NCBI RefSeq assembly: GCF_040359615.1
Contig: NZ_CP132942.1
Coordinates: 5,394,001 to 5,458,000, forward strand
Origin: Tunturibacter psychrotolerans
Lineage (GTDB): Bacteria > Acidobacteriota > Terriglobia > Terriglobales > Acidobacteriaceae
DNA: 64,000 nucleotides
Direction of reading: 5' to 3'
A model generated the notes under the pieces. The model worked only from the letters and a program-made list of their open reading frames with translations, had not been told where the DNA came from and did not search any database. Numbering within the stretch: the stretch's first letter is position 1; every line of letters starts with the position of its first letter. A program made the position numbers and the translations under genes. Shown here piece after piece: positions 1-64,000 of this stretch.

Positions 1-806
1 TCGCGGGTGCGCTCCATGACGGCGGTGTACATGGACTGGAAGATGACGAGGAAGCCGATGATGACGGCGATGCCGATGACGACCTGAAGGCCGATGTTGA
101 AGCCGGGGAGTCGGTCGGGGGAGATAGAGGAGAGATACTCCTCGGCGGTGGCGACGTTGTAGGTACTCATGCCGGGAGTGGCGAGGATCGCCTTGCGGAC
201 TTCGTCCTGATACTTCGGCTGGTCTTCGGTGCGGAGGTAAAACATGGTGGCTTTACCCTCAGTGCCGGTGAGCGAGCCCATGGTGTCGATGGGGACGAAC
301 TTGCGGCCGCCTTTGCCGTGGGCGACGATGCCCGAGATTCGGAACGGATGGTTGAGGATGCTGATGTGGTCGCCAACCTTTTTGCCGGCGGCGGAGTAGT
401 CGTCGAGGATGACGTCGTCGGGGCCCTGGAAGGGGGTGCCGGAGAGGAAGGTGAAGGGCAGGAGCGCGTCGAAGCTCTTGAAGTCGATGCCGTAGATGGT
501 GTCGAGGGAGCTGTTGATCTGGACGTTGACGGGGGCCGAGACGACGACGTGGGGGATCTTCGCGAGGACGTCAGCGACTTTGATAGAGGCCCCGGCGGGG
601 CTCATGCCGATGAGGTTGCTGGCGGTGTTGGGGCGGACGAACATGTCCATGCCGATGCCGTTCTGGCGGGTCTTGAATCCGTTGAGCTTGCCCATGAGGA
701 TCGCGGTGATGGAGAGGATCATGATGACCTCGATGGCGATGGCGAGGCAGCTGATGAGCGAGCGGAGGGGACGGTGGACCAGATTGCCGGCAACTAATTT
801 GTTCAT
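1..806 (-). CDS. FtsX/MacB-type ABC transporter permease, 3' part cut by window edge
   Basis: The frame is open from an ATG at 806 to the window edge, so the C-terminal part is missing (268 codons visible). The protein starts MNKLVAGNLVHRPLRS. A first membrane helix at about residues 18-42 is followed by a roughly 190-residue extracytoplasmic domain of MacB_PCD type, with segments such as PNTASNLIG and NIGLQVVIG. A second hydrophobic stretch (about 235-262) then leads into the cytoplasmic ERTRE that begins the FtsX fold. This is the layout of permease subunits that work with a LolD/MacB-like ATPase, exporting or extracting substrates or powering a periplasmic machine. The ATPase is not visible and would lie beyond the left edge. 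The family is clear; the substrate cannot be told from the sequence. Confidence 0.85.
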   Translation of the reverse strand, partial: MNKLVAGNLVHRPLRSLISCLAIAIEVIMILSITAILMGKLNGFKTRQNGIGMDMFVRPNTASNLIGMSPAGASIKVADVLAKIPHVVVSAPVNVQINSSLDTIYGIDFKSFDALLPFTFLSGTPFQGPDDVILDDYSAAGKKVGDHISILNHPFRISGIVAHGKGGRKFVPIDTMGSLTGTEGKATMFYLRTEDQPKYQDEVRKAILATPGMSTYNVATAEEYLSSISPDRLPGFNIGLQVVIGIAVIIGFLVIFQSMYTAVMERTR

Positions 807-907
807 TCTTGTACCAGTGTATGGGAATCCGCTCGGCAAGGGAGGGATGCTGGTGCTTGACTATACCGTTGGGCGGTGCCGCTGGGTGGAGCGGTCATCT
901 GGAGTGA

Positions 908-2434
908 TCAAGGGGTGTGAGGTTGATCCGGCTTCGACGGAGGGGGAAGGAGGATGCGGCCAGCGATGCTTCGGATAGACCCTGTTCGGCGAAGCTCGAT
1001 GCCCTCGGGACCTATGAAAAGGGTTCCAAGTACCGGCATCACATAAGCACCTACGACAGCGGCAAAGATGATGCCAAACGCGGTGTAGAAGCAGATGTAG
1101 ATGAGACTTGGAAGATCGCCTTCAGGAGCCGCGTGAGCATAGAGAACCATTACCAGTAGCCCCCAGGGAGTCTGACGGGTATCGCCGCAGAGAGAATCAA
1201 AGATCGTAAAGAGCAGAGTCCAAATAGCAGGGGCGAGAAGGAGGATTCCTGTCCAACCGAGCATGTGGAAGCCCGTTGCGGTCGAAGAGAAGGAGATTCC
1301 AGTGCTTTCGTCCGACTCGCCCAACAAGCCCACTTCGTGTGCCCAGATATTTCCGATCAGGATCGAGGGCTTGTCCTTCCAGATGAAGTGGGGAACAACG
1401 TTCTCGAAAGCCAAGACAATGGGGTAGGCGCCAAAGTTGCCGGATAGTCCCGTCTGATTGATGAGTGCGTCGTCGATCGAGAGCATCTGGAGACGATCGA
1501 AGAAACCCTGAGGGGTGTTGAAGTAACCGAGGATCCGTTCCTCGTACGAATCCTCAGAACTCTGCAGGTATTGCTCGCGAACGTATCCCAAATTTGTAAT
1601 GAGACTGAATACGGTCGCGAAGCTGGTCCCGCCGTTTTCTTCTCGAAAGTTTCTTCCATATTGAGCGTAGGGAACGAGATATCGAAATATGAAGATGGTG
1701 GCGAGGATCGCACCTATGATTTGCGCTCGATTGAGCTTATATCGTTGGGAGGCCGCGGTCAGGATCCAGGCGGCAAAGGGAGCAAACATTCCCTCTTTAG
1801 AAAATCCAAAGAGGCCAACCCAAAACATCAGGAAGCCAGCGAGGAGAGCGGGGAGGTTAATGCTCCGCCTGCCGCCGCTGCGACGGATGGTGTTGAGAGT
1901 TCCGAGGACGACCGCCATGGGAAAAAAGCGATTGAGCTGGTTGAGGGCGCTTAGGACAGAGCCGCTTCCAGAGGGAAAAACGACGAAGGCGATATTAAGC
2001 AGAACTCCAGCGATGAGACAGCCGACGGTGGCTGTCTGCATCTTGGCGTCTGTAACCATCCTTCCCAAGAGGGCGCGCTTGGGAGTAATCCTTCGAGTGA
2101 GATAGATTGCTACGACCATCATGCACATGCCCACGAGCACGACTCTGATGGTGAGGTCAGGGGACAAAAGGTTGCTGTCTGCGGGCTCTCCAAGATAGGC
2201 CTTCATACAGAGCCCGACGATGACGCCGAGCACTGAGTTGAAGAAGATGAAGGCACCTGAGGTCCGGGTGAACCCCCCAGCAACATTAAATCCGTGTGTG
2301 GCGACGAGGATGTAGAAGAAACACGCTAGCGCGAAGGTGGCATGGGTGCCTTGGGATATCTGGATGAGGCAGAGTGTCAACGCGAAGAAGAAGGCGGGGA
2401 CGATCGAAATTTTTTCGGGAAAGGGGAGACGCAC
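908..2434 (-). CDS. Multi-pass membrane protein, O-antigen polymerase-like
   Basis: 508 residues with about 10-12 hydrophobic segments and a long extracytoplasmic loop around residues 240-370. The loop contains the phrase VPHFIWKDKP, which resembles the P-(R/H)-F-(I/L)-W-x-(D/S)-K-P motif common in Wzy-like oligosaccharide-repeat polymerases. The C-terminal tail is short, charged and proline-rich. By family knowledge such proteins join lipid-linked repeat units at the periplasmic face of the inner membrane; that role is inferred here. The start is a GTG with only a weak purine-rich stretch ahead of it, so the N-terminus may be slightly misplaced. Two acyltransferase-3 genes about 1-2 kb away fit a cell-surface glycan context, but no flippase or glycosyltransferase lies next to it. 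Confidence 0.6.
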   Translation of the reverse strand: MRLPFPEKISIVPAFFFALTLCLIQISQGTHATFALACFFYILVATHGFNVAGGFTRTSGAFIFFNSVLGVIVGLCMKAYLGEPADSNLLSPDLTIRVVLVGMCMMVVAIYLTRRITPKRALLGRMVTDAKMQTATVGCLIAGVLLNIAFVVFPSGSGSVLSALNQLNRFFPMAVVLGTLNTIRRSGGRRSINLPALLAGFLMFWVGLFGFSKEGMFAPFAAWILTAASQRYKLNRAQIIGAILATIFIFRYLVPYAQYGRNFREENGGTSFATVFSLITNLGYVREQYLQSSEDSYEERILGYFNTPQGFFDRLQMLSIDDALINQTGLSGNFGAYPIVLAFENVVPHFIWKDKPSILIGNIWAHEVGLLGESDESTGISFSSTATGFHMLGWTGILLLAPAIWTLLFTIFDSLCGDTRQTPWGLLVMVLYAHAAPEGDLPSLIYICFYTAFGIIFAAVVGAYVMPVLGTLFIGPEGIELRRTGSIRSIAGRILLPPPSKPDQPHTP

Positions 2435-2779
2435 TCGTATTCTTTCTCAACCAGGGACTGGAACGGCTTCCGAAAGCCTGCGGGCACTGGGGCGGAGCTT
2501 TAGGTTGGACCGCCAAAAGTCACGGATTCGCTCGATCGACGCTTCTATTGCGATGATAGCGAGCGGAAGCGCGGATCGTCAAAGAAATACCCCTTAGGTG
2601 GAATGCGGGAGATAACCAGAGAGTAACGGTTCTAACCGGCGTGGTTCCAATATGGTAGGTGGGACGCTTATCACCCAAAAGTGGCTTTGACTTTGACAAA
2701 TCCTCCGGTCTATTCTTCGATGAATTACGTTGGTGCGAGCTGGAAACAGCTTCGTGCCGATAACAGTTGGACGGAGCGA
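2435..2779. other. Intergenic stretch between divergent genes
   Basis: About 345 bases between the polymerase-like gene (minus strand) and the HTH gene (plus strand). An in-frame GTG at 2681 and an ATG at 2720 could extend the HTH protein at its N-terminus, but neither has a Shine-Dalgarno sequence. I see no RNA gene, repeat or clear promoter here. Confidence 0.4.
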
Positions 2780-3196
2780 ATGGAGCGATTCGGCGACGAG
2801 CTACGACGGGAGCGCATGAGGCGCAAGGTCTCGATGGAGAGTATCTCCGAGGAGACTAAGATCTCGGTGCGTCACCTGGAGGCGCTTGAAGCCGGCGAGT
2901 ATGACTCGTTGCCGGGAGGGGTGTTCCGAAAGGGTATTGTTCGTAGCTATCTGACTGCGGTGGGATTGGAAGAGACGCCCTGGATCGAACGGTTCGAGGC
3001 GAGTCTGCGAGAGAGCGGCACTGAGAACGGAAATACTGACTGGACCGAGTTCGCAGAAAATGTCCGAAGGAACAGAAGCGGCGTCCAGCCGAAGCAGAAC
3101 CTGCGCTGGATGGGCGTTGGAACCATGGTGACAATGCTGGGAGTTCTGGGCTGGGCTGTGTGGAAGTTCGCCCTTCACGGGCGTTTGATCCCATAA
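2780..3196 (+). CDS. RodZ-like helix-turn-helix protein with one C-terminal membrane helix
   Basis: About 138 residues. The first 75 residues form a HTH_25/RodZ-type helix-turn-helix (FGDELRRERMRRKVSMESIS, then EETKISVRHLEALEAGEYD and LPGGVFRKGIVRSYL). A polar linker follows, then one hydrophobic helix close to the C-terminus (about 110-132). RodZ anchors MreB to the membrane through this HTH, but true RodZ has a sizeable periplasmic domain, which is absent here, so this may instead be a small membrane-bound regulator. The ATG at 2780 is chosen because family members begin right at this point and a GGAG lies just upstream with short spacing. A GTG at 2681 in the same frame would add 33 residues without family similarity. 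Confidence 0.7.
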   Translation: MERFGDELRRERMRRKVSMESISEETKISVRHLEALEAGEYDSLPGGVFRKGIVRSYLTAVGLEETPWIERFEASLRESGTENGNTDWTEFAENVRRNRSGVQPKQNLRWMGVGTMVTMLGVLGWAVWKFALHGRLIP

Positions 3197-3245
3197 AATC
3201 AATGGTCGTCGATGTACCCGAGCAAGCGATAACTTACCTCGCGCT

Positions 3246-4382
3246 CTAGCGCGCTTGGGGAATTCGCTGCTTCAAGAGCATGATGGGATTCTCAAAGTAT
3301 CGCTTCGATAAGGTTGCGAGCAAAATGGCGACACCATTTGCTACGCAGAACCGGAGTAGAAGAGCACCCGCATGGGTCAGGTAGCCATCACCGAAGATGC
3401 GATCGTAGAACATTTCGCAAAGCATATGAATAAGGTAGAGTCCGTAGCTTATTTCGCTAAAGAAAAGAAGAAATCCCAACCCTTTTTGAATCGGCTTCTT
3501 TCGATAGGCATAGAGCATCAAGATCAACAGTCCGCCGGTCAAGAACTCCAGCATAGAGTATCCGAGGCTAGCTCCCACTGCGTCCCCTTTGATTGTGCTG
3601 CCCATATTCGACAGGACCAGCAGGATCAAGCCAGGAATGCAGACGGCAGCTGCGCCGATGTTGCGAAGTGCTCTAAGGGATACCCTCTGGGACCTGCAGA
3701 GGATGGCGATTGCGGATCCCACCGCGAGATTATCACCAATCATGAATGTTTTGCTGAAGATGTCGGCCTTGGACACGCTAATCGTAATTCCTCGCAGGAC
3801 AGGACAAAACAGAATTATCGCCAGACAGAAAATGAGCAAACCTTTCTTGTGAAGTTGGCGGTACAACCACGGCCACACCGCGTAGAACTGCTCTTCCACC
3901 GCCAACGACCACAAAACTGGGTAGATCGCAAAGGAGCCATGTAACAACAGCCTTGGCCAGTTGGCTAGAAAAAGAGCGCACACTGCGAGGTAGCTCAGCG
4001 ACGTAGTCCGGGTTACTCCCAGGATGATCAGAATCAAAAAATACGCAGGAAGGATACGCAAAGCGCGGCGAATGTAGAAGCGTGAATAGAAGTTTGGCTT
4101 TGCGTCCGAGTCGATCAAATTTCCTGTAATCAGGAACCCGGAGAGAGTGAAAAATAGATTTACGCCGGTCCAGCCGAAAGCGGTGAGATTGAATAGGGAC
4201 TCGGCAAACCGGTTGTGCCATGGAAAGAGAGGCACGCTGTAGAAGAAGCCGTGAAAAAAGATCACGGTAAGGATTGCGGTTCCACGGAGGAGGTCCACGC
4301 CGGGCATGTGCCGCACAAGTACAGCATTCGCCTGATCTGGTCCAGAAACTGAACGTTCAGGTCGATCGAGCAACATCTCCAT
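3246..4382 (-). CDS. Acyltransferase-3 family membrane protein (OafA/YrhL-like)
   Basis: 378 residues, about ten membrane helices. The N-terminal PGVDLLRGTAILTVIFFHGF carries the catalytic-region histidine of the acyltransferase-3 family, followed by GVNLFFTLSGFLITGNL and the conserved YSLAVEEQFY-type motif, seen here as LWSLAVEEQFYAVWPW. These enzymes use a cytoplasmic acyl donor to acylate sugars of O-antigens, exopolysaccharides or lipids across the inner membrane. The start is taken at the ATG at 4382, which has GGAGG five bases upstream; a GTG at 4397 is also in frame. It is divergent from a second member of the same family starting at 4694. The two share only the family motifs, so they are not a recent duplication. 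Confidence 0.85.
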   Translation of the reverse strand: MEMLLDRPERSVSGPDQANAVLVRHMPGVDLLRGTAILTVIFFHGFFYSVPLFPWHNRFAESLFNLTAFGWTGVNLFFTLSGFLITGNLIDSDAKPNFYSRFYIRRALRILPAYFLILIILGVTRTTSLSYLAVCALFLANWPRLLLHGSFAIYPVLWSLAVEEQFYAVWPWLYRQLHKKGLLIFCLAIILFCPVLRGITISVSKADIFSKTFMIGDNLAVGSAIAILCRSQRVSLRALRNIGAAAVCIPGLILLVLSNMGSTIKGDAVGASLGYSMLEFLTGGLLILMLYAYRKKPIQKGLGFLLFFSEISYGLYLIHMLCEMFYDRIFGDGYLTHAGALLLRFCVANGVAILLATLSKRYFENPIMLLKQRIPQAR

Positions 4383-4693
4383 CGAGGCCTCCGCCACGCC
4401 GTTACGTTTTGATAGCTGATAAATGATAACGAACTCACATAGTCAGTAATACCTCGATTGAGGTAATCAATCATTGCGGTGTGGAAGTTTACGCTGCACG
4501 GCAGGTGATCCCTTAGCGACTCAGGTGTCTGAGTCTTGATCGCGTCTTGAAGGGGGACTCCAAAGGATCACTCCTGCATATACAATTTGGTCGTGTTTGA
4601 GTGGGGAGATCCATGGTTTCGCCGCACTGGTGAATCTCACGATCCCTTTATCAAATAACAGCGGATAAAAAAACTCGAGGAAGAAGGCCAAGT
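4383..4693. promoter_or_regulatory. Divergent intergenic region with two short palindromes
   Basis: About 310 bases separate two divergent acyltransferase genes. Two perfect inverted repeats stand out: TACCTC-gatt-GAGGTA at 4450-4465 and GACTCAG-gtgt-CTGAGTC at 4518-4535. Either could be an operator for a dimeric regulator or a short RNA hairpin. Neither is followed by a T-run, so they do not look like terminators. No convincing -35/-10 pair was identified. Confidence 0.35.
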
Positions 4694-5860
4694 TTGACCG
4701 AAGCACCTGTTCGACATGTGCGAGGCTACCTTCCTACCCTGGATGGATGGCGGGCGCTGGCGATCCTGGCGGTGATATCTAACCACGACATCGTGCATCG
4801 TGTTGGGTGGGTGTCAACGCAGTGGTTCCATTACTACGGCGCACGCGGGGTAGATCTGTTTTTTGCCTTGAGTGGGATCCTAATCTGTACGCGGTTGCTC
4901 GAAGAAGAGCAGATCAGGGGCCGGATCGACGTAAAGGGTTTTTACATTCGGCGGGTTTGTCGCATCCAGCCTGCGGCGTGGGCTTACCTGGCAGTTATAG
5001 GCTTGCTGATGCTGTTTCATGCGATCGGGGCAGAGCCGCGCGGCATACTTTATTCGGTACTGCTGATACGGAACGTACTGCCGCTGCACTTTGGACCGGG
5101 GTCTTGGTACACGGCACACTACTGGTCGCTGTCGGTGGAAGAGCATTTTTATCTGCTGCTTCCGGGTTTTCTGCTGCTGTTTCGCCGATACCGTATCCGG
5201 ACGATGGCGGCGGCGGTGGTGTTGCTCGAGGTGTGGCGAATTGTTGTACTTCGGCATCCGCGACTGCAGTTCGGTTGGCTGCTTGAGTTTCGAACCGATC
5301 TTGCGGTCGAGGGGATTTTGCTGGCGGCACTTGTCGCGCTGCTGCTTCGTCGTTCGGAGGTGCTTGCGTGGCTTCAACGGTGGCTGCGGCCATGGGTAGC
5401 GTGGATAATCGCTGCGGCACTCTGGAGCGCGGTGACGTTTCACCAGGGGCGGTTTAATCACTTTGCGTGGATCTGCATTTATCCGCCGATGATTGTGAGC
5501 ACGCTGGTGCATCCGACCTCATTAACCGGACGGATGTTGGAGCTGCCACCCTTGCGATTTATCGGGAGGATCTCTTACAGTCTTTACCTCTGGCAGATGC
5601 TGTTTCTTACGCATTACGTGACACTCCCGGCGGCTCGCTGGCGACCACTGCAACTGGTGCAGACGACAGGGCTGAGGTATGTTGCGATGCTGGGATTCAG
5701 CTTGGCGAGCTACTACCTGCTGGAGAAGCCGATGATGCGGCTTGGCCACAGATTGGCGAAACCTGCTACGCCGGGACGGGACGGTCTTGAAGACTCGAAC
5801 CAACCGAGGGCTGAGGCCCGAGAAAGTGGTGTCCGTCCCGAGACCTGGCTGATTTCATGA
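4694..5860 (+). CDS. Acyltransferase-3 family membrane protein
   Basis: 388 residues, about ten membrane helices. The N-terminus YLPTLDGWRALAILAVISNH matches the family start, followed by GARGVDLFFALSGILICTRL and HYWSLSVEEHFYLLLPGFLL, the signature regions of OafA-like O-acyltransferases. The C-terminal tail after residue 350 is polar and probably cytoplasmic. The start is a TTG with an excellent purine-rich ribosome-binding site (GAGGAAGAAGG) seven bases upstream; no ATG lies nearby upstream in frame. Likely role is acylation of a surface glycan or sugar-containing lipid, substrate unknown. It forms a divergent pair with the acyltransferase at 3246-4382. Confidence 0.87.
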   Translation: MTEAPVRHVRGYLPTLDGWRALAILAVISNHDIVHRVGWVSTQWFHYYGARGVDLFFALSGILICTRLLEEEQIRGRIDVKGFYIRRVCRIQPAAWAYLAVIGLLMLFHAIGAEPRGILYSVLLIRNVLPLHFGPGSWYTAHYWSLSVEEHFYLLLPGFLLLFRRYRIRTMAAAVVLLEVWRIVVLRHPRLQFGWLLEFRTDLAVEGILLAALVALLLRRSEVLAWLQRWLRPWVAWIIAAALWSAVTFHQGRFNHFAWICIYPPMIVSTLVHPTSLTGRMLELPPLRFIGRISYSLYLWQMLFLTHYVTLPAARWRPLQLVQTTGLRYVAMLGFSLASYYLLEKPMMRLGHRLAKPATPGRDGLEDSNQPRAEARESGVRPETWLIS

Positions 5861-5957
5861 GGGTTATGGCTTGAGACGGCTGTAAATCTGCCTGCTGACC
5901 CGTTTACTGCCGGATTCGACATTTCAGGAGCCGGGGCTCGCGGATGGCTGTCGAACT

Positions 5958-5987
5958 TTGGCATGGGGATCACATCCTGCGTAAAAT
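5958..5987 (+). promoter_or_regulatory. Putative sigma-70 promoter of metK
   Basis: TTGGCA at 5958-5963 and TAAAAT at 5982-5987 with an 18-base spacer, each one mismatch from the sigma-70 consensus. Transcription would begin near 5994, giving a leader of about 55 bases before the metK start. The leader is too short for a known SAM riboswitch and contains none of the usual conserved cores. Confidence 0.5.
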
Positions 5988-6049
5988 AGGGGAGTCATCT
6001 CAAGAGCCGGGTTCGATTCCGTTCTGAATCTTTGTTGGAGGAAATTATT

Positions 6050-7222
6050 TTGTCAAAGCGCGACCGTTTTCTGTTTACCAGTGAGTCAGTGACCGAGGGG
6101 CATCCGGATAAGATTGCGGATCAGATCTCCGATGCGATTTTGGACGCCTGCCTGGCGCAGGATCCCTATAGCCGCGTGGCGTGCGAGACGCTGACCTGCA
6201 CGGGTCTGGTGGTGATCGCGGGCGAAATCACGACGAAGGCTTATGTCGATTTTCAGAGCCTGGTGCGCGGGACCGTTGCCGCGATTGGGTATGACAACGC
6301 GCTGTATGGGTTCGATTCGAATACCTGCGCGGTGATTTCGACGATCAATAAGCAGTCTGGCGATATCGCCATGGGTGTTGATACTGGCGGAGCCGGCGAC
6401 CAGGGCATGATGTTCGGCTACGCGACCAATGAGACTCCGGAGCTGATGCCGACGCCGATTTCGCTGGCCCACAAGCTGGCTTTCCGGCTGAGCGAGGTTC
6501 GCAAGAATGGCCTGATGGCGTACCTGCGGCCGGATGGCAAGAGCCAGGTGACGGTGGAGTACGACTCCAACCACAAGCCGAAGCGGGTGGATGCGGTGGT
6601 GATTTCGACACAGCACGCGGAGAACGTTGGAAACGAAGAACTGCGCTCGGACATTTTGAAGAACGTGATTCAGGCTGTGATTCCTGCGGAGTTGCTGGAC
6701 CAGGATACGAAGTACCACATCAATCCGACGGGCCGGTTTGTGGTCGGCGGACCGATGGGCGATACGGGTTTGACGGGTCGGAAGATCATCGTCGATACGT
6801 ATGGCGGTATGGGCCGGCACGGCGGCGGAGCGTTCAGTGGTAAGGACGCGACGAAGGTGGACCGTTCGGCAGCGTACATGGCGCGGTATGTGGCGAAGAA
6901 CATCGTCGCGGCTGGGCTGGCGGATCGTTGCGAGGTGCAGTTGGCCTACGCGATCGGTGTGGCAGAGCCGGTGAGCGTGCTGGTGGATACTTTTGGCACG
7001 GGCAAGGTCGATGAGACGAAGCTTGAAGAGCTGGTTCGGAAGAACTTCTCGCTGACGCCGAAGGGCATCATCGAGGGTCTCGATCTGCGCAAGCCGATCT
7101 TCAAGGCGACCGCTGCTTATGGTCACTTTGGCCGCAAGGGCGAGAGCTTTACGTGGGAGAAGACCGACAAGGCTGCTGCACTGGCGCAGCAGGCCGGGGT
7201 CAAGCAGTTGGCTTCCAACTAG
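6050..7222 (+). CDS. metK: S-adenosylmethionine synthetase
   Basis: 390 residues, the usual length for bacterial MetK. It makes S-adenosylmethionine from methionine and ATP in the cytoplasm. Visible signatures: [20 protein letters not shown] (methionine/ATP binding) at the N-terminus, [12 protein letters not shown] around residue 117 and [19 protein letters not shown] around 260. The start is the TTG at 6050, because GGAGGA lies seven bases upstream and [14 protein letters not shown] fits family N-termini; a TTG at 6032 would add six residues but has no ribosome-binding site. An intrinsic terminator follows at 7250-7279, so the gene is probably transcribed alone. ahcY at 13484 completes the two best-known steps of the SAM cycle in this region. 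Confidence 0.97.
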
Positions 7223-7249
7223 ATTTTTCTTTTGGATGGATTTGAAAGT

Positions 7250-7279
7250 GGCGGGCCTTCGGGCCTGCCTTTTCTTTTT
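7250..7279 (+). terminator. Intrinsic terminator after metK
   Basis: GGCGGGCC-ttcg-GGCCTGCC (7250-7269, one G-U pair, stable TTCG tetraloop) followed by TTTTCTTTTT. It lies 28 bases past the metK stop codon. Confidence 0.85.
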
Positions 7280-7372
7280 GTGGTGGAGATTCGAGAGGAC
7301 GGGGTTAGACTGCTGGCTATCGCTTAATTGCATCCCACTTAAGACCAACCCCTGTTGAAAAGAGGGTTTTCG

Positions 7373-8302
7373 ATGCTTGTTAAGTCTGAATTCGACATTC
7401 AATTTCATCTTTCCGTGCCTACGCCGATGATGGCGATGCTGCACCTGCACCCGTCGCTTGAGCCGCAGGTGAGAGCTGGCAATGAGCTGGCGGTTGAGCA
7501 CATCGACCTCGAAACGAAGGCCAACATTCCGGTCTCGGAGTATCGCGATGTGTTTGGGAATCGGTGCACTCGGTTTGTGGCGCGGGCGGGCGCGATTCGC
7601 TTGAGCGGGACGAGCGTTGTTGAGATGGAGGGGCTGGCCGACCCAATCAACGCTCATGCGAAGCAGGTTCCGGTGGAGAATTTGCCGTCGGAGGTGCTGC
7701 AGTATTTGCTGGCTAGCCGATACTGCGAGGTCGACAAATTTGGACCCATCTCGCAGGATTTGTTCGGATGGATGACACCTGGATGGACGAAGGCTTCAGC
7801 GATTCGCGACTGGGTGCATGAGAAGGTGATGTTCAACTACAAGACGGCGAGGCCGACCAAAACTGCGATGGATGTTTTTACCGAGCGGATTGGCGTGTGC
7901 CGGGACTATCAGCATCTCGCGATTACACTGTCGCGGTGCCAGAATATTCCGGCGCGATATGTGACGGGGTATCTCGGGGATATTCGCTGGCCCTATAGCG
8001 GGCCAGGGGATTTTAGCGCCTGGTATCAGGTGTTTTTGGATGGACGATGGATGACGATGGATGCGCGGCATAACGAACCGCGGATTGGGCGGGTGTTGAT
8101 GGCCGCGGGGCGGGATGCGGCAGATGTGGCGATTACAACTTCGTTCGGGAATGCGGTTTTGACTAACTTCTATGTCGATAGCTATGAGGTGCTGGAGGAT
8201 GGGACCACTGTGCCTACTCTGCCGGGCACGATCGCGCAGGAGCCTGTGGTGACGTCCGCGAATCGTGGCTCGGCAGGGGCGGTTCAGGGTTTGGCGGAGT
8301 AG
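7373..8302 (+). CDS. Transglutaminase-like cysteine protease family protein
   Basis: 309 residues. An N-terminal beta-rich domain of about 125 residues precedes a transglutaminase-like core. The putative nucleophile is Cys176 in GVCRDYQHLA, and the C-terminal part has DGRWMTMDARHNEPRIGRVL with Asp230. At the position where transglutaminase-core proteins usually have the catalytic His of an H-A-W motif, this protein has Ser215-Ala-Trp (FSAWYQVF); a nearby His (233) may substitute, or activity may differ. These proteins act as proteases or amidases and are often found with peptide-ligase or GGDEF partners, none of which is seen here. The ATG at 7373 has GAGGG upstream. The 3' end overlaps the convergent DUF3455 gene by 19 bases. 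Confidence 0.85.
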   Translation: MLVKSEFDIQFHLSVPTPMMAMLHLHPSLEPQVRAGNELAVEHIDLETKANIPVSEYRDVFGNRCTRFVARAGAIRLSGTSVVEMEGLADPINAHAKQVPVENLPSEVLQYLLASRYCEVDKFGPISQDLFGWMTPGWTKASAIRDWVHEKVMFNYKTARPTKTAMDVFTERIGVCRDYQHLAITLSRCQNIPARYVTGYLGDIRWPYSGPGDFSAWYQVFLDGRWMTMDARHNEPRIGRVLMAAGRDAADVAITTSFGNAVLTNFYVDSYEVLEDGTTVPTLPGTIAQEPVVTSANRGSAGAVQGLAE

Positions 8303-8793
8303 AAGGTGTAGGTGGCGGAGTAGGGGACGCGGGCTGAGGCGTTGAGGTGTCCGGCGTCACAGGTGGTGGTGGGTGCGATACCGCCGTGAGTGTCGGAGCG
8401 GCGAATGTATTCGACATGAGACATGACGCCGGAGCCGGTGGGGGTGGTGGCTTTGAGGAGAAGCCAGGGGATGGCGTCGGGGTCGGGGGATGCGGATTTT
8501 TGGAGGACATCGCCTTTGACGGTGCTGCCGTCCTTTGATTTCCAGATGGGGCCTGCGCCGTGGGTGCCTATCGGAGCTTCGGAGGAATCAGTGAGGATGG
8601 CTTCGGGCGCCTGAAAGATCCATTGCGAGTTTGCTGGGCCCTGCTGGCAGATGTAGATCTGCACGCCTTTGCCGGTGACGGTGAGGATGGGGTGCTGGTC
8701 GGATGGGGGTTGCGTGTGGTCTTGAGCTTGTGCGACGAGTGAGAAGGCTGAGCACGTTGTGAGGAGAAGGATGGTTCGAATCACGCTTCGCAT
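8284..8793 (-). CDS. Secreted DUF3455 family protein
   Basis: 169 residues with a clear signal peptide (about residues 1-23, ending in AQAQ). The mature part carries the family pattern: GVQIYICQ, W-x-F-x-x-PEA-x-L, GPIWKSKDGSTVKGDV, IPWLLLKA and YIRRSDTHGGIAP, with two cysteines that could form a disulfide (around 49 and 145), ending VPYSATYTFY. Function is unknown for the family; members are exported bacterial and fungal proteins. It converges with and overlaps the transglutaminase-like gene by 19 bases. No strong ribosome-binding site is visible, but the signal peptide fixes the start. Confidence 0.85.
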   Translation of the reverse strand: MRSVIRTILLLTTCSAFSLVAQAQDHTQPPSDQHPILTVTGKGVQIYICQQGPANSQWIFQAPEAILTDSSEAPIGTHGAGPIWKSKDGSTVKGDVLQKSASPDPDAIPWLLLKATTPTGSGVMSHVEYIRRSDTHGGIAPTTTCDAGHLNASARVPYSATYTFYSAKP

Positions 8794-8939
8794 GAGACTG
8801 AGTCTAAAGTGGTTACTTCGCTGGTGTATAGCCTTTGAGGACGAAATTCATGTCTCAGTATTGAGACATTGGGAACCCGTATCTTCACCATTGCGCTTTC
8901 TCTGATTTGCTTAAGCGTGTGCAGGTTGTTGGAGCGTTT

Positions 8940-10355
8940 TTATGAGCCTGGGTGTTGGGTAATGGTAAACGTGCTCCATGGGCCAGCCTTCATGTCGTGG
9001 AGGACGGGCGCCTGCCAGTTGAACTCGGGATGCGCGGCGAGGAAGGGTGCCGCGATGAAGTCTTCGCCACAGGGATGGCCCGCGCGGGCGATGAAGCTCA
9101 TGTGTTCGGCCATGGCGGCGTCCATGACCTTGCCGGTTACGGCTCCGCTGGGGGAGTACGGTGGCGAGTCCCAGGCGGGTTCGGGATCTTTGGAAGCGTC
9201 TTCGTGGCCGCAGAGGCTGCGACGGGCGGCGACTACTTTGTGATCGTAGCTGTCGTAGTGGTCGGAGAGATACTGCTCGGCAAGGGCGGTGTCGAGTTGG
9301 CCGAGATGCTGCTGGACGAACTCTTCGGCACGGACGTGGCGGGCGTTCATGGTGCTCTTCATGTCGTGGGTGTCGAAGCCGGGAGTGTCGTCGCGGATGA
9401 GGTCGGGATTGACGGGGAAGTTGGCGCTGACGAAGTAGCCGGTGGTTTTGCGGGTTAGAGGCGTGTGCTTGAGGCCGAGTTCGAGATAGGCGATCTCGTT
9501 GGTCTTGCGGTCACCGACGAGCCAGGAGTTGGCGTAACCGCCGTTGTTGCCTTCGCGCATGAGGGAGACGAACTGATCGATGTTGTTGGCGTACTGCATG
9601 GCTTTGCGGGCGCGGATGAACTCGGGGACGCCGGAGGGGTTCCAGCCCTGGAACATGGGGAGGGTGGTTTCGGTGATCATGATGCCGGCGGAGTTGACGC
9701 CGAAGTCGTCGCCACTGTGGATGAGGCCGGGGCTGCCGTCCATGAGGATGCGATTGCCTTTGGTGGGGACGATGTCGAAGACGGTGGTCCAGCGCTCGCC
9801 TTCCATGTAGGCGGACCAGTTGCTGTGGGCGATGACGATCTTGCCGTCTTTGGTGGCGGCACCGGTGGCGATGAAGGCGCTGCAGCGGCCGGGCGCGACG
9901 AGAGCGGCTGGGGCGGTTTTTCCCTGCTGCTTTAAGAGCCAGGGGATGTAGTAGTCGGAGACCTCGAGGTGTGCGTTGAGGGCGACGATGTCTAGGATGT
10001 CGATATTTTGGCCCGCGGCTTGGACGCCGTCGGCAATGCCCTGCAGTTCGGCGAGATACTCGGGTTCGATGCGGGGCATGATCTGGTTGTGGGCGATCGC
10101 GCGGAAGTAGGTCCAGGGCTTGCCTGCTTCGTGGGTGTTTTCGAGCTCGATGGTTTGCAGGTTGTCCGCGATTTGGGGGGCGAGGTGATAGCCGTGCTGG
10201 AAACCGATTTCGCTGGGCGTGCCTTCGAGATGGATGTAGGTCCAGCCATCTTTTTGGAAGGTGTAGGAGTTTTTGAGGCGGGGGTCTGATGGCTGGGCGA
10301 GAGCGGCAGTAGAGATAAACGCGGCGAGGATACAGGCAGCAAAGCAGAGGCGCAT
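8940..10355 (-). CDS. Exported C45-type/phospholipase B-like N-terminal nucleophile hydrolase
   Basis: 471 residues. The signal peptide MRLCFAACILAAFISTAALA is followed by a conserved N-terminal region (GTPSEIGFQHGYHLAPQI). Cys158 in GRCSAFIATGAATKDGKIVI is the likely autocatalytic nucleophile of the Ntn-hydrolase fold, followed by AHSNW and GVNSAGIMITETT. This pattern belongs to the C45 acyltransferase/phospholipase-B-like group, which cleaves itself and then hydrolyses amides or phospholipid esters. The start at 10355 is supported by AGGAG nine bases upstream and by the signal peptide; upstream in-frame codons would give a long N-terminal extension without a ribosome-binding site. Substrate is unknown; location is periplasmic or outside the cell. 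It is divergent from ada, 101 bases away. Confidence 0.8.
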   Translation of the reverse strand: MRLCFAACILAAFISTAALAQPSDPRLKNSYTFQKDGWTYIHLEGTPSEIGFQHGYHLAPQIADNLQTIELENTHEAGKPWTYFRAIAHNQIMPRIEPEYLAELQGIADGVQAAGQNIDILDIVALNAHLEVSDYYIPWLLKQQGKTAPAALVAPGRCSAFIATGAATKDGKIVIAHSNWSAYMEGERWTTVFDIVPTKGNRILMDGSPGLIHSGDDFGVNSAGIMITETTLPMFQGWNPSGVPEFIRARKAMQYANNIDQFVSLMREGNNGGYANSWLVGDRKTNEIAYLELGLKHTPLTRKTTGYFVSANFPVNPDLIRDDTPGFDTHDMKSTMNARHVRAEEFVQQHLGQLDTALAEQYLSDHYDSYDHKVVAARRSLCGHEDASKDPEPAWDSPPYSPSGAVTGKVMDAAMAEHMSFIARAGHPCGEDFIAAPFLAAHPEFNWQAPVLHDMKAGPWSTFTITQHPGS

Positions 10356-10456
10356 CCCGGGGTTCTCCTGTTCTGGGTTGCGATGAGGATACATGATGTG
10401 AGTTTGGGTGAACGAAACGGAGTGTGGGGATTTTCGAGGGATGGGAGGATACTGGA

Positions 10457-11584
10457 ATGATAGAGACAATCGAGATGACGAGTGCGATGAAGAGCGATGT
10501 GGTGGTTCCGAGCTACTTTCCCGGGAAGCAGTGGCAGCAGGTGCTGGGGAGGGATGCTAGTGCGGATGGGCAGTTTGTGTATGCCGTGAAGACGACCAAG
10601 GTTTATTGCAAGCCCAGTTGTGCGAGTCGGCGGCCTTCGCGGAAAAATGTGACGTTCTTCCCTACCCCGGCGCTGGCTGAGGCGGCTGGATATCGTGCTT
10701 GCAAGCGGTGTGAACCGGACAGGGCCGAAGCGAAGCCGGATCCGCAGGCAGGCGCGATTGCGGCGGTGACGGAGTATATGCGGGAGAACGCGGACTCCGA
10801 GACGCGGACGCGGTTGGCCGATGTGGCGAAGGCAACTGGCGTGGGAAGACTGACGATTCTTCGCGGGTTCAAGCGTGTGCTTGGTGTGAGTCCTGGGCAG
10901 TATGCGAAAGAGGCGCGGTTGGAGCGATTCAAGAGCAAGGTGCGGGAGCCGAAGAAGGCGAAGGCTCCGATTACGGATGCGATCTATGAGGCGGGGTTTG
11001 GATCGAGCAGCAGGTTGTATGAGAAGAGTGCGGCGACGCTGGGGATGACTCCGCGAGTAATGCGGGAGGGTGGGGCTGGGTTGCTGATTCGGTATTGCAC
11101 GGCGGCTAGTCCGCTGGGGAGGATGCTGGTGGCGACGACGGATGTGGGGATCTGCTCGATTGCTTTTGGGAAGGATGATAAGGAGTTGGTCGCTGGGCTG
11201 CGGGAGCAGTTTTCGAAGGCGCAGCTTGTGGTGGCTAAGGGGAATACTGGGTGGCTTGCGGATGCGGTTGCGTTTGTGGCGAGTCAGCTTGGGGAGCATC
11301 CGCTGGCGGCTACGTTTCCGCTGGATGTGAGAGCGACGGCGTTTCAACAGCGGGTTTGGAAGGCGCTGCAGGCGATTCCACGGGGAGAGACTAGGAGTTA
11401 CTCGGCGGTTGCGTTGCAGTTGGGAGCGCCGACGGCTTCGCGCGCCGTGGCAGGGGCTTGCGGGGCGAATCCGGTTGCGATTGCTGTGCCTTGTCATCGC
11501 GTGGTGGGTAAGGGTGGGGAGTTGACTGGGTATCGATGGGGAGTTGAGCGGAAGCGGCGGCTGCTGGAGGCAGAGCGGGCGTAG
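10457..11584 (+). CDS. ada: Bifunctional Ada: methylphosphotriester sensor and O6-methylguanine-DNA methyltransferase
   Basis: 375 residues in the classical order. First, the Ada zinc-binding domain (YCKPSCASRRPSRKNVTFF, then CKRCEPD) supplies four cysteines that bind zinc and take a methyl group from phosphotriesters. Then an AraC-type helix-turn-helix region (about 105-190, VGRLTILRGFKRVLGVSPGQ). Last, the methyltransferase domain has the PCHR active site (AIAVPCHRVVGKGGELTGYR). In known Ada proteins the methylated N-domain turns the protein into an activator of its own regulon; no Ada box like that of E. coli is recognisable upstream. The ATG at 10457 has GGAGG eight bases before it. Confidence 0.95.
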   Translation: MIETIEMTSAMKSDVVVPSYFPGKQWQQVLGRDASADGQFVYAVKTTKVYCKPSCASRRPSRKNVTFFPTPALAEAAGYRACKRCEPDRAEAKPDPQAGAIAAVTEYMRENADSETRTRLADVAKATGVGRLTILRGFKRVLGVSPGQYAKEARLERFKSKVREPKKAKAPITDAIYEAGFGSSSRLYEKSAATLGMTPRVMREGGAGLLIRYCTAASPLGRMLVATTDVGICSIAFGKDDKELVAGLREQFSKAQLVVAKGNTGWLADAVAFVASQLGEHPLAATFPLDVRATAFQQRVWKALQAIPRGETRSYSAVALQLGAPTASRAVAGACGANPVAIAVPCHRVVGKGGELTGYRWGVERKRRLLEAERA

Positions 11585-11642
11585 GGGGCATGGTAGGCTC
11601 CGGAGTGAGTCTGCGAAGATTGCGTGCGAGGATAGGTGATTC

Positions 11643-11945
11643 GTGAGTGCTGTGCTGAGTAAGGCGATACCTGACAGCGCAAAGAAGTGGCTGATAGCAA
11701 GTCTCGGCGTGCTGCTCTTCTCTCTGGTGCTCGTGTTGGGGGATATTGTCGCGGCGTTCGTCTACTTTGCCGACAAGACCAATCCGCTTTGGGTGACTTT
11801 ATTGGGTGTTGCTGGAGCATTGGGAGTTGCAGTGGGATTTGCTGGATTTTTTCTGCTGATGGCGATAGCGGGTTGGAGATCGCTTTGCGAAGCGCGGCGG
11901 GTGCAGGTGATTCCTCCTGTGCATCATGGTGGATCGAGCAGCTAG
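11643..11945 (+). CDS. Small membrane protein of unknown function
   Basis: 100 residues with two predicted membrane helices (about 16-40 and 48-76) joined by a very short loop (YFADKTNPLW), and a cytoplasmic-looking tail ending HHGGSSS. It starts at a GTG with a weak GGATAGG upstream. It lies 58 bases after ada and 16 bases before the MFS transporter, all on the + strand, so it could be cotranscribed with either. No family recognised. Confidence 0.6.
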   Translation: MSAVLSKAIPDSAKKWLIASLGVLLFSLVLVLGDIVAAFVYFADKTNPLWVTLLGVAGALGVAVGFAGFFLLMAIAGWRSLCEARRVQVIPPVHHGGSSS

Positions 11946-11961
11946 AACCAAAAGGAACGGG

Positions 11962-13275
11962 ATGGTCTTGACAGTCGCTGTGGATGGACGAGCGCTTTAT
12001 TCGAAGATTACGTGGCGGCTGATTCCTTATATTTTTCTGCTTTACATCGTGGCTTACCTGGACCGGGTGAATGTGGGGTTTGCTGCTTATGATCTGCAGC
12101 GGGATCTTCACTTCAGCAATACGGTGTATGGGACCGGGGCGGGGATTTTCTTCCTGGGTTCGGTGCTGTTCGATCTGCCGAGCAACCTGATGTTGATGCG
12201 CGTGGGGGCGCGGATATGGATCGCGCGGATAATGATCTCGTGGGGCGTGATCTCGACCTGCATGATGTTTATGCACTCGAAGGAGTCGTTTTATGTGCTG
12301 CGGTTTTTACTTGGGGTGAGCGAGGCAGGATTTTTTCCGGGCATGATTATTTACCTGACGTATTGGTTTCCTACGCAGGAACGGGCGCGGGCAGTGGCGA
12401 AGTTTATGACGGCTACTTCGCTGGCTGGCGTGGTGGGTGGGCCATTGTCGAGTTATTTGCTGAAGCTGGACGGCGTGGGCGGCTTAGCGGGGTGGCAGTG
12501 GTTGTTTGTTTCGGAGGGAATTCCTACTGTTTTACTGGGGATTTCGGTGTTGTTCGTATTGAAGGATGGACCCGCCAAGGCGACCTGGTTACAGCCGGAG
12601 GAGCGGGTTTGGCTTGAGGGTGAGTTGCAGCGGGACAGAGAGCGGTTCGGTGCTTCGACGCATCATCGATTGCTGGATGCATTTCGTCTGCCGGCGCTTT
12701 GGGTGTTGGCTGGTGTGTATTTTGTGAGCCAGGTGGGCGTTTATATTGTGAATCTCTGGATGCCGCTGATCCTTCAGAGCTTCTCTCATGGCGGAGAGAG
12801 GGATGCGATTTTGATTGCGCGTTATGCGACGTTTCCTTACCTTGCGGCAGCGGTGATGACGGTTGTGGTGGGATGGAGTTCCGATAAGCGGAATGAACGT
12901 CGTTGGCATATTGCTGGATGTCTGACGCTGTCGGCGCTGGGATTTGCGTGGGCGGCGTGGGCGCACGCCTTGGTGTTTGCGCTGTGCGCGATGACGCTGG
13001 CGGCGATTGGGCTGTGGAGCATGATGGGACCGTTCTGGACTTTGACGACGAGTATGCTGAGCGGAACAGCAGCGGCGGGGGCTGTGGCGATTCTGCAGAT
13101 GGTGGGTGGAGCGGGTGGATTTGCAGGACCTTATGTGACGGGGCGGTTGCGGGATGCTACGCAGAGCTTTACCGGGGGGCTGTATTTGATCGGCGCGATG
13201 GCGCTTGGCGCTGCGGCTTTGGCGTTGGTGGCGAGAAGTAAAGAGAGCGGGCCGGTTGTGGAGAGTAACCGTTAG
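11962..13275 (+). CDS. Major facilitator superfamily transporter (anion:cation symporter type)
   Basis: 437 residues with twelve hydrophobic segments. The N-terminus KITWRLIPYIFLLYIVAYLD followed by RVNVGFAA is the hallmark of the ACS family (tartrate, glucarate, phthalate and related organic-anion/H+ symporters). GVSEAGFFPGMIIYLTYWFP in helix 4 and a central cytoplasmic loop around residues 195-240 agree. The ATG at 11962 has AGGA six bases upstream; an ATG at 11926 in the same frame would overlap the previous gene. Substrate cannot be read from the sequence, but a small organic acid is most likely. Confidence 0.88.
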   Translation: MVLTVAVDGRALYSKITWRLIPYIFLLYIVAYLDRVNVGFAAYDLQRDLHFSNTVYGTGAGIFFLGSVLFDLPSNLMLMRVGARIWIARIMISWGVISTCMMFMHSKESFYVLRFLLGVSEAGFFPGMIIYLTYWFPTQERARAVAKFMTATSLAGVVGGPLSSYLLKLDGVGGLAGWQWLFVSEGIPTVLLGISVLFVLKDGPAKATWLQPEERVWLEGELQRDRERFGASTHHRLLDAFRLPALWVLAGVYFVSQVGVYIVNLWMPLILQSFSHGGERDAILIARYATFPYLAAAVMTVVVGWSSDKRNERRWHIAGCLTLSALGFAWAAWAHALVFALCAMTLAAIGLWSMMGPFWTLTTSMLSGTAAAGAVAILQMVGGAGGFAGPYVTGRLRDATQSFTGGLYLIGAMALGAAALALVARSKESGPVVESNR

Positions 13276-13430
13276 GTTTTTGGGGCACAATTCTCTGTAA
13301 TCATCTTGCGTTTCAGGAGATGAAGGTTGTGAGGAATTGACGAAATAGAGCCTGCTATCTCACTGAAAATAATCAGAAAGAGTTTGAACTGCTCAATCGG
13401 CGGGAAGCTTATTTCACCGGGGAATAATGG

Positions 13431-13459
13431 TTGCGATGGTATTCTGGGTTGAGTAAAAA
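13431..13459 (+). promoter_or_regulatory. Possible sigma-70 promoter of ahcY
   Basis: TTGCGA at 13431-13436 and TAAAAA at 13454-13459 with a 17-base spacer, four of six matches at each site. It lies directly upstream of the ahcY ribosome-binding site. No conserved SAH-riboswitch core is visible in the 207-base leader region. Confidence 0.35.
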
Positions 13460-13483
13460 TTCTGCATTTTGAGGTTTCACACT

Positions 13484-14932
13484 ATGGCGACGGCGACGAT
13501 CGATAGGGCAGCGGGATCGGTGGATTACAAGGTTGCAGATATTTCTCTGGCGGATTTTGGCCGGAAAGAGATTGAGATCGCCGAGCAGGAGATGCCCGGC
13601 TTGATGTCGATCCGCAATAAGTACGCCGCGGGTAAGCCGCTGGCTGGCGTTCGCGTGACGGGCTCGCTGCATATGACGATTCAGACGGCAGTGCTGATTG
13701 AGACGATGGTGGCGCTGGGTGCGAATGTGCGCTGGGCGAGCTGCAACATCTTCTCGACGCAGGACCATGCAGCGGCTGCGATTGCTGCAGCAGGTGTGTC
13801 GGTGTTCGCGTGGAAGGGCGAGACGCTGGAGGAGTTCTGGTGGTGCACGAACGAGTCGCTGAAGTTCCCTGACGGGAAGGGCGGACTGCTTGGGCCACAG
13901 CTTGTGATCGACGATGGCGGGGATGTGACGCTGCTGATTCACAAGGGCGTGGAGATGGAAAAGGGCGACAAGTGGGTTAGTTCGCCTTCGAGTTCGACCG
14001 AAGAGGATGTAATCAAGGCTTTGCTGAAGAAGGTGCACGCAGAGCACCCGACGCGTTGGCAGGATGTGGCGAAGGAGTGGCGCGGCGTTTCGGAAGAGAC
14101 GACGACCGGTGTTCACCGGCTCTACAAGATGCTCGAGAAGGGCACGCTGCTCGTTCCAGCGATTAACGTAAACGATTCAGTTACAAAATCGAAGTTCGAT
14201 AACCTGTATGGCTGCCGCGAGTCGCTGGTGGATGGGATCAAGCGCGCGACCGACGTGATGGTTGCGGGTAAGGTAGCCGTGGTTTGCGGATATGGCGATG
14301 TGGGTAAGGGCTCGGCGGCTTCGCTGCGCGGGCTTGGAGCACGCGTGGTGGTGACGGAGATCGATCCGATCAATGCGCTGCAGGCGGCGATGGAAGGCTA
14401 TGAGGTTACGACGATCGAAGAGACACTCGGTCGTGGCGATATCTACGTGACTTGCACGGGCAATGTGGACATCATCACCGTCGAGCACATGAAACTGATG
14501 AAGGATCAGGCGATTGTGTGCAACATCGGCCACTTTGACAATGAGATCCAGATGGAGCCGCTGAATGCGCTGAAGGGCGTCAAGAAGCTGAACATCAAGC
14601 CTCAGGTGGACAAGTACACGTTCGAGAGCGGCAACAGCATCTTCGTTCTTGCTGAAGGCCGTCTAGTGAATCTGGGTTGCGCGACTGGGCACCCAAGCTT
14701 CGTGATGTCGAACAGTTTCGCGAATCAGACACTGGCGCAGCTTGATCTGTGGAAGAACAAGGATACGTACAGGGTTGGGATCTACATTCTGCCGAAGAAA
14801 CTGGACGAAGAGGTTGCACGGTTGCACCTGGAGAAGATCGGCGTGAAACTGACGACGCTCTCCAAGAAGCAGGCGGACTACCTGAGCGTTCCGGTGGAAG
14901 GGCCTTACAAGGCAGATCACTACCGGTACTAG
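13484..14932 (+). CDS. ahcY: Adenosylhomocysteinase
   Basis: 482 residues. It hydrolyses S-adenosylhomocysteine to adenosine and homocysteine, removing the by-product of SAM-dependent methylation. Signatures: [30 protein letters not shown] and the DDGGD segment for substrate binding; [10 protein letters not shown] for the tightly bound NAD; and the C-terminal YKADHYRY that closes over the cofactor of the neighbouring subunit. The ATG at 13484 has GAGG nine bases upstream and gives a standard N-terminus. It carries the roughly 40-residue internal insert seen in many bacterial forms (about 150-195). A terminator follows at 14952-14987, so it is likely monocistronic. Confidence 0.97.
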
Positions 14933-14951
14933 GCTTCAAGTAGAAACAAAT

Positions 14952-14987
14952 GCCGCTGAGGAGATTCCTCGGCGGCCTTTTTGTTTT
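14952..14987 (+). terminator. Intrinsic terminator after ahcY
   Basis: GCCGCTGAGG (14952-14961) pairs with CCTCGGCGGC (14967-14976) with one G-U pair, followed by TTTTTGTTTT. It lies 20 bases past the ahcY stop. Confidence 0.88.
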
Positions 14988-15062
14988 GCTGCATCACGAG
15001 AACCAGGCAGGCTGATTCAGGATTTCAGTGCTTCAGTGGAAACTTGGGGAGGGAAAGATCGA

Positions 15063-15401
15063 CTACCGCACTTTGGCGTTGTGCTTATCACGGTAGATGC
15101 GGCGAGACTCCTGATTCTGCTGCTTGTGAATGGTCTGGCGATCGGATTTGGTGAGATGGCCGTTGTCCTGAGCGCGCATGCCACGCTCTTCCCTGTTGAT
15201 TCCCGACTCTTGATGCTCAAGCCGGGAGGTTTCGCCGGCGGTAAGCTGGCCGCTCTGAACGCCCTGACCGATACGCTGCTGCTGATCGGCTTTGCGCTGG
15301 TTGATGTTGTAGTCGTTCTGGCCGGGGGTTGGGGTCTGGGCTAGGATGGCTGCCGGGGCAAGAGTAAGAGAGGCGATGAGGGCAAGTTTGGTGAGGTTCA
15401 T
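15063..15401 (-). CDS. Small secreted protein rich in Gln, Asn and charged residues, function unknown
   Basis: 112 residues. The signal peptide is MNLTKLALIASLTLAPAAILA with cleavage near AQT. The mature protein is strongly hydrophilic and probably helical (INQRKADQQQRIGQGVQSGQ, then LTAGETSRLEHQESGINREE, and QNQESRRIYRDKHNAKVR). Similar short exported proteins are common in acidobacteria and proteobacteria but have no assigned role. A GGAG eight bases before the ATG supports the start. Upstream, an inverted repeat GCGGTAGC/GCTACCGC (15423-15450) lies in the probable leader or promoter region. Confidence 0.75.
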   Translation of the reverse strand: MNLTKLALIASLTLAPAAILAQTPTPGQNDYNINQRKADQQQRIGQGVQSGQLTAGETSRLEHQESGINREERGMRAQDNGHLTKSDRQTIHKQQNQESRRIYRDKHNAKVR

Positions 15402-15422
15402 AAGGACGCTCCGTAGTTTTCT

Positions 15423-15450
15423 GCGGTAGCTTTGATCTTGCTGCTACCGC
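15423..15450. promoter_or_regulatory. Inverted repeat upstream of the 15.4-kb secreted-protein gene
   Basis: GCGGTAGC at 15423-15430 and GCTACCGC at 15443-15450, eight perfect pairs with a 12-base loop, 22 bases upstream of the start codon at 15401. It has no T-run, so an operator or a 5' UTR hairpin is more likely than a terminator. Confidence 0.3.
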
Positions 15451-15569
15451 TTACGGAGGGAATAGACACAGGGATATTGGGAGTGTTGTGGCAAATCTAA
15501 GAAGTATATTTTTGCGAAAAGGCGCGACTTTCACACGCTCGTTGGGTATGCGCGAAGCCTGGTGTGGGA

Positions 15570-16328
15570 TCAGTTGGTGACGGGATCGAAGTCGCTGGCA
15601 GTGATGACCTGAAGGCCTGGGGTTGAGGGCAGTTCCTGGTCGATGAGAATCATGGTGTGGGCTGACGTGGCGGAATAGGTGACCTGGGGGCCTGTGTATG
15701 GTGCGGCCATGGCGCTGGAGGGGGTGGTTCCGGTGGGCAGCATGACGAGAGAGTAAGTGCCGGTGGGGATGTTCAGGTAGCCGGTATTGCCTCCGAAGAG
15801 GAGGTTGGTCACGAGGGGAGTGATGGTGGTGACCTTCTGGCCGGCGGGGACTAGATAGATGTCTGTGGCGCCTGGGCGCGTGACCTGATCGATGAAACGG
15901 AGCGCGATCTCACCGGAGGGAGCGGGCTGGCTTTGATCTGTGAGTGTGAGCTGCTGCATGTTGGCGGCTGCATTTCCGATGAGCACGGTGTATTGGCCAG
16001 AGGAGGCGAAGTTTGTTTTGCCTATGGAGAGAAGTTGCCTCGTTCCGGCGGTGTTCGCGGCGATCGTGTCGCTGCCGGGCGAGAGCGGAATGTACGAGGT
16101 GACAGTGCCGAAGCCTAGATTGTGGGCGAGTGGATTGGAGCCCTGATAGATGTCGAGTCTGGGAGCGTCGGGGGAGACGGTGACGACACGAAGTTGGGGT
16201 TGGGGAGCGCCGCTGACGATCGCGCCGCAGCCGGTGAGGAGGATGAGAGTCGCGGCAGCTGCAGCAACGCGAGGGGCGGAGCGGACGAGATGAATGAGAT
16301 TGAACATGAACCGTCGACTCGTTGGCAT
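15570..16328 (-). CDS. DUF4397-domain lipoprotein
   Basis: 252 residues. A lipoprotein signal (hydrophobic run ending LILLTGC, modified cysteine around position 34) precedes a DUF4397 region beginning LRVVTVSPDAPRLDIYQGSN, a typical V-x-H/V-x-SPDAP start. Two repeats of this beta-rich domain are likely, the second starting near EIALRFIDQVTRPGATDIYL. DUF4397 proteins are anchored or secreted and have no established function. The N-terminus is uncertain: the ATG at 16328 gives a long positively charged n-region, while an ATG at 16307 would give a shorter one; neither has a good ribosome-binding site. Confidence 0.8.
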   Translation of the reverse strand: MPTSRRFMFNLIHLVRSAPRVAAAAATLILLTGCGAIVSGAPQPQLRVVTVSPDAPRLDIYQGSNPLAHNLGFGTVTSYIPLSPGSDTIAANTAGTRQLLSIGKTNFASSGQYTVLIGNAAANMQQLTLTDQSQPAPSGEIALRFIDQVTRPGATDIYLVPAGQKVTTITPLVTNLLFGGNTGYLNIPTGTYSLVMLPTGTTPSSAMAAPYTGPQVTYSATSAHTMILIDQELPSTPGLQVITASDFDPVTN

Positions 16329-16546
16329 CAAGTTGATTGAGAGCTCCGCACTGCATCAACTTTACTTGATTTAAGAACGCAGGCGGCGATGGAGTAGATG
16401 AATGAAATGACTAATATGTGGGATTACGGCGAATCGCCAAATTCCGGCTGCGATTGTTGTGATTGCGATGTGCCGTTGAGGTAGATGGTTACGCGCTGAG
16501 ACGACGGTCTGTTAAACAGGTGTGGCTGAAGGCAAGATTCCACCGC

Positions 16547-19171
16547 TTACTGCACGGATGGGCGTCTGATGGTGCAGACGAGGAGGGTCATGTCGTCGTG
16601 CTGGGGAGCGCCGGCGGTGAATTTATCGGCAGCTTCGAAGATGCAGGTGAGGAGCTGATCGGCGGTGGTTTTGCAGTCGGGCCGATTGAGAAGTTGGTGC
16701 GCTGAGGCGAGCATTCTGTCTTCTCCCCATTCTTCGTCCTGGTGGTTCATGGCTTCGGAGATTCCGTCGGTGAATGCGATGAGGACGTCGCCGGGGTGAA
16801 GCTGGAGAGTTGCCTGATCGTATGCGGCGTCCGCGAGCAGGCCTACTACGGTTCCTGTCGGCGGGAGCGCGATGGTTTCGGTGCCGCGGAGAATGTAGGG
16901 CGGATTGTGGCCGGCGTTGACGTAAGTGAGGAGATGCGTGAAAGGGTCGTATTCGGCGTAGAAGAAGGTGGCGTAACGGCTGGAGGTGGAGGACTGGAAC
17001 ACAATTTCGTTGACGCGGGAGATCAGAGTGCCTAGATCACCTTGACGAAGTCCAGCGATGCTGCGGAGGCTTGCGCGGAGACTTGCCATGACCAAGGATG
17101 CTGAGATGCCTTTGCCTGAGATGTCACCGAGGGCGAGAGCGAGAGGGGCTTCGTTTTCGGAGGTTGAAGGAAGGAGAAAGAAGTCGTAGTAGTCGCCGCC
17201 TACGATCTGAGCTGGGCGACAGAAGCCAGCGAGATCGACGCCGGCGACTTTGGGACGGATCTGCGGGAAGAGGCGCTCCTGAACCTCACGCGCGATCTCG
17301 AGTTCGCGGGAGATGCGTTCGCGCTGAGTGACCTCGGTGGTGAGGTTTTGAAAGAGTTCGGCGTTTTCAAGAGCGAGGCCGGTTTGGGAGGCGATGGTCT
17401 GGAGGAGTTGGCGGTCAGTCTTTGAATACGGTTCTTCAGAGCTTTTGGGGCCGAGAGCGATGACACCGGCGAGACGAGTGCGTCCGGGTAGCGGGACGAG
17501 GAGTTCGGTGGAGAGATCGTTGAGGGCGTTGCGTTCGGCGTCAGTGGCATCGATGAGCCAGCTGGAGGGGTCGTCGCGATAGACGTTGGCGGGGGTTTTG
17601 GCTCGGCTGAGCGCTGTGATGGTGGTGGAAGCCGCGGGAAGGGAGAAGAATTTGTTGCCGTTCGGGGCTATGGGCATTCCAGTGGCTAGTTGGAGATGAT
17701 AGTTTTCGCCGGAGCGAAGGAAGACGGCGATGCGGTCGATGTGGAGCGTGGAACCGAGACGGCGCGTGATCGTTTCAAGGAGAGGGGTGACTTCGGTAAA
17801 GTTGCGGGCTTCGTCGGAGAGCTCGGAGAGAAGTTGCTCCGTGGAGTAGGCCTCACGGAAGAAGCGCTGGTCGATCCACTGTTGCAGACGCTTGGAGAGG
17901 AGAAAGCGGAAGGCGAAGAAGATTGCGATGATGCACAAGATTCGGATGATGTCGCTGCGTTGATGGTCAGGATGCCGGAAGAAATCGTTGAGGGAGAAGG
18001 CCATCCAGATGGCGAGCACGACTCTCAGAACGGTGAGAGATTCACGGGCGAAGGCGTAGCGAGTTCCCTGACGGATCATGATGCTGAGGTCCATGGCGCG
18101 CTGGACGACAACAACGTAGGCGAGGGAGAGAGGGAAGAGAAGAAGAATCACGAAGGCAGTGATGTCCACCCATTGTGGAATGTTCTGGCCGACGTCACTT
18201 CCCTTATAGAGAGAGTAAAGAAGCAGGAGGAAAAAGGGCGTCAGTCCAATGCAAGTTCCGAAGTAAAGAATGCGGAGCCGGCGGCGGGCGTCTCCCGTGG
18301 CTTGTTTAATCTTCGGACCGAGATTGAAGAAGAACCACGTAACGGCGAGGAAACTGAGAATGTTTTCAATTACATTGATTGGGTTGAGATAGGGAACCAG
18401 CCATCGAATGGCGGCGAAGTTCCACATGTCGCCGTAGAAGTAGAGGAGGTCTGTGGGGGCAAGGAGAAAGATCGGGATGGCTATGAGCCATTTGACCCAG
18501 GGACGCTTGATATCGATTGCAGACCGCTCGGGAAAATATATACCGAAGAACATGAGGCAGACCGGCATGGCGGTTTGGGCTGCGACATTCCAAAATAAGC
18601 AGATCGGAAGAATGAACGATCCGACAGTCTGCATTGGATTGATAAAGAGGGCCTCGACGTAGCCGAGGATGCCGAGAATCAACCAGGCATTGGGATTTCT
18701 TGGACGAGCGAAGACCACCCAGAGGCCGATAAGAAGACAGAAAAAAGGCAGAACGGCGAACGTCAAACGGGCTGCGATCCCGAGAGGCGAAAGCTTCTGC
18801 GGTAGGCTACGCGCAAGGTGGATGGTAGCCGATTGGATTGGCTTGTTGGCTTCGCGACGATAGGTAACGGTCATTGAATCGCCCGGAGCGGAGCTGCGCG
18901 TTTGAGCAAGGAGAACGCTTCGACTGCTATACGGTTGACCGTTAATAGTGAGGATGGTGTCGAAGGGGCGGAGGCCGGCAGCGAGCGCCTCTTCCTGGAG
19001 GTTGGTCGTGGTCGCGAGGCGCAGGCCGCTTTCGAAAGGAGGACGTGCGATTGCATCGCCGTGTGCCAACAAATTGAAGTTCATCCGTGTGCCACCGTAC
19101 GCGTGTAAAAGCGCAAGCGCGGCTACGAGGGCGAGAAGAAGATATTGGATGCGTGCAGATCTCTGGGGCAT
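16547..19171 (-). CDS. Membrane-bound PP2C-type (SpoIIE) phosphatase with PDZ and GAF domains
   Basis: 874 residues. Order seen: one N-terminal membrane helix (about 8-25); a PDZ-like domain (about 45-115, LATTTNLQEEALAAGLRPFD and TILTINGQP); about eight membrane helices (130-430); a GAF domain (about 455-610, ending QTGLALENAELFQNLTTEV); a short coiled linker (RISRELEIAREVQERLFPQI); and a SpoIIE/PP2C phosphatase (about 650-870). The metal-binding acidic motifs are present: VGGDYYDFF, LGDISGKGISASL, LIAFTDGISEAMN and HDDMTLLV. Such enzymes dephosphorylate anti-anti-sigma factors in partner-switching systems; no such partner lies nearby. The extracytoplasmic PDZ domain suggests it reads an envelope signal. 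Confidence 0.9.
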   Translation of the reverse strand: MPQRSARIQYLLLALVAALALLHAYGGTRMNFNLLAHGDAIARPPFESGLRLATTTNLQEEALAAGLRPFDTILTINGQPYSSRSVLLAQTRSSAPGDSMTVTYRREANKPIQSATIHLARSLPQKLSPLGIAARLTFAVLPFFCLLIGLWVVFARPRNPNAWLILGILGYVEALFINPMQTVGSFILPICLFWNVAAQTAMPVCLMFFGIYFPERSAIDIKRPWVKWLIAIPIFLLAPTDLLYFYGDMWNFAAIRWLVPYLNPINVIENILSFLAVTWFFFNLGPKIKQATGDARRRLRILYFGTCIGLTPFFLLLLYSLYKGSDVGQNIPQWVDITAFVILLLFPLSLAYVVVVQRAMDLSIMIRQGTRYAFARESLTVLRVVLAIWMAFSLNDFFRHPDHQRSDIIRILCIIAIFFAFRFLLSKRLQQWIDQRFFREAYSTEQLLSELSDEARNFTEVTPLLETITRRLGSTLHIDRIAVFLRSGENYHLQLATGMPIAPNGNKFFSLPAASTTITALSRAKTPANVYRDDPSSWLIDATDAERNALNDLSTELLVPLPGRTRLAGVIALGPKSSEEPYSKTDRQLLQTIASQTGLALENAELFQNLTTEVTQRERISRELEIAREVQERLFPQIRPKVAGVDLAGFCRPAQIVGGDYYDFFLLPSTSENEAPLALALGDISGKGISASLVMASLRASLRSIAGLRQGDLGTLISRVNEIVFQSSTSSRYATFFYAEYDPFTHLLTYVNAGHNPPYILRGTETIALPPTGTVVGLLADAAYDQATLQLHPGDVLIAFTDGISEAMNHQDEEWGEDRMLASAHQLLNRPDCKTTADQLLTCIFEAADKFTAGAPQHDDMTLLVCTIRRPSVQ

Positions 19172-19283
19172 AGGCCAGTTGGAGAGATGGTAGCAGCGGT
19201 TTTGAGGTTCGGTCGTAAGGAGAATGAGCTAAATGAGACAGGCATCGTGTCCGATGCCCGTCCAGGCGGGCCGATTTTACTGC

Positions 19284-19592
19284 CTATTTTTTGGGGTGGC
19301 TGGCGATGATCTGGTCCTTGATCTTGTTGTATGTGGCCTGCGGGAGAATGCCCCGGGTAACGAGCTGATTCTTAGCGGTGTAGGGGCGGCCGTCGATGAT
19401 TCGTTTCGAGTAGGCGTCGCCGATTCCGGGGAATGCCTTGAGTTGGTCGGGCGTTGCGGTATTGATGTCCAAGGGCGCTAAGGCTGCGGCAGCGGCGGGA
19501 GTCCCGGCTTTGGAGCCCTGAGCGGCGGAGAAGACGGGCGCGACCGCGAACAGGAGCGCAGTGGCGAGGAGTTTGTGGCGAAGATTTAGCAT
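19284..19592 (-). CDS. Exported ComEA-like helix-hairpin-helix protein
   Basis: 102 residues. The signal peptide MLNLRHKLLATALLFAVAPV is followed by a short Ala-rich linker and a helix-hairpin-helix domain: LDINTATPDQLKAFPGIGDA, then YSKRIIDGRPYTAKNQLVTR, GILPQATYNKIKDQI. This is the DNA-binding module of ComEA, which captures DNA during transformation. Many acidobacterial exported HhH proteins are, however, not linked to competence genes, and none is nearby. AGGAG lies nine bases before the ATG at 19592. Confidence 0.82.
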   Translation of the reverse strand: MLNLRHKLLATALLFAVAPVFSAAQGSKAGTPAAAAALAPLDINTATPDQLKAFPGIGDAYSKRIIDGRPYTAKNQLVTRGILPQATYNKIKDQIIASHPKK

Positions 19593-19714
19593 CGTGGGTC
19601 TCCTACTTTGGGCTGAATGCTTTACAGCGGAAGAGTACGAGAGTGTTTGGGCTGCGTCAATGAACAAGTTTGCGTTTGGTGGGCTGGAAGCGCGGGTGCC
19701 GAGTCTGGGTGAGG

Positions 19715-19743
19715 TTGACTTATGTAGGACTGACCGCTACCCT
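19715..19743 (+). promoter_or_regulatory. Possible promoter of the his operon
   Basis: TTGACT at 19715-19720 (one mismatch to the -35 consensus) and TACCCT at 19738-19743 with a 17-base spacer. The -10 match is weak, and a start near 19750 would leave almost no 5' leader before the leader-peptide ATG at 19753. An alternative is a -10 at TATGTA (19721-19726). The placement is uncertain. Confidence 0.3.
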
Positions 19744-19752
19744 GAAGGGGAG

Positions 19753-19836
19753 ATGAGCAGACTGCACCTCCATCATGGCCATTCGCATCATCACGCAAAG
19801 AGCGTGTTGGCGGGTGTGTCCGGAGTGGCGAAGTAA
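19753..19836 (+). CDS. hisL: Histidine operon leader peptide (attenuator)
   Basis: A 27-residue reading frame (ATG at 19753, TAA at 19834) containing HLHHGHSHHH, that is seven His codons at codons 5, 7, 8, 10, 12, 13 and 14. It ends 24 bases before a strong terminator hairpin, and hisI follows at 19921. This is the arrangement of his leader peptides in enterobacteria: when charged tRNA-His is scarce the ribosome stalls on the His codons and lets an antiterminator form. The purine-rich AAGGGGAG lies immediately upstream with short spacing. The peptide itself probably has no function beyond being translated. Nothing else would explain so many His codons just here. Confidence 0.85.
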   Translation: MSRLHLHHGHSHHHAKSVLAGVSGVAK

Positions 19837-19860
19837 CGACGCTTACTAAGGATTTCGAAA

Positions 19861-19896
19861 GGCCCGCTGACGCGCATACCGCGAGCGGGCCTTTTT
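19861..19896 (+). terminator. Attenuator terminator of the his operon
   Basis: GGCCCGCT (19861-19868) pairs perfectly with AGCGGGCC (19884-19891); after a two-base bulge an inner CGCG (19871-19874)/CGCG (19880-19883) helix adds four pairs. TTTTTC follows. A competing antiterminator can form between 19808-19815 and 19862-19869 (six canonical or G-U pairs around GCGGGT/GCCCGC, extended by two wobbles). The segment 19812-19818 can in turn pair with 19763-19769 inside the leader peptide, and CACGC/GCGTG (19792-19806) makes a small hairpin across the last His codon. Confidence 0.87.
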
Positions 19897-19920
19897 CTTG
19901 CGTACATGGGGAGGAGAGAG

Positions 19921-20262
19921 ATGATCGACGTAGTGAAGATTGATTTTGCGAAGATGGATGGTCTGGTTCCGGGAATCGTTCAGGATGCGAAGACTGGCGA
20001 GATGCTCATGCTCGGTTTTTTGAACGAAGCGAGCTATGCGAAGACGCTCGACAGCGGGTTTGTTACGTTCTGGAGCCGGACTCGGCAAAAGCTTTGGATG
20101 AAGGGCGAGACCAGCGGGAACCGGCTGAGAGTGATTGAAGCGTCGACCGATTGCGATAACGACGCGCTGCTATTCAAAGTTGAAGTCGAAGGTGACGGAT
20201 TGGTTTGCCACGAGGGCACAGTGAGCTGCTTTACGAAAAATATTGCGCTGGAGGCACGGTGA
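19921..20262 (+). CDS. hisI: Phosphoribosyl-AMP cyclohydrolase
   Basis: 113 residues; only the cyclohydrolase domain, with no fused HisE pyrophosphohydrolase, and no hisE in this window. It opens the purine ring of phosphoribosyl-AMP in step 3 of histidine synthesis. Signatures: [38 protein letters not shown], the DCDNDALLF metal site and the cysteines of CHEGTVSCF that bind zinc. The ATG at 19921 is preceded by GGGGAGGAGAG; an ATG at 19906 would lie inside this ribosome-binding site. It is the first gene after the attenuator, and its stop codon overlaps the hisG start by four bases. Confidence 0.95.
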
Positions 20263-21140
20263 GCGAGACGAATCGATTGAAGCTTGGAATACCGAAGGGC
20301 AGTTTGCAGGACGCGACGATTGCGCTGTTTGAGCGGGCCGGATGGAGGATCTTCGCGAATGGCAGGAGCTACTTCCCTTCTGTCGATGATGCAGAGATTG
20401 AATGCATGCTGGTGCGGGCGCAGGAGATGGCGCGGTATGTGGAGCATGGAGCGCTAGATGCTGGACTGACGGGCAATGATTGGGTGCTGGAGAACGAGAC
20501 CGATGTGGAGTATGTCACAAGTTTGACGTACTCGAAACAGAGCCGGCAGAAGGTGAAATGGGTGTTGGCGGTGCCGGAGGATTCGCCGTTCCAGAGGCCG
20601 GAGGACCTGGCGGGAAAGACTATTGCCACGGAATTGGTCGAGTTTACGAAGCGCTACTTTGCGGGAAAAAACATTCCAGTCACTGTGGAGTTTAGTTGGG
20701 GCGCGACTGAGGTAAAGCCGCCTATGCTGGCGGATGCGATTGTCGAGGTGACGGAGACGGGGTCGTCGCTGCGGGCGAATCGGCTGCGGATTATCGAGAC
20801 ACTGATGGAGAGCGAAACTCAGTTGATCGCGAATAAAAAAGCTTACCAAGACGCATGGAAACGGGAGAAGATCGAGAATATCTCGTTGATGCTGAATGCG
20901 GCGATTGCGGCGCAAGGACGAGTCGGACTAATGCTGAACGCAAGGAAAGTTGATCTGGATGTGATTATCGGCGTGCTGCCCGCGTTGAACTCGCCAACCG
21001 TATCGCAGTTGAGCGATCAGGAATGGGTGGCGCTGAATACGATTCTGGATGAGGCTCTGGTGCGCGAGGTGATTCCGAAGCTGAAGGCCGCGGGAGCTAC
21101 GGGGATTGTTGAGTATCCGTTGAGTAAGGTTGTGCTTTAG
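20259..21140 (+). CDS. hisG: ATP phosphoribosyltransferase, long form
   Basis: 293 residues, the HisG long form, which includes the C-terminal regulatory domain for feedback inhibition by histidine (last about 75 residues, ending [10 protein letters not shown]). It catalyses the first committed step, joining ATP and [24 protein letters not shown] opens the catalytic domain, with [10 protein letters not shown] and the PRPP-binding [14 protein letters not shown]. The start is a GTG at 20259 overlapping the hisI stop (GTGA), with GGAGG just upstream, showing translational coupling. No hisZ is needed for this form. The enzyme probably acts as a hexamer in the cytoplasm. Confidence 0.95.
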
Positions 21141-21175
21141 GAAGTTTGGTTTTGTTTCGGCAATGGAGTTTTGCG

Positions 21176-22435
21176 ATGAAGCTTGTAAAGACCTTTGGCC
21201 GCGGCAAAGCTGCGGCAGATGCATTGATCGAGTCGCTGGAAGGGCGAGGCGCTCTGAACACGGCGCGTGTTGAACCAGCGGTGCGAGGCATTCTTGCAGG
21301 AGTGCGAAAGGGCGGCGATCGAGCTCTACTGAAGTATGCAGCTGAGTTCGACGATCTCGCGAAAGGACAGGCGTTGCTCGTGTCGCGTGATGAGATGAAG
21401 TCTGCGTGGGATTCGACTGCGCCGGCGCTACAAGCTGCAATGATGGTGGCGCGAGGAAATATTCTTGCGTTCGCGGAAGCTCAGATGCCTCAGGAGTGGA
21501 CGATGTCACCCGTCGATGGAGTGAAGACGGGACAGATTGTGCGGCCCCTGGGGAGTGTTGGTTGTTATGTGCCGGGTGGACGGTATCCGCTGCCTTCGAC
21601 GCTATTGATGACGGTTACACCGGCGCAGGTGGCTGGGGTGGAACGGATTGTGGTGTGTTCGCCGAAGCCTGCAAAAGAGACGATGGCTGCAGCATGGCTG
21701 GCAGGAGTAACGGAGTTTTATCGGGTAGGCGGGGCGCAGGCGATTGCGGCAATGGCTTATGGCACGGCTATGATTGAGCGCGTCGATAAGATCGTCGGGC
21801 CGGGAAATCTCTACGTAACCGCAGCAAAGATGCTGGTTGCGAATGACTGCGGCATAGATATGCCTGCAGGTCCAACGGAGATCGTTGTGACCAGCGAAAC
21901 AGGGGATGCTGCTGGTATTGCGGCTGATTTGATTGCGCAGGCAGAGCATGATCCTGAGACGTTGGCTGTGCTCATTACGACTAAGGAAATCTTAGCGAGG
22001 GATGTTGCGGCAGAGGTGAAGTTGCGGGCGCGAGATAATGGGATTGCGAAGCAGTCGTTGGCAGCGCGAGGATGTGTATTTGTAACTGCGACTGTTCGCG
22101 AGGCGCGGGAGCTGACGAATCGGTTTGCGCCGGAGCATTTGACTGTCGATTCGGTGGCGGATCTGAAGTGGGTTCGAAATGCGGGATCGGTTTTTGTAGG
22201 GGAATACGCTCCGCAATCGATGGGAGATTACGTCTCTGGCCCGAACCATGTATTGCCAACTGGGCGCGTAGGACGGGTCCGTGGTGGATTGAGTGTGATG
22301 GATTTTGTAAAGGTGATTACTGTTCAGGAGTACACGCGTGCGGGATTGATGAAGATGGGTCCCTATGCGATTGCACTGGCTGAAGCTGAGGGCCTGAACG
22401 GACATGCAGAAAGCGTGAGAGTGAGAATGCAATGA
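21176..22435 (+). CDS. hisD: Histidinol dehydrogenase
   Basis: 419 residues. It oxidises histidinol to histidine in two NAD-dependent steps. Visible family blocks: GCYVPGGRYPLPSTLLMTVT, VVCSPKPAKETMAAAWLAGV, IVGPGNLYVTAAK, GIDMPAGPTEIVV, LIAQAEHDPE, and FAPEHLTVD with the catalytic Glu-His pair, then SGPNHVLPTGR. A zinc site is expected. The start at ATG 21176 has TGGAG eight bases upstream and lies 35 bases after hisG. Its stop codon overlaps the hisC start (ATGA). Confidence 0.95.
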   Translation: MKLVKTFGRGKAAADALIESLEGRGALNTARVEPAVRGILAGVRKGGDRALLKYAAEFDDLAKGQALLVSRDEMKSAWDSTAPALQAAMMVARGNILAFAEAQMPQEWTMSPVDGVKTGQIVRPLGSVGCYVPGGRYPLPSTLLMTVTPAQVAGVERIVVCSPKPAKETMAAAWLAGVTEFYRVGGAQAIAAMAYGTAMIERVDKIVGPGNLYVTAAKMLVANDCGIDMPAGPTEIVVTSETGDAAGIAADLIAQAEHDPETLAVLITTKEILARDVAAEVKLRARDNGIAKQSLAARGCVFVTATVREARELTNRFAPEHLTVDSVADLKWVRNAGSVFVGEYAPQSMGDYVSGPNHVLPTGRVGRVRGGLSVMDFVKVITVQEYTRAGLMKMGPYAIALAEAEGLNGHAESVRVRMQ

Positions 22436-23586
22436 GTATTGCCACTAATCCTGTTACAGAAGTGAAATCAGTACGAGCGCGCAAGGCTGTTCAGGAGATG
22501 CCGGAGTACCATCCGCCGCTGGCGGGACGGGATGCTTTGCGTCTGGACTTCAACGAGAACACGTTTGCGCCTTCTCCGCGGGTCATGGAGAGGTTGTTTG
22601 CACAGACAGGTGAGAGACTCACGAAGTATCCCGAGAGGGAGCCTGTGGAACGGATCGTTGCAGCCCACTTTGGGTTGAAGCCAGAGGAGGTGCTGCTGAC
22701 TAACGGCGTCGATGAGGCGATTCATCTGATGTGTGTGGCGTTCCTCGAGGCGGAGGATGAGGCCTTGATTGCGACCCCCACATTTTTCATGTACGACGTA
22801 AGCATCCAGATGATGACCCCGCACCTGAGGAAGGTGCAGTCCGATTCCACGCTGGGGTTTCCTTTCGAGCGTTTTATGGCGGCGATTACGGAGCGAACGA
22901 AGCTGATCATTGTAGCTTCACCCAATAATCCGACGGGTGCGGTGGTGAGCAGAGACCATTTGTTGGCGATTGCGGCGACTGCGCCACAGGCGGTGCTGAT
23001 GGTTGATGAGGCTTACTACCATTTTGATGGGGAGTCGGTCATGAACGATCTGGCGACTCTGCCGAACGTGATTGTGGCACGAACGTTCTCGAAGGCTTAT
23101 GGGCTGGCGAGTCTGCGGATCGGCATGCTGGCGGGCAATGCAGAGCTGTTGAAGTATGTGCGGAAGGTTAGCTCGCCGTACAACGTGAATGGGGTGGCGC
23201 TGGATTGCCTTTCGGCTGCGATAGAGGACGAGACCTACCTGGCATGGTATGTGGAACAGGTGAGAGTTGGCCGTGAGCGGATGATGGGTGGATTGGCCGA
23301 GTTGGGCGTGCCGTATTTCCCTAGCCACGCGAACTTTGTGCTGATGAATATTGGGCCAAAGCACAAAGAACTTGTGCAGGCGATGCGAGCACGCGGCGTA
23401 TTGCTCCGAGACCGGTCTACCGATCCGGGTTGCGATGGATTTGTGCGCATCACGATTGGGGTGGAGGAGCATGTAACACGAGGATTGGACGCACTCAAGA
23501 TATGTCTCGATGAGATCGGCTGGAAGAGCCGACGTGAAGAATCAGCGCATGATCCAATCGAGGACGGGGTCAGGGAGTTCGAGTGA
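22432..23586 (+). CDS. hisC: Histidinol-phosphate aminotransferase
   Basis: 384 residues, a fold-type I PLP enzyme. It transfers an amino group from glutamate to imidazole-acetol phosphate. [20 protein letters not shown] at the N-terminus is the typical HisC opening; [12 protein letters not shown] and [11 protein letters not shown] follow; the PLP lysine lies in [16 protein letters not shown] and [10 protein letters not shown] lies near the end. The N-terminal 20 residues and the C-terminal 25 are less conserved. It overlaps hisD by four bases and hisB by one base (TGATG), consistent with tight translational coupling. Confidence 0.95.
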
Positions 23587-24185
23587 TGTCTAAGAGTGTG
23601 AGAACCGCAACGATCAAACGGAATACTACGGAGACGCAGATATCTTTGAAGCTCGTTGTCGATGGACAGGGCGTGTACAAAGTGTCGACGGGGATTCGCT
23701 TTTTTGATCATATGCTGGAGCTGTTTGCGCGCCATGGGGGATTCGATCTAACGCTGAAGTGTTCGGGTGATCTGGATGTCGATCAGCACCATACCGTGGA
23801 AGATGTGGGAATCGCTCTAGGCGAGGCGTTCGGCAAAGCGCTGGGCGATAAGAAAGGAATTATGCGCGCCGGATACTTTGTGATGGCGATGGATGAGACG
23901 CTCGCCGTGGCTGCGGTGGATCTAAGCGGCCGCGTCTCCTATGTCGTCGATGACAAGGTGAAGGTACGATTGGTGGGAGATTTTCAGAGTGAGTTGCTCG
24001 CTGATTTCTTCGATGGCTTTGCGCGCGGGGCCAAGGCGAACGTGCATGTGAAGACGATGTATGGACGGAGTAATCATCACAAGATCGAGGCGATCTTCAA
24101 GGCGTTTGCGCGGGCTCTGCGCGGGGCTTGTTCGCGGGACGAGCGAATGAGGGAGATGCTACCGAGTACCAAGGGATTGCTTTAG
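23586..24185 (+). CDS. hisB: Imidazoleglycerol-phosphate dehydratase
   Basis: 199 residues, the monofunctional dehydratase without a histidinol-phosphatase domain. Manganese-binding motifs are plain: [33 protein letters not shown] and [16 protein letters not shown]. It converts imidazole-glycerol phosphate to imidazole-acetol phosphate. The ATG at 23586 shares a base with the hisC stop; a GTG one codon earlier is also possible. Because it lacks a phosphatase domain, histidinol-phosphate phosphatase must be encoded elsewhere; no hisN or PHP-type hisJ is seen in the window. Confidence 0.95.
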
Positions 24186-24229
24186 CTGAAATTTCTTCTT
24201 CGTCTGCGTGGGATAGTAAGGCTGCTTGA

Positions 24230-24841
24230 ATGATTGCGATCATCGACTACAAAGCGGGGAACCTGACCAGCGTTGTGAAGACGCTGAACTACCTTGGCGC
24301 GCGGGAGATGGTGGTGACTCAGGACCCTGCGGTGGTGGCGGGAGCGGCAAAGGTAGTGTTGCCTGGTGTTGGACATTTTCAGGCTACTTCTTTGCTGCTA
24401 GAGCTTGGGTTGACGGATGCGGTGCGTGAGAGTGTTGCGAAGGGCGCGTGGTTTCTCGGGATCTGTGTTGGATTGCAGTGGCTGTTTGAGGGTTCGACTG
24501 AGGCTCCAGGTATGGCTGGGCTGGGCCACTTCAAGGGGGCATGTGAGCGATTCCCTTCTCTGTTTGACGGCGCGGAGTTGAAGTCGCCGCATGTTGGATG
24601 GAATTCGTTGGAGAGAATACGGATGGATTCGAGGTTGATGCGCGGGGTGGAGAGTGGCGGGTATGTTTACTACACTCATTCCTGGCGAGCCCCGGTCATA
24701 CATGCAACAGCGGCGGTTACAGAATATGGCGAAGCGTTTACGGGAGCGGTCGAGAAAGACAATGTGATGGGGGTGCAGTTTCACCCGGAGAAGTCGAGCG
24801 TGGTGGGATTACAGGTTTTGAAGAACTTTTTGGAGTTGTAG
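24230..24841 (+). CDS. hisH: Imidazole glycerol phosphate synthase, glutamine amidotransferase subunit
   Basis: 203 residues, class I glutamine amidotransferase. It releases ammonia from glutamine for use by HisF. The catalytic Cys is in FLGICVGLQWLFEGS and the His-Glu pair in VQFHPEKSSVVG; the oxyanion region is VVLPGVGHFQATS. The ATG at 24230 is 44 bases after hisB, the largest gap inside the operon, with AAGG about ten bases upstream. Three bases separate its stop from the lipoyl-like gene that lies between it and hisF. Confidence 0.95.
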   Translation: MIAIIDYKAGNLTSVVKTLNYLGAREMVVTQDPAVVAGAAKVVLPGVGHFQATSLLLELGLTDAVRESVAKGAWFLGICVGLQWLFEGSTEAPGMAGLGHFKGACERFPSLFDGAELKSPHVGWNSLERIRMDSRLMRGVESGGYVYYTHSWRAPVIHATAAVTEYGEAFTGAVEKDNVMGVQFHPEKSSVVGLQVLKNFLEL

Positions 24842-24844
24842 ATC

Positions 24845-25126
24845 ATGCCATTTATGTATGAGTTGAAACTTGCAGCGGAAGAGCCTTCGTATACGTTTGT
24901 TCAGCGGCTGGTGCCTGCTGGATCGCTGGTGGGAACGGGGCAGGCGGTTTGTACCTTGACGGATGGGGAGATGGAGTTTCATGTGCTTGCCCCGAGGCAG
25001 GGTTTGGTGGTTGAGTGGTTTGTGGAGCATGGCGCGGTGATCGAGAATGGGGACTCGCTGGCTCGGATTGTGTGTGAGGGTGAGCAGGTTGCGGTGGCTG
25101 ACGCGGTTCCGCAGAGGTTGGGTTAG
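24845..25126 (+). CDS. Small biotinyl/lipoyl-like domain protein inside the his operon
   Basis: 93 residues forming a single biotinyl/lipoyl-like beta-barrel: YTFVQRLVPAGSLVGTGQAV, CTLTDGEMEFHVLAPRQGLV, and VEWFVEHGAVIENGDSLARI. The hairpin that carries the modified Lys in carboxyl-carrier and E2 proteins (usually A-M-K-M) reads DGEMEF here, with Glu where Lys is expected, so covalent biotin or lipoate is unlikely. It has only 3-base gaps to hisH and hisF and must be cotranscribed with both. Function is unknown. A structural or regulatory role with the HisF-HisH complex, or a repurposed carrier domain, is a guess from position only. Confidence 0.75.
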   Translation: MPFMYELKLAAEEPSYTFVQRLVPAGSLVGTGQAVCTLTDGEMEFHVLAPRQGLVVEWFVEHGAVIENGDSLARIVCEGEQVAVADAVPQRLG

Positions 25127-25129
25127 TCG

Positions 25130-25903
25130 ATGCTGACCAAGCGGATCATCGCGTGTCTCGATGTACGCGACGGGCGCGTGGTGAAGGGCGTGCAGTTCGT
25201 GGACATCGTCGATGCAGGTGATCCGGCGGAGTTGGCGCATCGTCATGCGGCTGCGGGGGCGGATGAGATTGTGCTGCTGGATATTACTGCTACGCATGAG
25301 GGGCGCGGGACGCTGCTTGAGACGGTGAAGCGGACGGCTGCGGCGCTGTTTGTGCCGTTTACGGTTGGAGGCGGAATTCGGAGTGCGAAGGACGCTGCTG
25401 CGGTGTTCGATGCGGGCGCGGATAAGGTGAGTGTCAACTCGTCGGCGATCGCGCGGCCGGAGCTGATTGGCGAGATTGGTGGGAGCTTTGGAGCGCAGGC
25501 GGTGATTGTGGCGATCGATGCTCGTCGTGTTGAAGGACGAGGCGTTGAGGAGGCTGAAGTTTTTGTGAGTGGTGGTCGGAAGGCTACGGGGCGGCGGGTT
25601 TTGGATTGGGCTCGTGAGGCGGAGGAGCGAGGGGCCGGGGAGATTTTGCTGACTTCGATGGATACCGATGGGATGCGGGGTGGGTTTGATTGTGAGTTGA
25701 CCGCGATGGTGAGTGGGGCGGTGCAGATTCCGGTGATCGCTTCGGGTGGGGCTGGAACTGCGGGGCACTTTGTTGAGGTGTTTGGAAGGGGTAGGGCGGA
25801 TGCTGCGCTTGCGGCTAGTATCTTTCACTTTGGGGTGACGGACTCGCGGGAGTTGAAGGGGGAGTTGCAGCGGGCTGGAGTTGCGGTTCGGCTTCCCTGC
25901 TAG
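25130..25903 (+). CDS. hisF: Imidazole glycerol phosphate synthase, cyclase subunit
   Basis: 257 residues, a (beta/alpha)8 barrel. It uses ammonia delivered by HisH to make imidazole-glycerol phosphate and AICAR. Catalytic Asp residues are in [18 protein letters not shown] and VIVAIDARR; phosphate-binding sites in FTVGGGIRS and [22 protein letters not shown] is the family's late motif. The segment after AIDARR ([20 protein letters not shown]) is as in other acidobacterial or proteobacterial forms. It is the last gene of the + strand his operon and converges on hisA, with a repeat element (25919-26016) between. Confidence 0.95.
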
Positions 25904-25918
25904 TTATTTGAAAGATCT

Positions 25919-26016
25919 GTCCTGCCGGACGGGCCCTCTACGCGTGGCGCGCCCACTTCGTGCAGTGTGTACCTTTTCTTGCTCGACTCGACGCTTCGGT
26001 CCTCCCGTTGGTCGGG
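25919..26016 (+). repeat. Dispersed intergenic repeat, family 1, copy A
   Basis: Begins GTCCTGCCGGACGGGCC, has a diverged GCCCACTTCGTG core and ends CCTCCCGTTGGTCGGG. Compared with copy B it carries an extra stretch of about 25 bases before the end motif. It fills most of the gap between the convergent hisF and hisA genes. Confidence 0.75.
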
Positions 26017-26025
26017 TTGGAGTGG

Positions 26026-26727
26026 TTATGCTTTCATGGCGCCGGAGTAGACGGCCATTCCGGCTACTGCGTCTACCCCCATTGCGTCTAAGGCTTCGAT
26101 TTCGCTCTGTTCTTTGATTCCTCCAGCTACGATTAATTGTTTGGCGGTGCAAGCTCTTAGGATTGCGGCTACGTCGATGGGGAAGCCCTGCATGGTGCCT
26201 TCGGTGTCTACGTGGGTGTAGAGGAAGGCGGCGCAGTAGTCTTCGAGCCAGGTGATGGCTTCTTCGGGTGTGAGGTCGACGGAGTCTTTCCAGCCTTTGA
26301 TGGCGACTCTTCCGGCCTTGGTGTCTACGCTGAAGACGAGTGCTTCTTCGCCGAGTTCGGATTTGAGGCCTTCGGCGAACTCGAGATAGATGAGCTTGTG
26401 GCGGCGGATGTGATCGGGTTCGGCTGGGCGGAAGAGGCTGGAGCCGTAGATGACTCGTTTGGCTCCGGCGTCGAGGAGGATTTTGCCGTCTTCGGCGGTT
26501 TTTAATCCGCCACCTACCTGACAGGGCAGGCGCTTCGCGATCATCTCGATGAGGGCGCGGTTGTCGCCAAGACGCATTGCGGCGTCAAGGTCGATGAGTT
26601 GGACCAGCGGGTACTTGGCGAAACGCTCGATCCAGTATTCGAAGTCGTCGAATGCTAGTTTTAGCTTTTCGCCCTGGACTAGCTGGACGATGCGGCCTCC
26701 CATGAGGTCGATTGAGGGGATTAGCAT
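26026..26727 (-). CDS. hisA: Phosphoribosylformimino-AICAR-ribotide isomerase
   Basis: 233 residues, a (beta/alpha)8 barrel and homologue of HisF. It isomerises ProFAR to PRFAR in step 4 of histidine synthesis. Asp8 in LIPSIDLMGGRIVQL and the Asp of VFSVDTKAGRVAIKGW are the catalytic acids; VGGGLKT and IVAGGIKE bind phosphate. The start at 26727 is chosen because upstream in-frame sequence is the translated repeat element (copy B) and not conserved protein; the ribosome-binding site is weak. Unlike the other his genes it is on the minus strand, facing hisF, and is flanked by direct repeats at 25919-26016 and 26762-26832. Confidence 0.92.
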   Translation of the reverse strand: MLIPSIDLMGGRIVQLVQGEKLKLAFDDFEYWIERFAKYPLVQLIDLDAAMRLGDNRALIEMIAKRLPCQVGGGLKTAEDGKILLDAGAKRVIYGSSLFRPAEPDHIRRHKLIYLEFAEGLKSELGEEALVFSVDTKAGRVAIKGWKDSVDLTPEEAITWLEDYCAAFLYTHVDTEGTMQGFPIDVAAILRACTAKQLIVAGGIKEQSEIEALDAMGVDAVAGMAVYSGAMKA

Positions 26728-26761
26728 CTGTTGTGCTTTCTCTTTTCTTTCTTCTCTGCTT

Positions 26762-26832
26762 GTCCTGCCGGACGGGCCGCCTGCGCGGCGGGCGGTCACT
26801 TAGTGACTTGTGTACTCCTCCCGTTGGTCGGG
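26762..26832 (+). repeat. Dispersed intergenic repeat, family 1, copy B
   Basis: GTCCTGCCGGACGGGCCGCC, a C/G-rich stretch, GTCACTTAGTGACTTGTG (a near-palindromic core) and CCTCCCGTTGGTCGGG. Same orientation as copy A. It lies just upstream of hisA and accounts for the spurious N-terminal extension of that reading frame. Confidence 0.78.
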
Positions 26833-26844
26833 AAATGCTCTCTG

Positions 26845-27843
26845 TTAGCTGAAGCCCAGGACTGAGTGGGGGATGTACGGTTCTTCTAGTGAGGCGATTT
26901 CTTCGGGCGTGAGCTTGACGGAGAGGGCGGCTGCGGCGTCGGTCAGGTGATTCGGTTTGGTGGCGCCGACGATGGGGGCAGTTATGTAGGGTTTGCTGAG
27001 CATCCAGGCTATGGCCAGTGTGGCTTGCGGGACGCCACGCTTTTCGGCGAGTTCGGTGAGGCGATCAACAACTTTTTTGTCGGCGTCTTCCGTCTTTGTG
27101 TAGATGGATTTGGCGAACTGGTCGGTGTCGTTACGCTTGGTCGTCTCTGAACCCCACGCACGGGCTAGACGTCCGCGAGCTAACGGGCTCCACGGGATGA
27201 CACCGATATCTTCGGCCTGGCAGAGACCCATCATCTCGCGTTCTTCTTCGCGGTAGAGAAGGTTGTAGTGATTTTGCATGGAGACGAAGCGGGTCCAGCC
27301 GTGGAGGTCTGCGGTGTAGAGCGCCTTGGCGAACTGCCAGGAATACATCGAAGAGGCTCCGATGTAGCGCACCTTGCCTGACTTCACTACGTCGTGGAGG
27401 GCTTCCATGGTCTCTTCAATGGGTGTCTCGTAGTCCCAGCGGTGGATCTGATAGAGGTCGACGTAGTCGGTGCCCAGGCGCTTGAGGCTTTCGTCCAGCT
27501 CAAAGAAGATCTGCTTGCGGGAGAGGCCTTTCGCGTTGGGGTCGTCGCGCATCGCGTTGAATAGCTTGGTGGCGATGACGGTGTCTTCGCGTTTGGTGTT
27601 GGCTTTCAGGAAGCGGCCGAGGAGCTCTTCACTAGAACCTACGGTGTAGATGTTGGCAGTGTCGAAGAAGTTGATGCCGAGGTCGAGGGCCTGTTTAAAG
27701 AAGGGCTGGCTGTCAGCTTCGTTGAGAGCCCAAGCGTGGCTGCCGGGGCGCAAAGGACCAGCCGGTGGGACACCGTAGGACATGCAGCCGAGGCTGAGGC
27801 GTGAGACTTTGAGGCCGGTCTTGCCGAGATTTATGTACTCCAT
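26845..27843 (-). CDS. Aldo/keto reductase
   Basis: 332 residues, a (beta/alpha)8 NADPH-dependent oxidoreductase of the AKR family. The N-terminus MEYINLGKTGLKVSRLSLGC, the catalytic Tyr in FFDTANIYTVGSSEELLG, Lys in TVIATKLF and His in YQIHRWDYETPIEETM form the AKR tetrad with the Asp of FFDTAN. GVIPWSPLARGRLAR and IVGATKPNHL near the end bind the cofactor. It resembles stress-related aldo/keto reductases (YajO/Tas-like). Substrate is not predictable. The TTGATTCGGAAGGG region upstream has a purine stretch, but no sharp Shine-Dalgarno sequence. Confidence 0.9.
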   Translation of the reverse strand: MEYINLGKTGLKVSRLSLGCMSYGVPPAGPLRPGSHAWALNEADSQPFFKQALDLGINFFDTANIYTVGSSEELLGRFLKANTKREDTVIATKLFNAMRDDPNAKGLSRKQIFFELDESLKRLGTDYVDLYQIHRWDYETPIEETMEALHDVVKSGKVRYIGASSMYSWQFAKALYTADLHGWTRFVSMQNHYNLLYREEEREMMGLCQAEDIGVIPWSPLARGRLARAWGSETTKRNDTDQFAKSIYTKTEDADKKVVDRLTELAEKRGVPQATLAIAWMLSKPYITAPIVGATKPNHLTDAAAALSVKLTPEEIASLEEPYIPHSVLGFS

Positions 27844-27898
27844 GCTGGCTCCTTGATTCGGAAGGGGTACCCCCTCCCCCCTGTAGGGTATTTTGGAC

Positions 27899-27999
27899 GC
27901 AAAATACTTGTATTCAATGGCTTACAGAGGGGTAGTGTCTGCAAAATATTCAATACAAATGGGTTACGCGCAAAATACTTGTTATCAATAAGTTATGTG
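27899..27999 (+). repeat. Three A/T-rich direct repeat units of about 27-30 bases
   Basis: Units start at 27899 (GCAAAATACTTGTATTCAAT), 27941 (GCAAAATATTCAATACAAAT) and 27970 (GCAAAATACTTGTTATCAAT), each ending in a (G/A)TTA(C/T) word. Spacing is 42 and 29 bases. They lie about 55-155 bases upstream of the aldo/keto reductase start. Confidence 0.65.
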
Positions 28000-28391
28000 C
28001 TGGACGTCTGACTTTCTTCTCGTCTTTCCAAATTCAGTATAGCGGTTGGGCGCTAACTCATATGCCACGCGGATGTCCTTGGTTTGTAAGGAGTTGAGCG
28101 GTTATTAGGCTTGACATGCGATTTTGGGTGGAAATTGCGAGAAAACCAAAAGCACAGGCAATGGGACTGGACTTTAGTTCGGGTTTTGGGGCTCTCGGAG
28201 TCCTTTGCATTGCAAGTAGTGATAAATATTTGTACGTGCGATCTTAGCGTCCTTGCGCATGTCTGTGTGTTTGCTTAACGATTCGGCAAAGGCAAATGCG
28301 GGGGTTTCTCCACTGCGCGACGAACGATGAAACTGTCCACCGCTTCGGTCGAAATGACGACTTTGAGTAGACGGAACTAAGACAGGCAAAG

Positions 28392-28427
28392 GCAACAGCA
28401 GATCCCCTTCAGGGATGACAACCAAAC
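28392..28427 (+). repeat. Dispersed intergenic repeat, family 2, copy 1
   Basis: GCAACAGCAGATCCCCTTCA then GGGATGACAACCAAAC. The centre forms an ATCCC/GGGAT hairpin. It matches copies 2 and 3 at 32068-32104 and 32121-32156. Confidence 0.65.
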
Positions 28428-28479
28428 GGCAACCGCAAAAGCAACAAACGACTACCGCAGCGGCCGCTGAAACAAACTT

Positions 28480-29517
28480 CTAGTCGTCTTTGCCCTGGGC
28501 GTCGGCTAGGGCGTAGTAGCCTTTGCGGGCCTGGATCTTCTGGCCAGGCTGGCAGGTGATGTTGAGGGTGCGGAAGGTGCCGTCGATTTTGGTGTTGGTG
28601 GGGGTGAAGCTGGCGAGGTATTGGGTGCGGAGCTCGTCCTGAATCTGGTCGAAGGCCTCTTGTAGCTTCTTGCCGTTGTTGCCTACGTTGATGACGCGGC
28701 CTCCGGTGTCGGTGGCGAGCTTCTGCATGTCGCGTTCGCCGGTGTCGGCGAGATTGATGCCGAAGCCTCCGCCGTAGAAGCCTCGGTCGGAGAGGAGGAT
28801 GACGTAGACGATGGCGTTGGCTTTCTGTGCGGCTTCGGTGGCGGATTTCAGAGTCTCCTGTGAGCCCTGATCGCCTCCGTCGGTGAGCAGGACGAGGATC
28901 TTGCGGCCGGCCTCCTGACGGAGTTTGTCGTGGGCGGCGAGGTAGACCGCGTCGAAGAGGAGGGTGCCTCGGGCGGTGCCGTTGCCGGTGACGGAGCCGG
29001 TGCCGGCGCCGGTGTTGATCTCGGCGGAGTCGATGGAGCGTTTTATCTCGCGGGGGCTGTTGGTGTAGTCGGAGAGGAGGTTGACGTTAATGTCGAAGGA
29101 GATGAGGAAGGCTTCGTCTTTGGGGGTGAGGACGTCTTTGAGGAACTCGGCGCCGGACTGCTGCTCGAGGGGGAGGACGTTGCGCTGGCTGCCGCTGGTG
29201 TCGAGGAGGATGCCGATGGTGAGGGGGAGATTTTTTTCCTGGGTGAAGTTCTTGGTCTTCTGGGGAGCTTTGTCCTCGGCGATGCTGCAGTCGTCTTTGT
29301 GGAGGTTGGTGATGAAGCCGCTCTTGTCGCGGACGGAGAAGTAGACGTTGACGAGGTTGACTTGAACTTTGAGGGTCTCGGTGTCGCCGATGTCGACGGG
29401 CTGGGCGGCGGCGCTGCTGGCGGGGGGTGGACCGCCGGGTTCGGCTGCTTCTTGTGCGCGGAGGGCTGGGGTAAGGCAGAGAGCAAAGGCGACGGCGGCG
29501 AGCGAGAGAGAGCGCAT
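28480..29517 (-). CDS. Exported VWFA-related domain protein (acidobacterial type)
   Basis: 345 residues. A signal peptide (cleavage near ALRAQ) is followed by a Pro/Ala-rich linker, a short beta region (LKVQVNLVNVYFSVRDKSGF) and a von Willebrand factor A domain (about 100-300). The metal-ion site is present as ILLDTSGSQ (D-x-S-x-S), with a TDGGDQGS segment later. It ends with the FRTLNITCQPGQKIQARKGY pattern seen in the acidobacterial VWFA-related family. Function is unknown; exported VWA proteins usually bind other proteins. It is divergent from a second member starting at 29722; the two share the domain plan but are clearly different in sequence. Confidence 0.85.
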   Translation of the reverse strand: MRSLSLAAVAFALCLTPALRAQEAAEPGGPPPASSAAAQPVDIGDTETLKVQVNLVNVYFSVRDKSGFITNLHKDDCSIAEDKAPQKTKNFTQEKNLPLTIGILLDTSGSQRNVLPLEQQSGAEFLKDVLTPKDEAFLISFDINVNLLSDYTNSPREIKRSIDSAEINTGAGTGSVTGNGTARGTLLFDAVYLAAHDKLRQEAGRKILVLLTDGGDQGSQETLKSATEAAQKANAIVYVILLSDRGFYGGGFGINLADTGERDMQKLATDTGGRVINVGNNGKKLQEAFDQIQDELRTQYLASFTPTNTKIDGTFRTLNITCQPGQKIQARKGYYALADAQGKDD

Positions 29518-29721
29518 ACCGTATTAGACGACGAAGTTGAAGGGGAGTCTTGGGAAAAATGTGAGTGGGGTGGAGAGGCCGGGGCGTAACTTTGCGTGGC
29601 GGAGGGGAGTCCAAGGAGGTAGTCGGCGCAGGTGTCAGCGGATGGGGATGGCGGCGGGGATGTTGCGCTGGTAGTCTGGTAGTTCGTGAAGCTTTGGGTT
29701 GTGAAGGCCCGGCTGGAAGGT

Positions 29722-31095
29722 ATGGGGGATTTTCGCGTGGTTGTGGTCAGAAACAGTGTGTTGGCAGGGGCTTTGGCGTGCATGATGGCTGGACAGCCAG
29801 TGTTGACGCTGGCGCAGCAGGAAGCGCCGCAACAGCAGACGATCCCTGATGGGCCAAAACCACAGACGATTCCCGATGCTCCGAGCCCGCAGGGGCTTGG
29901 GGTGGGGCCGGTGACGCCGGGGGCTGGGACGACGCCGGACTCGAATGGAGATACCTCGGCGCCTGCTTCGCAGGATGGAGCCGTGCCGACTAAGTTGCCG
30001 ACGACCGCGGCGCAGAAACAGGATGACGGGCCGCCGCCTGAGGTTGCAACGGGCGGGCAGGGGCCTGACGCGTTTACGCTGCGGGTGCAGACGAACTTTG
30101 TGGAAGTGCCGTTTACCGTGAAAGACAGCAAGCAGCGGCTGGTGCCGGGGCTGACGTGGCGCGATGTGCGGGTGTATGAAAACAACCTGAGGCAGCAGTT
30201 GGCGCTGTTTACGGTGGATCCGTTTCCTCTGTCGGTGGCGCTGGTGATCGACCAGAGCATGACCTACGACAACATGACAAAGGTGAATAATTCGCTGGCT
30301 GCGTTGCAGGGAGCGTTCACACCGTATGACGAGGTTTCGGTGTTTACGTATAACAACGGACCGAAGATGCAGACGGACTTTACCGGAGCGCAGAGTGCGC
30401 GATTGATGGCGGTGCTGGATCGATCGAAGGCGCCAGGGCGCGAGCCTCTGTACTACGACACGACGGGACCGCTGGGGCAGAACATCAACATCAACGGTGG
30501 ACAGGATAGTCACACCGACCCGAATACGAATGCGACGCATGGGACGAGCATTCTTGGGATACAGAACGTTCCGCGGGATGTGCATACGTTGAACGATGCG
30601 ATTCTAGCTGCGGCTACGGCGCTATCGAAGACCAAGACCGGGCGGCGGCGGATTGTCTATGTGATCAGCGATGGCAAGGAGTATGGAAGCACGGCGAAGT
30701 TTTCGCAGGTGGTGAAGTACCTGAACACGAACAAGATTGCGGTGTATGGGACGCTGGTGGGGGATTCGTCGCTGCCGGTGATTGGATTTCTGGACAGGAT
30801 GCACCTGCCGTTGACGATGCGGGACAATATCCTGCCTGCTTATGCGAGTGCTACGGGCGGAAACTTCGATGGCGAGTTCCGGCAGAAGGGGATCGAGACG
30901 AGCTTTGCGAAGATTGCGGAAGAAGTGCGGACGCAGTATACGGTCGGCTACTACACGCATCAGCCGTTTATCGATGGCAAGTACCGGACGCTGGAGGTGA
31001 AGGTGCTGAGGCCGAACCTGACAGTGCTGGCGAAGAAGGGATACTACCCGACGGCGGGCGACTCGCGGCCTGCGGGGATTGTGTCGGTCAAGTAA
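29722..31095 (+). CDS. Exported VWFA-related domain protein (acidobacterial type)
   Basis: 457 residues. After a signal peptide (VRNSVLAGALACMMAGQPVL, cleavage near TLAQQ) there is a Pro/Gln-rich linker with two tandem QTIPDxPxPQ units, then a beta region (FTLRVQTNFVEVPFTVKDSK) and a VWA domain with a D-x-S-x-T metal site (VALVIDQSMTYDN). The C-terminus KYRTLEVKVLRPNLTVLAKK followed by GYYPT matches the family end. The ATG at 29722 has GGAAGG close upstream; a GTG at 29686 would add 12 residues. It forms a divergent pair with 28480-29517. The EamA gene follows 33 bases downstream. Confidence 0.85.
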   Translation: MGDFRVVVVRNSVLAGALACMMAGQPVLTLAQQEAPQQQTIPDGPKPQTIPDAPSPQGLGVGPVTPGAGTTPDSNGDTSAPASQDGAVPTKLPTTAAQKQDDGPPPEVATGGQGPDAFTLRVQTNFVEVPFTVKDSKQRLVPGLTWRDVRVYENNLRQQLALFTVDPFPLSVALVIDQSMTYDNMTKVNNSLAALQGAFTPYDEVSVFTYNNGPKMQTDFTGAQSARLMAVLDRSKAPGREPLYYDTTGPLGQNININGGQDSHTDPNTNATHGTSILGIQNVPRDVHTLNDAILAAATALSKTKTGRRRIVYVISDGKEYGSTAKFSQVVKYLNTNKIAVYGTLVGDSSLPVIGFLDRMHLPLTMRDNILPAYASATGGNFDGEFRQKGIETSFAKIAEEVRTQYTVGYYTHQPFIDGKYRTLEVKVLRPNLTVLAKKGYYPTAGDSRPAGIVSVK

Positions 31096-31128
31096 GGGCC
31101 GCGGTCGGCAAGGCCTGATCGGAATTTG

Positions 31129-32019
31129 ATGGAGATGCTGGTGCACGGAAATGCGCTGATGGCGCTTGCCGCCGCAGTGCTGTGGGGCGGTGGGGATTTT
31201 TCGGGCGGCATGGGCGTAAAGCATGCCGGCGGCTCGATGGGTGCGGCGTTGCGAGTGATTCTGTTGAGCCACTGCTTGAGCTTTAGTGTGCTGGTGTTGA
31301 TTGCCTGGGTGCGGGGAGATGCGTTTTTGCATGGGGCTGCTCTGGTTTGGGGGCTGGTGGCGGGGGTGACTGCGGGGGTGGCGCTGGCTTGCTTTTATAT
31401 TGCGCTGTCGCGGGGGGCGATGGGGGCTTCGGCGGCGCTGAGTGGGCTGCTGGCGGCGGCAATTCCTGCAGCGTTTTCGGCGAGTGAAGAGGGATCGCCG
31501 GGTGTGCTGCGGGTGGTTGGGTTTTTGGTGGCGGGAATGGCGATTTGGCTGATCGCTGCGGGCGAGAATGCTGAAGCTAAGCCGGCGGAGAGGAGCACTG
31601 TTTGGTTGGCGGTGATCGCGGGGGTTGGGTTTGGGATTTACTTTACGGCTCTGAAGCTGGCTGCTGCGAAGACGGGTGTGGTCTGGCCGCTGGCTACGTG
31701 CAGGATTGGGAGCTTGACGGTTTGTTCGGTGATGTTGGCGGGGATCTCGCTGCGGGCTAAGAAGGGTGAGGTTCAGGCGCGCATGTCGCGGCCGGTGGCG
31801 GTGTGGGCGGTGGCGACGGCGCTGCTGGATACTTCGGGGAACCTGCTCTACATTGAGGCGACGCGGGCGGGGCGGCTGGATGTGGCTGCGGTGCTGGCTT
31901 CGCTCTATCCGGCGTCGACGATTCTGCTGGCGGCGTGGACGCTGAGGGAACGGCCTACGCGGCGGCAGGGGTGGGGGATGGCTGTGGCGGCTGCGGCTGT
32001 GGTGATGATTACGCTTTAG
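31129..32019 (+). CDS. EamA/DMT-family transporter
   Basis: 296 residues with ten hydrophobic helices in two five-helix halves, the layout of drug/metabolite transporters. Supporting segments are LAAAVLWGGGDFSGGMGVKH, ACFYIALSRGAMGASAALSG in the first half and LYIEATRAGRLDVAAVLASL, YPASTILLA in the second. Transported compound is unknown; relatives export amino acids or other small metabolites. The ATG at 31129 is preceded by GGAA; an ATG at 31135 is equally possible. It may be cotranscribed with the VWA gene upstream. Confidence 0.85.
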   Translation: MEMLVHGNALMALAAAVLWGGGDFSGGMGVKHAGGSMGAALRVILLSHCLSFSVLVLIAWVRGDAFLHGAALVWGLVAGVTAGVALACFYIALSRGAMGASAALSGLLAAAIPAAFSASEEGSPGVLRVVGFLVAGMAIWLIAAGENAEAKPAERSTVWLAVIAGVGFGIYFTALKLAAAKTGVVWPLATCRIGSLTVCSVMLAGISLRAKKGEVQARMSRPVAVWAVATALLDTSGNLLYIEATRAGRLDVAAVLASLYPASTILLAAWTLRERPTRRQGWGMAVAAAAVVMITL

Positions 32020-32067
32020 CGCTGTGGGTGTTTTGGCGGTTAGGAACAAACAGCGGCGAGAACAACA

Positions 32068-32104
32068 GCAACAGGAGATGCCCTGCGGGGATGACAATCA
32101 AAGA
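32068..32104 (+). repeat. Dispersed intergenic repeat, family 2, copy 2
   Basis: GCAACAGGAGATGCCCTGCG then GGGATGACAATCAAAG, about 50 bases after the EamA gene. It is separated by about 15 bases from copy 3 in the same orientation. Confidence 0.6.
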
Positions 32105-32120
32105 ACAGGCAACGTCAAAA

Positions 32121-32156
32121 GCAACCGCAGATCCCTTCGGGATGACAAGCAAAGGA
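32121..32156 (+). repeat. Dispersed intergenic repeat, family 2, copy 3
   Basis: GCAACCGCAGATCCCTTCGG then GATGACAAGCAAAGG, with a GATCCC-ttc-GGGAT-like hairpin. It is in tandem with copy 2, between the convergent EamA and PPK2 genes, and is followed by GGCAACGG repeats. Confidence 0.6.
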
Positions 32157-32210
32157 ACGGGCAACGGCAACGGCGAGACGACGGCTGCTGGTGTGGGCGT
32201 GGTGTAGTGG

Positions 32211-33017
32211 CTAGAGTTTGATGGTGGAGGCGTCGAGGGTGGGGGCGGGGTATTTCAGCTTGAGGCTCTGGAGGGCTTCGACGATGATCGCGGAGATGGC
32301 GATGTTGCGATACCACTTGTGGTCGGCGGGGATGACGAACCAGGGGGCGTGCTTTGGGCTGGTGGCGGAGAAGATGCGGTCGTAGGCATCGGTATATTGG
32401 GTCCAGAACTTGCGTTCGCGGAAGTCGGCCTCGGAGAGCTTCCAGTGCTTTTGCTTGTCGTCGAGGCGGGATTGGAGACGGCGGGTTTGTTCTTCGTGGG
32501 AGATGTGGAGATAGAACTTCAGGATGAGGACGTCGTTGTCGAAAAGCATGCTCTCAAACTCGTTGATGTCGTCTAGGCGGCGACGCATGACTTTGTCGGT
32601 GATGACCTTGTGAACGCGCGGGGAGAGGACGTCTTCGTAGTGGGAGCGGTTAAAGATGTTGATCATGCCGCGGGGCGGGACCTGGGCGTGGGCTCGCCAG
32701 AGGAAGTCATGACGGGCTTCGAGCGGGGTGGGGACTTTGAAGGACGCGACATCGCAACCCTGCGGATTGATGCCGGAGAAGATGTGGCTGATGGTGCCGT
32801 CTTTGCCGGCGGTGTCCATTCCCTGGAGGACGATGAGCAAAGCTTTGGTCTGGCTGGCGTAGAAGACGTCCTGAAGATCGGCGAGCTGGGTTCGGTGTTT
32901 TGCCAGGACCGCCGCAGCTGATTCTTCGGACTTGTACCCTGCGGTTTGCGACGTCGACTTTTTCGCGAGCCGAACTTGCGCGTGCGGCTTGATGAGATAA
33001 GGGGACTTGATCTTCAT
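32211..33017 (-). CDS. Polyphosphate kinase 2 family phosphotransferase
   Basis: 268 residues, single-domain PPK2. The P-loop ALLIVLQGMDTAGKDGTISH, the Walker B/lid region IFNRSHYEDVLSPRVHK and the Arg-rich helix WKLSEADFRERKFWTQY are the family signatures. PPK2 enzymes transfer phosphate between polyphosphate and nucleoside mono- or diphosphates (which nucleotide varies by class). The start at ATG 33017 has AGGAAG upstream; an in-frame extension to 33074 has no ribosome-binding site. No other polyphosphate gene is adjacent. It converges with the EamA gene across family-2 repeats. Confidence 0.92.
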   Translation of the reverse strand: MKIKSPYLIKPHAQVRLAKKSTSQTAGYKSEESAAAVLAKHRTQLADLQDVFYASQTKALLIVLQGMDTAGKDGTISHIFSGINPQGCDVASFKVPTPLEARHDFLWRAHAQVPPRGMINIFNRSHYEDVLSPRVHKVITDKVMRRRLDDINEFESMLFDNDVLILKFYLHISHEEQTRRLQSRLDDKQKHWKLSEADFRERKFWTQYTDAYDRIFSATSPKHAPWFVIPADHKWYRNIAISAIIVEALQSLKLKYPAPTLDASTIKL

Positions 33018-33215
33018 GAGAGCGGCTTCCTGATTGAGTAGATTTGGCGACCTGACTGAAAACCCATGTCTCACGTCGAGACATGGGCATCCGCATTTCT
33101 ACCAAATTTTGGTGTTCTGCACCATCAGGACTTCGCTCTTAGACGGCGGGTGCTGTTTGCAGAGCTGACACGCCGGGCCAGGGTGGCTCCGGGTACGCCG
33201 TTTGTCCTGGGAGGT

Positions 33216-33428
33216 CTACTTGACGGTCTCTTCGGGCTTGGGGGTGACGGCGTGCGCGCTATCCCCTGGCTTGTTGACATCGTCAGTGACGCCCTTCATA
33301 CCATCTTTGAAGCCGCGGAGACCTTCGCCGAGGCCTTTGCCGAGCTCGGGCAGCTTTTTGCCGCCGAACAGAACCAGAACGACTACGGCAATGACGATGA
33401 GATGTGTCGGTGTAAATAGTTCGCCCAT
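33216..33428 (-). CDS. tatA: Sec-independent protein translocase subunit TatA/TatE
   Basis: 70 residues: one N-terminal membrane helix ([20 protein letters not shown]) followed by the hinge and amphipathic helix [19 protein letters not shown], and a polar tail. This is the textbook TatA plan; the [12 protein letters not shown] motif is diagnostic. TatA oligomers form the passage for folded proteins across the inner membrane with TatC, which is not in this window. The ATG at 33428 has a GGGGAG ribosome-binding site eight bases upstream. Confidence 0.95.
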
Positions 33429-33575
33429 ACTGTTTCTCCCCGCAGCCTGGCACATACCTCGACTGCCACCCACTATTGTCGCACAGGTGCAGTCTACTGA
33501 GAGATACGCGGCGGCGGCCGAGGCAGATGTTGGCTGAACGTTATATCTTGGTAACTGGAACAAGTGCGGGAGCAG

Positions 33576-34400
33576 ATGCTGGAAGAGATTCGGAGACGGA
33601 TGTTGCGATTGAAGACAAGTGGTGCTTGGAGAGTGACCGGGGCGCGGGAGACGGGAAGACGCGCAATCTTTGGAGTGTTGACAACGGGTTTGTTAATGAC
33701 GGGCGCGACGATGAGCCGGGCACAGGCTACCTCGTCCTCTTCGACGGCGGTGCCGGCAACGCAAACGACGACAGTACCGATCTCGAACACGAAGATCGCG
33801 CTGGCGGCGCCGGTGACCTACGACAACAAGTATGAGTTTTATGTCGGACTCAACTTCATGAACTTCCAGGCGGGTCAGTCGCTGCCGAAGCGAATGAATA
33901 TGGGTGGCGCGGAGTTTCTTGCGACGTACTGGCTTCCCGGCGACCATTGGTTTACGAATCATGTGGGCATCGGCGCGCAGTATCGTGGCGAGGCGGGAAC
34001 GACGCCGGTGTTTGGGCAGGCGCAGGGACTTCCCTACAACCTGAGCCGTCCGCTGGTTTACATGAACATGGGAATGCTGGGTGCGCAGTACCGCGGACCG
34101 AAGAACCAATATGTCGCGGTCAACTACCACGCCTATGGCGGCGTATCGCACGGGACGTTTGACGATGACCTGAGGCCGGGACAACCGGGTCAGCCTACGT
34201 TCTCTCAGATCACGGGGCTCTATACGAACCGGACCAAGCCGATTGCGGCGCTGGGCGGCAGCATCGATATCAACCGGTCGAAGAACTGGGCAATTCGACT
34301 TTCGCCGGACCTGATCCTGGAACACTTCGGGACTGAGACGCGCGAGTTCTTTGCGATCTCGGGGGGTGTGGTTTATCGGTTGGGGAAGCAGAAGAACTAA
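33576..34400 (+). CDS. Probable outer-membrane beta-barrel protein, unknown function
   Basis: 274 residues. A long positively charged n-region (about 35 residues) precedes a signal-like hydrophobic segment, [20 protein letters not shown]. The mature part has alternating-hydrophobicity strands rich in Tyr and Gly: [70 protein letters not shown] and [14 protein letters not shown], consistent with an eight-stranded outer-membrane barrel. The start is taken at the ATG at 33576 (GGGAG upstream); a GTG at 33564 is in frame. A terminator shared with glgC follows. Confidence 0.65.
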
Positions 34401-34426
34401 CGTTTATCGTTGCGTCTGAAGAGAGA

Positions 34427-34461
34427 AGCGGGTCGCCTGATTGGCGGCCCGCTCTTCTTTT
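34427..34461. terminator. Terminator between convergent barrel gene and glgC
   Basis: AGCGGGTCGCC (34427-34437) pairs with GGCGGCCCGCT (34443-34453) with one wobble; CTTCTTTT follows on the + strand, and GAGAGA/TCTTC extends the helix. It serves the + strand barrel gene best and may also stop glgC transcripts. Confidence 0.75.
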
Positions 34462-34489
34462 GTGAGTCGATGTTGTGGAGTTCCCTGCT

Positions 34490-35752
34490 CTACCAGGTGT
34501 TGCCTTGCTGCAGGAATTCGGGGGAGACGGGATTTTCGTAGACGGAGTAGTCGCGGGTGACGATGGTTAGGCCGCTTTGTGAGACGAAGTAGTTTTTCTT
34601 GTCTTCGTTGGGGTCGTAGCCGATGACGGTGCCGTCGGGAATGTGAACGTCGCGATCGATGATGGCGTGGCGGATGCGGCAGTGGCGACCGATGTTGACG
34701 TGGGCGAAGATGATGCTGGAGTCGACATCGGCGTACGAGTTGACGCGAACGTCCTGAGAGACGACGGAGTTGCGAACGACGGACCCGGAGACGATGGTGC
34801 CGTTGGAGACGATGGAGTTGATGGCCATGCCGGTGCGTCCGGGTTCGCCGAAGACGAACTTGGCAGGCGGGTACTGGTAGGGGCGCGAGCGCATGGGCCA
34901 GGACTTGTCGTAGAGGTTGAAGGTGGGGGTGACGCCGGCGACGTCCATGTTGGCCTCGTAGTAGGCCTCGAGGGTACCGACGTCGCGCCAATAGAGAGCC
35001 TTCTGCCTGTTCTCGTCGACGAAGTTGTAGGCGTGCATTTTGACGCGGCCGAGGATGTTGGGCAGGATGTCGTGGCCGAAGTCATGCTTGGAGTTGGGGT
35101 CTTCGGCGTCTTTGATGAGCTCGGGGAGGAGGACGTCGGTGTTGAAGATGTAGATGCCCATGGAGACGTCGACCATGTCAGGGTTGAAGGGGGAGCGGAT
35201 TTTGGTCTCTTTGGGCTTTTCCTCGAAGCCGAGAACCTCTCCGTTGCTGGCGACTTCGACGACGCCGAAGGAGGGGACCTCGTGAGGGGCGATGGGGAGG
35301 GTGGCGAGGGTGACGTCGGCGCCGGAGTCGACGTGCTGCTGCATCATGAGGGCGTAGTTCATCTTGTAGATGTGGTCGCCGGAGAGGATGAGGACATATT
35401 TTGGCTGTTCGGAGCCGATGGAGTAGATGTTCTGGTAGACGGCGTCGGCGGTTCCCTGGTACCAGCTCTTGGAGACGCGCTGCATGGGCGGCAGGATCTC
35501 GATGAACTCGCCCAGTTCGTTGGCGACGACGGTACCCCAGCCTTCGCGGATGTGACGGTTGAGCGAGAGGGCCTTGTACTGGGTGAGGATGTAGACGTGG
35601 CGGAGGTCGGAGTTGATGCAGTTGGAGAGAGTGATGTCGATGATGCGGTACTGCCCGGCGAAGGGGACGGCCGGCTTTGCGCGATCGCGGGTGAGGGGAA
35701 AGAGCCGTTCGCCAGCGCCACCAGCGAGCAAAACACCAAGAGTATCTTTCAT
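34490..35752 (-). CDS. glgC: Glucose-1-phosphate adenylyltransferase
   Basis: 420 residues. It makes ADP-glucose from glucose-1-phosphate and ATP, the committed step of bacterial glycogen synthesis. The N-terminal nucleotidyltransferase starts LGVLLAGGAGERLFPLTRDR with AKPAVPFAGQYRIID; WYQGTADAVYQN and ILSGDHIYKMNY follow; VEVASNGEVLGFEEKP carries the Lys that binds the sugar phosphate. The C-terminal left-handed beta-helix (about 290-400) is the allosteric part, with hexapeptide-like repeats (NSIVSNGTIVSGSVVRNSVV). No other glycogen gene is adjacent, so it is probably a single-gene unit. Confidence 0.96.
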   Translation of the reverse strand: MKDTLGVLLAGGAGERLFPLTRDRAKPAVPFAGQYRIIDITLSNCINSDLRHVYILTQYKALSLNRHIREGWGTVVANELGEFIEILPPMQRVSKSWYQGTADAVYQNIYSIGSEQPKYVLILSGDHIYKMNYALMMQQHVDSGADVTLATLPIAPHEVPSFGVVEVASNGEVLGFEEKPKETKIRSPFNPDMVDVSMGIYIFNTDVLLPELIKDAEDPNSKHDFGHDILPNILGRVKMHAYNFVDENRQKALYWRDVGTLEAYYEANMDVAGVTPTFNLYDKSWPMRSRPYQYPPAKFVFGEPGRTGMAINSIVSNGTIVSGSVVRNSVVSQDVRVNSYADVDSSIIFAHVNIGRHCRIRHAIIDRDVHIPDGTVIGYDPNEDKKNYFVSQSGLTIVTRDYSVYENPVSPEFLQQGNTW

Positions 35753-35972
35753 AGTCTTTCGAGCTCCGACTTCTGCGTTGAGCGGCTGATCTTCATAGCA
35801 CGTCAGTCAGATGCACAAAGCGACTCGCGTGTTACAAGGAAACGCGAGTCTACCACGGTGAGATTGACTTTGGAATGTAGAGGGCAGAGCGGAGGGGACG
35901 AGGCCCGATTTATGTGGCCTGGACCTCGTCAAGTGAGAGGCTGCCTTCACTTCGGTGCTTAGACTACTTTGC

Positions 35973-36287
35973 TTAGACTTCGGTGCTGCCGGTTGAGTCG
36001 GTATTGTCGGTTGGTTCGTCTTCAGCGAGGCTGATGCGCAAGGACTTCAGAAAGTCTACGTCGTTTGAGGTGAATGGCCCCTCGATGCCTTCGTCTGCAG
36101 CATCGGTGACCTCATCGGCTTCTGCCTCAACCTCGTTGAGACCGATGGTGGCCTCAAGCATGAGGAGGACATCAAAACCCTGTTCGCGGATGTTTTTGAC
36201 GACGCCTGCTATATCCTCTGACTCCGAAACGGACTCGTGGATTGCTTCGCCAAGTTTCTGTATCAGGTTTTTGACCTTCTGATTCAA
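35973..36287 (-). CDS. Small acidic protein of unknown function
   Basis: 104 residues. The N-terminal half is helical and basic-to-neutral (QKVKNLIQKLGEAIHESVSE then SEDIAGVVKNIREQGFDVLL); the rest is strongly acidic, ending EDEPTDNTDSTGSTEV. No membrane segment and no recognised family. A TTG at 36287 with GGAGGT four bases upstream is the best start; a GTG at 36293 overlaps the ribosome-binding site. It lies 220 bases upstream of glgC on the same strand. Coding potential is supported by the good ribosome-binding site and the amphipathic pattern, but this remains a hypothetical protein. Confidence 0.6.
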   Translation of the reverse strand: MNQKVKNLIQKLGEAIHESVSESEDIAGVVKNIREQGFDVLLMLEATIGLNEVEAEADEVTDAADEGIEGPFTSNDVDFLKSLRISLAEDEPTDNTDSTGSTEV

Positions 36288-36457
36288 TGCCACCTCCAGG
36301 CTTCCCTATGGTTCGAACTACTCCACGCATCGGGTATTCCCAGCGAAGGTGACCGGCGGGAACGGCATTGCGGGTATGTCGGCGTCACTGGTTAAAGAAT
36401 ACGCCCATGGAAGCGGAGGCTGCAACGGGATTTCTTTGGTGAAAAAGGAGATGGAGT

Positions 36458-36610
36458 CTAAGTGGTTTCCACTACAGGGGGATGGTCATCCCAAAAATTG
36501 TCTGGTCGATGGGCGAGAAGCTCTACGGGCAGAATGTGGCGGCATCCGAAGACCAGAAAACCGGTGGTGGCGGCGCAGAGGTCGATGACTGTCCAAAGCG
36601 TGCTCTTCAT
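36458..36610 (-). CDS. 50-residue putative membrane protein
   Basis: ATG at 36610, TAG at 36458, 50 residues. The first half is a likely membrane helix (LWTVIDLCAATTGFLVFGC); the tail is polar with RPDNFWDDHPPVVETT. GGGGGAG lies eight bases before the ATG, one of the strongest ribosome-binding sites in the window, in a 440-base gap that otherwise has no gene. No family recognised. The composition of this stretch matches the neighbouring genes. Confidence rests mostly on the ribosome-binding site and the hydrophobic segment. Confidence 0.5.
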   Translation of the reverse strand: MKSTLWTVIDLCAATTGFLVFGCRHILPVELLAHRPDNFWDDHPPVVETT

Positions 36611-36740
36611 CGATTTGCTCCCCCTTTTTTGTTCTGATTCCGTGGCGCGGAAAAACGATGCGTCGGGGAATGGAAATGAGGAAGAAAGTTGGCGCTGACG
36701 TCGCTTTGGTGGATGCAGGGGGAACGGCTACACTCTGGGT

Positions 36741-37238
36741 ATGGATTCGGTTCGGTTTGGACGTGCGCTGGGGTTTGGAGCTCGTGCGGCGGCTAAGACG
36801 CTGGTGACCGCTGTGGATGCGGCGACGGCGCCGAACCCGTCTGGGGCACGCAAGGCTGCGGATGGACCCGGCACAGCGAGTATTGCTGCTGAGTCGACGG
36901 CGGCTCGGATGGGACAGAAGGCTGCGCAGACGACTCAGCAAGTGGTGCTGACGGGACAGGGGCTGAAGCGCGGCGGGAAGCGGTTTGGCGAGGCGGTGTG
37001 GGGACCGTTTGTGAAGCTGTCGGGGCAGCTGTGGCTGGAGCTGACCGGGGTTTTCTTTGGGATCTTCGCAGTGTCTGCGATGAGTAACGCGTGGAAGATG
37101 CGTGGACAGCTGCGGGAGACGGCGGGGAATCATGATGCTCATGTGCATCTGCTAGTGGCTGTGGCGATGGCGGTGGTGTTTGGGTATTTTTGCGTCAGCA
37201 GCTTCGTGAAGTCGAGTCGCAGAGGTAAGCGGAGCTAG
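36741..37238 (+). CDS. Small membrane protein of unknown function
   Basis: 165 residues. The first 80 residues are Ala/Thr-rich and soluble (FGRALGFGARAAAKTLVTAV, AAESTAARMGQKAAQTTQQV). Two hydrophobic helices follow (LWLELTGVFFGIFAVSAMS and LLVAVAMAVVFGYFCVSSFV) with a short loop containing HDAHVH. The C-terminus is basic (KSSRRGKRS). No family recognised and no clear Shine-Dalgarno sequence. It lies 46 bases upstream of the methylmalonyl-CoA mutase gene on the same strand and may be cotranscribed. Confidence 0.65.
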   Translation: MDSVRFGRALGFGARAAAKTLVTAVDAATAPNPSGARKAADGPGTASIAAESTAARMGQKAAQTTQQVVLTGQGLKRGGKRFGEAVWGPFVKLSGQLWLELTGVFFGIFAVSAMSNAWKMRGQLRETAGNHDAHVHLLVAVAMAVVFGYFCVSSFVKSSRRGKRS

Positions 37239-37284
37239 TTGCCGGCGCGCCGGTGAGGTGGGCTGACGGGTACACTTGTTCGGC

Positions 37285-38907
37285 ATGTCTGAAGACACTA
37301 AAAACAAATCGGGGAAACCTGAGACCAGTTCTGGAATTCCAGTGGAGCTCGTGTATCGGGCTGAGGATCTTGCGGGCTTCGACGGGGCCGCAACGGTAGG
37401 CGAGCCGGGGGAGTATCCGTTTACGAGGGGGATTCAGCCCACGATGTATCGCGGACGGCTGTGGACGATGCGCCAGTATGCGGGCATGGGCGACGCGGAG
37501 GAGTCGAATAAACGGTACAAGTTTTTGCTCGCGCACGGGACCAAGGGGCTGAGTGTGGCGTTCGATCTGCCGACACAGATTGGGTACGATTCGGACTCTC
37601 CGCTGGCGTTAGGTGAGGTGGGGAAGGTTGGGGTTGCAATTGATTCGATCGAAGATATGCAGCGGTTGTTCGATGGGATTGAGCTGGATACGATCTCGAC
37701 CTCGATGACGATCAACGCTACGGCTTCGATTCTGCTGGCGCTGTATGTTGCGGTGGCGAAGCGGACGGGCGCGAATGTCGCGAAGCTGAGTGGGACGATT
37801 CAAAACGACATTTTGAAGGAGTACATTGCGCGCGGGACTTATATCTTTCCAGTGACGCATGCGATGCGGTTGGTGACAGATATCTTTGCGTGGGCGGCGA
37901 AGGAGGTGCCAGAGTGGAATACGATCTCGATCTCGGGTTACCACATGCGCGAGGCTGGATGCACGGCTGTGCAGGAGGTGGCGTTTACGCTTGCCGATGG
38001 GATGACGTATGTGCAGGCGGCGATTGATGCGGGGTTGGATGTGGATTCGTTTGCGCCGCGGCTGAGTTTTTTCTTCAACTCGCATAACAACCTGCTGGAA
38101 GAGGTGGCGAAGTTTCGCGCGGCGCGGAGGATGTGGGCGCGGATTATGCGGGAACACTTTGGCGCGAAGAAGGAGCGCAGTTGGATGCTGCGGTTTCATA
38201 CGCAGACGGCGGGTTCGACACTGACGGCACAGCAGCCGGAGAACAATGTGGTGCGGACGACGCTGCAGGCTCTGGCTGCGGTGCTGGGAGGGACGCAGAG
38301 TCTGCATACGAACGGGTTCGATGAGGCACTGTCGCTCCCTACGGAAAATGCAGCGCGAATTGCATTGCGGACACAGCAGATTTTGGCGCATGAAAGTGGT
38401 GTGGCGCAGACGGTCGATCCGCTGGCGGGGTCATTTTATGTGGAGTCGCTGACCAATGAGATTGAGCGGCGAGCAGAGGAGTATCTGGCTACGATTGGCC
38501 GGTTCGATCTGGGCGGGAACTATGGGATGCTGCACGCGATTGAGCAGGGATATGTGCAGCGCGAGATACAGAATGCGGCGTATGGATATCAACGGGCGGT
38601 GGATGAGAAGGAGGCCGTCGTCGTCGGAGTGAACGAGTTTGCCAGTGAGCAGGAGGTTGCGGTGCCGATTCAGCGGATCGATGAGGCGCTCGAAGGACGG
38701 CAGGTGGAGAGGGTGCGGGCGATGCGTTTGCGGAGAGACAAAGGCGCACATGCGGAGGCGTTGCGGAGGGTGGAAGATGCTGCGCGGGATGGAGGCAATC
38801 TGATGCCGCAGATACTTCATGCAGTCGAGAGCTACGCGACGGTCGGTGAGACTGCGGATGTGATGCGGAAGGTGTTCGGGGAGTACCGGGAGACGGTCAC
38901 GGTGTAG
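37285..38907 (+). CDS. Methylmalonyl-CoA mutase large subunit, catalytic domain only
   Basis: 540 residues, a (beta/alpha)8 barrel of the B12-dependent acyl-CoA mutase family. It opens [20 protein letters not shown] and has [20 protein letters not shown], then [20 protein letters not shown]. The Tyr of TMY and the Arg of IAR occupy positions that favour methylmalonyl-CoA over isobutyryl-CoA, where Phe and Gln are found. The usual C-terminal B12-binding domain (D-x-H-x-x-G) is missing, so a separate small subunit must supply cobalamin; none is seen in the window, nor is a MeaB chaperone. It interconverts succinyl-CoA and methylmalonyl-CoA in propionate metabolism. ATG 37285 was chosen over a TTG at 37276; the ribosome-binding site is poor. 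Confidence 0.92.
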
Positions 38908-39011
38908 TGTGCACTGCGGCGGCGAAACATTTGTGATTTGTTGAACGTCTGATTGGTTGCGCGGACGGAGGCTGGTTCGCGATGACTTCCGTCTTGCATT
39001 TGGAGGATACG

Positions 39012-39557
39012 ATGATCCGAATTCGATCGATTACAGGTTTCTGTCCTGTCGCGTTTCTGTCTTGTGTCTTGTTTGCGGGGTTTGCGTCAGGACAGCAGCC
39101 TCTAATTCCTCAAACGGCGCCGGTACCGCCGGTGTTGCTGATGAGCGCGAAGAAGATCTTTCTTTCAAACGCAGGTGCGGACAGCGGGCTATTCCCTCAC
39201 CCGTTCAGCGGCGATCCGGATCGGGCTTTCAACCAGTTTTATGCTGATGTCTTGAGTTGGGGACGGTATCAGTTAGTGGCTACTCCGGCGGAGGCGGATC
39301 TTGTCTTTGAGTTGCAGCTTTCTGCTCCAAGTGGGCCTTCGAATGCGGATAAATCGAAGGGGGCCTCTGATCCGCTTCCGATGTTTCGATTGGTGATTTA
39401 TGACAGGCCGACGCACTATGTTCTGTGGGCGCTGACAGAGTCGATTGCACCAGCGGAGAAGCAGAAGACGCACGACCACAACTTCGACGAAGCGCTAGCG
39501 ACCATTGTGCTGGATGCGGGACGATTAACTAAGTCGCTGCCTAGCGGGATGCAGTAA
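39012..39557 (+). CDS. Exported protein of unknown function
   Basis: 181 residues. The signal peptide (VAFLSCVLFAGFASG, cleavage before QQPLIP) is followed by a soluble domain with SAKKIFLSNAGADSGLFPHP, FNQFYADVLSWGRYQLVATP, EADLVFELQL, FRLVIYDRPTHYVLWALTES. The pattern of a basic Tyr-rich strand followed by EADLVFEL and a VLWALTE segment recurs in uncharacterised exported acidobacterial proteins. The ATG at 39012 has GGAGG just upstream, which is decisive for the start. It lies about 100 bases after the mutase gene, separate from the gcv operon. Confidence 0.7.
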   Translation: MIRIRSITGFCPVAFLSCVLFAGFASGQQPLIPQTAPVPPVLLMSAKKIFLSNAGADSGLFPHPFSGDPDRAFNQFYADVLSWGRYQLVATPAEADLVFELQLSAPSGPSNADKSKGASDPLPMFRLVIYDRPTHYVLWALTESIAPAEKQKTHDHNFDEALATIVLDAGRLTKSLPSGMQ

Positions 39558-39809
39558 GGGATAGGGCGGTAAACGCCTAGGCAAAGTTTCACGGGATCAT
39601 ATCGACTTCATTCGTCCGCAAGAAGCGGGGACCGAGGAGACAGCTCCCGACGCGAGCTATGCCGTGTTGACGCAACAGGTTGAGATTTTCAAGACGATGA
39701 GTGTAAGGTGGTTCGCCGCGGGAGGCGAGTCCGCGAGTGGTTGGATGGGGCCGCTGGATGCTATCGTTTTAGGGCAGGACTCAGACAAGCAATAGAAGGA
39801 AGTACCGCT

Positions 39810-40946
39810 ATGACAGAGACAATGGCCCCACTTCGCAAGACAGCATTGAACGCGGTACACCGGGCGGCTAAGTCCAAGATGGTTGATTTCGGCGGATGGG
39901 ATATGCCGGTGGATTGCTGCGGGCTGATTGCGGAACACATGGCGGTGCGGACTGCGGTAGGTGTGTTCGACGTGTCGCATATGGGCGATATTCAGCTGCG
40001 CGGGCCCGGATCGCTGGCGGCGGTGCAGCATCTCTGTATGAACGATGCTTCGAAGCTTGCTGTGGGGCAGGCGCACTACTCAGCGATGCTCTATCCGAAT
40101 GGGACATTTGTCGATGATGTGGTGGTGCATAAGCTTTCGGATAATGACTATCTGATAGTGATCAACGCGGGGACGCGCGAGAAGGATGTGCAGTGGGTGC
40201 GGAGGACGATTGGGCATATGCCGGGTGTGCATGTGAACGACTTCAGCGACTACTACACGCAGCTTGCGATTCAGGGACCGCGAGCTGCGGAGACTTTGCA
40301 GAAGCTGACTTCGACGGACCTGAGCTCGATCAAAAACTATTGGTTTACGTGGGGACAGGTGTGCGGGCTGTACAACGTGATGATTGCTCGCACGGGGTAT
40401 ACCGGTGAGGATGGATTTGAGATTTATATTCCATCGGATGAGCCGACGAGCGCGCGAGTGTGGGGCGAGGTGCTGGAGGCGGGAGCGGAGTTTGGGATTC
40501 TGGCGTGTGGGCTGGGCGCGCGGAATACGCTGCGGCTTGAGGCTGGAATGGCGCTGTATGGGCATGAGATCTCGGACACGATCAATGTGCTGGAGGCTGG
40601 GCTGGGGCGGTATGCGAAGCTCGACAAGCCGGAGTTTGTTGGGCGCGACGCCCTGTTGGAGGTTCAGGCCGCGGGTGGGCCGGGGCGCAAACTGGTGGGG
40701 CTGGAGATGATCGAACGCGGGATTGGCCGCGATGGTTACGCAGTATTTTCGATTGAAGGAAAGCGGCTCGGCGATATTACCAGTGGGTCGCCTTCTCCGT
40801 TTTTGAAGAAGAACATTGCGATGGCTTATGTGCCTGTGGAGTACACGGCGCTCGATACAGAGGTTGCGGTGGAGATTCGCGGCCAGATGGTGAAGGCAAA
40901 GGTTGTACCACTTCCCTTCTATAAGCGGCCGAAGAAAACTGCCTGA
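39810..40946 (+). CDS. gcvT: Glycine cleavage system aminomethyltransferase (T protein)
   Basis: 378 residues, tetrahydrofolate-dependent. It takes the aminomethyl group from lipoylated GcvH, releasing ammonia and making 5,10-methylene-THF. Signatures: MVDFGGWDMPVDC, GVFDVSHMGDIQLRGP, ARTGYTGEDGFEIY, GLGARNTLRLEAGMALYGHE and the C-terminal DITSGSPSPFLKKNIAMAYV. The ATG at 39810 has GGAAG upstream. It is first of an apparent operon gcvT-gcvH-gcvPA-(unknown)-gcvPB-(unknown), with gcvH 55 bases downstream. No glycine-riboswitch core was found in the 250 bases upstream. Confidence 0.96.
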   Translation: MTETMAPLRKTALNAVHRAAKSKMVDFGGWDMPVDCCGLIAEHMAVRTAVGVFDVSHMGDIQLRGPGSLAAVQHLCMNDASKLAVGQAHYSAMLYPNGTFVDDVVVHKLSDNDYLIVINAGTREKDVQWVRRTIGHMPGVHVNDFSDYYTQLAIQGPRAAETLQKLTSTDLSSIKNYWFTWGQVCGLYNVMIARTGYTGEDGFEIYIPSDEPTSARVWGEVLEAGAEFGILACGLGARNTLRLEAGMALYGHEISDTINVLEAGLGRYAKLDKPEFVGRDALLEVQAAGGPGRKLVGLEMIERGIGRDGYAVFSIEGKRLGDITSGSPSPFLKKNIAMAYVPVEYTALDTEVAVEIRGQMVKAKVVPLPFYKRPKKTA

Positions 40947-41001
40947 CCGCAGCATCTACAATTGAGTTACCAACCTATCTTTGGATTTCGGAGAACGACG
41001 A

Positions 41002-41391
41002 ATGGCTTACCCTGCGGACTATCGCTATACGAAGGAACACGAGTGGATCAAGGTCGATGGCAACATTGGCACAATTGGGATCACGGACTACGCGCAGAAC
41101 TCGCTGGGCGATATTGTGTTTGTCGAACTGCCTAAGGTGGGCGATTCGGTTGAGGCGACAAAGAGCTTCGGTTCGGTGGAGTCGGTGAAGGCGGTGTCGG
41201 ATCTTTTTGCTCCTGTTTCGGGCAAGGTGACGGCGATCAATGAAGAGTTGAAGGACGCTCCGGAGAAGATTAATGCGGACGCGAATACGACCTGGCTGCT
41301 GAAGGTTGAACTTGTAGATGCGAAGCAGGTGGATGGTCTTTTGACCGCAGCCGATTACGAGAAATTTACCAGCGAAGAGACCGGACACTAA
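41002..41391 (+). CDS. gcvH: Glycine cleavage system H protein
   Basis: 129 residues, the lipoyl carrier of the glycine cleavage system. The N-terminus [20 protein letters not shown] and the lipoylation site [19 protein letters not shown] (modified Lys in SVK) are typical. It shuttles the aminomethyl group between GcvP and GcvT. The ATG at 41002 has GGAG upstream; a TTG at 40981 is less likely. Its stop codon shares one base with the gcvPA start, so translation is coupled. Confidence 0.97.
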
Positions 41392-42734
41392 TGCGCTATT
41401 TGCCGAAGTCCCCCGTGGATCGCGAGGAGATGCTTGCCGAGATTGGCGTGGCGTCGATCGACGATCTGTTTTCTACGATTCCAGCGGAGTTTCAACTGAA
41501 GCGTGATCTGAAGATTCCACGGCAGCATGGGGAATCGGAGATTCTGGATCGCTTTCGTGAGTTTGCGGAGAATAATGCGGTTGGTTATTCGAGCTTTTTG
41601 GGCGCGGGAGTGTATCGGCACTATCGGCCGGTGATTATTGATTCGCTGGTGCAGCGTGGTGAGTTTTTGACCAGCTACACGCCGTATCAGCCGGAGATCT
41701 CGCAGGGTACGCTGCAGGCGATGTTTGAGTTCCAGACGATGATCTGCGAGCTGACGGGGATGGAGATTGCGAACGCGTCGATGTACGACGGTTCGACCGG
41801 GGCGGCTGAGGCGATCATGATGGCGGTGCGCGTGACGGGTCGCGATGGTGCGGTGATTGCGCGTACGGTGCATCCGGAGTATCGCGAGGTGATTGCGACA
41901 TATGCGCAGCACCAGGAGATTCCGACGGTTGAGGTTGGGTATTCGGCGAATGGGCGTGTGGATCTGGCTGCGCTCGATACAGCGATCACGAAGGATACGG
42001 CCTGTGTGTTGATTCAGTCGCCAAACTTCTTTGGGACGGTCGAGGATGTTGCCGCGATTGCTGATATCGCTCATGCGAAGGGTGCGCTGCTGATCGTTTC
42101 GATCGCGGAGGCCGTTTCGCTGGGGATTGTACGGCCTCCGGCTGAGGCAGATATTGTTTCGCTTGAGGCGCAGTCGTATGGCGTGGCAGTTGGATACGGT
42201 GGTCCTTACTGCGGCGTGATTGCGTGCAAGGAGAAGTTCTTGCGGCAGATGCCGGGAAGGCTGATCGGCGAGACGAAGGATAAGGACGGCAAGCGTGGAT
42301 TTGTGCTGACGCTGTCTACTCGCGAGCAGCATATTCGGCGGGAGAAGGCGACTTCGAATATCTGCACGAATCAGGCGCTTGTAGCGATGATGACCACGAT
42401 CTTCCTGAGTGTGTATGGCAAGCAGGGGATGAAGGAGCTGTCGGAGCAGAATCTGGCGAAGGCGGCTTATTTGAAGAGTGTGCTAGGTGCTTCTGCTGGC
42501 GCTAAGGTTTTGTTTGATGGCGCGCCGCGGTTTCATGAGTTTGTGCTGCACCTACCGAAGAGTGCGGAGGAGACGAATGCTGCGCTGCTTGGACACAAGA
42601 TTATCGGCGGTCTGCCGCTGGCGAAGTGGTATCCGGAGCTTGGGCCTAACGCGAGTTTGTGGTGCGCGACTGAGTTGACGACGCGGAAGCAAATGGATGC
42701 TGCCGCTGCGGCACTTGCGGGCAAGAAGGCTTAG
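41391..42734 (+). CDS. gcvPA: Glycine dehydrogenase (decarboxylating) subunit 1
   Basis: 447 residues, the N-terminal half of glycine decarboxylase as a separate subunit. It starts [20 protein letters not shown] with [40 protein letters not shown] and [19 protein letters not shown]. It lacks the PLP lysine, which is in gcvPB; the two subunits form the active heterotetramer that decarboxylates glycine. It overlaps gcvH by one base. Three bases after its stop codon comes an unknown gene (42737-43081), so the two P-protein genes are not directly adjacent. Confidence 0.96.
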
Positions 42735-42736
42735 CG

Positions 42737-43081
42737 ATGGATGTTTCGGTGATTGTTGGCGAAGAGTTGAAGGCGGTTGAGTTTGTGGAAGATTTTCTGC
42801 AGCTTCGATTCGAGGCTCCTCTGCTGACGTTTTATGCGTGGCCGCATGTTTTGTTTCCGGAGTTTTCGGTGGCTTATGGCGAGCCGGAGTATCGGAATGC
42901 ATTGTGCGCGCAGATCAATGACAAGGTTGTGCAGGCTTCGCTCGAAGAGGGCGATGCGCTGACGATCGAGTTTGAGAATGGCACGGTGTTTGGGCTTTCT
43001 TTGCGGGAAGAAGATTTGGATGGACCGGAGTCGGGGAGCTACTCGGAGACCGGAAGCGCAGCGGATGCGCAGGAGTTTTAA
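42737..43081 (+). CDS. Unknown protein between gcvPA and gcvPB
   Basis: 114 residues, soluble, mixed alpha/beta, acidic C-terminus. Segments: VKAVEFV-like start (EELKAVEFVEDFLQLRFEAP), then LLTFYAWPHVLFPEF, YRNALCAQINDKVVQASLEE and GDALTIEFENGTVFGLSLRE with EDLDGPES. The last part resembles a widespread uncharacterised pattern (L-x-F-x-x-G-x-x-L-x-V-S-L-R-x-E-D-x-x-G-P-E). Gaps to gcvPA and gcvPB are two bases each, so it is certainly in the operon. No enzymatic motif is visible. A structural or assembly role with the P protein is possible but untested. Confidence 0.75.
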   Translation: MDVSVIVGEELKAVEFVEDFLQLRFEAPLLTFYAWPHVLFPEFSVAYGEPEYRNALCAQINDKVVQASLEEGDALTIEFENGTVFGLSLREEDLDGPESGSYSETGSAADAQEF

Positions 43082-43083
43082 CT

Positions 43084-44631
43084 ATGGCAGTTGAGAAGTT
43101 TGTAGGGACGCCGAAGAAGGCTACGACGCACACGAATCAGAACGAAGATTTGATGTTTGAAAAATCTTCGCCTGGAAAGAAGGCTTATCGGCTGGCGCAG
43201 CTGGATGTGCCGTCGGTTGATTCGGTTGCGCTGCTGGGGGACTCCGTGCGGACGGATCTGGGCGTGATGCCGGAGCTGAGTGAGATTGAGATCATTCGGC
43301 ACTTCACGCGGCTTTCGACGTGGAACTATGCGATTGATCTGGGGATGTATCCGCTGGGGAGCTGCACGATGAAGTACAACCCTCGCGTGAATGAGGCGGT
43401 GGCGCGGCTGGAAGGGATCGCAGAGGCGCATCCTTATCAGCCGGAGTCGTTGTCGCAGGGGTGCCTGGGGATTATGCAGACGCTGTCCGACGCGCTGATT
43501 GAGATTACGGGCATGGATGCGATTACCCTGCAGCCAGCGGCGGGCGCGCATGGCGAGTTTACAGGGATCCTGTTGGTTCGGGCTTATCACGAGAGCAAAG
43601 GCAATCCACGGAAAAAGATTTTGATTCCGGATTCGGCGCATGGGACCAATCCTGCGACTGCTGCTGTGTGCGGATATGAGGTTGCCAATCTGAAGTCGAA
43701 TGCTCAGGGCATGGTGGATGTGGCTGAGCTGGAGCGGATGGTCGATGAAGATACCGCCGCGCTGATGCTTACGAATCCTTCGACCATCGGTGTGTTCGAG
43801 AGCGAGATTCACAAGATCGCAGATATTTTGCATGCGAAGGGCGCGCTGCTTTACATGGATGGCGCGAATATGAATGCACTGGTAGGCAAGACGCGGCCGG
43901 GCGATTTCGGCGTGGACGTGATGCATTTGAACCTGCATAAGACGTTTTCTACTCCGCATGGTGGGGGTGGTCCGGGGTCGGGGCCGGTGGCTTGCAAGAA
44001 GATTCTGGAGCCGTTTCTCCCTACGCCGATTGTGGTAACGAAGTCTGATGGAAAGCTGGGGTTGGAGTACAACCGACCACAAACCGTGGGCCGCGTGCGG
44101 ATCTTCTATGGCAACTTTGGAATGTTTGTGCGGGCGCTGGCTTATATTCTCGCGAATGGGCCGGATGGATTGCGGCAGACGACTGAGGATGCTGTGCTGA
44201 ATGCGAATTACATTCGCGCGAAGCTTGAGGGCACGTTTGATCTACCGTACAAAACCCAGTCGCTGCATGAGGTTGTGTTTTCGGACAAGCTGCAGGCTAA
44301 GAACGGCGTGAAGACGGGCGATATGGGCAAGCGATTGATCGACTATGGCTTCCATGCGTATACCGTCTCGTTCCCGCTGGTGGTGCAGGGCGCGATGATG
44401 ATTGAGCCGACCGAGAGCGAGAGCCGTGAGGAGCTTGACCTGCTGATCGATGCGCTGAAGCAGATAGCGCGGGAGGCGGAGGAGAATCCTGAGCTGGTGC
44501 AGACGTCGCCGCATACGACGCGGGTGCAGAGGCTGGATGAAACTACTGCGGCCAGGAAGCCGATTCTTCGTTGGAGGGCTCCTGTGGCGCCGGAGCCGGT
44601 GCTGGTCGATACGGCCGCGAAGGAGTGGTAG
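43084..44631 (+). CDS. gcvPB: Glycine dehydrogenase (decarboxylating) subunit 2
   Basis: 515 residues, the C-terminal, PLP-binding half of glycine decarboxylase. It has SPGKKAYRLAQLDVP, YPLGSCTMKYNPRVNE, LQPAAGAHGEFTGILLVRAY and, before the cofactor lysine, DVMHLNLHKTFSTPHGGGGP (Lys of HKTFS). It catalyses the glycine-binding and decarboxylation step with GcvPA and passes the aminomethyl group to GcvH. The PLP lysine and glycine-rich loop are intact. One base separates its stop from the GTG start of the next small gene. Confidence 0.96.
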   Translation: MAVEKFVGTPKKATTHTNQNEDLMFEKSSPGKKAYRLAQLDVPSVDSVALLGDSVRTDLGVMPELSEIEIIRHFTRLSTWNYAIDLGMYPLGSCTMKYNPRVNEAVARLEGIAEAHPYQPESLSQGCLGIMQTLSDALIEITGMDAITLQPAAGAHGEFTGILLVRAYHESKGNPRKKILIPDSAHGTNPATAAVCGYEVANLKSNAQGMVDVAELERMVDEDTAALMLTNPSTIGVFESEIHKIADILHAKGALLYMDGANMNALVGKTRPGDFGVDVMHLNLHKTFSTPHGGGGPGSGPVACKKILEPFLPTPIVVTKSDGKLGLEYNRPQTVGRVRIFYGNFGMFVRALAYILANGPDGLRQTTEDAVLNANYIRAKLEGTFDLPYKTQSLHEVVFSDKLQAKNGVKTGDMGKRLIDYGFHAYTVSFPLVVQGAMMIEPTESESREELDLLIDALKQIAREAEENPELVQTSPHTTRVQRLDETTAARKPILRWRAPVAPEPVLVDTAAKEW

Positions 44632-44632
44632 C

Positions 44633-44920
44633 GTGTCCGTCTTTTACGATCGGCAGGCGGAGCTAGAGAAGTATGAGTTCATGATGGGGGAGGCGCGTGG
44701 GCGGCTGGCGGTGACGCTGGATGTGCTGACGGATGCGCTGATCCTGGTGGGGCAGCATGGGGTTTATTGCGCGAGCACACGGAATCCCACGGTGCCAGCG
44801 CTCGATCTGCAGGCTGTGCTAATGAATCTCAACGGGGCGAAGGAGTTGGTCGCTTCGGTGATGGAGCGATTGAGGCTGGATAGGGAGGCCGCGGAAAGTT
44901 CCGTGGCAGAGACCGAGTAA
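44633..44920 (+). CDS. Small helical protein at the end of the gcv operon
   Basis: 95 residues, starting at a GTG one base after the gcvPB stop, with AAGGAG nine bases upstream inside the end of gcvPB. Sequence is largely helical: YDRQAELEKYEFMMGEARGR, LAVTLDVLTDALILVGQHGV, LDLQAVLMNLNGAKELVASV, MERLRLDREAAE. No transmembrane segment and no recognised family. An ATG lies further upstream in the same frame inside gcvPB, but the GTG with its ribosome-binding site is better. Its place makes cotranscription with the glycine cleavage genes likely; function unknown. Confidence 0.65.
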   Translation: MSVFYDRQAELEKYEFMMGEARGRLAVTLDVLTDALILVGQHGVYCASTRNPTVPALDLQAVLMNLNGAKELVASVMERLRLDREAAESSVAETE

Positions 44921-44922
44921 GA

Positions 44923-44954
44923 GGCGTCCTCGCGCTGGTGGCTGCGAAGACGCC
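44923..44954. terminator. Hairpin between convergent genes at the end of the gcv operon
   Basis: GGCGTC-c-TCGC (44923-44933) pairs with GCGA-a-GACGCC (44944-44954), ten pairs and one mismatch. There is no good T-run on either side, so it is a weak terminator candidate. Confidence 0.4.
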
Positions 44955-44969
44955 GTGATTCGGTGACGA

Positions 44970-45542
44970 CTACTGTGCCTGGATGTTGACGTACTCGTCG
45001 GTGGTGGCCCATTTGATGTGGAGTTGGGTATTCGCTCCTTGAGTGTTCTCGAAGGAGATGGACATGTTCTCCTGTGAGGCTGGGAGAGTTTTTCCGGTCA
45101 TGGGCGTTCGGCCGAGGTCCTGTGCCTCAGAGTATTCAGTTCCCCACTGGCCGGTCTGCTTGTTGACGATGAGAAGCCACTGGCTGGCGCTGGGCAGGGT
45201 GTAGATGGTGTAGGTGCCGGCGGGAACACTGAGTGTGCCGATCTTCAGATTGGCTGGGGTGATGAGGGTGGTGGCGGGATTGGCTCCGGTGCGCCAGACC
45301 TGGCCGTAGGGGACGATGGTGGTGCCGATGGCGCGGCCCTTGAGACGAGGCGAGTTGTAGTGGATGACGACCTGCTTGCCATTGAGGCTCACTTCCGCGG
45401 TTGCCGGTGGGCTGGCGATGGGTTTGGCAGAGGTTTGCGCGCCGTCCATTTTAACGCCTCCGCCTTGAGCGATCGTTTGGAGGGGGTTTGCGGCGGTTAG
45501 AAGCGTGCAACAGGCGGCGAGGGCGAAGGTGCGGAGCTGCAT
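44970..45542 (-). CDS. Exported DUF2911 domain protein
   Basis: 190 residues. The signal peptide (LRTFALAACCTLLTAANPLQ) is followed by a DUF2911 domain: VVIHYNSPRLKGRAIGTTIV, PYGQVWRTGANPATTLITPA, IGTLSVPAGTYTIYTLPSAS, WLLIVNKQTGQWGTEY. The family is exported, beta-rich and of unknown function, common in Bacteroidota and acidobacteria. The ATG at 45542 is supported by AGGAAAGAGAG upstream and the signal peptide. Confidence 0.87.
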   Translation of the reverse strand: MQLRTFALAACCTLLTAANPLQTIAQGGGVKMDGAQTSAKPIASPPATAEVSLNGKQVVIHYNSPRLKGRAIGTTIVPYGQVWRTGANPATTLITPANLKIGTLSVPAGTYTIYTLPSASQWLLIVNKQTGQWGTEYSEAQDLGRTPMTGKTLPASQENMSISFENTQGANTQLHIKWATTDEYVNIQAQ

Positions 45543-45626
45543 GGGGAATCTCTCTTTCCTGGGTTCGTTGGCGTTGATGGGCGCATGTTTGCGCGCTGGA
45601 GAGATGCTCAACCGGTAGGCCGCGGG

Positions 45627-45656
45627 CTGTCAACCGGGGGCGTCGCGTGCTAGGCT
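45627..45656 (+). promoter_or_regulatory. Possible promoter of tRNA-Arg
   Basis: CTGTCA at 45627-45632 and TAGGCT at 45651-45656 with an 18-base spacer, ending eight bases before the tRNA 5' end. The matches are moderate (four and three of six), but the position is right for a tRNA promoter. Confidence 0.35.
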
Positions 45657-45664
45657 AGAGGTAT

Positions 45665-45741
45665 GCGCCCGTAGCTCAGCTGGATAGAGCGGCAGCCTCC
45701 GAAGCTGTAGGTCAGAAGTTCGAATCTTCTCGGGCGCACCA
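45665..45741 (+). tRNA. tRNA-Arg (anticodon CCG)
   Basis: A 77-base cloverleaf including an encoded CCA end. Acceptor GCGCCCG pairs with CGGGCGC; the D arm has GCTC/GAGC with AGCTGGATA; the anticodon stem is GCAGC/GCTGT with loop CTCCGAA, giving anticodon CCG (reads CGG, Arg); the T arm is AGAAG-TTCGAAT-CTTCT. Variable loop AGGTC. All stems are intact. Confidence 0.97.
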
Positions 45742-45835
45742 TCCTTCCACCTCCAAAGAAGCGACCTGTAGTTTTCGATAAGCTGACTTCGCTTGAGCTT
45801 TAGCGGATCGGAATCAGTCTGCCCTTCTGATCAAT

Positions 45836-46459
45836 TCAAGTATTCCGCTGTCCGGACATTGACCACCAGATAACGAGCACTCCACCGGCTCCGAAAACGA
45901 CCGCGAACATCAGACTCAACTGCGCGAAAATCACCCACTCCTCCCAGTAGATCCTCCCAGCCTCTACACTGATTTTTGGAGACGCAACCCGCAGCTCGGG
46001 AGCGATATTTCTGACGTGCAGCAGGATTTTGTAGTGATCACCTTCGTGAGCATCGAAGGTTCCAAGCGTAGTTGCAACCACGCCAGCGCCGCCAAATGCG
46101 CCCGGGACGTAGAGCTTTCGATCAATGATCGGTCTTTCTCCAGAGGAATTTCTACTAATCACACTCCAGTCGAGATCAAGTCCATTCCCGAGAGAAGCGC
46201 AGTCGTCTTTGAACAAGCGATCGCCGACCAGGCATTCTTCAAGAGCCACATTCGTCGGCGCGAATGTCAGGCTGACGACATAGGTGCCGTTCAGGTCGGC
46301 TTCGAACTCCGCCGATGTGATGTCTTGGTCTGCCGGTGGCATTATTGGAGCTGTCAGCGGTTCCCAGTTGTGTGAGTGAAGCCGACTTTGGACGTAAACG
46401 TACGGCAAGATCGCTATCAGGATCAGGACAGCACCCACCACCACTCCCTTCTTGATCAT
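45836..46459 (-). CDS. Membrane-anchored protein of unknown function
   Basis: 207 residues with one hydrophobic helix at each end (about 5-24, VVVGAVLILIAILPYVYVQS, and about 178-201, FAQLSLMFAVVFGAGGVLVI) and a roughly 150-residue beta-rich region between, most likely periplasmic. It contains FEADLNGTYVVSLTFAPTNV and two Cys pairs that might form a disulfide (ECLVGDRLFKDDC). No recognised family. It is an isolated gene between the tRNA and the patatin-like gene. Confidence 0.7.
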   Translation of the reverse strand: MIKKGVVVGAVLILIAILPYVYVQSRLHSHNWEPLTAPIMPPADQDITSAEFEADLNGTYVVSLTFAPTNVALEECLVGDRLFKDDCASLGNGLDLDWSVISRNSSGERPIIDRKLYVPGAFGGAGVVATTLGTFDAHEGDHYKILLHVRNIAPELRVASPKISVEAGRIYWEEWVIFAQLSLMFAVVFGAGGVLVIWWSMSGQRNT

Positions 46460-46665
46460 AGAAGGGGATGATACCTCCTACCGTGAGAGACAGCGACTGA
46501 TTACCGCAAAACGGCGCTGTCGGCAACGTAGGGCTTATAGCTGGAGTTGCAAGCGAATGGCGTGAAACAGCACACGCATGCAGGTTCTGAAATCGTCGCT
46601 TAAGGCGTACCATCCTCATTTTCCTCCCAAGTACGCCCTCTCCCTGACCAGGATCGCTTTCTCCC

Positions 46666-49600
46666 CTATTGGGATGGGAGGTAGCGATTCATCCAGGAGA
46701 TGGCGGTTTCGTCGGAGAGAAGAATGTGTTCGCCCAGGCGGCGATAACTTTCGAACTGCGACTCGGTAAAGAATTGGTTCAGGGTCGTGTCGTGTGGGAA
46801 CTTCTTGTGCTCGCGACGGTAGTTAAGGATGTCTGGTGGTTCGTCTCCGGTGAGGGAGGCCTTGATGTAGAGGATGTGGCCGAACTGACTGGGATGGGAG
46901 TCCTCGGGATAGCGAATTGTGCCGTAGACGCAATGGGTGGAGTTGGAAGGATATTCGCCGAAGGAAGACAGGCCTTCGACCGCGGGTGCAGATTGTTGAT
47001 GCGCAACGGTTGCGGTAAAGCCGGGAGTATCGGTGGACGAAACGTGGGCTTTGAGGACGTAGGGGACCTCCGACGGCTGCTGCTGCGACAAGGCCTCAGC
47101 GGAGGGTTTTGCTGGATCGGTGGATGCGGTTGCGGCTGGAGTGTCATGCTCGGTCTTCGTTGAAGATGACGCCGCGGATGAGGGTTCATGGCCAGGAACG
47201 GCCTTGCCGGCGGGCGGCTCTGGCGGAACGGGGGCGGTTTGATCGAGAGTGACTTCGATGCCGAAGTCGAGGCGGGCCTTGCGGATGGCCATGCCGATGC
47301 CCTGGAACGCGAGGTTGGGGTCTGCCTCGCTATCGCAGACGACGATGGTGCGGCAGCGGCGGCGGAGGAGCTCGTAGAGGCCCATGTTGTCGAAGTGGCC
47401 GCCATCGGTGAGGTAGACGTAAGAGGTGGTGTCGTCCGACTGACCGAAGAGCTCATTGACCAGGCGCAGAAGGCCGAAGCGGGGGGACGAGGGAAGCGTG
47501 CCTTGTTTGAGCGTGAAGAATCGGCTAAGAGCATCTGGCTTGCCGGATGGCGGGATGGGATATGGAGTGACCCGGCCAATGCGACGGCGGCGAGGGTTGC
47601 GGAGCCACCATCCGAGACGCACGTTGAAGACGGTGAGAAGAAATGCGATGGCGGGGTTGGAGTGGTAGCCCATGCTGGGGCTGGCGGCAGCACCGGAGAT
47701 AGCACACGCCGTAGCGAGTGTGATGGCTCCGGCGTCCGCGTATACGAAGCTGGGAGTGTCAACGAACCCGTTGAACTGGTTCCAGTGGTTGCGGGCGGCG
47801 GTCCAGCCGACGTTGTAGCCGGAGAAGATTGGCGTGAAGACAAAGCTCGCAGCTTTGCGCTCCTGGTAGGCGAGATCCTCGCCGGTGGTGAGATTGATGG
47901 CGGTGCAGATGACAGGAAATGGGCCACGGTAGGTGCCGACGATGGGCCTGCCTGCATCATCGAGTACGGTGTTTCCCTGCTCGTCGAGAGCGCGGTAACC
48001 GACGGGAAGTAGCTGATGGACGCGCAGACTGCGATCGCTTCGGGTGAAGCCGGTGAAGAGGTTGGGAATGCGATGGAGATCGACGGCGCCTCCATAACAG
48101 CGGGCGAGCCGGTCGCGGTAGAAGGCGTGCATGGAGAAGTCGTTGATATCGACACGCCGCCCGAAGAAGAGTGCTATCGCGAGGCTGAGGAAGGAGAGGA
48201 GCAGGAAACGATGTTCCCGCTGGAGAGGAGTGCCATTCGGGACAACCACGCTCCATGAGACGAAGGTGGCGAGAAGGAGGAGAAGTCCGATGACAAAGAC
48301 CGGAGGTGCAATTTTGGCGAGCAGTTCGAGGAGGAGTCCGGAAGAGGGCGAGTCCGGGGTTTCGCCGGTCTCGGTGCGTGTGCTTCGCGCGGAGAGCACG
48401 CCGGCGATCGTGGTGCCAAGCCATCCAACCCAGACGGTGTAACTGGCCACGGTGTAGTGAGAAAGGAGACGCACAAGATAGGCACCCAAGAGTGCCACCC
48501 CGGTAACGGCGAACCAGCTTCCACCCAACAGAAAGGATAAGGCGCGAAGACGGGCCATCCACTCGCGTTGTCCGGAGTCGGCTCTGTCACCGACGATACC
48601 GAGGCCGGCCTCCATCAGAACAAACGGAACAGCCAACAGGAGCGGTGGGAGCAGGGCTACGGCAAGCGCTGGGATGAGGTAGCGCGGAACCGCAAAGCAA
48701 GTTACAAAGAAGAGCAGTCGCACGCCGTCCAGGAGCAGGTATGCGAAGCCAATTCCGAGTATCCAGACAGCTCCGGTGATCTGGACGTGAATCTTGCCCG
48801 CAGTAAAGACGGACGAGAGAAGCAGTCCGCAGAGGCAGGTGAATAAGAAAATGGGGATGGTAGTGGCACGGGTGTACATCAAGCCGCGCCAGAGACCAAG
48901 GGGTCGTGCGGACCAGTGGTCGCGCAGCCGAGAGCGAGGCACCGGCTGTTGAGTATCAACCGTGACCTCGAGAGATTCGGTGTTGGGGGTTTGTTGTTGA
49001 AAGGAGCCCTTGTAGTGGAGGTGAGTTGGTTGCTCTACTTCCTGGAAGGTGGTTTTTGCTGAGGAATCAGCAATACTTTCCCCGGGGATGATCGTTTTGT
49101 ATATGAAAGGGGCGACCAGGACCGCAGCGCCGAGCAAGCTGCCGCAGGCGAGTTTGATAAAGATGGGCTTTGGGCCAGGGGGGTCGAGGTGCGCGAGCCA
49201 ACGGCTGAGGTAGCTCACAACGATAAGGAAGATGATGGCGAGTATCCAACCGAACAGAACGAACAGGGTATGATGCGCCTCTGAGAAGGCGAAGGGGATG
49301 GTGCCGAGGTGAGGGAGCAGTAAAACGAAGAAGAGAGTGGAGAGAAGGACGACCAGGTTGAGTGCTGTGTTTCGTGTCCACGTTGCGGCGATAGTCCAGG
49401 TATCAAGGGAGACAGCACCTGTCCGAGGGGCGAGGTAGTTGGAATGTCGTCTTAGCCACCGCAGTGGCTCTGGCTGCACGGTTGCGCGGTATCCGAGAGG
49501 GCTGACTTCGGGTTGATTCGGAATTGGATCGAGCAGCCCTTCGACGGTCGAGGTGCTGCCAGTCTTATAGATCCAGTTGGCAAGGAACTGATGGATGTAG

Positions 49601-50163
49601 CCGCCGCCGGAGACGCTCGAAAGATAGTCGAGCTTGCTGATTCGGCCGTGGCGCGCGAGAGCCTGCAGGATGCCGAGGTTGAAAGTGGCAGAGCGGATGC
49701 CTCCGCCTGAGAGACATAGCCCTGTTGTTGCGCGGCAGCGGGCCACATCGTACGGGTCAGGTTTGCCGTCCGGAGTTGGCGGGCAGTCGCTATCGTGATT
49801 CGGAGGAGGAGTCGGCCAGTAGTTGAAGGCCTGAAGTTCGCGCTCGAGGAGCCATTTGCTTGGCGTGTACTGGGTTACTACGGCAAGTCGCGACTGGATA
49901 TCCGGCCGAAGTTCGAGGGCTGCGGCGAGGCTTTGGATGGAGCTGAGGCAGGAGACAGGCGGATCGGAACTCGGGCCGAAGAGCTGACAGAGTTCGTCGT
50001 AGATCGAAGGCCGCACGTTGAGCGGGTCTTCAGACTCTTGAGAATCTTCGCGACGCGGCGAGCGAGGAGCGTCGGAGGCGGCGGTAGATGCAGGCCTGCT
50101 GAGGAGCAAGGGAAAGGTGACCTCGGCGAGACGCAAACAGTAGGATCGGTTCGAATCGAACAT
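46666..50163 (-). CDS. Very large membrane-embedded patatin-like phospholipase
   Basis: 1165 residues. The patatin oxyanion motif CLSGGGIRSATFNLG begins near 150, and the nucleophile Ser185 lies in YLSSVSGGGYIH (G-x-S-x-G type). The catalytic Asp is in TDGGHFDNMGLYELL at residue 920. Between Ser and Asp lie about 735 residues holding ten or more membrane helices (roughly 255-640) and a soluble segment, so the patatin fold is split by a membrane domain. A low-complexity Pro/Ser/Ala-rich insert follows (about 980-1040). Patatins hydrolyse acyl chains from lipids. The ATG at 50163 has GGAG eight bases upstream. It lies downstream of the AI-2E transporter on the same strand, 66 bases apart. Confidence 0.88.
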   Translation of the reverse strand: MFDSNRSYCLRLAEVTFPLLLSRPASTAASDAPRSPRREDSQESEDPLNVRPSIYDELCQLFGPSSDPPVSCLSSIQSLAAALELRPDIQSRLAVVTQYTPSKWLLERELQAFNYWPTPPPNHDSDCPPTPDGKPDPYDVARCRATTGLCLSGGGIRSATFNLGILQALARHGRISKLDYLSSVSGGGYIHQFLANWIYKTGSTSTVEGLLDPIPNQPEVSPLGYRATVQPEPLRWLRRHSNYLAPRTGAVSLDTWTIAATWTRNTALNLVVLLSTLFFVLLLPHLGTIPFAFSEAHHTLFVLFGWILAIIFLIVVSYLSRWLAHLDPPGPKPIFIKLACGSLLGAAVLVAPFIYKTIIPGESIADSSAKTTFQEVEQPTHLHYKGSFQQQTPNTESLEVTVDTQQPVPRSRLRDHWSARPLGLWRGLMYTRATTIPIFLFTCLCGLLLSSVFTAGKIHVQITGAVWILGIGFAYLLLDGVRLLFFVTCFAVPRYLIPALAVALLPPLLLAVPFVLMEAGLGIVGDRADSGQREWMARLRALSFLLGGSWFAVTGVALLGAYLVRLLSHYTVASYTVWVGWLGTTIAGVLSARSTRTETGETPDSPSSGLLLELLAKIAPPVFVIGLLLLLATFVSWSVVVPNGTPLQREHRFLLLSFLSLAIALFFGRRVDINDFSMHAFYRDRLARCYGGAVDLHRIPNLFTGFTRSDRSLRVHQLLPVGYRALDEQGNTVLDDAGRPIVGTYRGPFPVICTAINLTTGEDLAYQERKAASFVFTPIFSGYNVGWTAARNHWNQFNGFVDTPSFVYADAGAITLATACAISGAAASPSMGYHSNPAIAFLLTVFNVRLGWWLRNPRRRRIGRVTPYPIPPSGKPDALSRFFTLKQGTLPSSPRFGLLRLVNELFGQSDDTTSYVYLTDGGHFDNMGLYELLRRRCRTIVVCDSEADPNLAFQGIGMAIRKARLDFGIEVTLDQTAPVPPEPPAGKAVPGHEPSSAASSSTKTEHDTPAATASTDPAKPSAEALSQQQPSEVPYVLKAHVSSTDTPGFTATVAHQQSAPAVEGLSSFGEYPSNSTHCVYGTIRYPEDSHPSQFGHILYIKASLTGDEPPDILNYRREHKKFPHDTTLNQFFTESQFESYRRLGEHILLSDETAISWMNRYLPSQ

Positions 50164-50229
50164 TCTAGGACTCCGCTTCGACAAGTTATCCGGGGTACGC
50201 GGGAGTCTAACAGGTCGAGGCGTTGGGAC

Positions 50230-51300
50230 CTAAAGTTCCACTCGTGCGGCGGTGCTGCTTTCGGTGATTTGTTGGTCGGGAGGGGTGTCGCAATAGAGTC
50301 GGCGATAGAGAATCAAGATGGTTGCTGAAACCGGAATCGACAAGAGAACTCCGGGAACGCCGGCGATGGCTTCGCCAGCCAAAGCGCTGACGATCACGAT
50401 GAATGGCGGGAGTTCAAATTGGCCTGAGCTGAACAAGTATGGCTGGAGAACATAGTCCACCAGGAGGCGAACCAGGACGAAGATGAAGATGAGCCATCCG
50501 AAGGCGTGAAAGCCGGTGACCGCCGCGATGATCAGAACGATCAGGAACGCTAACGGAGGACCCACGAGAGGAATGAACTCGAAGGGAAACATCATCAGCG
50601 CGAGCAGGACGCTGTAAGGGACACGTAGCAGACTAAAGGCAATGACGTAGATCGCGTCGGTGATGATTGCGCAGAGGACCACGGACCGGGCCCAGTGCTT
50701 TAGGAAATCATGTTCATCGCGAAGGATCTCCTGGAACTTCGGACGAGAGGCCGGCGGCAGGGCGCAGACGATTCCTTCAAGCAAGTCCGGACCATTGCGA
50801 AGAAGCAGATAGCTCAGCAGCAGGACGATCAGGAGGAGAACAATACTACCGGCGGCGGAGAGGAGTTTCATGCTGAGGTCGGTGATGGTCTCGAGCATGT
50901 CCTTGCCGTGCACCTCTATCCAGGATTTGAGATGGTCGCGGATGGGTGCGTCCCATCGCTCCAAAAATTTGGGTAGATGGATGTGATCGATGGCATTGGG
51001 TTGCGTCAGGTCGGGTATTTGCTTTGTGAGTTCAACTGCTTGCTGGAAGGCATAGTAGCCGATCAGTCCGCCGACACAAAGAATCAGGGCAAAGATCAAA
51101 AGATAGACGCCGGCGAGAGCCCATCCGCGATGGCGGCCATGCGTGAGCCTGCTGTAGATGAAATCCACGACCGGCAAAAGCATGTAGGCGATGATGATCG
51201 ACAATACGACGAGGAAGATGGTGTCACGCAAGCGGTACAGCAGATAGCAGAAGACCAAAGTCCAGACTATGCGAAGCACACGCGAATCGAGCCCGAACAT
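50230..51300 (-). CDS. AI-2E family (PerM-like) transporter
   Basis: 356 residues, about eight membrane helices. Family blocks: YLLYRLRDTIFLVVLSIIIA YMLLP-like N-terminus, the periplasmic stretch around 85-150, LLLSYLLLRNGPDLLEGI, FPFEFIPLVGPPLAFLIVLI with the conserved P-x-x-G-P, and VDYVLQPYLFSSGQFELPPF near the end. Members export autoinducer-2 or act as Na+/H+ antiporters; the exact substrate here is open. The start ATG has AAAGGAG seven bases upstream. It is followed by the patatin-like gene 66 bases downstream on the same strand, so the two may form an operon. Confidence 0.9.
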   Translation of the reverse strand: MFGLDSRVLRIVWTLVFCYLLYRLRDTIFLVVLSIIIAYMLLPVVDFIYSRLTHGRHRGWALAGVYLLIFALILCVGGLIGYYAFQQAVELTKQIPDLTQPNAIDHIHLPKFLERWDAPIRDHLKSWIEVHGKDMLETITDLSMKLLSAAGSIVLLLIVLLLSYLLLRNGPDLLEGIVCALPPASRPKFQEILRDEHDFLKHWARSVVLCAIITDAIYVIAFSLLRVPYSVLLALMMFPFEFIPLVGPPLAFLIVLIIAAVTGFHAFGWLIFIFVLVRLLVDYVLQPYLFSSGQFELPPFIVIVSALAGEAIAGVPGVLLSIPVSATILILYRRLYCDTPPDQQITESSTAARVEL

Positions 51301-51457
51301 GGAGTCTCCTTTCGAGCGTGAGCATGGAACGCGTCTGCGTCATCCACGGTCTCACAGGACTACCCAGGCCCAACTACCAAAGTCATTGAGAACTGGATGA
51401 CGTTCTCCGCACAAGGGTAGCACTACCGGCGGAGAATTCTATCTCGAGGGTCGTCAC

Positions 51458-51491
51458 AAAACGAAGCGGCTCCGATATCCCGGAGCCGCTT
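51458..51491 (-). terminator. Intrinsic terminator after the TonB-dependent receptor
   Basis: AAGCGGCTCCG (51464-51474) pairs perfectly with CGGAGCCGCTT (51481-51491). Read on the minus strand it is followed by CGTTTTG. It ends the receptor transcript 31 bases after its stop codon. Confidence 0.82.
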
Positions 51492-51521
51492 TCCTGTTGT
51501 GGTTTGTTTGCGTTTGCTTGG

Positions 51522-54500
51522 TTAGAAGAAGAACTTCGCAGCAAACTGCATCTGACGTGCCCCGTAGAGGCTGTTGTTGGTGCCTGACGTCACACCGAAG
51601 GCCGCGAGGCCGGTGCCGGTGAAGGGTGAGATGCAGCCCTGCAGTACGGATCCTGCCGGAACAGTGCCCGCTGTTGCGGAGCCCGTTGCGGTGCTGCAGG
51701 CAGAGGCCGCAGAAGTCGACGCCGCTGCGTACTGCGAGTAGGTTCCCTGCACTCCAGTGACGATGGTGTGATTGAGGAGGTTGAAGGCATCTGCGGAGAG
51801 TTGCAGATACATGGCCTCGTGGATGGGGATGTTGCGGGCTACGCGGAAGTCGAAGTCGTTGAAGCCCGGCCCATACATGCTGTTGCGGCCGATCTGCGGG
51901 GGACGGCCGGTGGTCGGAGCGCCGGAGCTGGAGCTCATGGCACCGCCATAGATGTTGCCGTCGGCTCCGTAGCTGGTTCCAGTGCCGGAGAAGACGGTGC
52001 CGTTCATCCCCATGAAGATCGGCTGACCGCCAGAGGCAATGAAGCCGCCGGAGAAGGTGAAATCGTCGACAGCATATTTGACGATTTTGTTATCCGGCAA
52101 GAGCTTTGGCTGGTAGACGAAGCTGAGCGTAAAGCGATTCCGGATGTCGGTGTCCGAAGGACCATTGTCGCGACGGATGTTGTTGGGATCGAGCGGAGTA
52201 TCGCCACCGAAGAAGGTGCCGTTGGCTCCGCCGACCTGGCCATCGTCGGTTGCGCGCGCCCAGGTGTAGTTTGCGAGCACCTCGAGCCCGTTCGCGAAGG
52301 GACGACGCACGGTTGCAGCGAGAGAGTTGTACCAGGTATTCGCTACACTGAACCCCGTGTTGATGGAGGTGATGTTGGGATTGCGGCGGTCCGCCTGCCG
52401 ATAGACAGGAACGGTAAGGACTTCCTGAATTCCGCCGGTGGCGTTGAGTACGTCGTAGGTGCGGACGCCACTGGGCGTCTGGCCGATGAGATTGGCATCG
52501 AGGAAGACGGGCAGACGCATCGCGCGAGTACCGACGTAGCCGACCGACAGCGTCATCTTGCCAGGCATGGCCTGCTCAACAGCCAACTGGAACTCGTGCG
52601 ACAGCGGCGGAACGAAGTTGGGATCAAGGCCGTGGAAGCTCTGGCTACCAATGAGTGCTGGTCCGTTGACGGCCGGTGCGGTTCCTCCTGTGGGGATGGC
52701 GGCCGAAGAGATCGAAGGACCAGTGACCGGGAAGGGCACGAAGGGGTATTGAAGGCTGTTGGTGGCGCTTGGCACCTTCGCGCATCGTGCACCGGATACG
52801 TTGCCAACAAGACTTTCGCAGCCGGTGTAGTTGTAGTTGACCTGGACTACACCGTTCTCAACGCGCATGGCGTAGTAGGTGCTGCCCTGGTTGAGCGCGG
52901 AGAAGAGACCATAGCCGCCGCGGACAACGGTGCCGACTTGAGGCGCCCAGCTAAAGCCCAAGCGTGGCTGAACGCGGTCGGCCACGTTTTTGATGGTGCC
53001 GCTGTACTGAGTTGAGATAGGAGGAAAGTTGTTGTTGACGAGACCGGGTGCCGGGGTGAGTTGAATGTCGTAGCGCACGCCAAGGGTGAGGGTGAGGTTT
53101 TGGCGAATCTTCCAGGAGTCTTCGGCGAAGGCGTCGAACATCTTCATCCAGAAGTCATCTCTACCTTGAGTGCCGGCCGCAGTGTTCACCTTGTCGATGG
53201 TCTGGACAAAGGTGTTGTAGTGATAGCCGGCGAAAGGGTCGGTATCGCCGGGCTGGCCGGCGAAGGCGTCCTGGATCCAGTCCTGGAATGCTGCGGTGTT
53301 GGTGGTGTCCGAGTAGTTGTAGACGCCGCCGCCCTGGAAGAGGTTGATCATGACTTCGTGGACGAGGTTGGCGTCGCCACCGAACTTGAGGGTGTGATGT
53401 CCCTTGGTCGTCGAGAAGACGTCGGTGAATTGAATGCGGTGTTCATCAGGCTCTGCGACACGCGGCAGGGCGTTGGGCATACCGTAGGTGACGACACCGG
53501 TGGCGACGCTGGGGCCGGCGGCGTTCGCACCTGCGGTTTCGAGGTCGCGACCGTATTGGAAGTGCACCTGGTTGACGGAGGCCTTGCCTACCTGAGTGGT
53601 TAGACCTGCGACAAGGAAGCGCTCGTGGTAGCTGGTGGGACCGTTGGTCGTGGGAGAGCTGTTGCTGAAGGTGTTCGCGGGGCTGTAACCGTAAGTGCTG
53701 TCATAGTCGGCGAAGTTGTAGTCGACGAAGACGTCGTTGCGCTGGTTGATGTGATAGTCCAGGCGCGGGAAGAAGAGGTTCTGCTTCTGAAAACGGGCCG
53801 GTGGTGCGTCGCCGGGGTTGATGTTAGCCACATTCAGAAGGAACTGAATACCGTTGAGACACTGCGCGCTGGTGATACCAGTTGTGCCCTTGTAGCCTGG
53901 GGTGCCGACGACCGGGCATTGGTTCGGAGTGACAGTAGTAGAAGCGGTGTATGCCCCGGCGCCCTTCGTGGAGATGGTGTTGGAGTCGGAGTAGAGAACG
54001 CGACCGACTTTGCGAAAACCATCATAGGTGAAGAAGAAGAAGAGACGATCCTTGATGATTGGTCCGCCGACAGAGCCGCCGAACTGATGCTGCTGATGGA
54101 CGGGCTGCGTGAGGAGGAAGGGGTTTCCGTTGTTGTGAAGTGCCTGGAACTTGTTATACGGATCGAGCGCGTTGAGATCCGGGTAGCGGAGATAGTAGAA
54201 GGCGTCGCCGTGGAAGTGGTTGGTTCCGCTCTTGGTGATGGCGTTGACCTGACCGCCGGCGGCCTGACCGAACTCGACCGAGTAGTTCGAGGTTTCGGCC
54301 TGGAACTCCTTAATGGAGTCGATGGAATAGACGTAGGGTGCACCGGATGCGCGGCCCCGAGCCTCGGAGAAGAGCATCTGGTTGTTGTTGGAGCCGTCGA
54401 CGTAGTTCTGGTTGTAGAGGCCACTGATGCCGTGGAAGCTGACGAGGCCGCTGCCGCCATCCTGCGTGACGTTGGGGGTGTTAAGGACGAAGGCGCTCCA

Positions 54501-54977
54501 GTTGCGGCTGGCGACAGGCAAATTCGAGATGAGGGTCTCGCCGATAGTCTGGGCGACTTCTGTTTTGTCGGTGTCGACGAGAGGCGACTCGCTGGTGACT
54601 TCAACCTGAGTCGAGACGGAGGCCGCGGGGAGTGCGGCGTCGATGGTGAGGATCTGGCCGACCGTGAGTGTCAGGTCCTTGCGGTCGACCTTACCGAAAC
54701 CGCCGCCGCCGAGGATGACCTCGTAGTGCCCGGGGAGAAGAAAGTTTGCGGTGTAGGAGCCGTCGCTGTTCGTGGTGAGCGAGCGCGAGATGCCGGTGTC
54801 GTTGTTGGTGACGATTACGGAGACTCCCGGGACGGTGGCGCCGGAGGTATCCGTCACGGTGCCGACGATATTGCCGTTGCCGGAGGTTTGGGCACTGCCA
54901 GAAAGGGTGAGAGAACACAAGAGGAGGGCCGCAGCGGCGGACGCAAGCAGGCCACGACAGGCAAAGGAAAGTTTCAT
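51522..54977 (-). CDS. TonB-dependent receptor, Oar-like, with carboxypeptidase-regulatory domain
   Basis: 1151 residues. After a signal peptide (about 1-30) comes a carboxypeptidase-regulatory-like domain (about 36-115, GNIVGTVTDTSGATVPGVSV). A plug domain follows (about 120-260, with FHGISGLYNQNYVDGSNNNQ and SVEFGQAAGGQVNAITKSGT), then a large outer-membrane barrel to the C-terminus, which ends in FAAKFFF with the terminal Phe typical of barrels. This Oar-like type is expanded in acidobacteria and is thought to import large glycan or peptide ligands; no TonB box is evident. AGGAG ten bases upstream sets the start. No SusD or glycoside hydrolase lies nearby, so the ligand is unknown. It ends at a clear terminator. 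Confidence 0.93.
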   Translation of the reverse strand: MKLSFACRGLLASAAAALLLCSLTLSGSAQTSGNGNIVGTVTDTSGATVPGVSVIVTNNDTGISRSLTTNSDGSYTANFLLPGHYEVILGGGGFGKVDRKDLTLTVGQILTIDAALPAASVSTQVEVTSESPLVDTDKTEVAQTIGETLISNLPVASRNWSAFVLNTPNVTQDGGSGLVSFHGISGLYNQNYVDGSNNNQMLFSEARGRASGAPYVYSIDSIKEFQAETSNYSVEFGQAAGGQVNAITKSGTNHFHGDAFYYLRYPDLNALDPYNKFQALHNNGNPFLLTQPVHQQHQFGGSVGGPIIKDRLFFFFTYDGFRKVGRVLYSDSNTISTKGAGAYTASTTVTPNQCPVVGTPGYKGTTGITSAQCLNGIQFLLNVANINPGDAPPARFQKQNLFFPRLDYHINQRNDVFVDYNFADYDSTYGYSPANTFSNSSPTTNGPTSYHERFLVAGLTTQVGKASVNQVHFQYGRDLETAGANAAGPSVATGVVTYGMPNALPRVAEPDEHRIQFTDVFSTTKGHHTLKFGGDANLVHEVMINLFQGGGVYNYSDTTNTAAFQDWIQDAFAGQPGDTDPFAGYHYNTFVQTIDKVNTAAGTQGRDDFWMKMFDAFAEDSWKIRQNLTLTLGVRYDIQLTPAPGLVNNNFPPISTQYSGTIKNVADRVQPRLGFSWAPQVGTVVRGGYGLFSALNQGSTYYAMRVENGVVQVNYNYTGCESLVGNVSGARCAKVPSATNSLQYPFVPFPVTGPSISSAAIPTGGTAPAVNGPALIGSQSFHGLDPNFVPPLSHEFQLAVEQAMPGKMTLSVGYVGTRAMRLPVFLDANLIGQTPSGVRTYDVLNATGGIQEVLTVPVYRQADRRNPNITSINTGFSVANTWYNSLAATVRRPFANGLEVLANYTWARATDDGQVGGANGTFFGGDTPLDPNNIRRDNGPSDTDIRNRFTLSFVYQPKLLPDNKIVKYAVDDFTFSGGFIASGGQPIFMGMNGTVFSGTGTSYGADGNIYGGAMSSSSGAPTTGRPPQIGRNSMYGPGFNDFDFRVARNIPIHEAMYLQLSADAFNLLNHTIVTGVQGTYSQYAAASTSAASACSTATGSATAGTVPAGSVLQGCISPFTGTGLAAFGVTSGTNNSLYGARQMQFAAKFFF

Positions 54978-55249
54978 ATTCGTACTGGCTCCTAAATAAC
55001 ACCGATGTAAAAGACGGTGTGTAAATGGTTAGCGGCTAGTTGACTCCGGGTTTGGTATCTCCCGGGGACGTTCGCGTGCAACCTCAAATGACTTTGTCGT
55101 AGTACTTAAACACTCAGGCTTTGGGGCGGGGACTGTCAAGGGCAGCTGTGAACGCCGCATGAATCCAGCGTTACAAAACGTCTTGTTCATGAGTTGTTTA
55201 CGAGTAGGCCGACTTATTTTCACGACACTTGCGTGAGATGGAAATCACT

Positions 55250-55651
55250 TTAATGAAGTTGGCTGGGGATGACAGCGTACTGAATGAGTAACTCGAATGG
55301 AACAATCTTGAGAGTGTTCTCGTGGGTGGCTTCGAGGATGATGGGGCATGCGGCGCCAGCTTGCTGCACCTGAAGCCAACGGGCGGCGCAGACACACCAG
55401 CGATCTCCGGGTTTGAGGCCAGCGAAGCCGAACTGCGGCAGGGGGGTGCTGAGGTCGTTGCCCAGGGCTTTCGAGGCTTCGAGGAATGGCTCGTCTACGA
55501 CGCAGCAGATGGTGTGGACTCCGTGATCGTCGGGGCCGGTCTCGCAGCAGCCGGTGCGGTAGAAGCCGGTCATGGGCTCACAGCCGCAGATGTCGAGGGG
55601 CTGGCCAAGGACGTTTTTGCCACGGTTTTTGATGGGCTCGACGGTGGGCAT
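55250..55651 (-). CDS. DUF2237 family protein
   Basis: 133 residues, soluble. The family pattern is complete: NVLGQPLDICGCEPMTGFYR, TGCCETGPDDHGVHTICCVV, GNDLSTPLPQFGFAGLKPGD, RWCVCAARWLQVQQAG, with LEATHENTLKIVP near the end. The many conserved Cys (CGC, GCC, CC, CVC) suggest a metal site. Function is unknown; it is widespread in bacteria. AGGAG lies five bases before the ATG. Family-1 repeats (55697-55848) separate it from the ABC-F gene. Confidence 0.92.
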   Translation of the reverse strand: MPTVEPIKNRGKNVLGQPLDICGCEPMTGFYRTGCCETGPDDHGVHTICCVVDEPFLEASKALGNDLSTPLPQFGFAGLKPGDRWCVCAARWLQVQQAGAACPIILEATHENTLKIVPFELLIQYAVIPSQLH

Positions 55652-55696
55652 GAGACTCCTGTTCGGTTCCTAGTATCCCACTTTTTGGAAAGATAG

Positions 55697-55747
55697 GTCC
55701 TGCCGGACGGGCCTCCTGTGCGGAGGGCAGTCACTTCGTGACTTGTA
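55697..55747 (+). repeat. Dispersed intergenic repeat, family 1, copy C
   Basis: GTCCTGCCGGACGGGCCTCC, then GGAGGGCAGTCACTTCGTGA and CTTGTA. The core GTCAC-ttc-GTGAC is a perfect palindrome. It lacks the CCTCCCGTTGGTCGGG tail of copies A and B. It faces copy D, with 53 bases between. Confidence 0.78.
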
Positions 55748-55800
55748 AATCTTGTCTCGCTGAAACGCGGTCCTGATTGTCCTGCCGCGGCAGGTTCACA

Positions 55801-55848
55801 TGTCACGAAGTGACCGCGCCGCGCGTAGCGGGCCCGTCCGGCGGGACA
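55801..55848 (-). repeat. Dispersed intergenic repeat, family 1, copy D (inverted)
   Basis: On the minus strand it reads TGTCCCGCCGGACGGGCCCG, then a CGCG-rich stretch and GGTCACTTCGTGACA. Together with copy C it makes a long imperfect inverted repeat. A 14-base palindrome CCTGCCGCGGCAGG lies just before it (55781-55794). Confidence 0.78.
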
Positions 55849-55850
55849 TA

Positions 55851-57488
55851 TTACTTTGCGGCGATGGCTAGTTGCTGCTGGTACTCCTCGTAGGGGCCCT
55901 TGTGGTCGGTGATGTGGAAGTCGGTGGGGCCGCCTTCGAAGTGCCAGATGCGGGTGCCAGATTCTTCGATCAGGTCCTGGTCGTGAGTGACGAGGAAGAC
56001 CGTGCCTTCATACTTCTGAATGGCCTGGTTGAGCGCGTTGATGCTCTCGAGGTCCAAGTGGTTGGTGGGTTCGTCGAGGACAAGGACGTTGGGCTTCTGC
56101 AACATGATCTTGCAGAAGAGGAGTCGGGCGGCTTCGCCTCCGGAGAGAGCGTCGGTCTTCTTCAGGCCCTCTTCGCCCTTGAAGAGCATCTGGCCGAGGA
56201 TCCCGCGAATGTCTTCTTTAGTGGCTTGCGGATCGAACTGATGGAGCCAATCAGAGGCCGTCATGCCTAGCTGGATCGAGCCTTTGTGGTCCTGCGCGAA
56301 GTAGCCGATGGAGACCTCGTGGCCCCACTTGACGGTGCCGGAGTCGATAGAAACATCGGACTCTTCGATGCCGGGGCCGTTTGCGAGGAGAGCCTTGAGG
56401 AGAGTAGTTTTGCCCTGGCCGTTGCGGCCCATCAGGATGACCTTGTCGCCGCGAGTGACGGAGGCGGTGAAGTTGTTGATGACGCGCTCGGTCTTGCCGT
56501 CTTTTTGCTCGTAGGACTTGTTGACGCCTTCAAACTCAAGGACGTTTTTGCCCGAGGGGCGGTCCATCTTGAAGCTGATGAAGGGACGCGCGATGTTGGA
56601 ACGAGCGAGTTCGCTGGTGGCGAGGCGCTCGACTTCCTTTTTGCGAGAGTTCACCTGTGAGGAGCGTGTGCCGGCGGAGAAGCGGGCGATGAAGTCGTTG
56701 AGTTGAGCGATCTTCTTTTCGCGCTGCTCGTTCTGGCTCTCGATGCGGGTGCGGACGCTTGTCTTCTGGAAGACCATATCGTCATAGCCACCGTTGTAGG
56801 TGATGATGGTCTCGTAGTCGATGTCGGCGATGTGGGTGCAGACATTGTTGAGGAAGTGCCGGTCGTGCGAGATGGTGATGACGGTACCGTTGTAGCGGGT
56901 GAGGAAGTCCTGGAGCCAATGGATGGACTCGAGGTCGAGATAGTTGGTGGGCTCGTCGAGGAGCAGCGCCTGCGGATTGCCGAAGAGAGCCTGGGCGAGT
57001 AGGACGCGAACCTTCTGGCCGCCCTGGAGTTCGGACATCTTGCGCTCGTGAAGTTCGTCTGGGATGTCGAGACCTTGCAGGAGAACGGCTGCGTTGGACT
57101 CGGCTTCGTAGCCGTCTTCGTCGCCGACGATGCCTTCGAGTTCGCCGAGGCGGGAGCCGTCTTCGTCAGTCAACTCGGACTTTGCGTAGATGATCTCTCG
57201 CTCCTCAAGGGCCGCCCACAGGGCCTTGTTGCCCATGATGACGGTATCGATGACGCGGTAGGCGTCGAAGGCGTACTGGTCCTGCGAGAGAACGCCGATT
57301 TTCTTGGGGCGGACGACGTTGCCCTTCTGCGGGTCGATCTCGCCGGTGAGGCACTTCATGAAAGTGGACTTACCGGCGCCGTTTGGGCCGGTGAGGCCGT
57401 AGCGTCGGCCAGTGGTGAAGGTGACTGAAACATCCTCGAAGAGGAGCTTCGAGCCATAGCGCATAGTGACGTTGGAAACTGAGATCAT
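55851..57488 (-). CDS. ybiT: ABC-F family ATPase (YbiT-type ribosome-associated factor)
   Basis: 545 residues with two ABC ATPase domains in one chain and no membrane segment. First domain: Walker A GLTGPNGAGKSTFMKC, signature LQGGQKVRVLLAQALF, Walker B LLLDEPTNYLD. Second: Walker A LMGRNGQGKTTLLKAL, signature LSGGEAARLLFCKIML, Walker B VLVLDEPTNHLD. The interdomain linker (about 250-320) is the P-site tRNA interaction motif region. ABC-F proteins bind the ribosomal E site and ease stalled translation; the closest subfamily by motif is YbiT, but that is inferred. The gene appears to be monocistronic. Confidence 0.92.
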   Translation of the reverse strand: MISVSNVTMRYGSKLLFEDVSVTFTTGRRYGLTGPNGAGKSTFMKCLTGEIDPQKGNVVRPKKIGVLSQDQYAFDAYRVIDTVIMGNKALWAALEEREIIYAKSELTDEDGSRLGELEGIVGDEDGYEAESNAAVLLQGLDIPDELHERKMSELQGGQKVRVLLAQALFGNPQALLLDEPTNYLDLESIHWLQDFLTRYNGTVITISHDRHFLNNVCTHIADIDYETIITYNGGYDDMVFQKTSVRTRIESQNEQREKKIAQLNDFIARFSAGTRSSQVNSRKKEVERLATSELARSNIARPFISFKMDRPSGKNVLEFEGVNKSYEQKDGKTERVINNFTASVTRGDKVILMGRNGQGKTTLLKALLANGPGIEESDVSIDSGTVKWGHEVSIGYFAQDHKGSIQLGMTASDWLHQFDPQATKEDIRGILGQMLFKGEEGLKKTDALSGGEAARLLFCKIMLQKPNVLVLDEPTNHLDLESINALNQAIQKYEGTVFLVTHDQDLIEESGTRIWHFEGGPTDFHITDHKGPYEEYQQQLAIAAK

Positions 57489-57608
57489 GGTATTACTTTC
57501 ATTTTAGCTGGGGAATGTAGCAATTTTCGCGTTACAGGCGTGAATATTCGCCATAACCGCAAATACCTGTCCATTAGATGTAATTTAACGATTTTCGATG
57601 CCGAAGGA

Positions 57609-59126
57609 TTAGCGCTCTGGGGCAGATGGTTGAGTTGCTATGGGCTTTGAGCTGTTCGAATCGTGAACCAAAGATTGCGCGTCGCTCGCGTTGATGAGGC
57701 AGTAGTGACCGAAGATCTCGCCGGTTGCACCACACTGCTCGGCTTTGAGTACCAGCTTGGTCGCTCCCTTGCTGAGATCCCATGCGATGACTTCGCTGAG
57801 TTGGGAGTTGCCGAACTTCTCGAGCATAGGCCAGGCGTCGCGGTCCGTGAGGCCTCCGAGGTCGATGATATGTGCGGGCGACTCAAATGAGAGAATGCCG
57901 ATGGGTTCGGCGGCGACCCGGTCGGTTGGGAGTAGATTCCTCGCCGCGAGTCGATGAAGAGGCCCGAGCTTCTCCCCTGAGGATCGATATTGGATGGCGC
58001 CGCCGATCCAGAGGGCTATTATCGCGAGAACCAGTGTGCTTTGAACGAAAGGACTCGCCCGCTGCGCCGAACGCACGATAAGCGGCACGACGAGCACCCA
58101 AAGGCAGCAGAGATAGGGAGCGAAGTGGCGATTCTGAGCCAGGGGAAAGAGATAGGAAAACGTAACGATCTGAAGCACAAATCCTAGGATTGCAATCCGG
58201 AGCATCCATTTGAGAGTGTCGGGAGTGCTTTTCGCACGCTCAAAGAACGTTGCCACACTGAGAGGGAGTGCGACGAGCAGGATCTTCAGGGGGCCATCGA
58301 AGAGCATGTGCGACGCGGCTTTGATGGCGAATAAGGTTCGGGCCATCGGGCTCAGATGGTTGAAGCGTTCGGCGACGATTTGGGTGTACGCCGTGGGCAG
58401 ATAGTACAAGAGACGTGCGGTGCTCGACCAGGGCATGTAGGTCCCGAACGTGCTTTTGGCGTAGAACAGCCAACCGATCTCCACAGCGCCGCTGAAGAGG
58501 CCGATGAGCAAGAGATCGCGGACCTCGCGTCTCGATCGCGACGCGAAGAGAGCCAGGATGATTACGCAGGCGATGTAGATGCCGGACTCAAGCCTGGTGA
58601 TTGCGAGAGTACTCGCGGAGGCGATGCCGACGAGCAGCCATGGGAGGGTGCGGACTTCTGCACGAAGTTTTGCCAGAGCCAGGAGTAGACCAATGATACT
58701 CAGGACAGCCAGGCCAGTCTCCATCCCAAAGAAAAACCACGCGGTGAAGAACCATGGGCCGCTGACAAGGATAGCGGAGACGATGATTTCAGCATCGGAG
58801 AGCTGCAATCGCAACTCTTCCCAAAGCAGCCAAATCGCGAGAGCGGCAAAGGTGCAGAGAAGAAGGCCGAGCACATTTGCCATGCCGACACTGACTGCAA
58901 GACCAGTGATTTTCGATGTCGCAGCCAGTAGAAGAACGTAAGCGGGACTGCTGAAGCCGTAGGAGACTTCCCCAGCGTTGAGTGCGAATAGACCGGAGGA
59001 CGCAAGGTGACGGGCGTAAGTGAGAAAGATGTAAGCGTCGTCGATCTGCGGCCAGGACCAGATGAGCAGCAGCAAGAGGGAGAGCAGGACCTGCGCCAGG
59101 ACAAAACGCAGAAGCCGGTTAGCCAT
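57609..59126 (-). CDS. GT39/ArnT-like membrane glycosyltransferase
   Basis: 505 residues with about ten to eleven membrane helices. The N-terminus WPQIDDAYIFLTYARHLASS carries the conserved Asp-Asp of the first periplasmic loop found in GT-C glycosyltransferases (GT39/ArnT/PMT-like), followed by GLFALNAGEVSYGFSSPAYV. A C-terminal periplasmic domain (about 420-505) follows the last helix. Such enzymes use polyprenyl-phosphate sugars to modify lipids or proteins at the outer face of the membrane. The start at ATG 59126 has GGAGAG upstream; the reading frame extends to 59456 over the helicase 3' end, but that part is low-complexity and antisense-like. Acceptor unknown. Confidence 0.8.
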   Translation of the reverse strand: MANRLLRFVLAQVLLSLLLLLIWSWPQIDDAYIFLTYARHLASSGLFALNAGEVSYGFSSPAYVLLLAATSKITGLAVSVGMANVLGLLLCTFAALAIWLLWEELRLQLSDAEIIVSAILVSGPWFFTAWFFFGMETGLAVLSIIGLLLALAKLRAEVRTLPWLLVGIASASTLAITRLESGIYIACVIILALFASRSRREVRDLLLIGLFSGAVEIGWLFYAKSTFGTYMPWSSTARLLYYLPTAYTQIVAERFNHLSPMARTLFAIKAASHMLFDGPLKILLVALPLSVATFFERAKSTPDTLKWMLRIAILGFVLQIVTFSYLFPLAQNRHFAPYLCCLWVLVVPLIVRSAQRASPFVQSTLVLAIIALWIGGAIQYRSSGEKLGPLHRLAARNLLPTDRVAAEPIGILSFESPAHIIDLGGLTDRDAWPMLEKFGNSQLSEVIAWDLSKGATKLVLKAEQCGATGEIFGHYCLINASDAQSLVHDSNSSKPIATQPSAPER

Positions 59127-59229
59127 GGCGATGATTCTCTCCTCTACCAGATCACAAAGACTGCAGGACTTTGGCCTATCAGCTTCGGCAAAACTACTAT
59201 AACGTCGACCGAGGGTATTGATTAAAGAC

Positions 59230-59279
59230 GAACGCTCCGTTCTGCGGCTGGTTGGCTGGCAGAGCGGAGCGTTCTTTTG
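59230..59279. terminator. Terminator between helicase and glycosyltransferase genes
   Basis: A 16-pair stem, GAACGCTCCGTTCTGC (59230-59245) with its complement at 59259-59274 and one wobble, followed by TTTTG on the + strand and GTCTTT on the minus strand. It lies 17 bases past the helicase stop and upstream of the glycosyltransferase, so it probably ends the helicase transcript; the T-run on that strand is weak. Confidence 0.65.
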
Positions 59280-59295
59280 TGTCTGAGTGCCGGAG

Positions 59296-60819
59296 TTACT
59301 GGCCGCGTCGAGCTGGGCCGGAGCGGCTGCTGCCGGGGCGGCTGTTGCTGTTGGGGCGACCGCCGGGGCCACGGCCACCGGAGCTGCGTCCGCCGGAGAA
59401 TCCACCACCGCCGTTACGGCTACGGAAGCCGCTCTTTTTGGCGCCGTAGTTAGCATTAGGCGTCGTCATCGGAGTGACGGGATCGTTGCCCTTCCAAGAG
59501 CGAGTTTCAAGCTGCATGAGGTCCTGTCCCTGAGCTGTTGTGTCGAGGGGTGCGTTACGGACTTCCTTCTCAAGATTCTTATCGGCCTCGCGCCACTCAA
59601 ACTTTATCTTCAGTTCGCGCTCGAGCTTGCGGGCGTCGTGACGCTCCTGCGGCATGACAAACGTAGTGGCAACGCCCTTCTTGCCGGCGCGGCCGGTGCG
59701 GCCGATGCGGTGGACGAAGTCGTCGGAGGCATTGGGCAGGTCGTAGTTGACGACGTGCGCGATGTCGTTGACGTCGATGCCGCGGGCGGCTACGTCAGTG
59801 GCGACGAGGACGCGGTGACGGCCATTGGCAAAGCCCTTGAGAGCGGCGGTTCGCTGGGACTGGCTGCGATCTCCGTGAATAACGTCGGAGTCGTGTCCGA
59901 GCTTCTCAAGCTTCTTGCTGATGCGGTCAGCGCCGTGTTTGGTGCGTGAGAAGACGAGGAAGGTTCCCTCTTCCTGACGGAGCATCTGGTCGAGCAGGCC
60001 GAGCTTCTGGTCCTGCATGACGGTATAGACGCGCAGTTCGACGCGATCGCTGGGTTTGGAGGTCTGGCCTATCTCGATGCGGACAGGCTCCTTGACGTAG
60101 TCGCGGACGATCTCGCGGATGTTGGCATCGAGGGTTGCCGAGTAGCACATGGTCTGGCGAGTCTTCGGCAGTGCGCCGACGATGCGGCGGATGGCGGGAA
60201 GGAAGCCCATGTCGAGCATGCGATCGACTTCATCGAGAACGAGCATTTCGACGGCGTTGATGTTGATTTCGCGCCGTCGGAGGAAGTCCTCGAGGCGGCC
60301 AGGTGTTGCGACGACGAGACGAGGACCGCGGTCGAGCTGGTCGAGCTGATTGTTCTCCGAAAGACCGCCGCAGACGAGCACCGCGTCGCTCTTGGAGCCG
60401 GGAACGAGCTTCCAGTAGGCCTCGAGGACCTGCATGGCGAGTTCGCGAGTCGGCAGCAGGATGAGGGCGCGAATGGGACCGCGCTTGCCCTTGGTGCTGG
60501 GGACCGAGTTCGCGTCCATGCGCTGGATCATCGGGATGAGGAAGCTGAGGGTCTTGCCGGTGCCGGTGGAGGCAGTGGCGAGGATGTCGCTGCCTTCGAG
60601 AGCGGGCGGAATGGCCTTGGCCTGGACCGGGGTCGGCATCGTGAAGCCGGCGCTGGTGAGGCGGTTCTTGAGGGAGTCCGAGATGTTGAAGTCGGTGAAG
60701 CGAACATCCTCAACTAGGGAAAGGCCTGCGGGATTCGCGGCGGCTGTGTTGGCTTGAGGACTCGGGTTCTGCTGGTTCTGAGAGATCTGGTCGTTCTGTT
60801 CTAACGTTGCTGAGGTCAA
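59296..60819 (-). CDS. DEAD-box RNA helicase
   Basis: 507 residues. Q motif (FTMPTPVQAKAIPPALEG), motif I ATASTGTGKT, Ia PTRELAMQ, Ib ATPGRLEDF, II VLDEVDRMLDMGF (D-E-V-D rather than D-E-A-D), III SAT, IV FLVFSRTKHGAD, V ATDVAARGIDV, VI HRIGRTGRAGKKG. A C-terminal tail of about 45 residues is Gly/Arg/Ser-rich (GGGGFSGGRSSGGRGPGG), a typical RNA-binding RGG tail. It resembles RhlE-type helicases that act in ribosome assembly and RNA decay. The start is a TTG with AGGAAAA seven bases upstream. Confidence 0.95.
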   Translation of the reverse strand: MTSATLEQNDQISQNQQNPSPQANTAAANPAGLSLVEDVRFTDFNISDSLKNRLTSAGFTMPTPVQAKAIPPALEGSDILATASTGTGKTLSFLIPMIQRMDANSVPSTKGKRGPIRALILLPTRELAMQVLEAYWKLVPGSKSDAVLVCGGLSENNQLDQLDRGPRLVVATPGRLEDFLRRREININAVEMLVLDEVDRMLDMGFLPAIRRIVGALPKTRQTMCYSATLDANIREIVRDYVKEPVRIEIGQTSKPSDRVELRVYTVMQDQKLGLLDQMLRQEEGTFLVFSRTKHGADRISKKLEKLGHDSDVIHGDRSQSQRTAALKGFANGRHRVLVATDVAARGIDVNDIAHVVNYDLPNASDDFVHRIGRTGRAGKKGVATTFVMPQERHDARKLERELKIKFEWREADKNLEKEVRNAPLDTTAQGQDLMQLETRSWKGNDPVTPMTTPNANYGAKKSGFRSRNGGGGFSGGRSSGGRGPGGRPNSNSRPGSSRSGPARRGQ

Positions 60820-61340
60820 GATTTTTCCTGTCTGGTGGCCCGAATAGAGAGGGCGTTATAAAGCGGCATAGGGGTGCAGGGATGCCAGCATGGCATCATG
60901 GATTTCAATTAGTCAGCATTGCTATCGGGTATCGAAGCGCTGCTGCTGCACGGCGAGACTCGTCCTGTGACGGGTCTTCCAGCCAGAGCAACCAGCGCGG
61001 CTTCCAACGTGCGGGAAGGTATGCGGTGGGAAGAGGCGAATCGCAGTCTCTGGCCAAACTCTGAAGTCCATGAAGAGTCTTTGCCTGCAATGCCTGTACT
61101 CCTTTAAGCCAGAGTACAAAATAAGCATACCACAGTGGCAACGCGGTTGGCGATGACCAAGGGTTAAACCACGCGACGCGCTGAACCCTCGTCCGCTAAC
61201 GGACAGGATGCTCCACAGATGAACAGCTCTGCGTAGCTCCGCGATAAGGCTGCGCCTTATTTACAACAGGATAGCCATGGGCGTGGTTGGCAGTACGACT
61301 GCAGATAGAACTTCCATCATTCTCGAGGTAGACAGCAGAG
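60820..61340. other. 520-base intergenic region with two hairpins and no convincing gene
   Basis: It separates the helicase (minus) and the ADOP permease (plus). It holds two small perfect hairpins: GATGCCA-gca-TGGCATC (60881-60897) and ATAAGGC-tgc-GCCTTAT (61244-61260). Short open frames on both strands in 60905-61141 lack ribosome-binding sites and family similarity and are not called. No clear promoter was identified. Confidence 0.45.
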
Positions 61341-63857
61341 ATGCAGACACTGATGCAGGACCTTCGCTTCTCGTTTCGCCAGATCAAGCGTTCGCCCGGA
61401 TTCATGATCACGGCGGTGCTGACGCTGGCGCTGGGTGTCGGCGCGAATACGGCGATCTTCTCGCTGCTGGACCAGGCGCTGCTGCGCTCGCTGGCGGTGC
61501 GTGCGCCAGAGCGGCTCGTGATCCTGGGCAACACGGGCAAGATGTGGGATGGGCACTTCAGCAATCATGGTGGCGGAGACGATAAATACTTTTCGTATCC
61601 GATGTACAGGGATCTGCGTGATCACGGTACGCCGTTCGAAGGGCTGATCGCAACAGCGCCGGCGGATGTAGGGATCACGCGGGACAACGAATCGAAGCTT
61701 GCGCATGCCGAGATCGTAAGCGGCAATTACTTCTACGTGCTGGGAGTACGGGCCGCGACCGGCCGTCTGCTGACGCAAGCCGATGACACGATTCCAGGAG
61801 CAAATCCTGCTGCAGTGCTGAGCTATCGATACTGGCAGTCTGAGCTGGGAGCAGATGCTGGGATTGTGGGACAGACGCTTTCGATCAACGGGCATCCGTT
61901 CGATGTGATTGGCGTGGCAGCACCGGAGTTCAAAAGTGCGGTGTGGGGCGAGACTCCAGATGTCTTCGTCTCAATGTCGATGCTGGAACAGATCGTGCCT
62001 GGCAAGGGTGTACGCCTTCAGGACCACACAGATAAGTGGATGAATATCGTTGGGCGTCTTAAGGAAGGTGAGACGCCCGAGCACGCACAGATCGTGATGG
62101 CTCCGTTGTGGCATGCGTTGCGGGCGCAGGAGTTGAAGGCGTTAGGAACGAAGTCACCACGCTTCGTCGATGATTTTCTTACGCGGAGCCAACTGGAGGT
62201 GTTGCCTGGAGCGCGTGGTCTCTCCTATAACCGGGATGATCTCGAGAAACCTCTGCTTGCTGTGATGGCAATGGCGATTCTGGTGCTCCTGATCGCGACG
62301 GTGAATGTCGCGAGCCTGTTGCTGGTACGTTCGGCGGCAAGAGTGCGGGAGTTTTCGCTGCGCTACGCACTGGGTGCAAGTGCCAAGCGGGTGGTGCAGC
62401 AGCTTGTGCTGGAAGGTCTTGTGGTCGGCATCGCCGGAGGCACGGCCGGGCTTCTGATTGCGCCGATGTGCGTCCGCTTATTGGTGCATCGGCTCGGTCC
62501 GGGCACTACGATGGCGTTTAGTACGTCGCTTGATCATCGTGTCTTGGCGTTCAACTTTGCGATTGCGATTGGGGCGAGCGTGCTGTTTAGTCTTGCACCG
62601 ACACTCCAGCTGCTCAGGCCAGATATCGTCAACTCTCTGAAGCAACAAACCTCGACGGTTTCCGGAGGCTCGCTGAGCCTGCGAGGGCTGATCGTTTCGC
62701 TACAGGTGGGCCTCAGCGTTCTGCTTTTGGTTGGCTCGGGATTGTTTGTAAGAACGATGGAGAACCTTCGTCGAGTCGACGTCGGATTCAATACCTCGCA
62801 CCTCGTCACATTCCTTGTCGATCCCATGCTCTCAGGAGTTGCGAAGGAGAAGATTCCAGCGCTGCATCAGCAGATTCTGGAGGCCATGGCAGCGCTTCCG
62901 GGTGTGCAGGCAGTGGGTGCGACCGATGACCCGGAGCTAGCAGACACCGGACATCAGAGTGATGCGACAGTAGAAGGCTACAACGCGCCACCTGATGAAG
63001 TCTTTGATATCGAGAAGCCTTCGATCAGCCCTGGCTACTTTCACGTGCTGCAGGAGCCCGTGCTCGCGGGACGTAGCTTTATCGAAAACGATGATGCGAA
63101 TCATCCGGCGGTCGCTATCGTCAACGAAAGCTTCGTCAAGCACTACTTCAGCAGTGCTGCCGCTGCAATAGGGAGACGCGTTGCCTACGGAGGAGGCGGC
63201 AACAAGGATGCGCAGTACATGACGATCGTCGGCGTCACGCGAGACACGAAGCATGACAATCTGCGTGATCCGGCCGTACCGACAGTCTTCATTCCACTTC
63301 ACCAGTTGCGGAAGCCCGACCAGCTTTTCCTCTACCTGCGCACTACCACTGCGCCGGAGCAGATCTTCGCACAGGTTCGGCAGGCGATGAAGCAGATCGA
63401 TGCGGGGCTTGCGGTAGATCAACTGCGAACAATGGATGACCAGATTGATACGACGCTGTCGAATGAACGCATGATCGAGCTGCTGGCTATCTCTTTTGGT
63501 CTGCTGGCGACGGTGTTATCTGGAGTGGGGCTTTATGGGGTACTGGCTTACTCGACAGCGCAACGGACGCGGGAGATTGGAATCCGCATTGCGCTGGGGT
63601 CTTCGCGACTCGGTGTGTCGCGTCTGGTTTTGGCCGATGTGTTGCGTTTGGCGGGGGTCGGAATTGTGCTGGCGATTCCCTGTTCCGTGTTGCTGGCTAG
63701 GTTATTACGGAGTCAGCTCTTCGGCGTTTCGAGTGCAGATCCGCTGACGCTGGCAAGTGTGGTCGTGCTGATCGGCCTGGTCGCTATGATTGCGGCGATT
63801 GTGCCCGCGCGACGTGCGTCTTCGGTTGATCCGACAACTGCCCTGCGTGCGGAATAA
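61341..63857 (+). CDS. ADOP-type duplicated MacB/FtsX permease
   Basis: 838 residues. The N-terminus LMQDLRFSFRQIKRSPGFMI then TAVLTLALGVGANTAIFSLL is diagnostic of the acidobacterial duplicated orphan permease group. It has two MacB_PCD periplasmic domains (about 45-260 and 475-660) and two FtsX permease units (about 290-400 and 710-830), with eight membrane helices in total: LLAVMAMAILVLLIATVNVA, SLLLVRSAARVREFSLRYAL in the first and LAYSTAQRTREIGIRIALGS, PARRASSVDPTTALRAE in the second. No ATPase gene is adjacent, as usual for this group ('orphan'). Exact function is unknown. A strong terminator follows at 63880-63920. Confidence 0.93.
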   Translation: MQTLMQDLRFSFRQIKRSPGFMITAVLTLALGVGANTAIFSLLDQALLRSLAVRAPERLVILGNTGKMWDGHFSNHGGGDDKYFSYPMYRDLRDHGTPFEGLIATAPADVGITRDNESKLAHAEIVSGNYFYVLGVRAATGRLLTQADDTIPGANPAAVLSYRYWQSELGADAGIVGQTLSINGHPFDVIGVAAPEFKSAVWGETPDVFVSMSMLEQIVPGKGVRLQDHTDKWMNIVGRLKEGETPEHAQIVMAPLWHALRAQELKALGTKSPRFVDDFLTRSQLEVLPGARGLSYNRDDLEKPLLAVMAMAILVLLIATVNVASLLLVRSAARVREFSLRYALGASAKRVVQQLVLEGLVVGIAGGTAGLLIAPMCVRLLVHRLGPGTTMAFSTSLDHRVLAFNFAIAIGASVLFSLAPTLQLLRPDIVNSLKQQTSTVSGGSLSLRGLIVSLQVGLSVLLLVGSGLFVRTMENLRRVDVGFNTSHLVTFLVDPMLSGVAKEKIPALHQQILEAMAALPGVQAVGATDDPELADTGHQSDATVEGYNAPPDEVFDIEKPSISPGYFHVLQEPVLAGRSFIENDDANHPAVAIVNESFVKHYFSSAAAAIGRRVAYGGGGNKDAQYMTIVGVTRDTKHDNLRDPAVPTVFIPLHQLRKPDQLFLYLRTTTAPEQIFAQVRQAMKQIDAGLAVDQLRTMDDQIDTTLSNERMIELLAISFGLLATVLSGVGLYGVLAYSTAQRTREIGIRIALGSSRLGVSRLVLADVLRLAGVGIVLAIPCSVLLARLLRSQLFGVSSADPLTLASVVVLIGLVAMIAAIVPARRASSVDPTTALRAE

Positions 63858-63879
63858 GTTTCTGGCTCGCCAGAAAGAG

Positions 63880-63920
63880 AAAACGGCGACAACGAAACAT
63901 GGAATCGTTGTCGCCGTTTT
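63880..63920. terminator. Bidirectional terminator between the permease and msrA
   Basis: AAAACGGCGACAACG (63880-63894) pairs perfectly with CGTTGTCGCCGTTTT (63906-63920), 15 pairs with an 11-base loop. The T-run is part of the stem on both strands, fitting a shared terminator for two convergent genes. Confidence 0.85.
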
Positions 63921-63938
63921 CGATTGAGTTGAATAAGG

Positions 63939-64000
63939 CTAGATGTGGCAGCTCACCATGCCACGCTTTTCGAGATATTTCTGGTGATACTCTTCGGCCT
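63939..64000 (-). CDS. msrA: Peptide-methionine (S)-S-oxide reductase, 3' end only
   Basis: Twenty codons before the TAG at 63939-63941 read AEEYHQKYLEKRGMVSCHI, the characteristic C-terminus of MsrA (the conserved AE(E/D)YHQ-x-YL segment and a C-terminal Cys that can act in recycling). MsrA reduces methionine-S-sulfoxide in proteins. The rest of the gene lies beyond the right edge, so catalytic-site and start checks are not possible. It converges with the ADOP permease across the terminator at 63880-63920. Confidence 0.8.
   Translation of the reverse strand, partial: AEEYHQKYLEKRGMVSCHI

What the first reader, a model, noticed from the sequence alone, without database searches (positions are those of the whole stretch)
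19753..19921. Complete histidine-operon attenuator in an acidobacterium-like genome
A 27-codon leader with seven His codons within ten (HLHHGHSHHH) is followed by a 12-pair terminator with a T-run just upstream of hisI. The leader region 19763-19769 can pair with 19812-19818; 19808-19815 can pair with 19862-19869, the left arm of the terminator (19861-19868). A ribosome stalled on the last His codons would cover up to about 19807 and leave the antiterminator strand free; a ribosome that reaches the stop codon (19834) would cover it. This is a full ribosome-mediated switch, best known from Gammaproteobacteria, and no his leader of this kind is familiar to me from Acidobacteriota.
Basis: partly seen in the sequence, partly recalled or inferred. 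Interest (0 to 1): 0.85.

Follow-up and report, generated by a model that had tools for sequence, protein, structure and literature searches.

The report
Acidobacterial histidine operon attenuator
A short, histidine-rich coding sequence and an RNA switch in front of the histidine-making genes of a soil acidobacterium probably let a stalling ribosome turn those genes on when histidine runs low; similar leaders recur in many of its relatives.

Summary
A 27-codon ORF (MSRLHLHHGHSHHHAKSVLAGVSGVAK, 19753-19836) precedes an intrinsic terminator (19859-19899) and hisI of a his operon. All 80 named relatives fetched (the best 80 of 253 matches) carry a His leader before hisI, as do 91 of 102 loci from other families of the class and 8 of 10 hisI-hisG loci from other acidobacterial classes. 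Antiterminator (19802-19815 with 19862-19875) and terminator both show compensatory changes. The switch strand lies in different reading frames in different families, so there selection is on the RNA rather than on the peptide. A promoter sits so close to the ATG that the leader mRNA is probably almost leaderless. Best reading: classical ribosome-mediated attenuation. Rfam, Pfam and NCBIfam do not recognise it, and nine searches of the held papers showed no description for Acidobacteriota. Response to histidine, transcription start and translation are inferred. Folding alone reproduces the switch at equilibrium in only 68 of 193 loci, the window among them.

The parts
19715..19743 (+). predicted promoter: -35 TTGACT (19715-19720), 17-nt spacer, -10 TACCCT (19738-19743, only 3 of 6 consensus bases); the -10 ends 9 nt before the leader ATG, predicted transcription start about 19750
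   Evidence: promoter-like pair (8 or more of 12) upstream in 178 of 199 leaders against 25.4 (sd 5.0) in shuffles; start not mapped; tool scan with stricter cut-offs found none
19753..19836 (+). leader ORF, MSRLHLHHGHSHHHAKSVLAGVSGVAK, His codons within 19765-19794
   Evidence: His leader in 110 of 110 hisI loci
19792..19806 (+). conserved hairpin P1 (CACGC-AAAGA-GCGTG): 5' arm starts with the last His codon, 3' arm is the start of the antiterminator strand
   Evidence: 209 of 210 cells paired, C-G to G-C swap in 19 of 42 rows
19802..19815 (+). antiterminator strand (GCGTGTTGGCGGGT, inside codons 17-21)
   Evidence: (12 of its 14 pairs counted)
19862..19875 (+). partner of the antiterminator strand (GCCCGCTGACGCGC), overlapping the left half of the terminator
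19859..19899 (+). intrinsic terminator: stem 19859-19893, T run 19892-19899
19921..20262 (+). hisI, phosphoribosyl-AMP cyclohydrolase, first gene of the operon (in-frame ATG also at 19906)
20259..25903 (+). rest of the presumed operon: hisG, hisD, hisC, hisB, hisH, a small biotinyl/lipoyl-like ORF (24845-25126), hisF
   Evidence: co-transcription inferred from spacing

Best explanation
A ribosome-mediated transcription attenuator of the his operon. Transcription starts a few bases before the leader ATG (inferred), so a ribosome loads at or near the 5' end without a Shine-Dalgarno site (inferred). When His-tRNA is short the ribosome stalls in the His run; it then holds open hairpin P1, whose 5' arm starts with the last His codon, and frees strand 19802-19815. 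That strand pairs with 19862-19875 as soon as it is transcribed, which takes away the left half of the terminator, and RNA polymerase reads on into hisI. When His-tRNA is plentiful the ribosome runs to the stop codon at 19834; it then stands between the two strands, the terminator forms and transcription ends at about 19899. Shown by sequence and comparison: the ORF, the His codons, the terminator, the alternative helices and their covariation. Inferred: stalling, the switch itself, the start site, and the response to histidine.
For: His leader before hisI in 110 of 110 loci (80 named genomes, the best 80 of 253 matches, plus the own genome and 29 unnamed relatives; the two sets overlap in part). 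In 120 class loci (L111-L230) 109 have four or more His in ten codons of a short ORF; 18 of the 120 are from family f1 and may repeat genomes already counted, the other families give 91 of 102. Only His behaves so: 179 of 201 loci have an ATG ORF with at least five His in ten codons, the next residue, Arg, 10 of 201. Terminator (-10 kcal/mol or better plus T-rich tail) in 193 of 199 distinct leaders. Antiterminator: 91.5% of 481 cells paired against 31-45% when slid; covariation score 0.223 against 0.162 shuffled, 0 of 500 shuffles as high. Terminator: 82.2% of 585 cells paired against 30-54% slid; G-C/A-U and U-A/C-G swaps. P1: 209 of 210 cells paired, 29 cells changed on both sides. The longest leader:terminator duplex averages 8.75 bp with the own terminator, 7.80 (sd 0.10, highest of 200 draws 8.04) with another of the same family, 7.20 between families, 6.19 after shuffling (189 loci). 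Where that helix has at least 7 contiguous pairs around GCGG/CCGC, the GCGG begins at codon position 1 in 26 of 26 f1 combinations but at position 3 in 7 of 7 (f5), 4 of 4 (f8) and 2 of 2 (f2): the RNA, not the peptide, is kept. Equilibrium fold of the window: terminator probability 0.99 without ribosome, 0.28 and 0.27 with a ribosome on His codons 12 and 13, 0.99 with one on the stop codon. In its own genome RNA model R1 has one strong hit, this one (E 1.1e-28; next 0.18).
Against: No RNA or expression data. The equilibrium calculation shows the switch (terminator probability below 0.5 at some His codon) in only 68 of 193 loci, and in the window not at His codons 5, 7, 8, 10 or 14. In a snapshot before the right arm is made, the antiterminator forms without any ribosome in 128 of 193 loci, the window included, so P1 does not by itself keep the terminator on when nothing is translated. 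No leader before hisI in families f4, f9, f10 and f75 (0 of 7 loci) and below my threshold in 3 of 25 f5 and 1 of 28 f6 loci; in one f4 locus (L115) hisI is first, though only 263 nt of upstream sequence are held. L239 and L240 (f29) have hisI next to hisG without a leader. Leader-to-terminator pairing is weak in f2 (mean z -0.56), and of 193 loci 39 lack the GCGG/CCGC anchor and f7 has no helix of 7 or more at it. Some measures do not exceed shuffles: pairs with a change on both sides (52 of 500 shuffles as high for the antiterminator, 205 for the terminator, 71 for P1).
Confidence: 0.92

Rival explanations
1. The ORF makes a functional His-rich micropeptide (for instance metal-binding) and the terminator merely ends its short transcript.
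For: His-rich peptides bind metals (general knowledge); the C-terminal residues look conserved inside groups of family f1; the same genome has another small ORF ending in a His run and followed by a terminator-like stem, away from the his operon.
Against: The C-terminal conservation is explained by the RNA strand, which lies in other frames in other families; outside f1 the His codons and the RNA pairings are what is kept; in the positive class loci it lies upstream of hisI; RNA model R1 has only one strong hit in the genome.
Confidence: 0.03
2. The leader works by ribosome stalling but mainly controls translation or mRNA stability of hisI, not termination.
For: Some attenuators hide a ribosome binding site instead of terminating (stated in PMC9413887, passage); hisI has its own purine-rich site just before 19921.
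Against: A stem with a T-rich tail in 193 of 199 leaders; in the window the paired strands lie 5' of the purine-rich site of hisI.
Confidence: 0.04
3. A T-box or other tRNA- or ligand-binding riboswitch controls the operon.
For: T-boxes control his genes in other phyla (PMC9413887, passages).
Against: At gathering score the window matches only a tRNA gene at 45665 and 16 relatives match nothing; at E up to 10 around hisI there is no T-box among the four hits; the conserved region is taken up by the ORF and the helices.
Confidence: 0.01

Closest known systems
his operon leader of Enterobacteriaceae and other Gammaproteobacteria (Rfam RF00514 His_leader)
   Same: His-codon run in a short ORF, alternative helices, intrinsic terminator, in front of the his operon
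   Different: No Rfam match; leader ORF predicted almost at the 5' end; antiterminator strand pairs directly with the terminator arm and one small hairpin, P1, competes (the multi-hairpin layout of the enterobacterial leader is recalled, not compared here)
His leader attenuators of Firmicutes (PMC2965389; PMC9413887; passages seen)
   Same: His-rich leader peptide plus terminator and antiterminator, predicted by comparison
   Different: Other phylum; there reported for bacilli and for three lineages, here in 8 of the 12 class families sampled before hisI and in other classes
Leaderless leader peptides of Actinobacteria (leuL, trpL, ilvL in Streptomyces lividans, PMC8079986) and trpL of Sinorhizobium meliloti (PMC7298713); passages seen
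   Same: Leader ORF begins at or near the transcription start
   Different: Other amino acids; there the start comes from RNA data, here from the promoter sequence only

Membership tests
Ribosome-mediated amino-acid attenuator (general kind) | Short ORF with a run of codons for the amino acid made by the downstream genes | tested here: met
Ribosome-mediated amino-acid attenuator (general kind) | Intrinsic terminator between leader and first gene | tested here: met
   the tool's stricter scan does not list it
Ribosome-mediated amino-acid attenuator (general kind) | Antiterminator exclusive with the terminator, conserved with compensatory changes | tested here: met
   weak in family f2
Ribosome-mediated amino-acid attenuator (general kind) | Structure that ties up the antiterminator strand and is opened by a ribosome on the regulatory codons | tested here: inconclusive
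   hairpin P1 conserved in 42 sequences of family f1; elsewhere only single-sequence folds (0.70 against 0.58 shuffled over all 189 loci); without a ribosome the antiterminator still forms in 128 of 193 snapshots
Ribosome-mediated amino-acid attenuator (general kind) | Leader translated; read-through depends on charged tRNA | not testable with these tools
   no expression data
Rfam RF00514 His_leader | Match to the covariance model | tested here: not met
   19400-20400, E up to 10; gathering
Leader peptide families of Pfam and NCBIfam | Match of the leader peptide to a profile | tested here: not met
   Searches (E up to 10; E up to 1): no family; profiles are weak for 27 residues
T-box | Match to a T-box covariance model | tested here: not met
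Leaderless leader gene | Transcription start at or within a few bases of the ATG | tested here: inconclusive
   promoter spacing says so; start not mapped

The most novel reading that the evidence does not exclude
A phylum-wide, near-leaderless family of his attenuators, not recognised by RF00514, in which one conserved switch strand has been kept while the leader's reading frame over it changed between families, and in which the first ribosome loads at the 5' end of the nascent RNA without a Shine-Dalgarno site.
Probability: 0.6. Interest if true: 0.65.

Novelty: new member of a known kind. Interest (0 to 1): 0.52.

Why it matters
[quoted passage not shown] This gives one, at operon level, in several classes of that phylum, and points to translation-coupled attenuation of the classical type there. 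If the leader really is near-leaderless, it is a natural system in which initiation at the 5' end is timed against RNA polymerase. It also supplies an alignment from which an RNA family could be made, and an example of RNA selection overriding peptide sequence inside a probably translated ORF.

Tried and rejected

The tool's own scan of 19400-20400 found no promoter and no terminator. It asks for at least 4 of 6 bases in each promoter hexamer (TACCCT has 3) and for a stem with a loop of 3-8 bases directly before the T run (this stem is interrupted). My own finders are laxer and were checked against relatives and, for the promoter, against shuffles.

A reverse-strand control for the terminator (107 of 199) is uninformative or unfavourable as it stands: a GC stem between an A run and a T run is terminator-like on both strands. 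I ran no shuffled control for the terminator finder.

The first permutation test of the antiterminator (4.64 against 3.97) did not re-select the register for swapped partners; one search does and replaces it. One search anchored 154 of 193 loci; 39 were left out of its counts, and loci with identical strand pairs were merged to 91.

In the snapshots the value 0 for a ribosome on the stop codon follows from how I cut the RNA and is not evidence.

RNA model R1 in 199 genomes of the phylum: 60 have a match at E 0.1 or better; the 20 listed f1 genomes have best E of 2.0e-9 or better, the best outside f1 is 9.9e-7. Of the 20 stretches fetched (12 at model hits, 8 upstream of hisG hits), 10 show a short ORF with four or more His in ten codons and 10 do not (L277, L278, L282, L283, L285, L286, L291-L294).

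The His-codon pattern occurs at one other place of the genome; it is the His-rich end of a small ORF, not a his leader. The Trp-rich ORF at 43700 overlaps a 515-aa ORF on the same strand.

Full report
What is there. The + strand holds ATG 19753, a 27-codon ORF MSRLHLHHGHSHHHAKSVLAGVSGVAK, stop 19834-19836, a terminator 19859-19899 and hisI, taken to start at 19921 (in-frame ATG also at 19906). The genes that follow are hisI-hisG-hisD-hisC-hisB-hisH-(biotinyl/lipoyl-like ORF)-hisF by family models. A hisA-like gene lies on the opposite strand after them (best NCBIfam match TIGR00007, E 5.3e-41, 140.7 bits, below its cut-off of 228.95). The genome is close to Edaphobacter lichenicola: hisI is 96% identical to that of strain X5P2.

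Is the leader conserved? One search gave 30 hisI loci (own genome and 29 unnamed relatives) and one search gave 80 loci of named genomes, the best 80 of 253 matches. All 110 have a short ORF with at least five His in ten codons within 500 nt before hisI; the two sets overlap in part. A further 120 loci (L111-L230) come from the same class: 109 of 120 have at least four His in ten codons. By family: f1 18 of 18 (possibly genomes already counted), f2 10 of 10, f3 1 of 1, f5 22 of 25, f6 27 of 28, f7 23 of 23, f8 7 of 7, f11 1 of 1; f4 0 of 4, f9 0 of 1, f10 0 of 1, f75 0 of 1. In the loci L128 (f10), L129 (f4) and L130 (f9) hisI is not the first his gene; in L115 (f4) it is, but the contig holds only 263 nt before it. 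In other classes of the phylum, 8 of 10 loci with hisI next to hisG (L231-L240) have a His ORF followed by a terminator-like stem; L239 and L240 do not. Of the 10 other hisG loci (L241-L250), L247 and L250 have a His ORF plus terminator-like stem before hisG, L246 has a His ORF without a clear stem, and seven have none (stems judged by eye; L245 holds only 314 nt). Of the 20 stretches, 10 have such an ORF: L276, L280 and L290 directly before hisG or hisI with a terminator-like stem; L275 and L279 more than 1 kb before a hisG hit; L287, L288 and L289 before distant hisG hits, without a clear stem in L287; L281 and L284 with no his gene seen. Because in each locus I picked the ORF with most His, the fair control is other residues: at least five of one residue in ten codons occurs for His in 179 of 201 loci, for Arg in 10, Ala in 5, Ser in 4 and any other in 2 or fewer.

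The terminator. Of 199 distinct leaders 193 have a simple hairpin of -10 kcal/mol or better followed by a T-rich tail within 150 nt of the leader stop. Not found in L114, L118, L158, L182, L225 and L226; L114 has a stem and T run by eye, so the finder misses some.

The switch. In alignment A1 (the window and 41 of the 63 representatives listed) 12 antiterminator pairs (19802-19813 with 19864-19875) are formed in 91.5% of 481 cells, against 30.6-44.5% when the partner is slid by 1-3 columns; 28 cells changed on both sides, and none of 500 shuffles reached the covariation score. The outer three pairs hold only in about half of the rows. The main swap is U-A to C-G between Edaphobacter-Granulicella-type leaders (GTGTTGGCGG with CCGCTRACGC) and Terracidiphilus-type leaders (ATGCCGGCGG with CCGCCGGC). 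The number of pairs changed on both sides (4) was reached by 52 of 500 shuffles, so the support comes from cells and score. The terminator shows G-C/A-U (19 rows) and U-A/C-G (15 rows) swaps in its outer helix (91.7% paired); its inner helix of four pairs holds in 58.2%. RNAalifold draws a hairpin straight after the His run; its five pairs 19792-19796/19802-19806 are formed in 209 of 210 cells, with a C-G to G-C swap in 19 rows. This hairpin P1 starts with the last His codon and ends in the antiterminator strand, so it is the natural sensor. Over all families the longest helix between leader and own terminator beats swaps within the family (8.75 against 7.80, sd 0.10, 200 draws). By shuffling, the pairing is strong in f5 and f8 (mean z -3.15 and -3.18), moderate in f1 (-2.0), f6 (-1.88), f7 (-1.65) and the other-class set (-1.56), and weak in f2 (-0.56); 58% of 193 loci have an empirical p of 0.05 or less.

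RNA, not peptide. Over all anchored loci the GCGG of the switch strand begins at codon position 1 in 92 of 94 f1 leaders and at position 3 in 8 of 13 f5, 11 of 15 f6, 11 of 14 f7, 6 of 6 f8, 4 of 8 f2 and 2 of 4 other-class leaders. In f6 and f7 the anchored helix is often short, so the clean comparison is among distinct strand pairs with at least 7 contiguous pairs: position 1 in 26 of 26 (f1); position 3 in 7 of 7 (f5), 4 of 4 (f8), 2 of 2 (f2), 3 of 5 (f6) and 2 of 3 (other classes); none in f7. The conserved C-terminal words (SVLAAVSG, MPADCHGL, VCQR) are thus largely one RNA strand read in different frames. The His codons mix CAT (742) and CAC (590), that is, the residue is kept and not the letters.

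Near-leaderless. A sigma-70-like hexamer pair (8 or more of 12 matches) lies upstream in 178 of 199 leaders, against 25.4 (sd 5.0) in shuffles; its -10 ends 8 or 9 nt before the ATG in 111 and 6-16 nt before it in 173. It is found in all 97 f1, 23 f7 and 7 f8 leaders but in only 15 of 28 f6, 5 of 8 other-class and 0 of 1 f3 leaders. A start 7 nt after the -10 box gives a 5' UTR of about 3 nt in the window. Pentamers AGGAG, GGAGG, GAGGT or AAGGA stand at -18 to -4 in only 4 of 199; the window has GGGGAG directly before its ATG, too close to be a normal site and mostly upstream of the predicted start. A genome survey gives 9.7-19.4% leaderless genes in three Acidobacteria by the same kind of signal (PMC3160421, passages).

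How it works. With equilibrium folding of the window the terminator has probability 0.99 without a ribosome, 0.28 and 0.27 with a ribosome on His codons 12 and 13, and 0.99 with one on the stop codon; on His codons 5, 7, 8, 10 and 14 it stays at 0.92-0.99. In 68 of 193 loci some His codon brings it below 0.5. In the other 125 the switch, if real, must be kinetic: before the right terminator arm is made, the antiterminator is the favoured fold with a ribosome on some His codon in 192 of 193 loci, but also without a ribosome in 128 of 193. So the sequences support the two end states well and say less about the untranslated state. The footprint used (free RNA from 13 nt after the first base of the A-site codon) is a textbook value from memory.

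Uniqueness and names. Covariance model R1 finds one strong place in the own genome (E 1.1e-28, next 0.18). Rfam at gathering score gives only a tRNA at 45665 in the window and nothing in 16 relatives; near hisI at E up to 10 His_leader is absent, and a Thr_leader hit (E 1.8, 17.5 bits against a gathering score of 55) is at chance level. The leader peptide matches no Pfam or NCBIfam family.

Literature. Nine searches of the held open library listed no paper whose title, abstract start or inspected passages describe a his leader in Acidobacteriota; three listed papers that hold the words (PMC11611912, PMC7160235, PMC8355165) I did not open. PMC2965389 (passages) says that almost no predicted attenuator in Acidobacteria has a function and reports His leaders in bacilli; PMC9413887 (passages) reports them in three Firmicutes lineages, none of the RF00514 type; PMC1262725 (passages) found no RNA element for his in Actinobacteria; PMC4833913 (passages) counts leader genes, Acidobacteria included, and cites a search for His leaders in Actinobacteria. 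Leaderless leader peptides are described in Streptomyces (PMC8079986, passages) and for trpL of Sinorhizobium meliloti (PMC7298713, passages); PMC3896937 (passages) excludes a His leader in Corynebacterium glutamicum. Most subscription papers are not held, so the claim of novelty is limited to this library.

Verdict.

Noticed in passing
window 24845-25126 (+): A 93-aa biotinyl/lipoyl-attachment-like ORF sits between hisH and hisF (Biotin_lipoyl E 3.4e-07). Its role in a his operon is unclear.
   Followed up: no
L295 1368-1533 (own genome C1 near 3340366): A small ORF with a signal-peptide-like start (by eye) ends in a His run (STYHHHRHHHHHHHS) and is followed by a terminator-like stem; it lies away from the his operon.
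   Followed up: partly
L107 leader and other Terracidiphilus-type leaders: A small hairpin (GGCC...GGCC) spans the leader stop codon in these relatives (fold, alignment); the window lacks it. It could affect ribosome release.
   Followed up: no
window 19859-19899: The terminator stem is flanked by A and T runs and may also work for transcripts from the opposite strand; RNA model R1 gives a weak reverse-strand hit there (E 0.74).
   Followed up: no
L128, L129, L130: In these loci of families f10, f4 and f9 hisI comes late in the his gene order and no His leader was found; regulation there is open.
   Followed up: partly
L281 962-1003 (-): A short His-rich ORF (VDHHHRRRHPHHG) with a hairpin behind it, at a weak RNA model hit where no his gene was seen.
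   Followed up: no
window 45665-45738 (+): A tRNA gene (Rfam).
   Followed up: no
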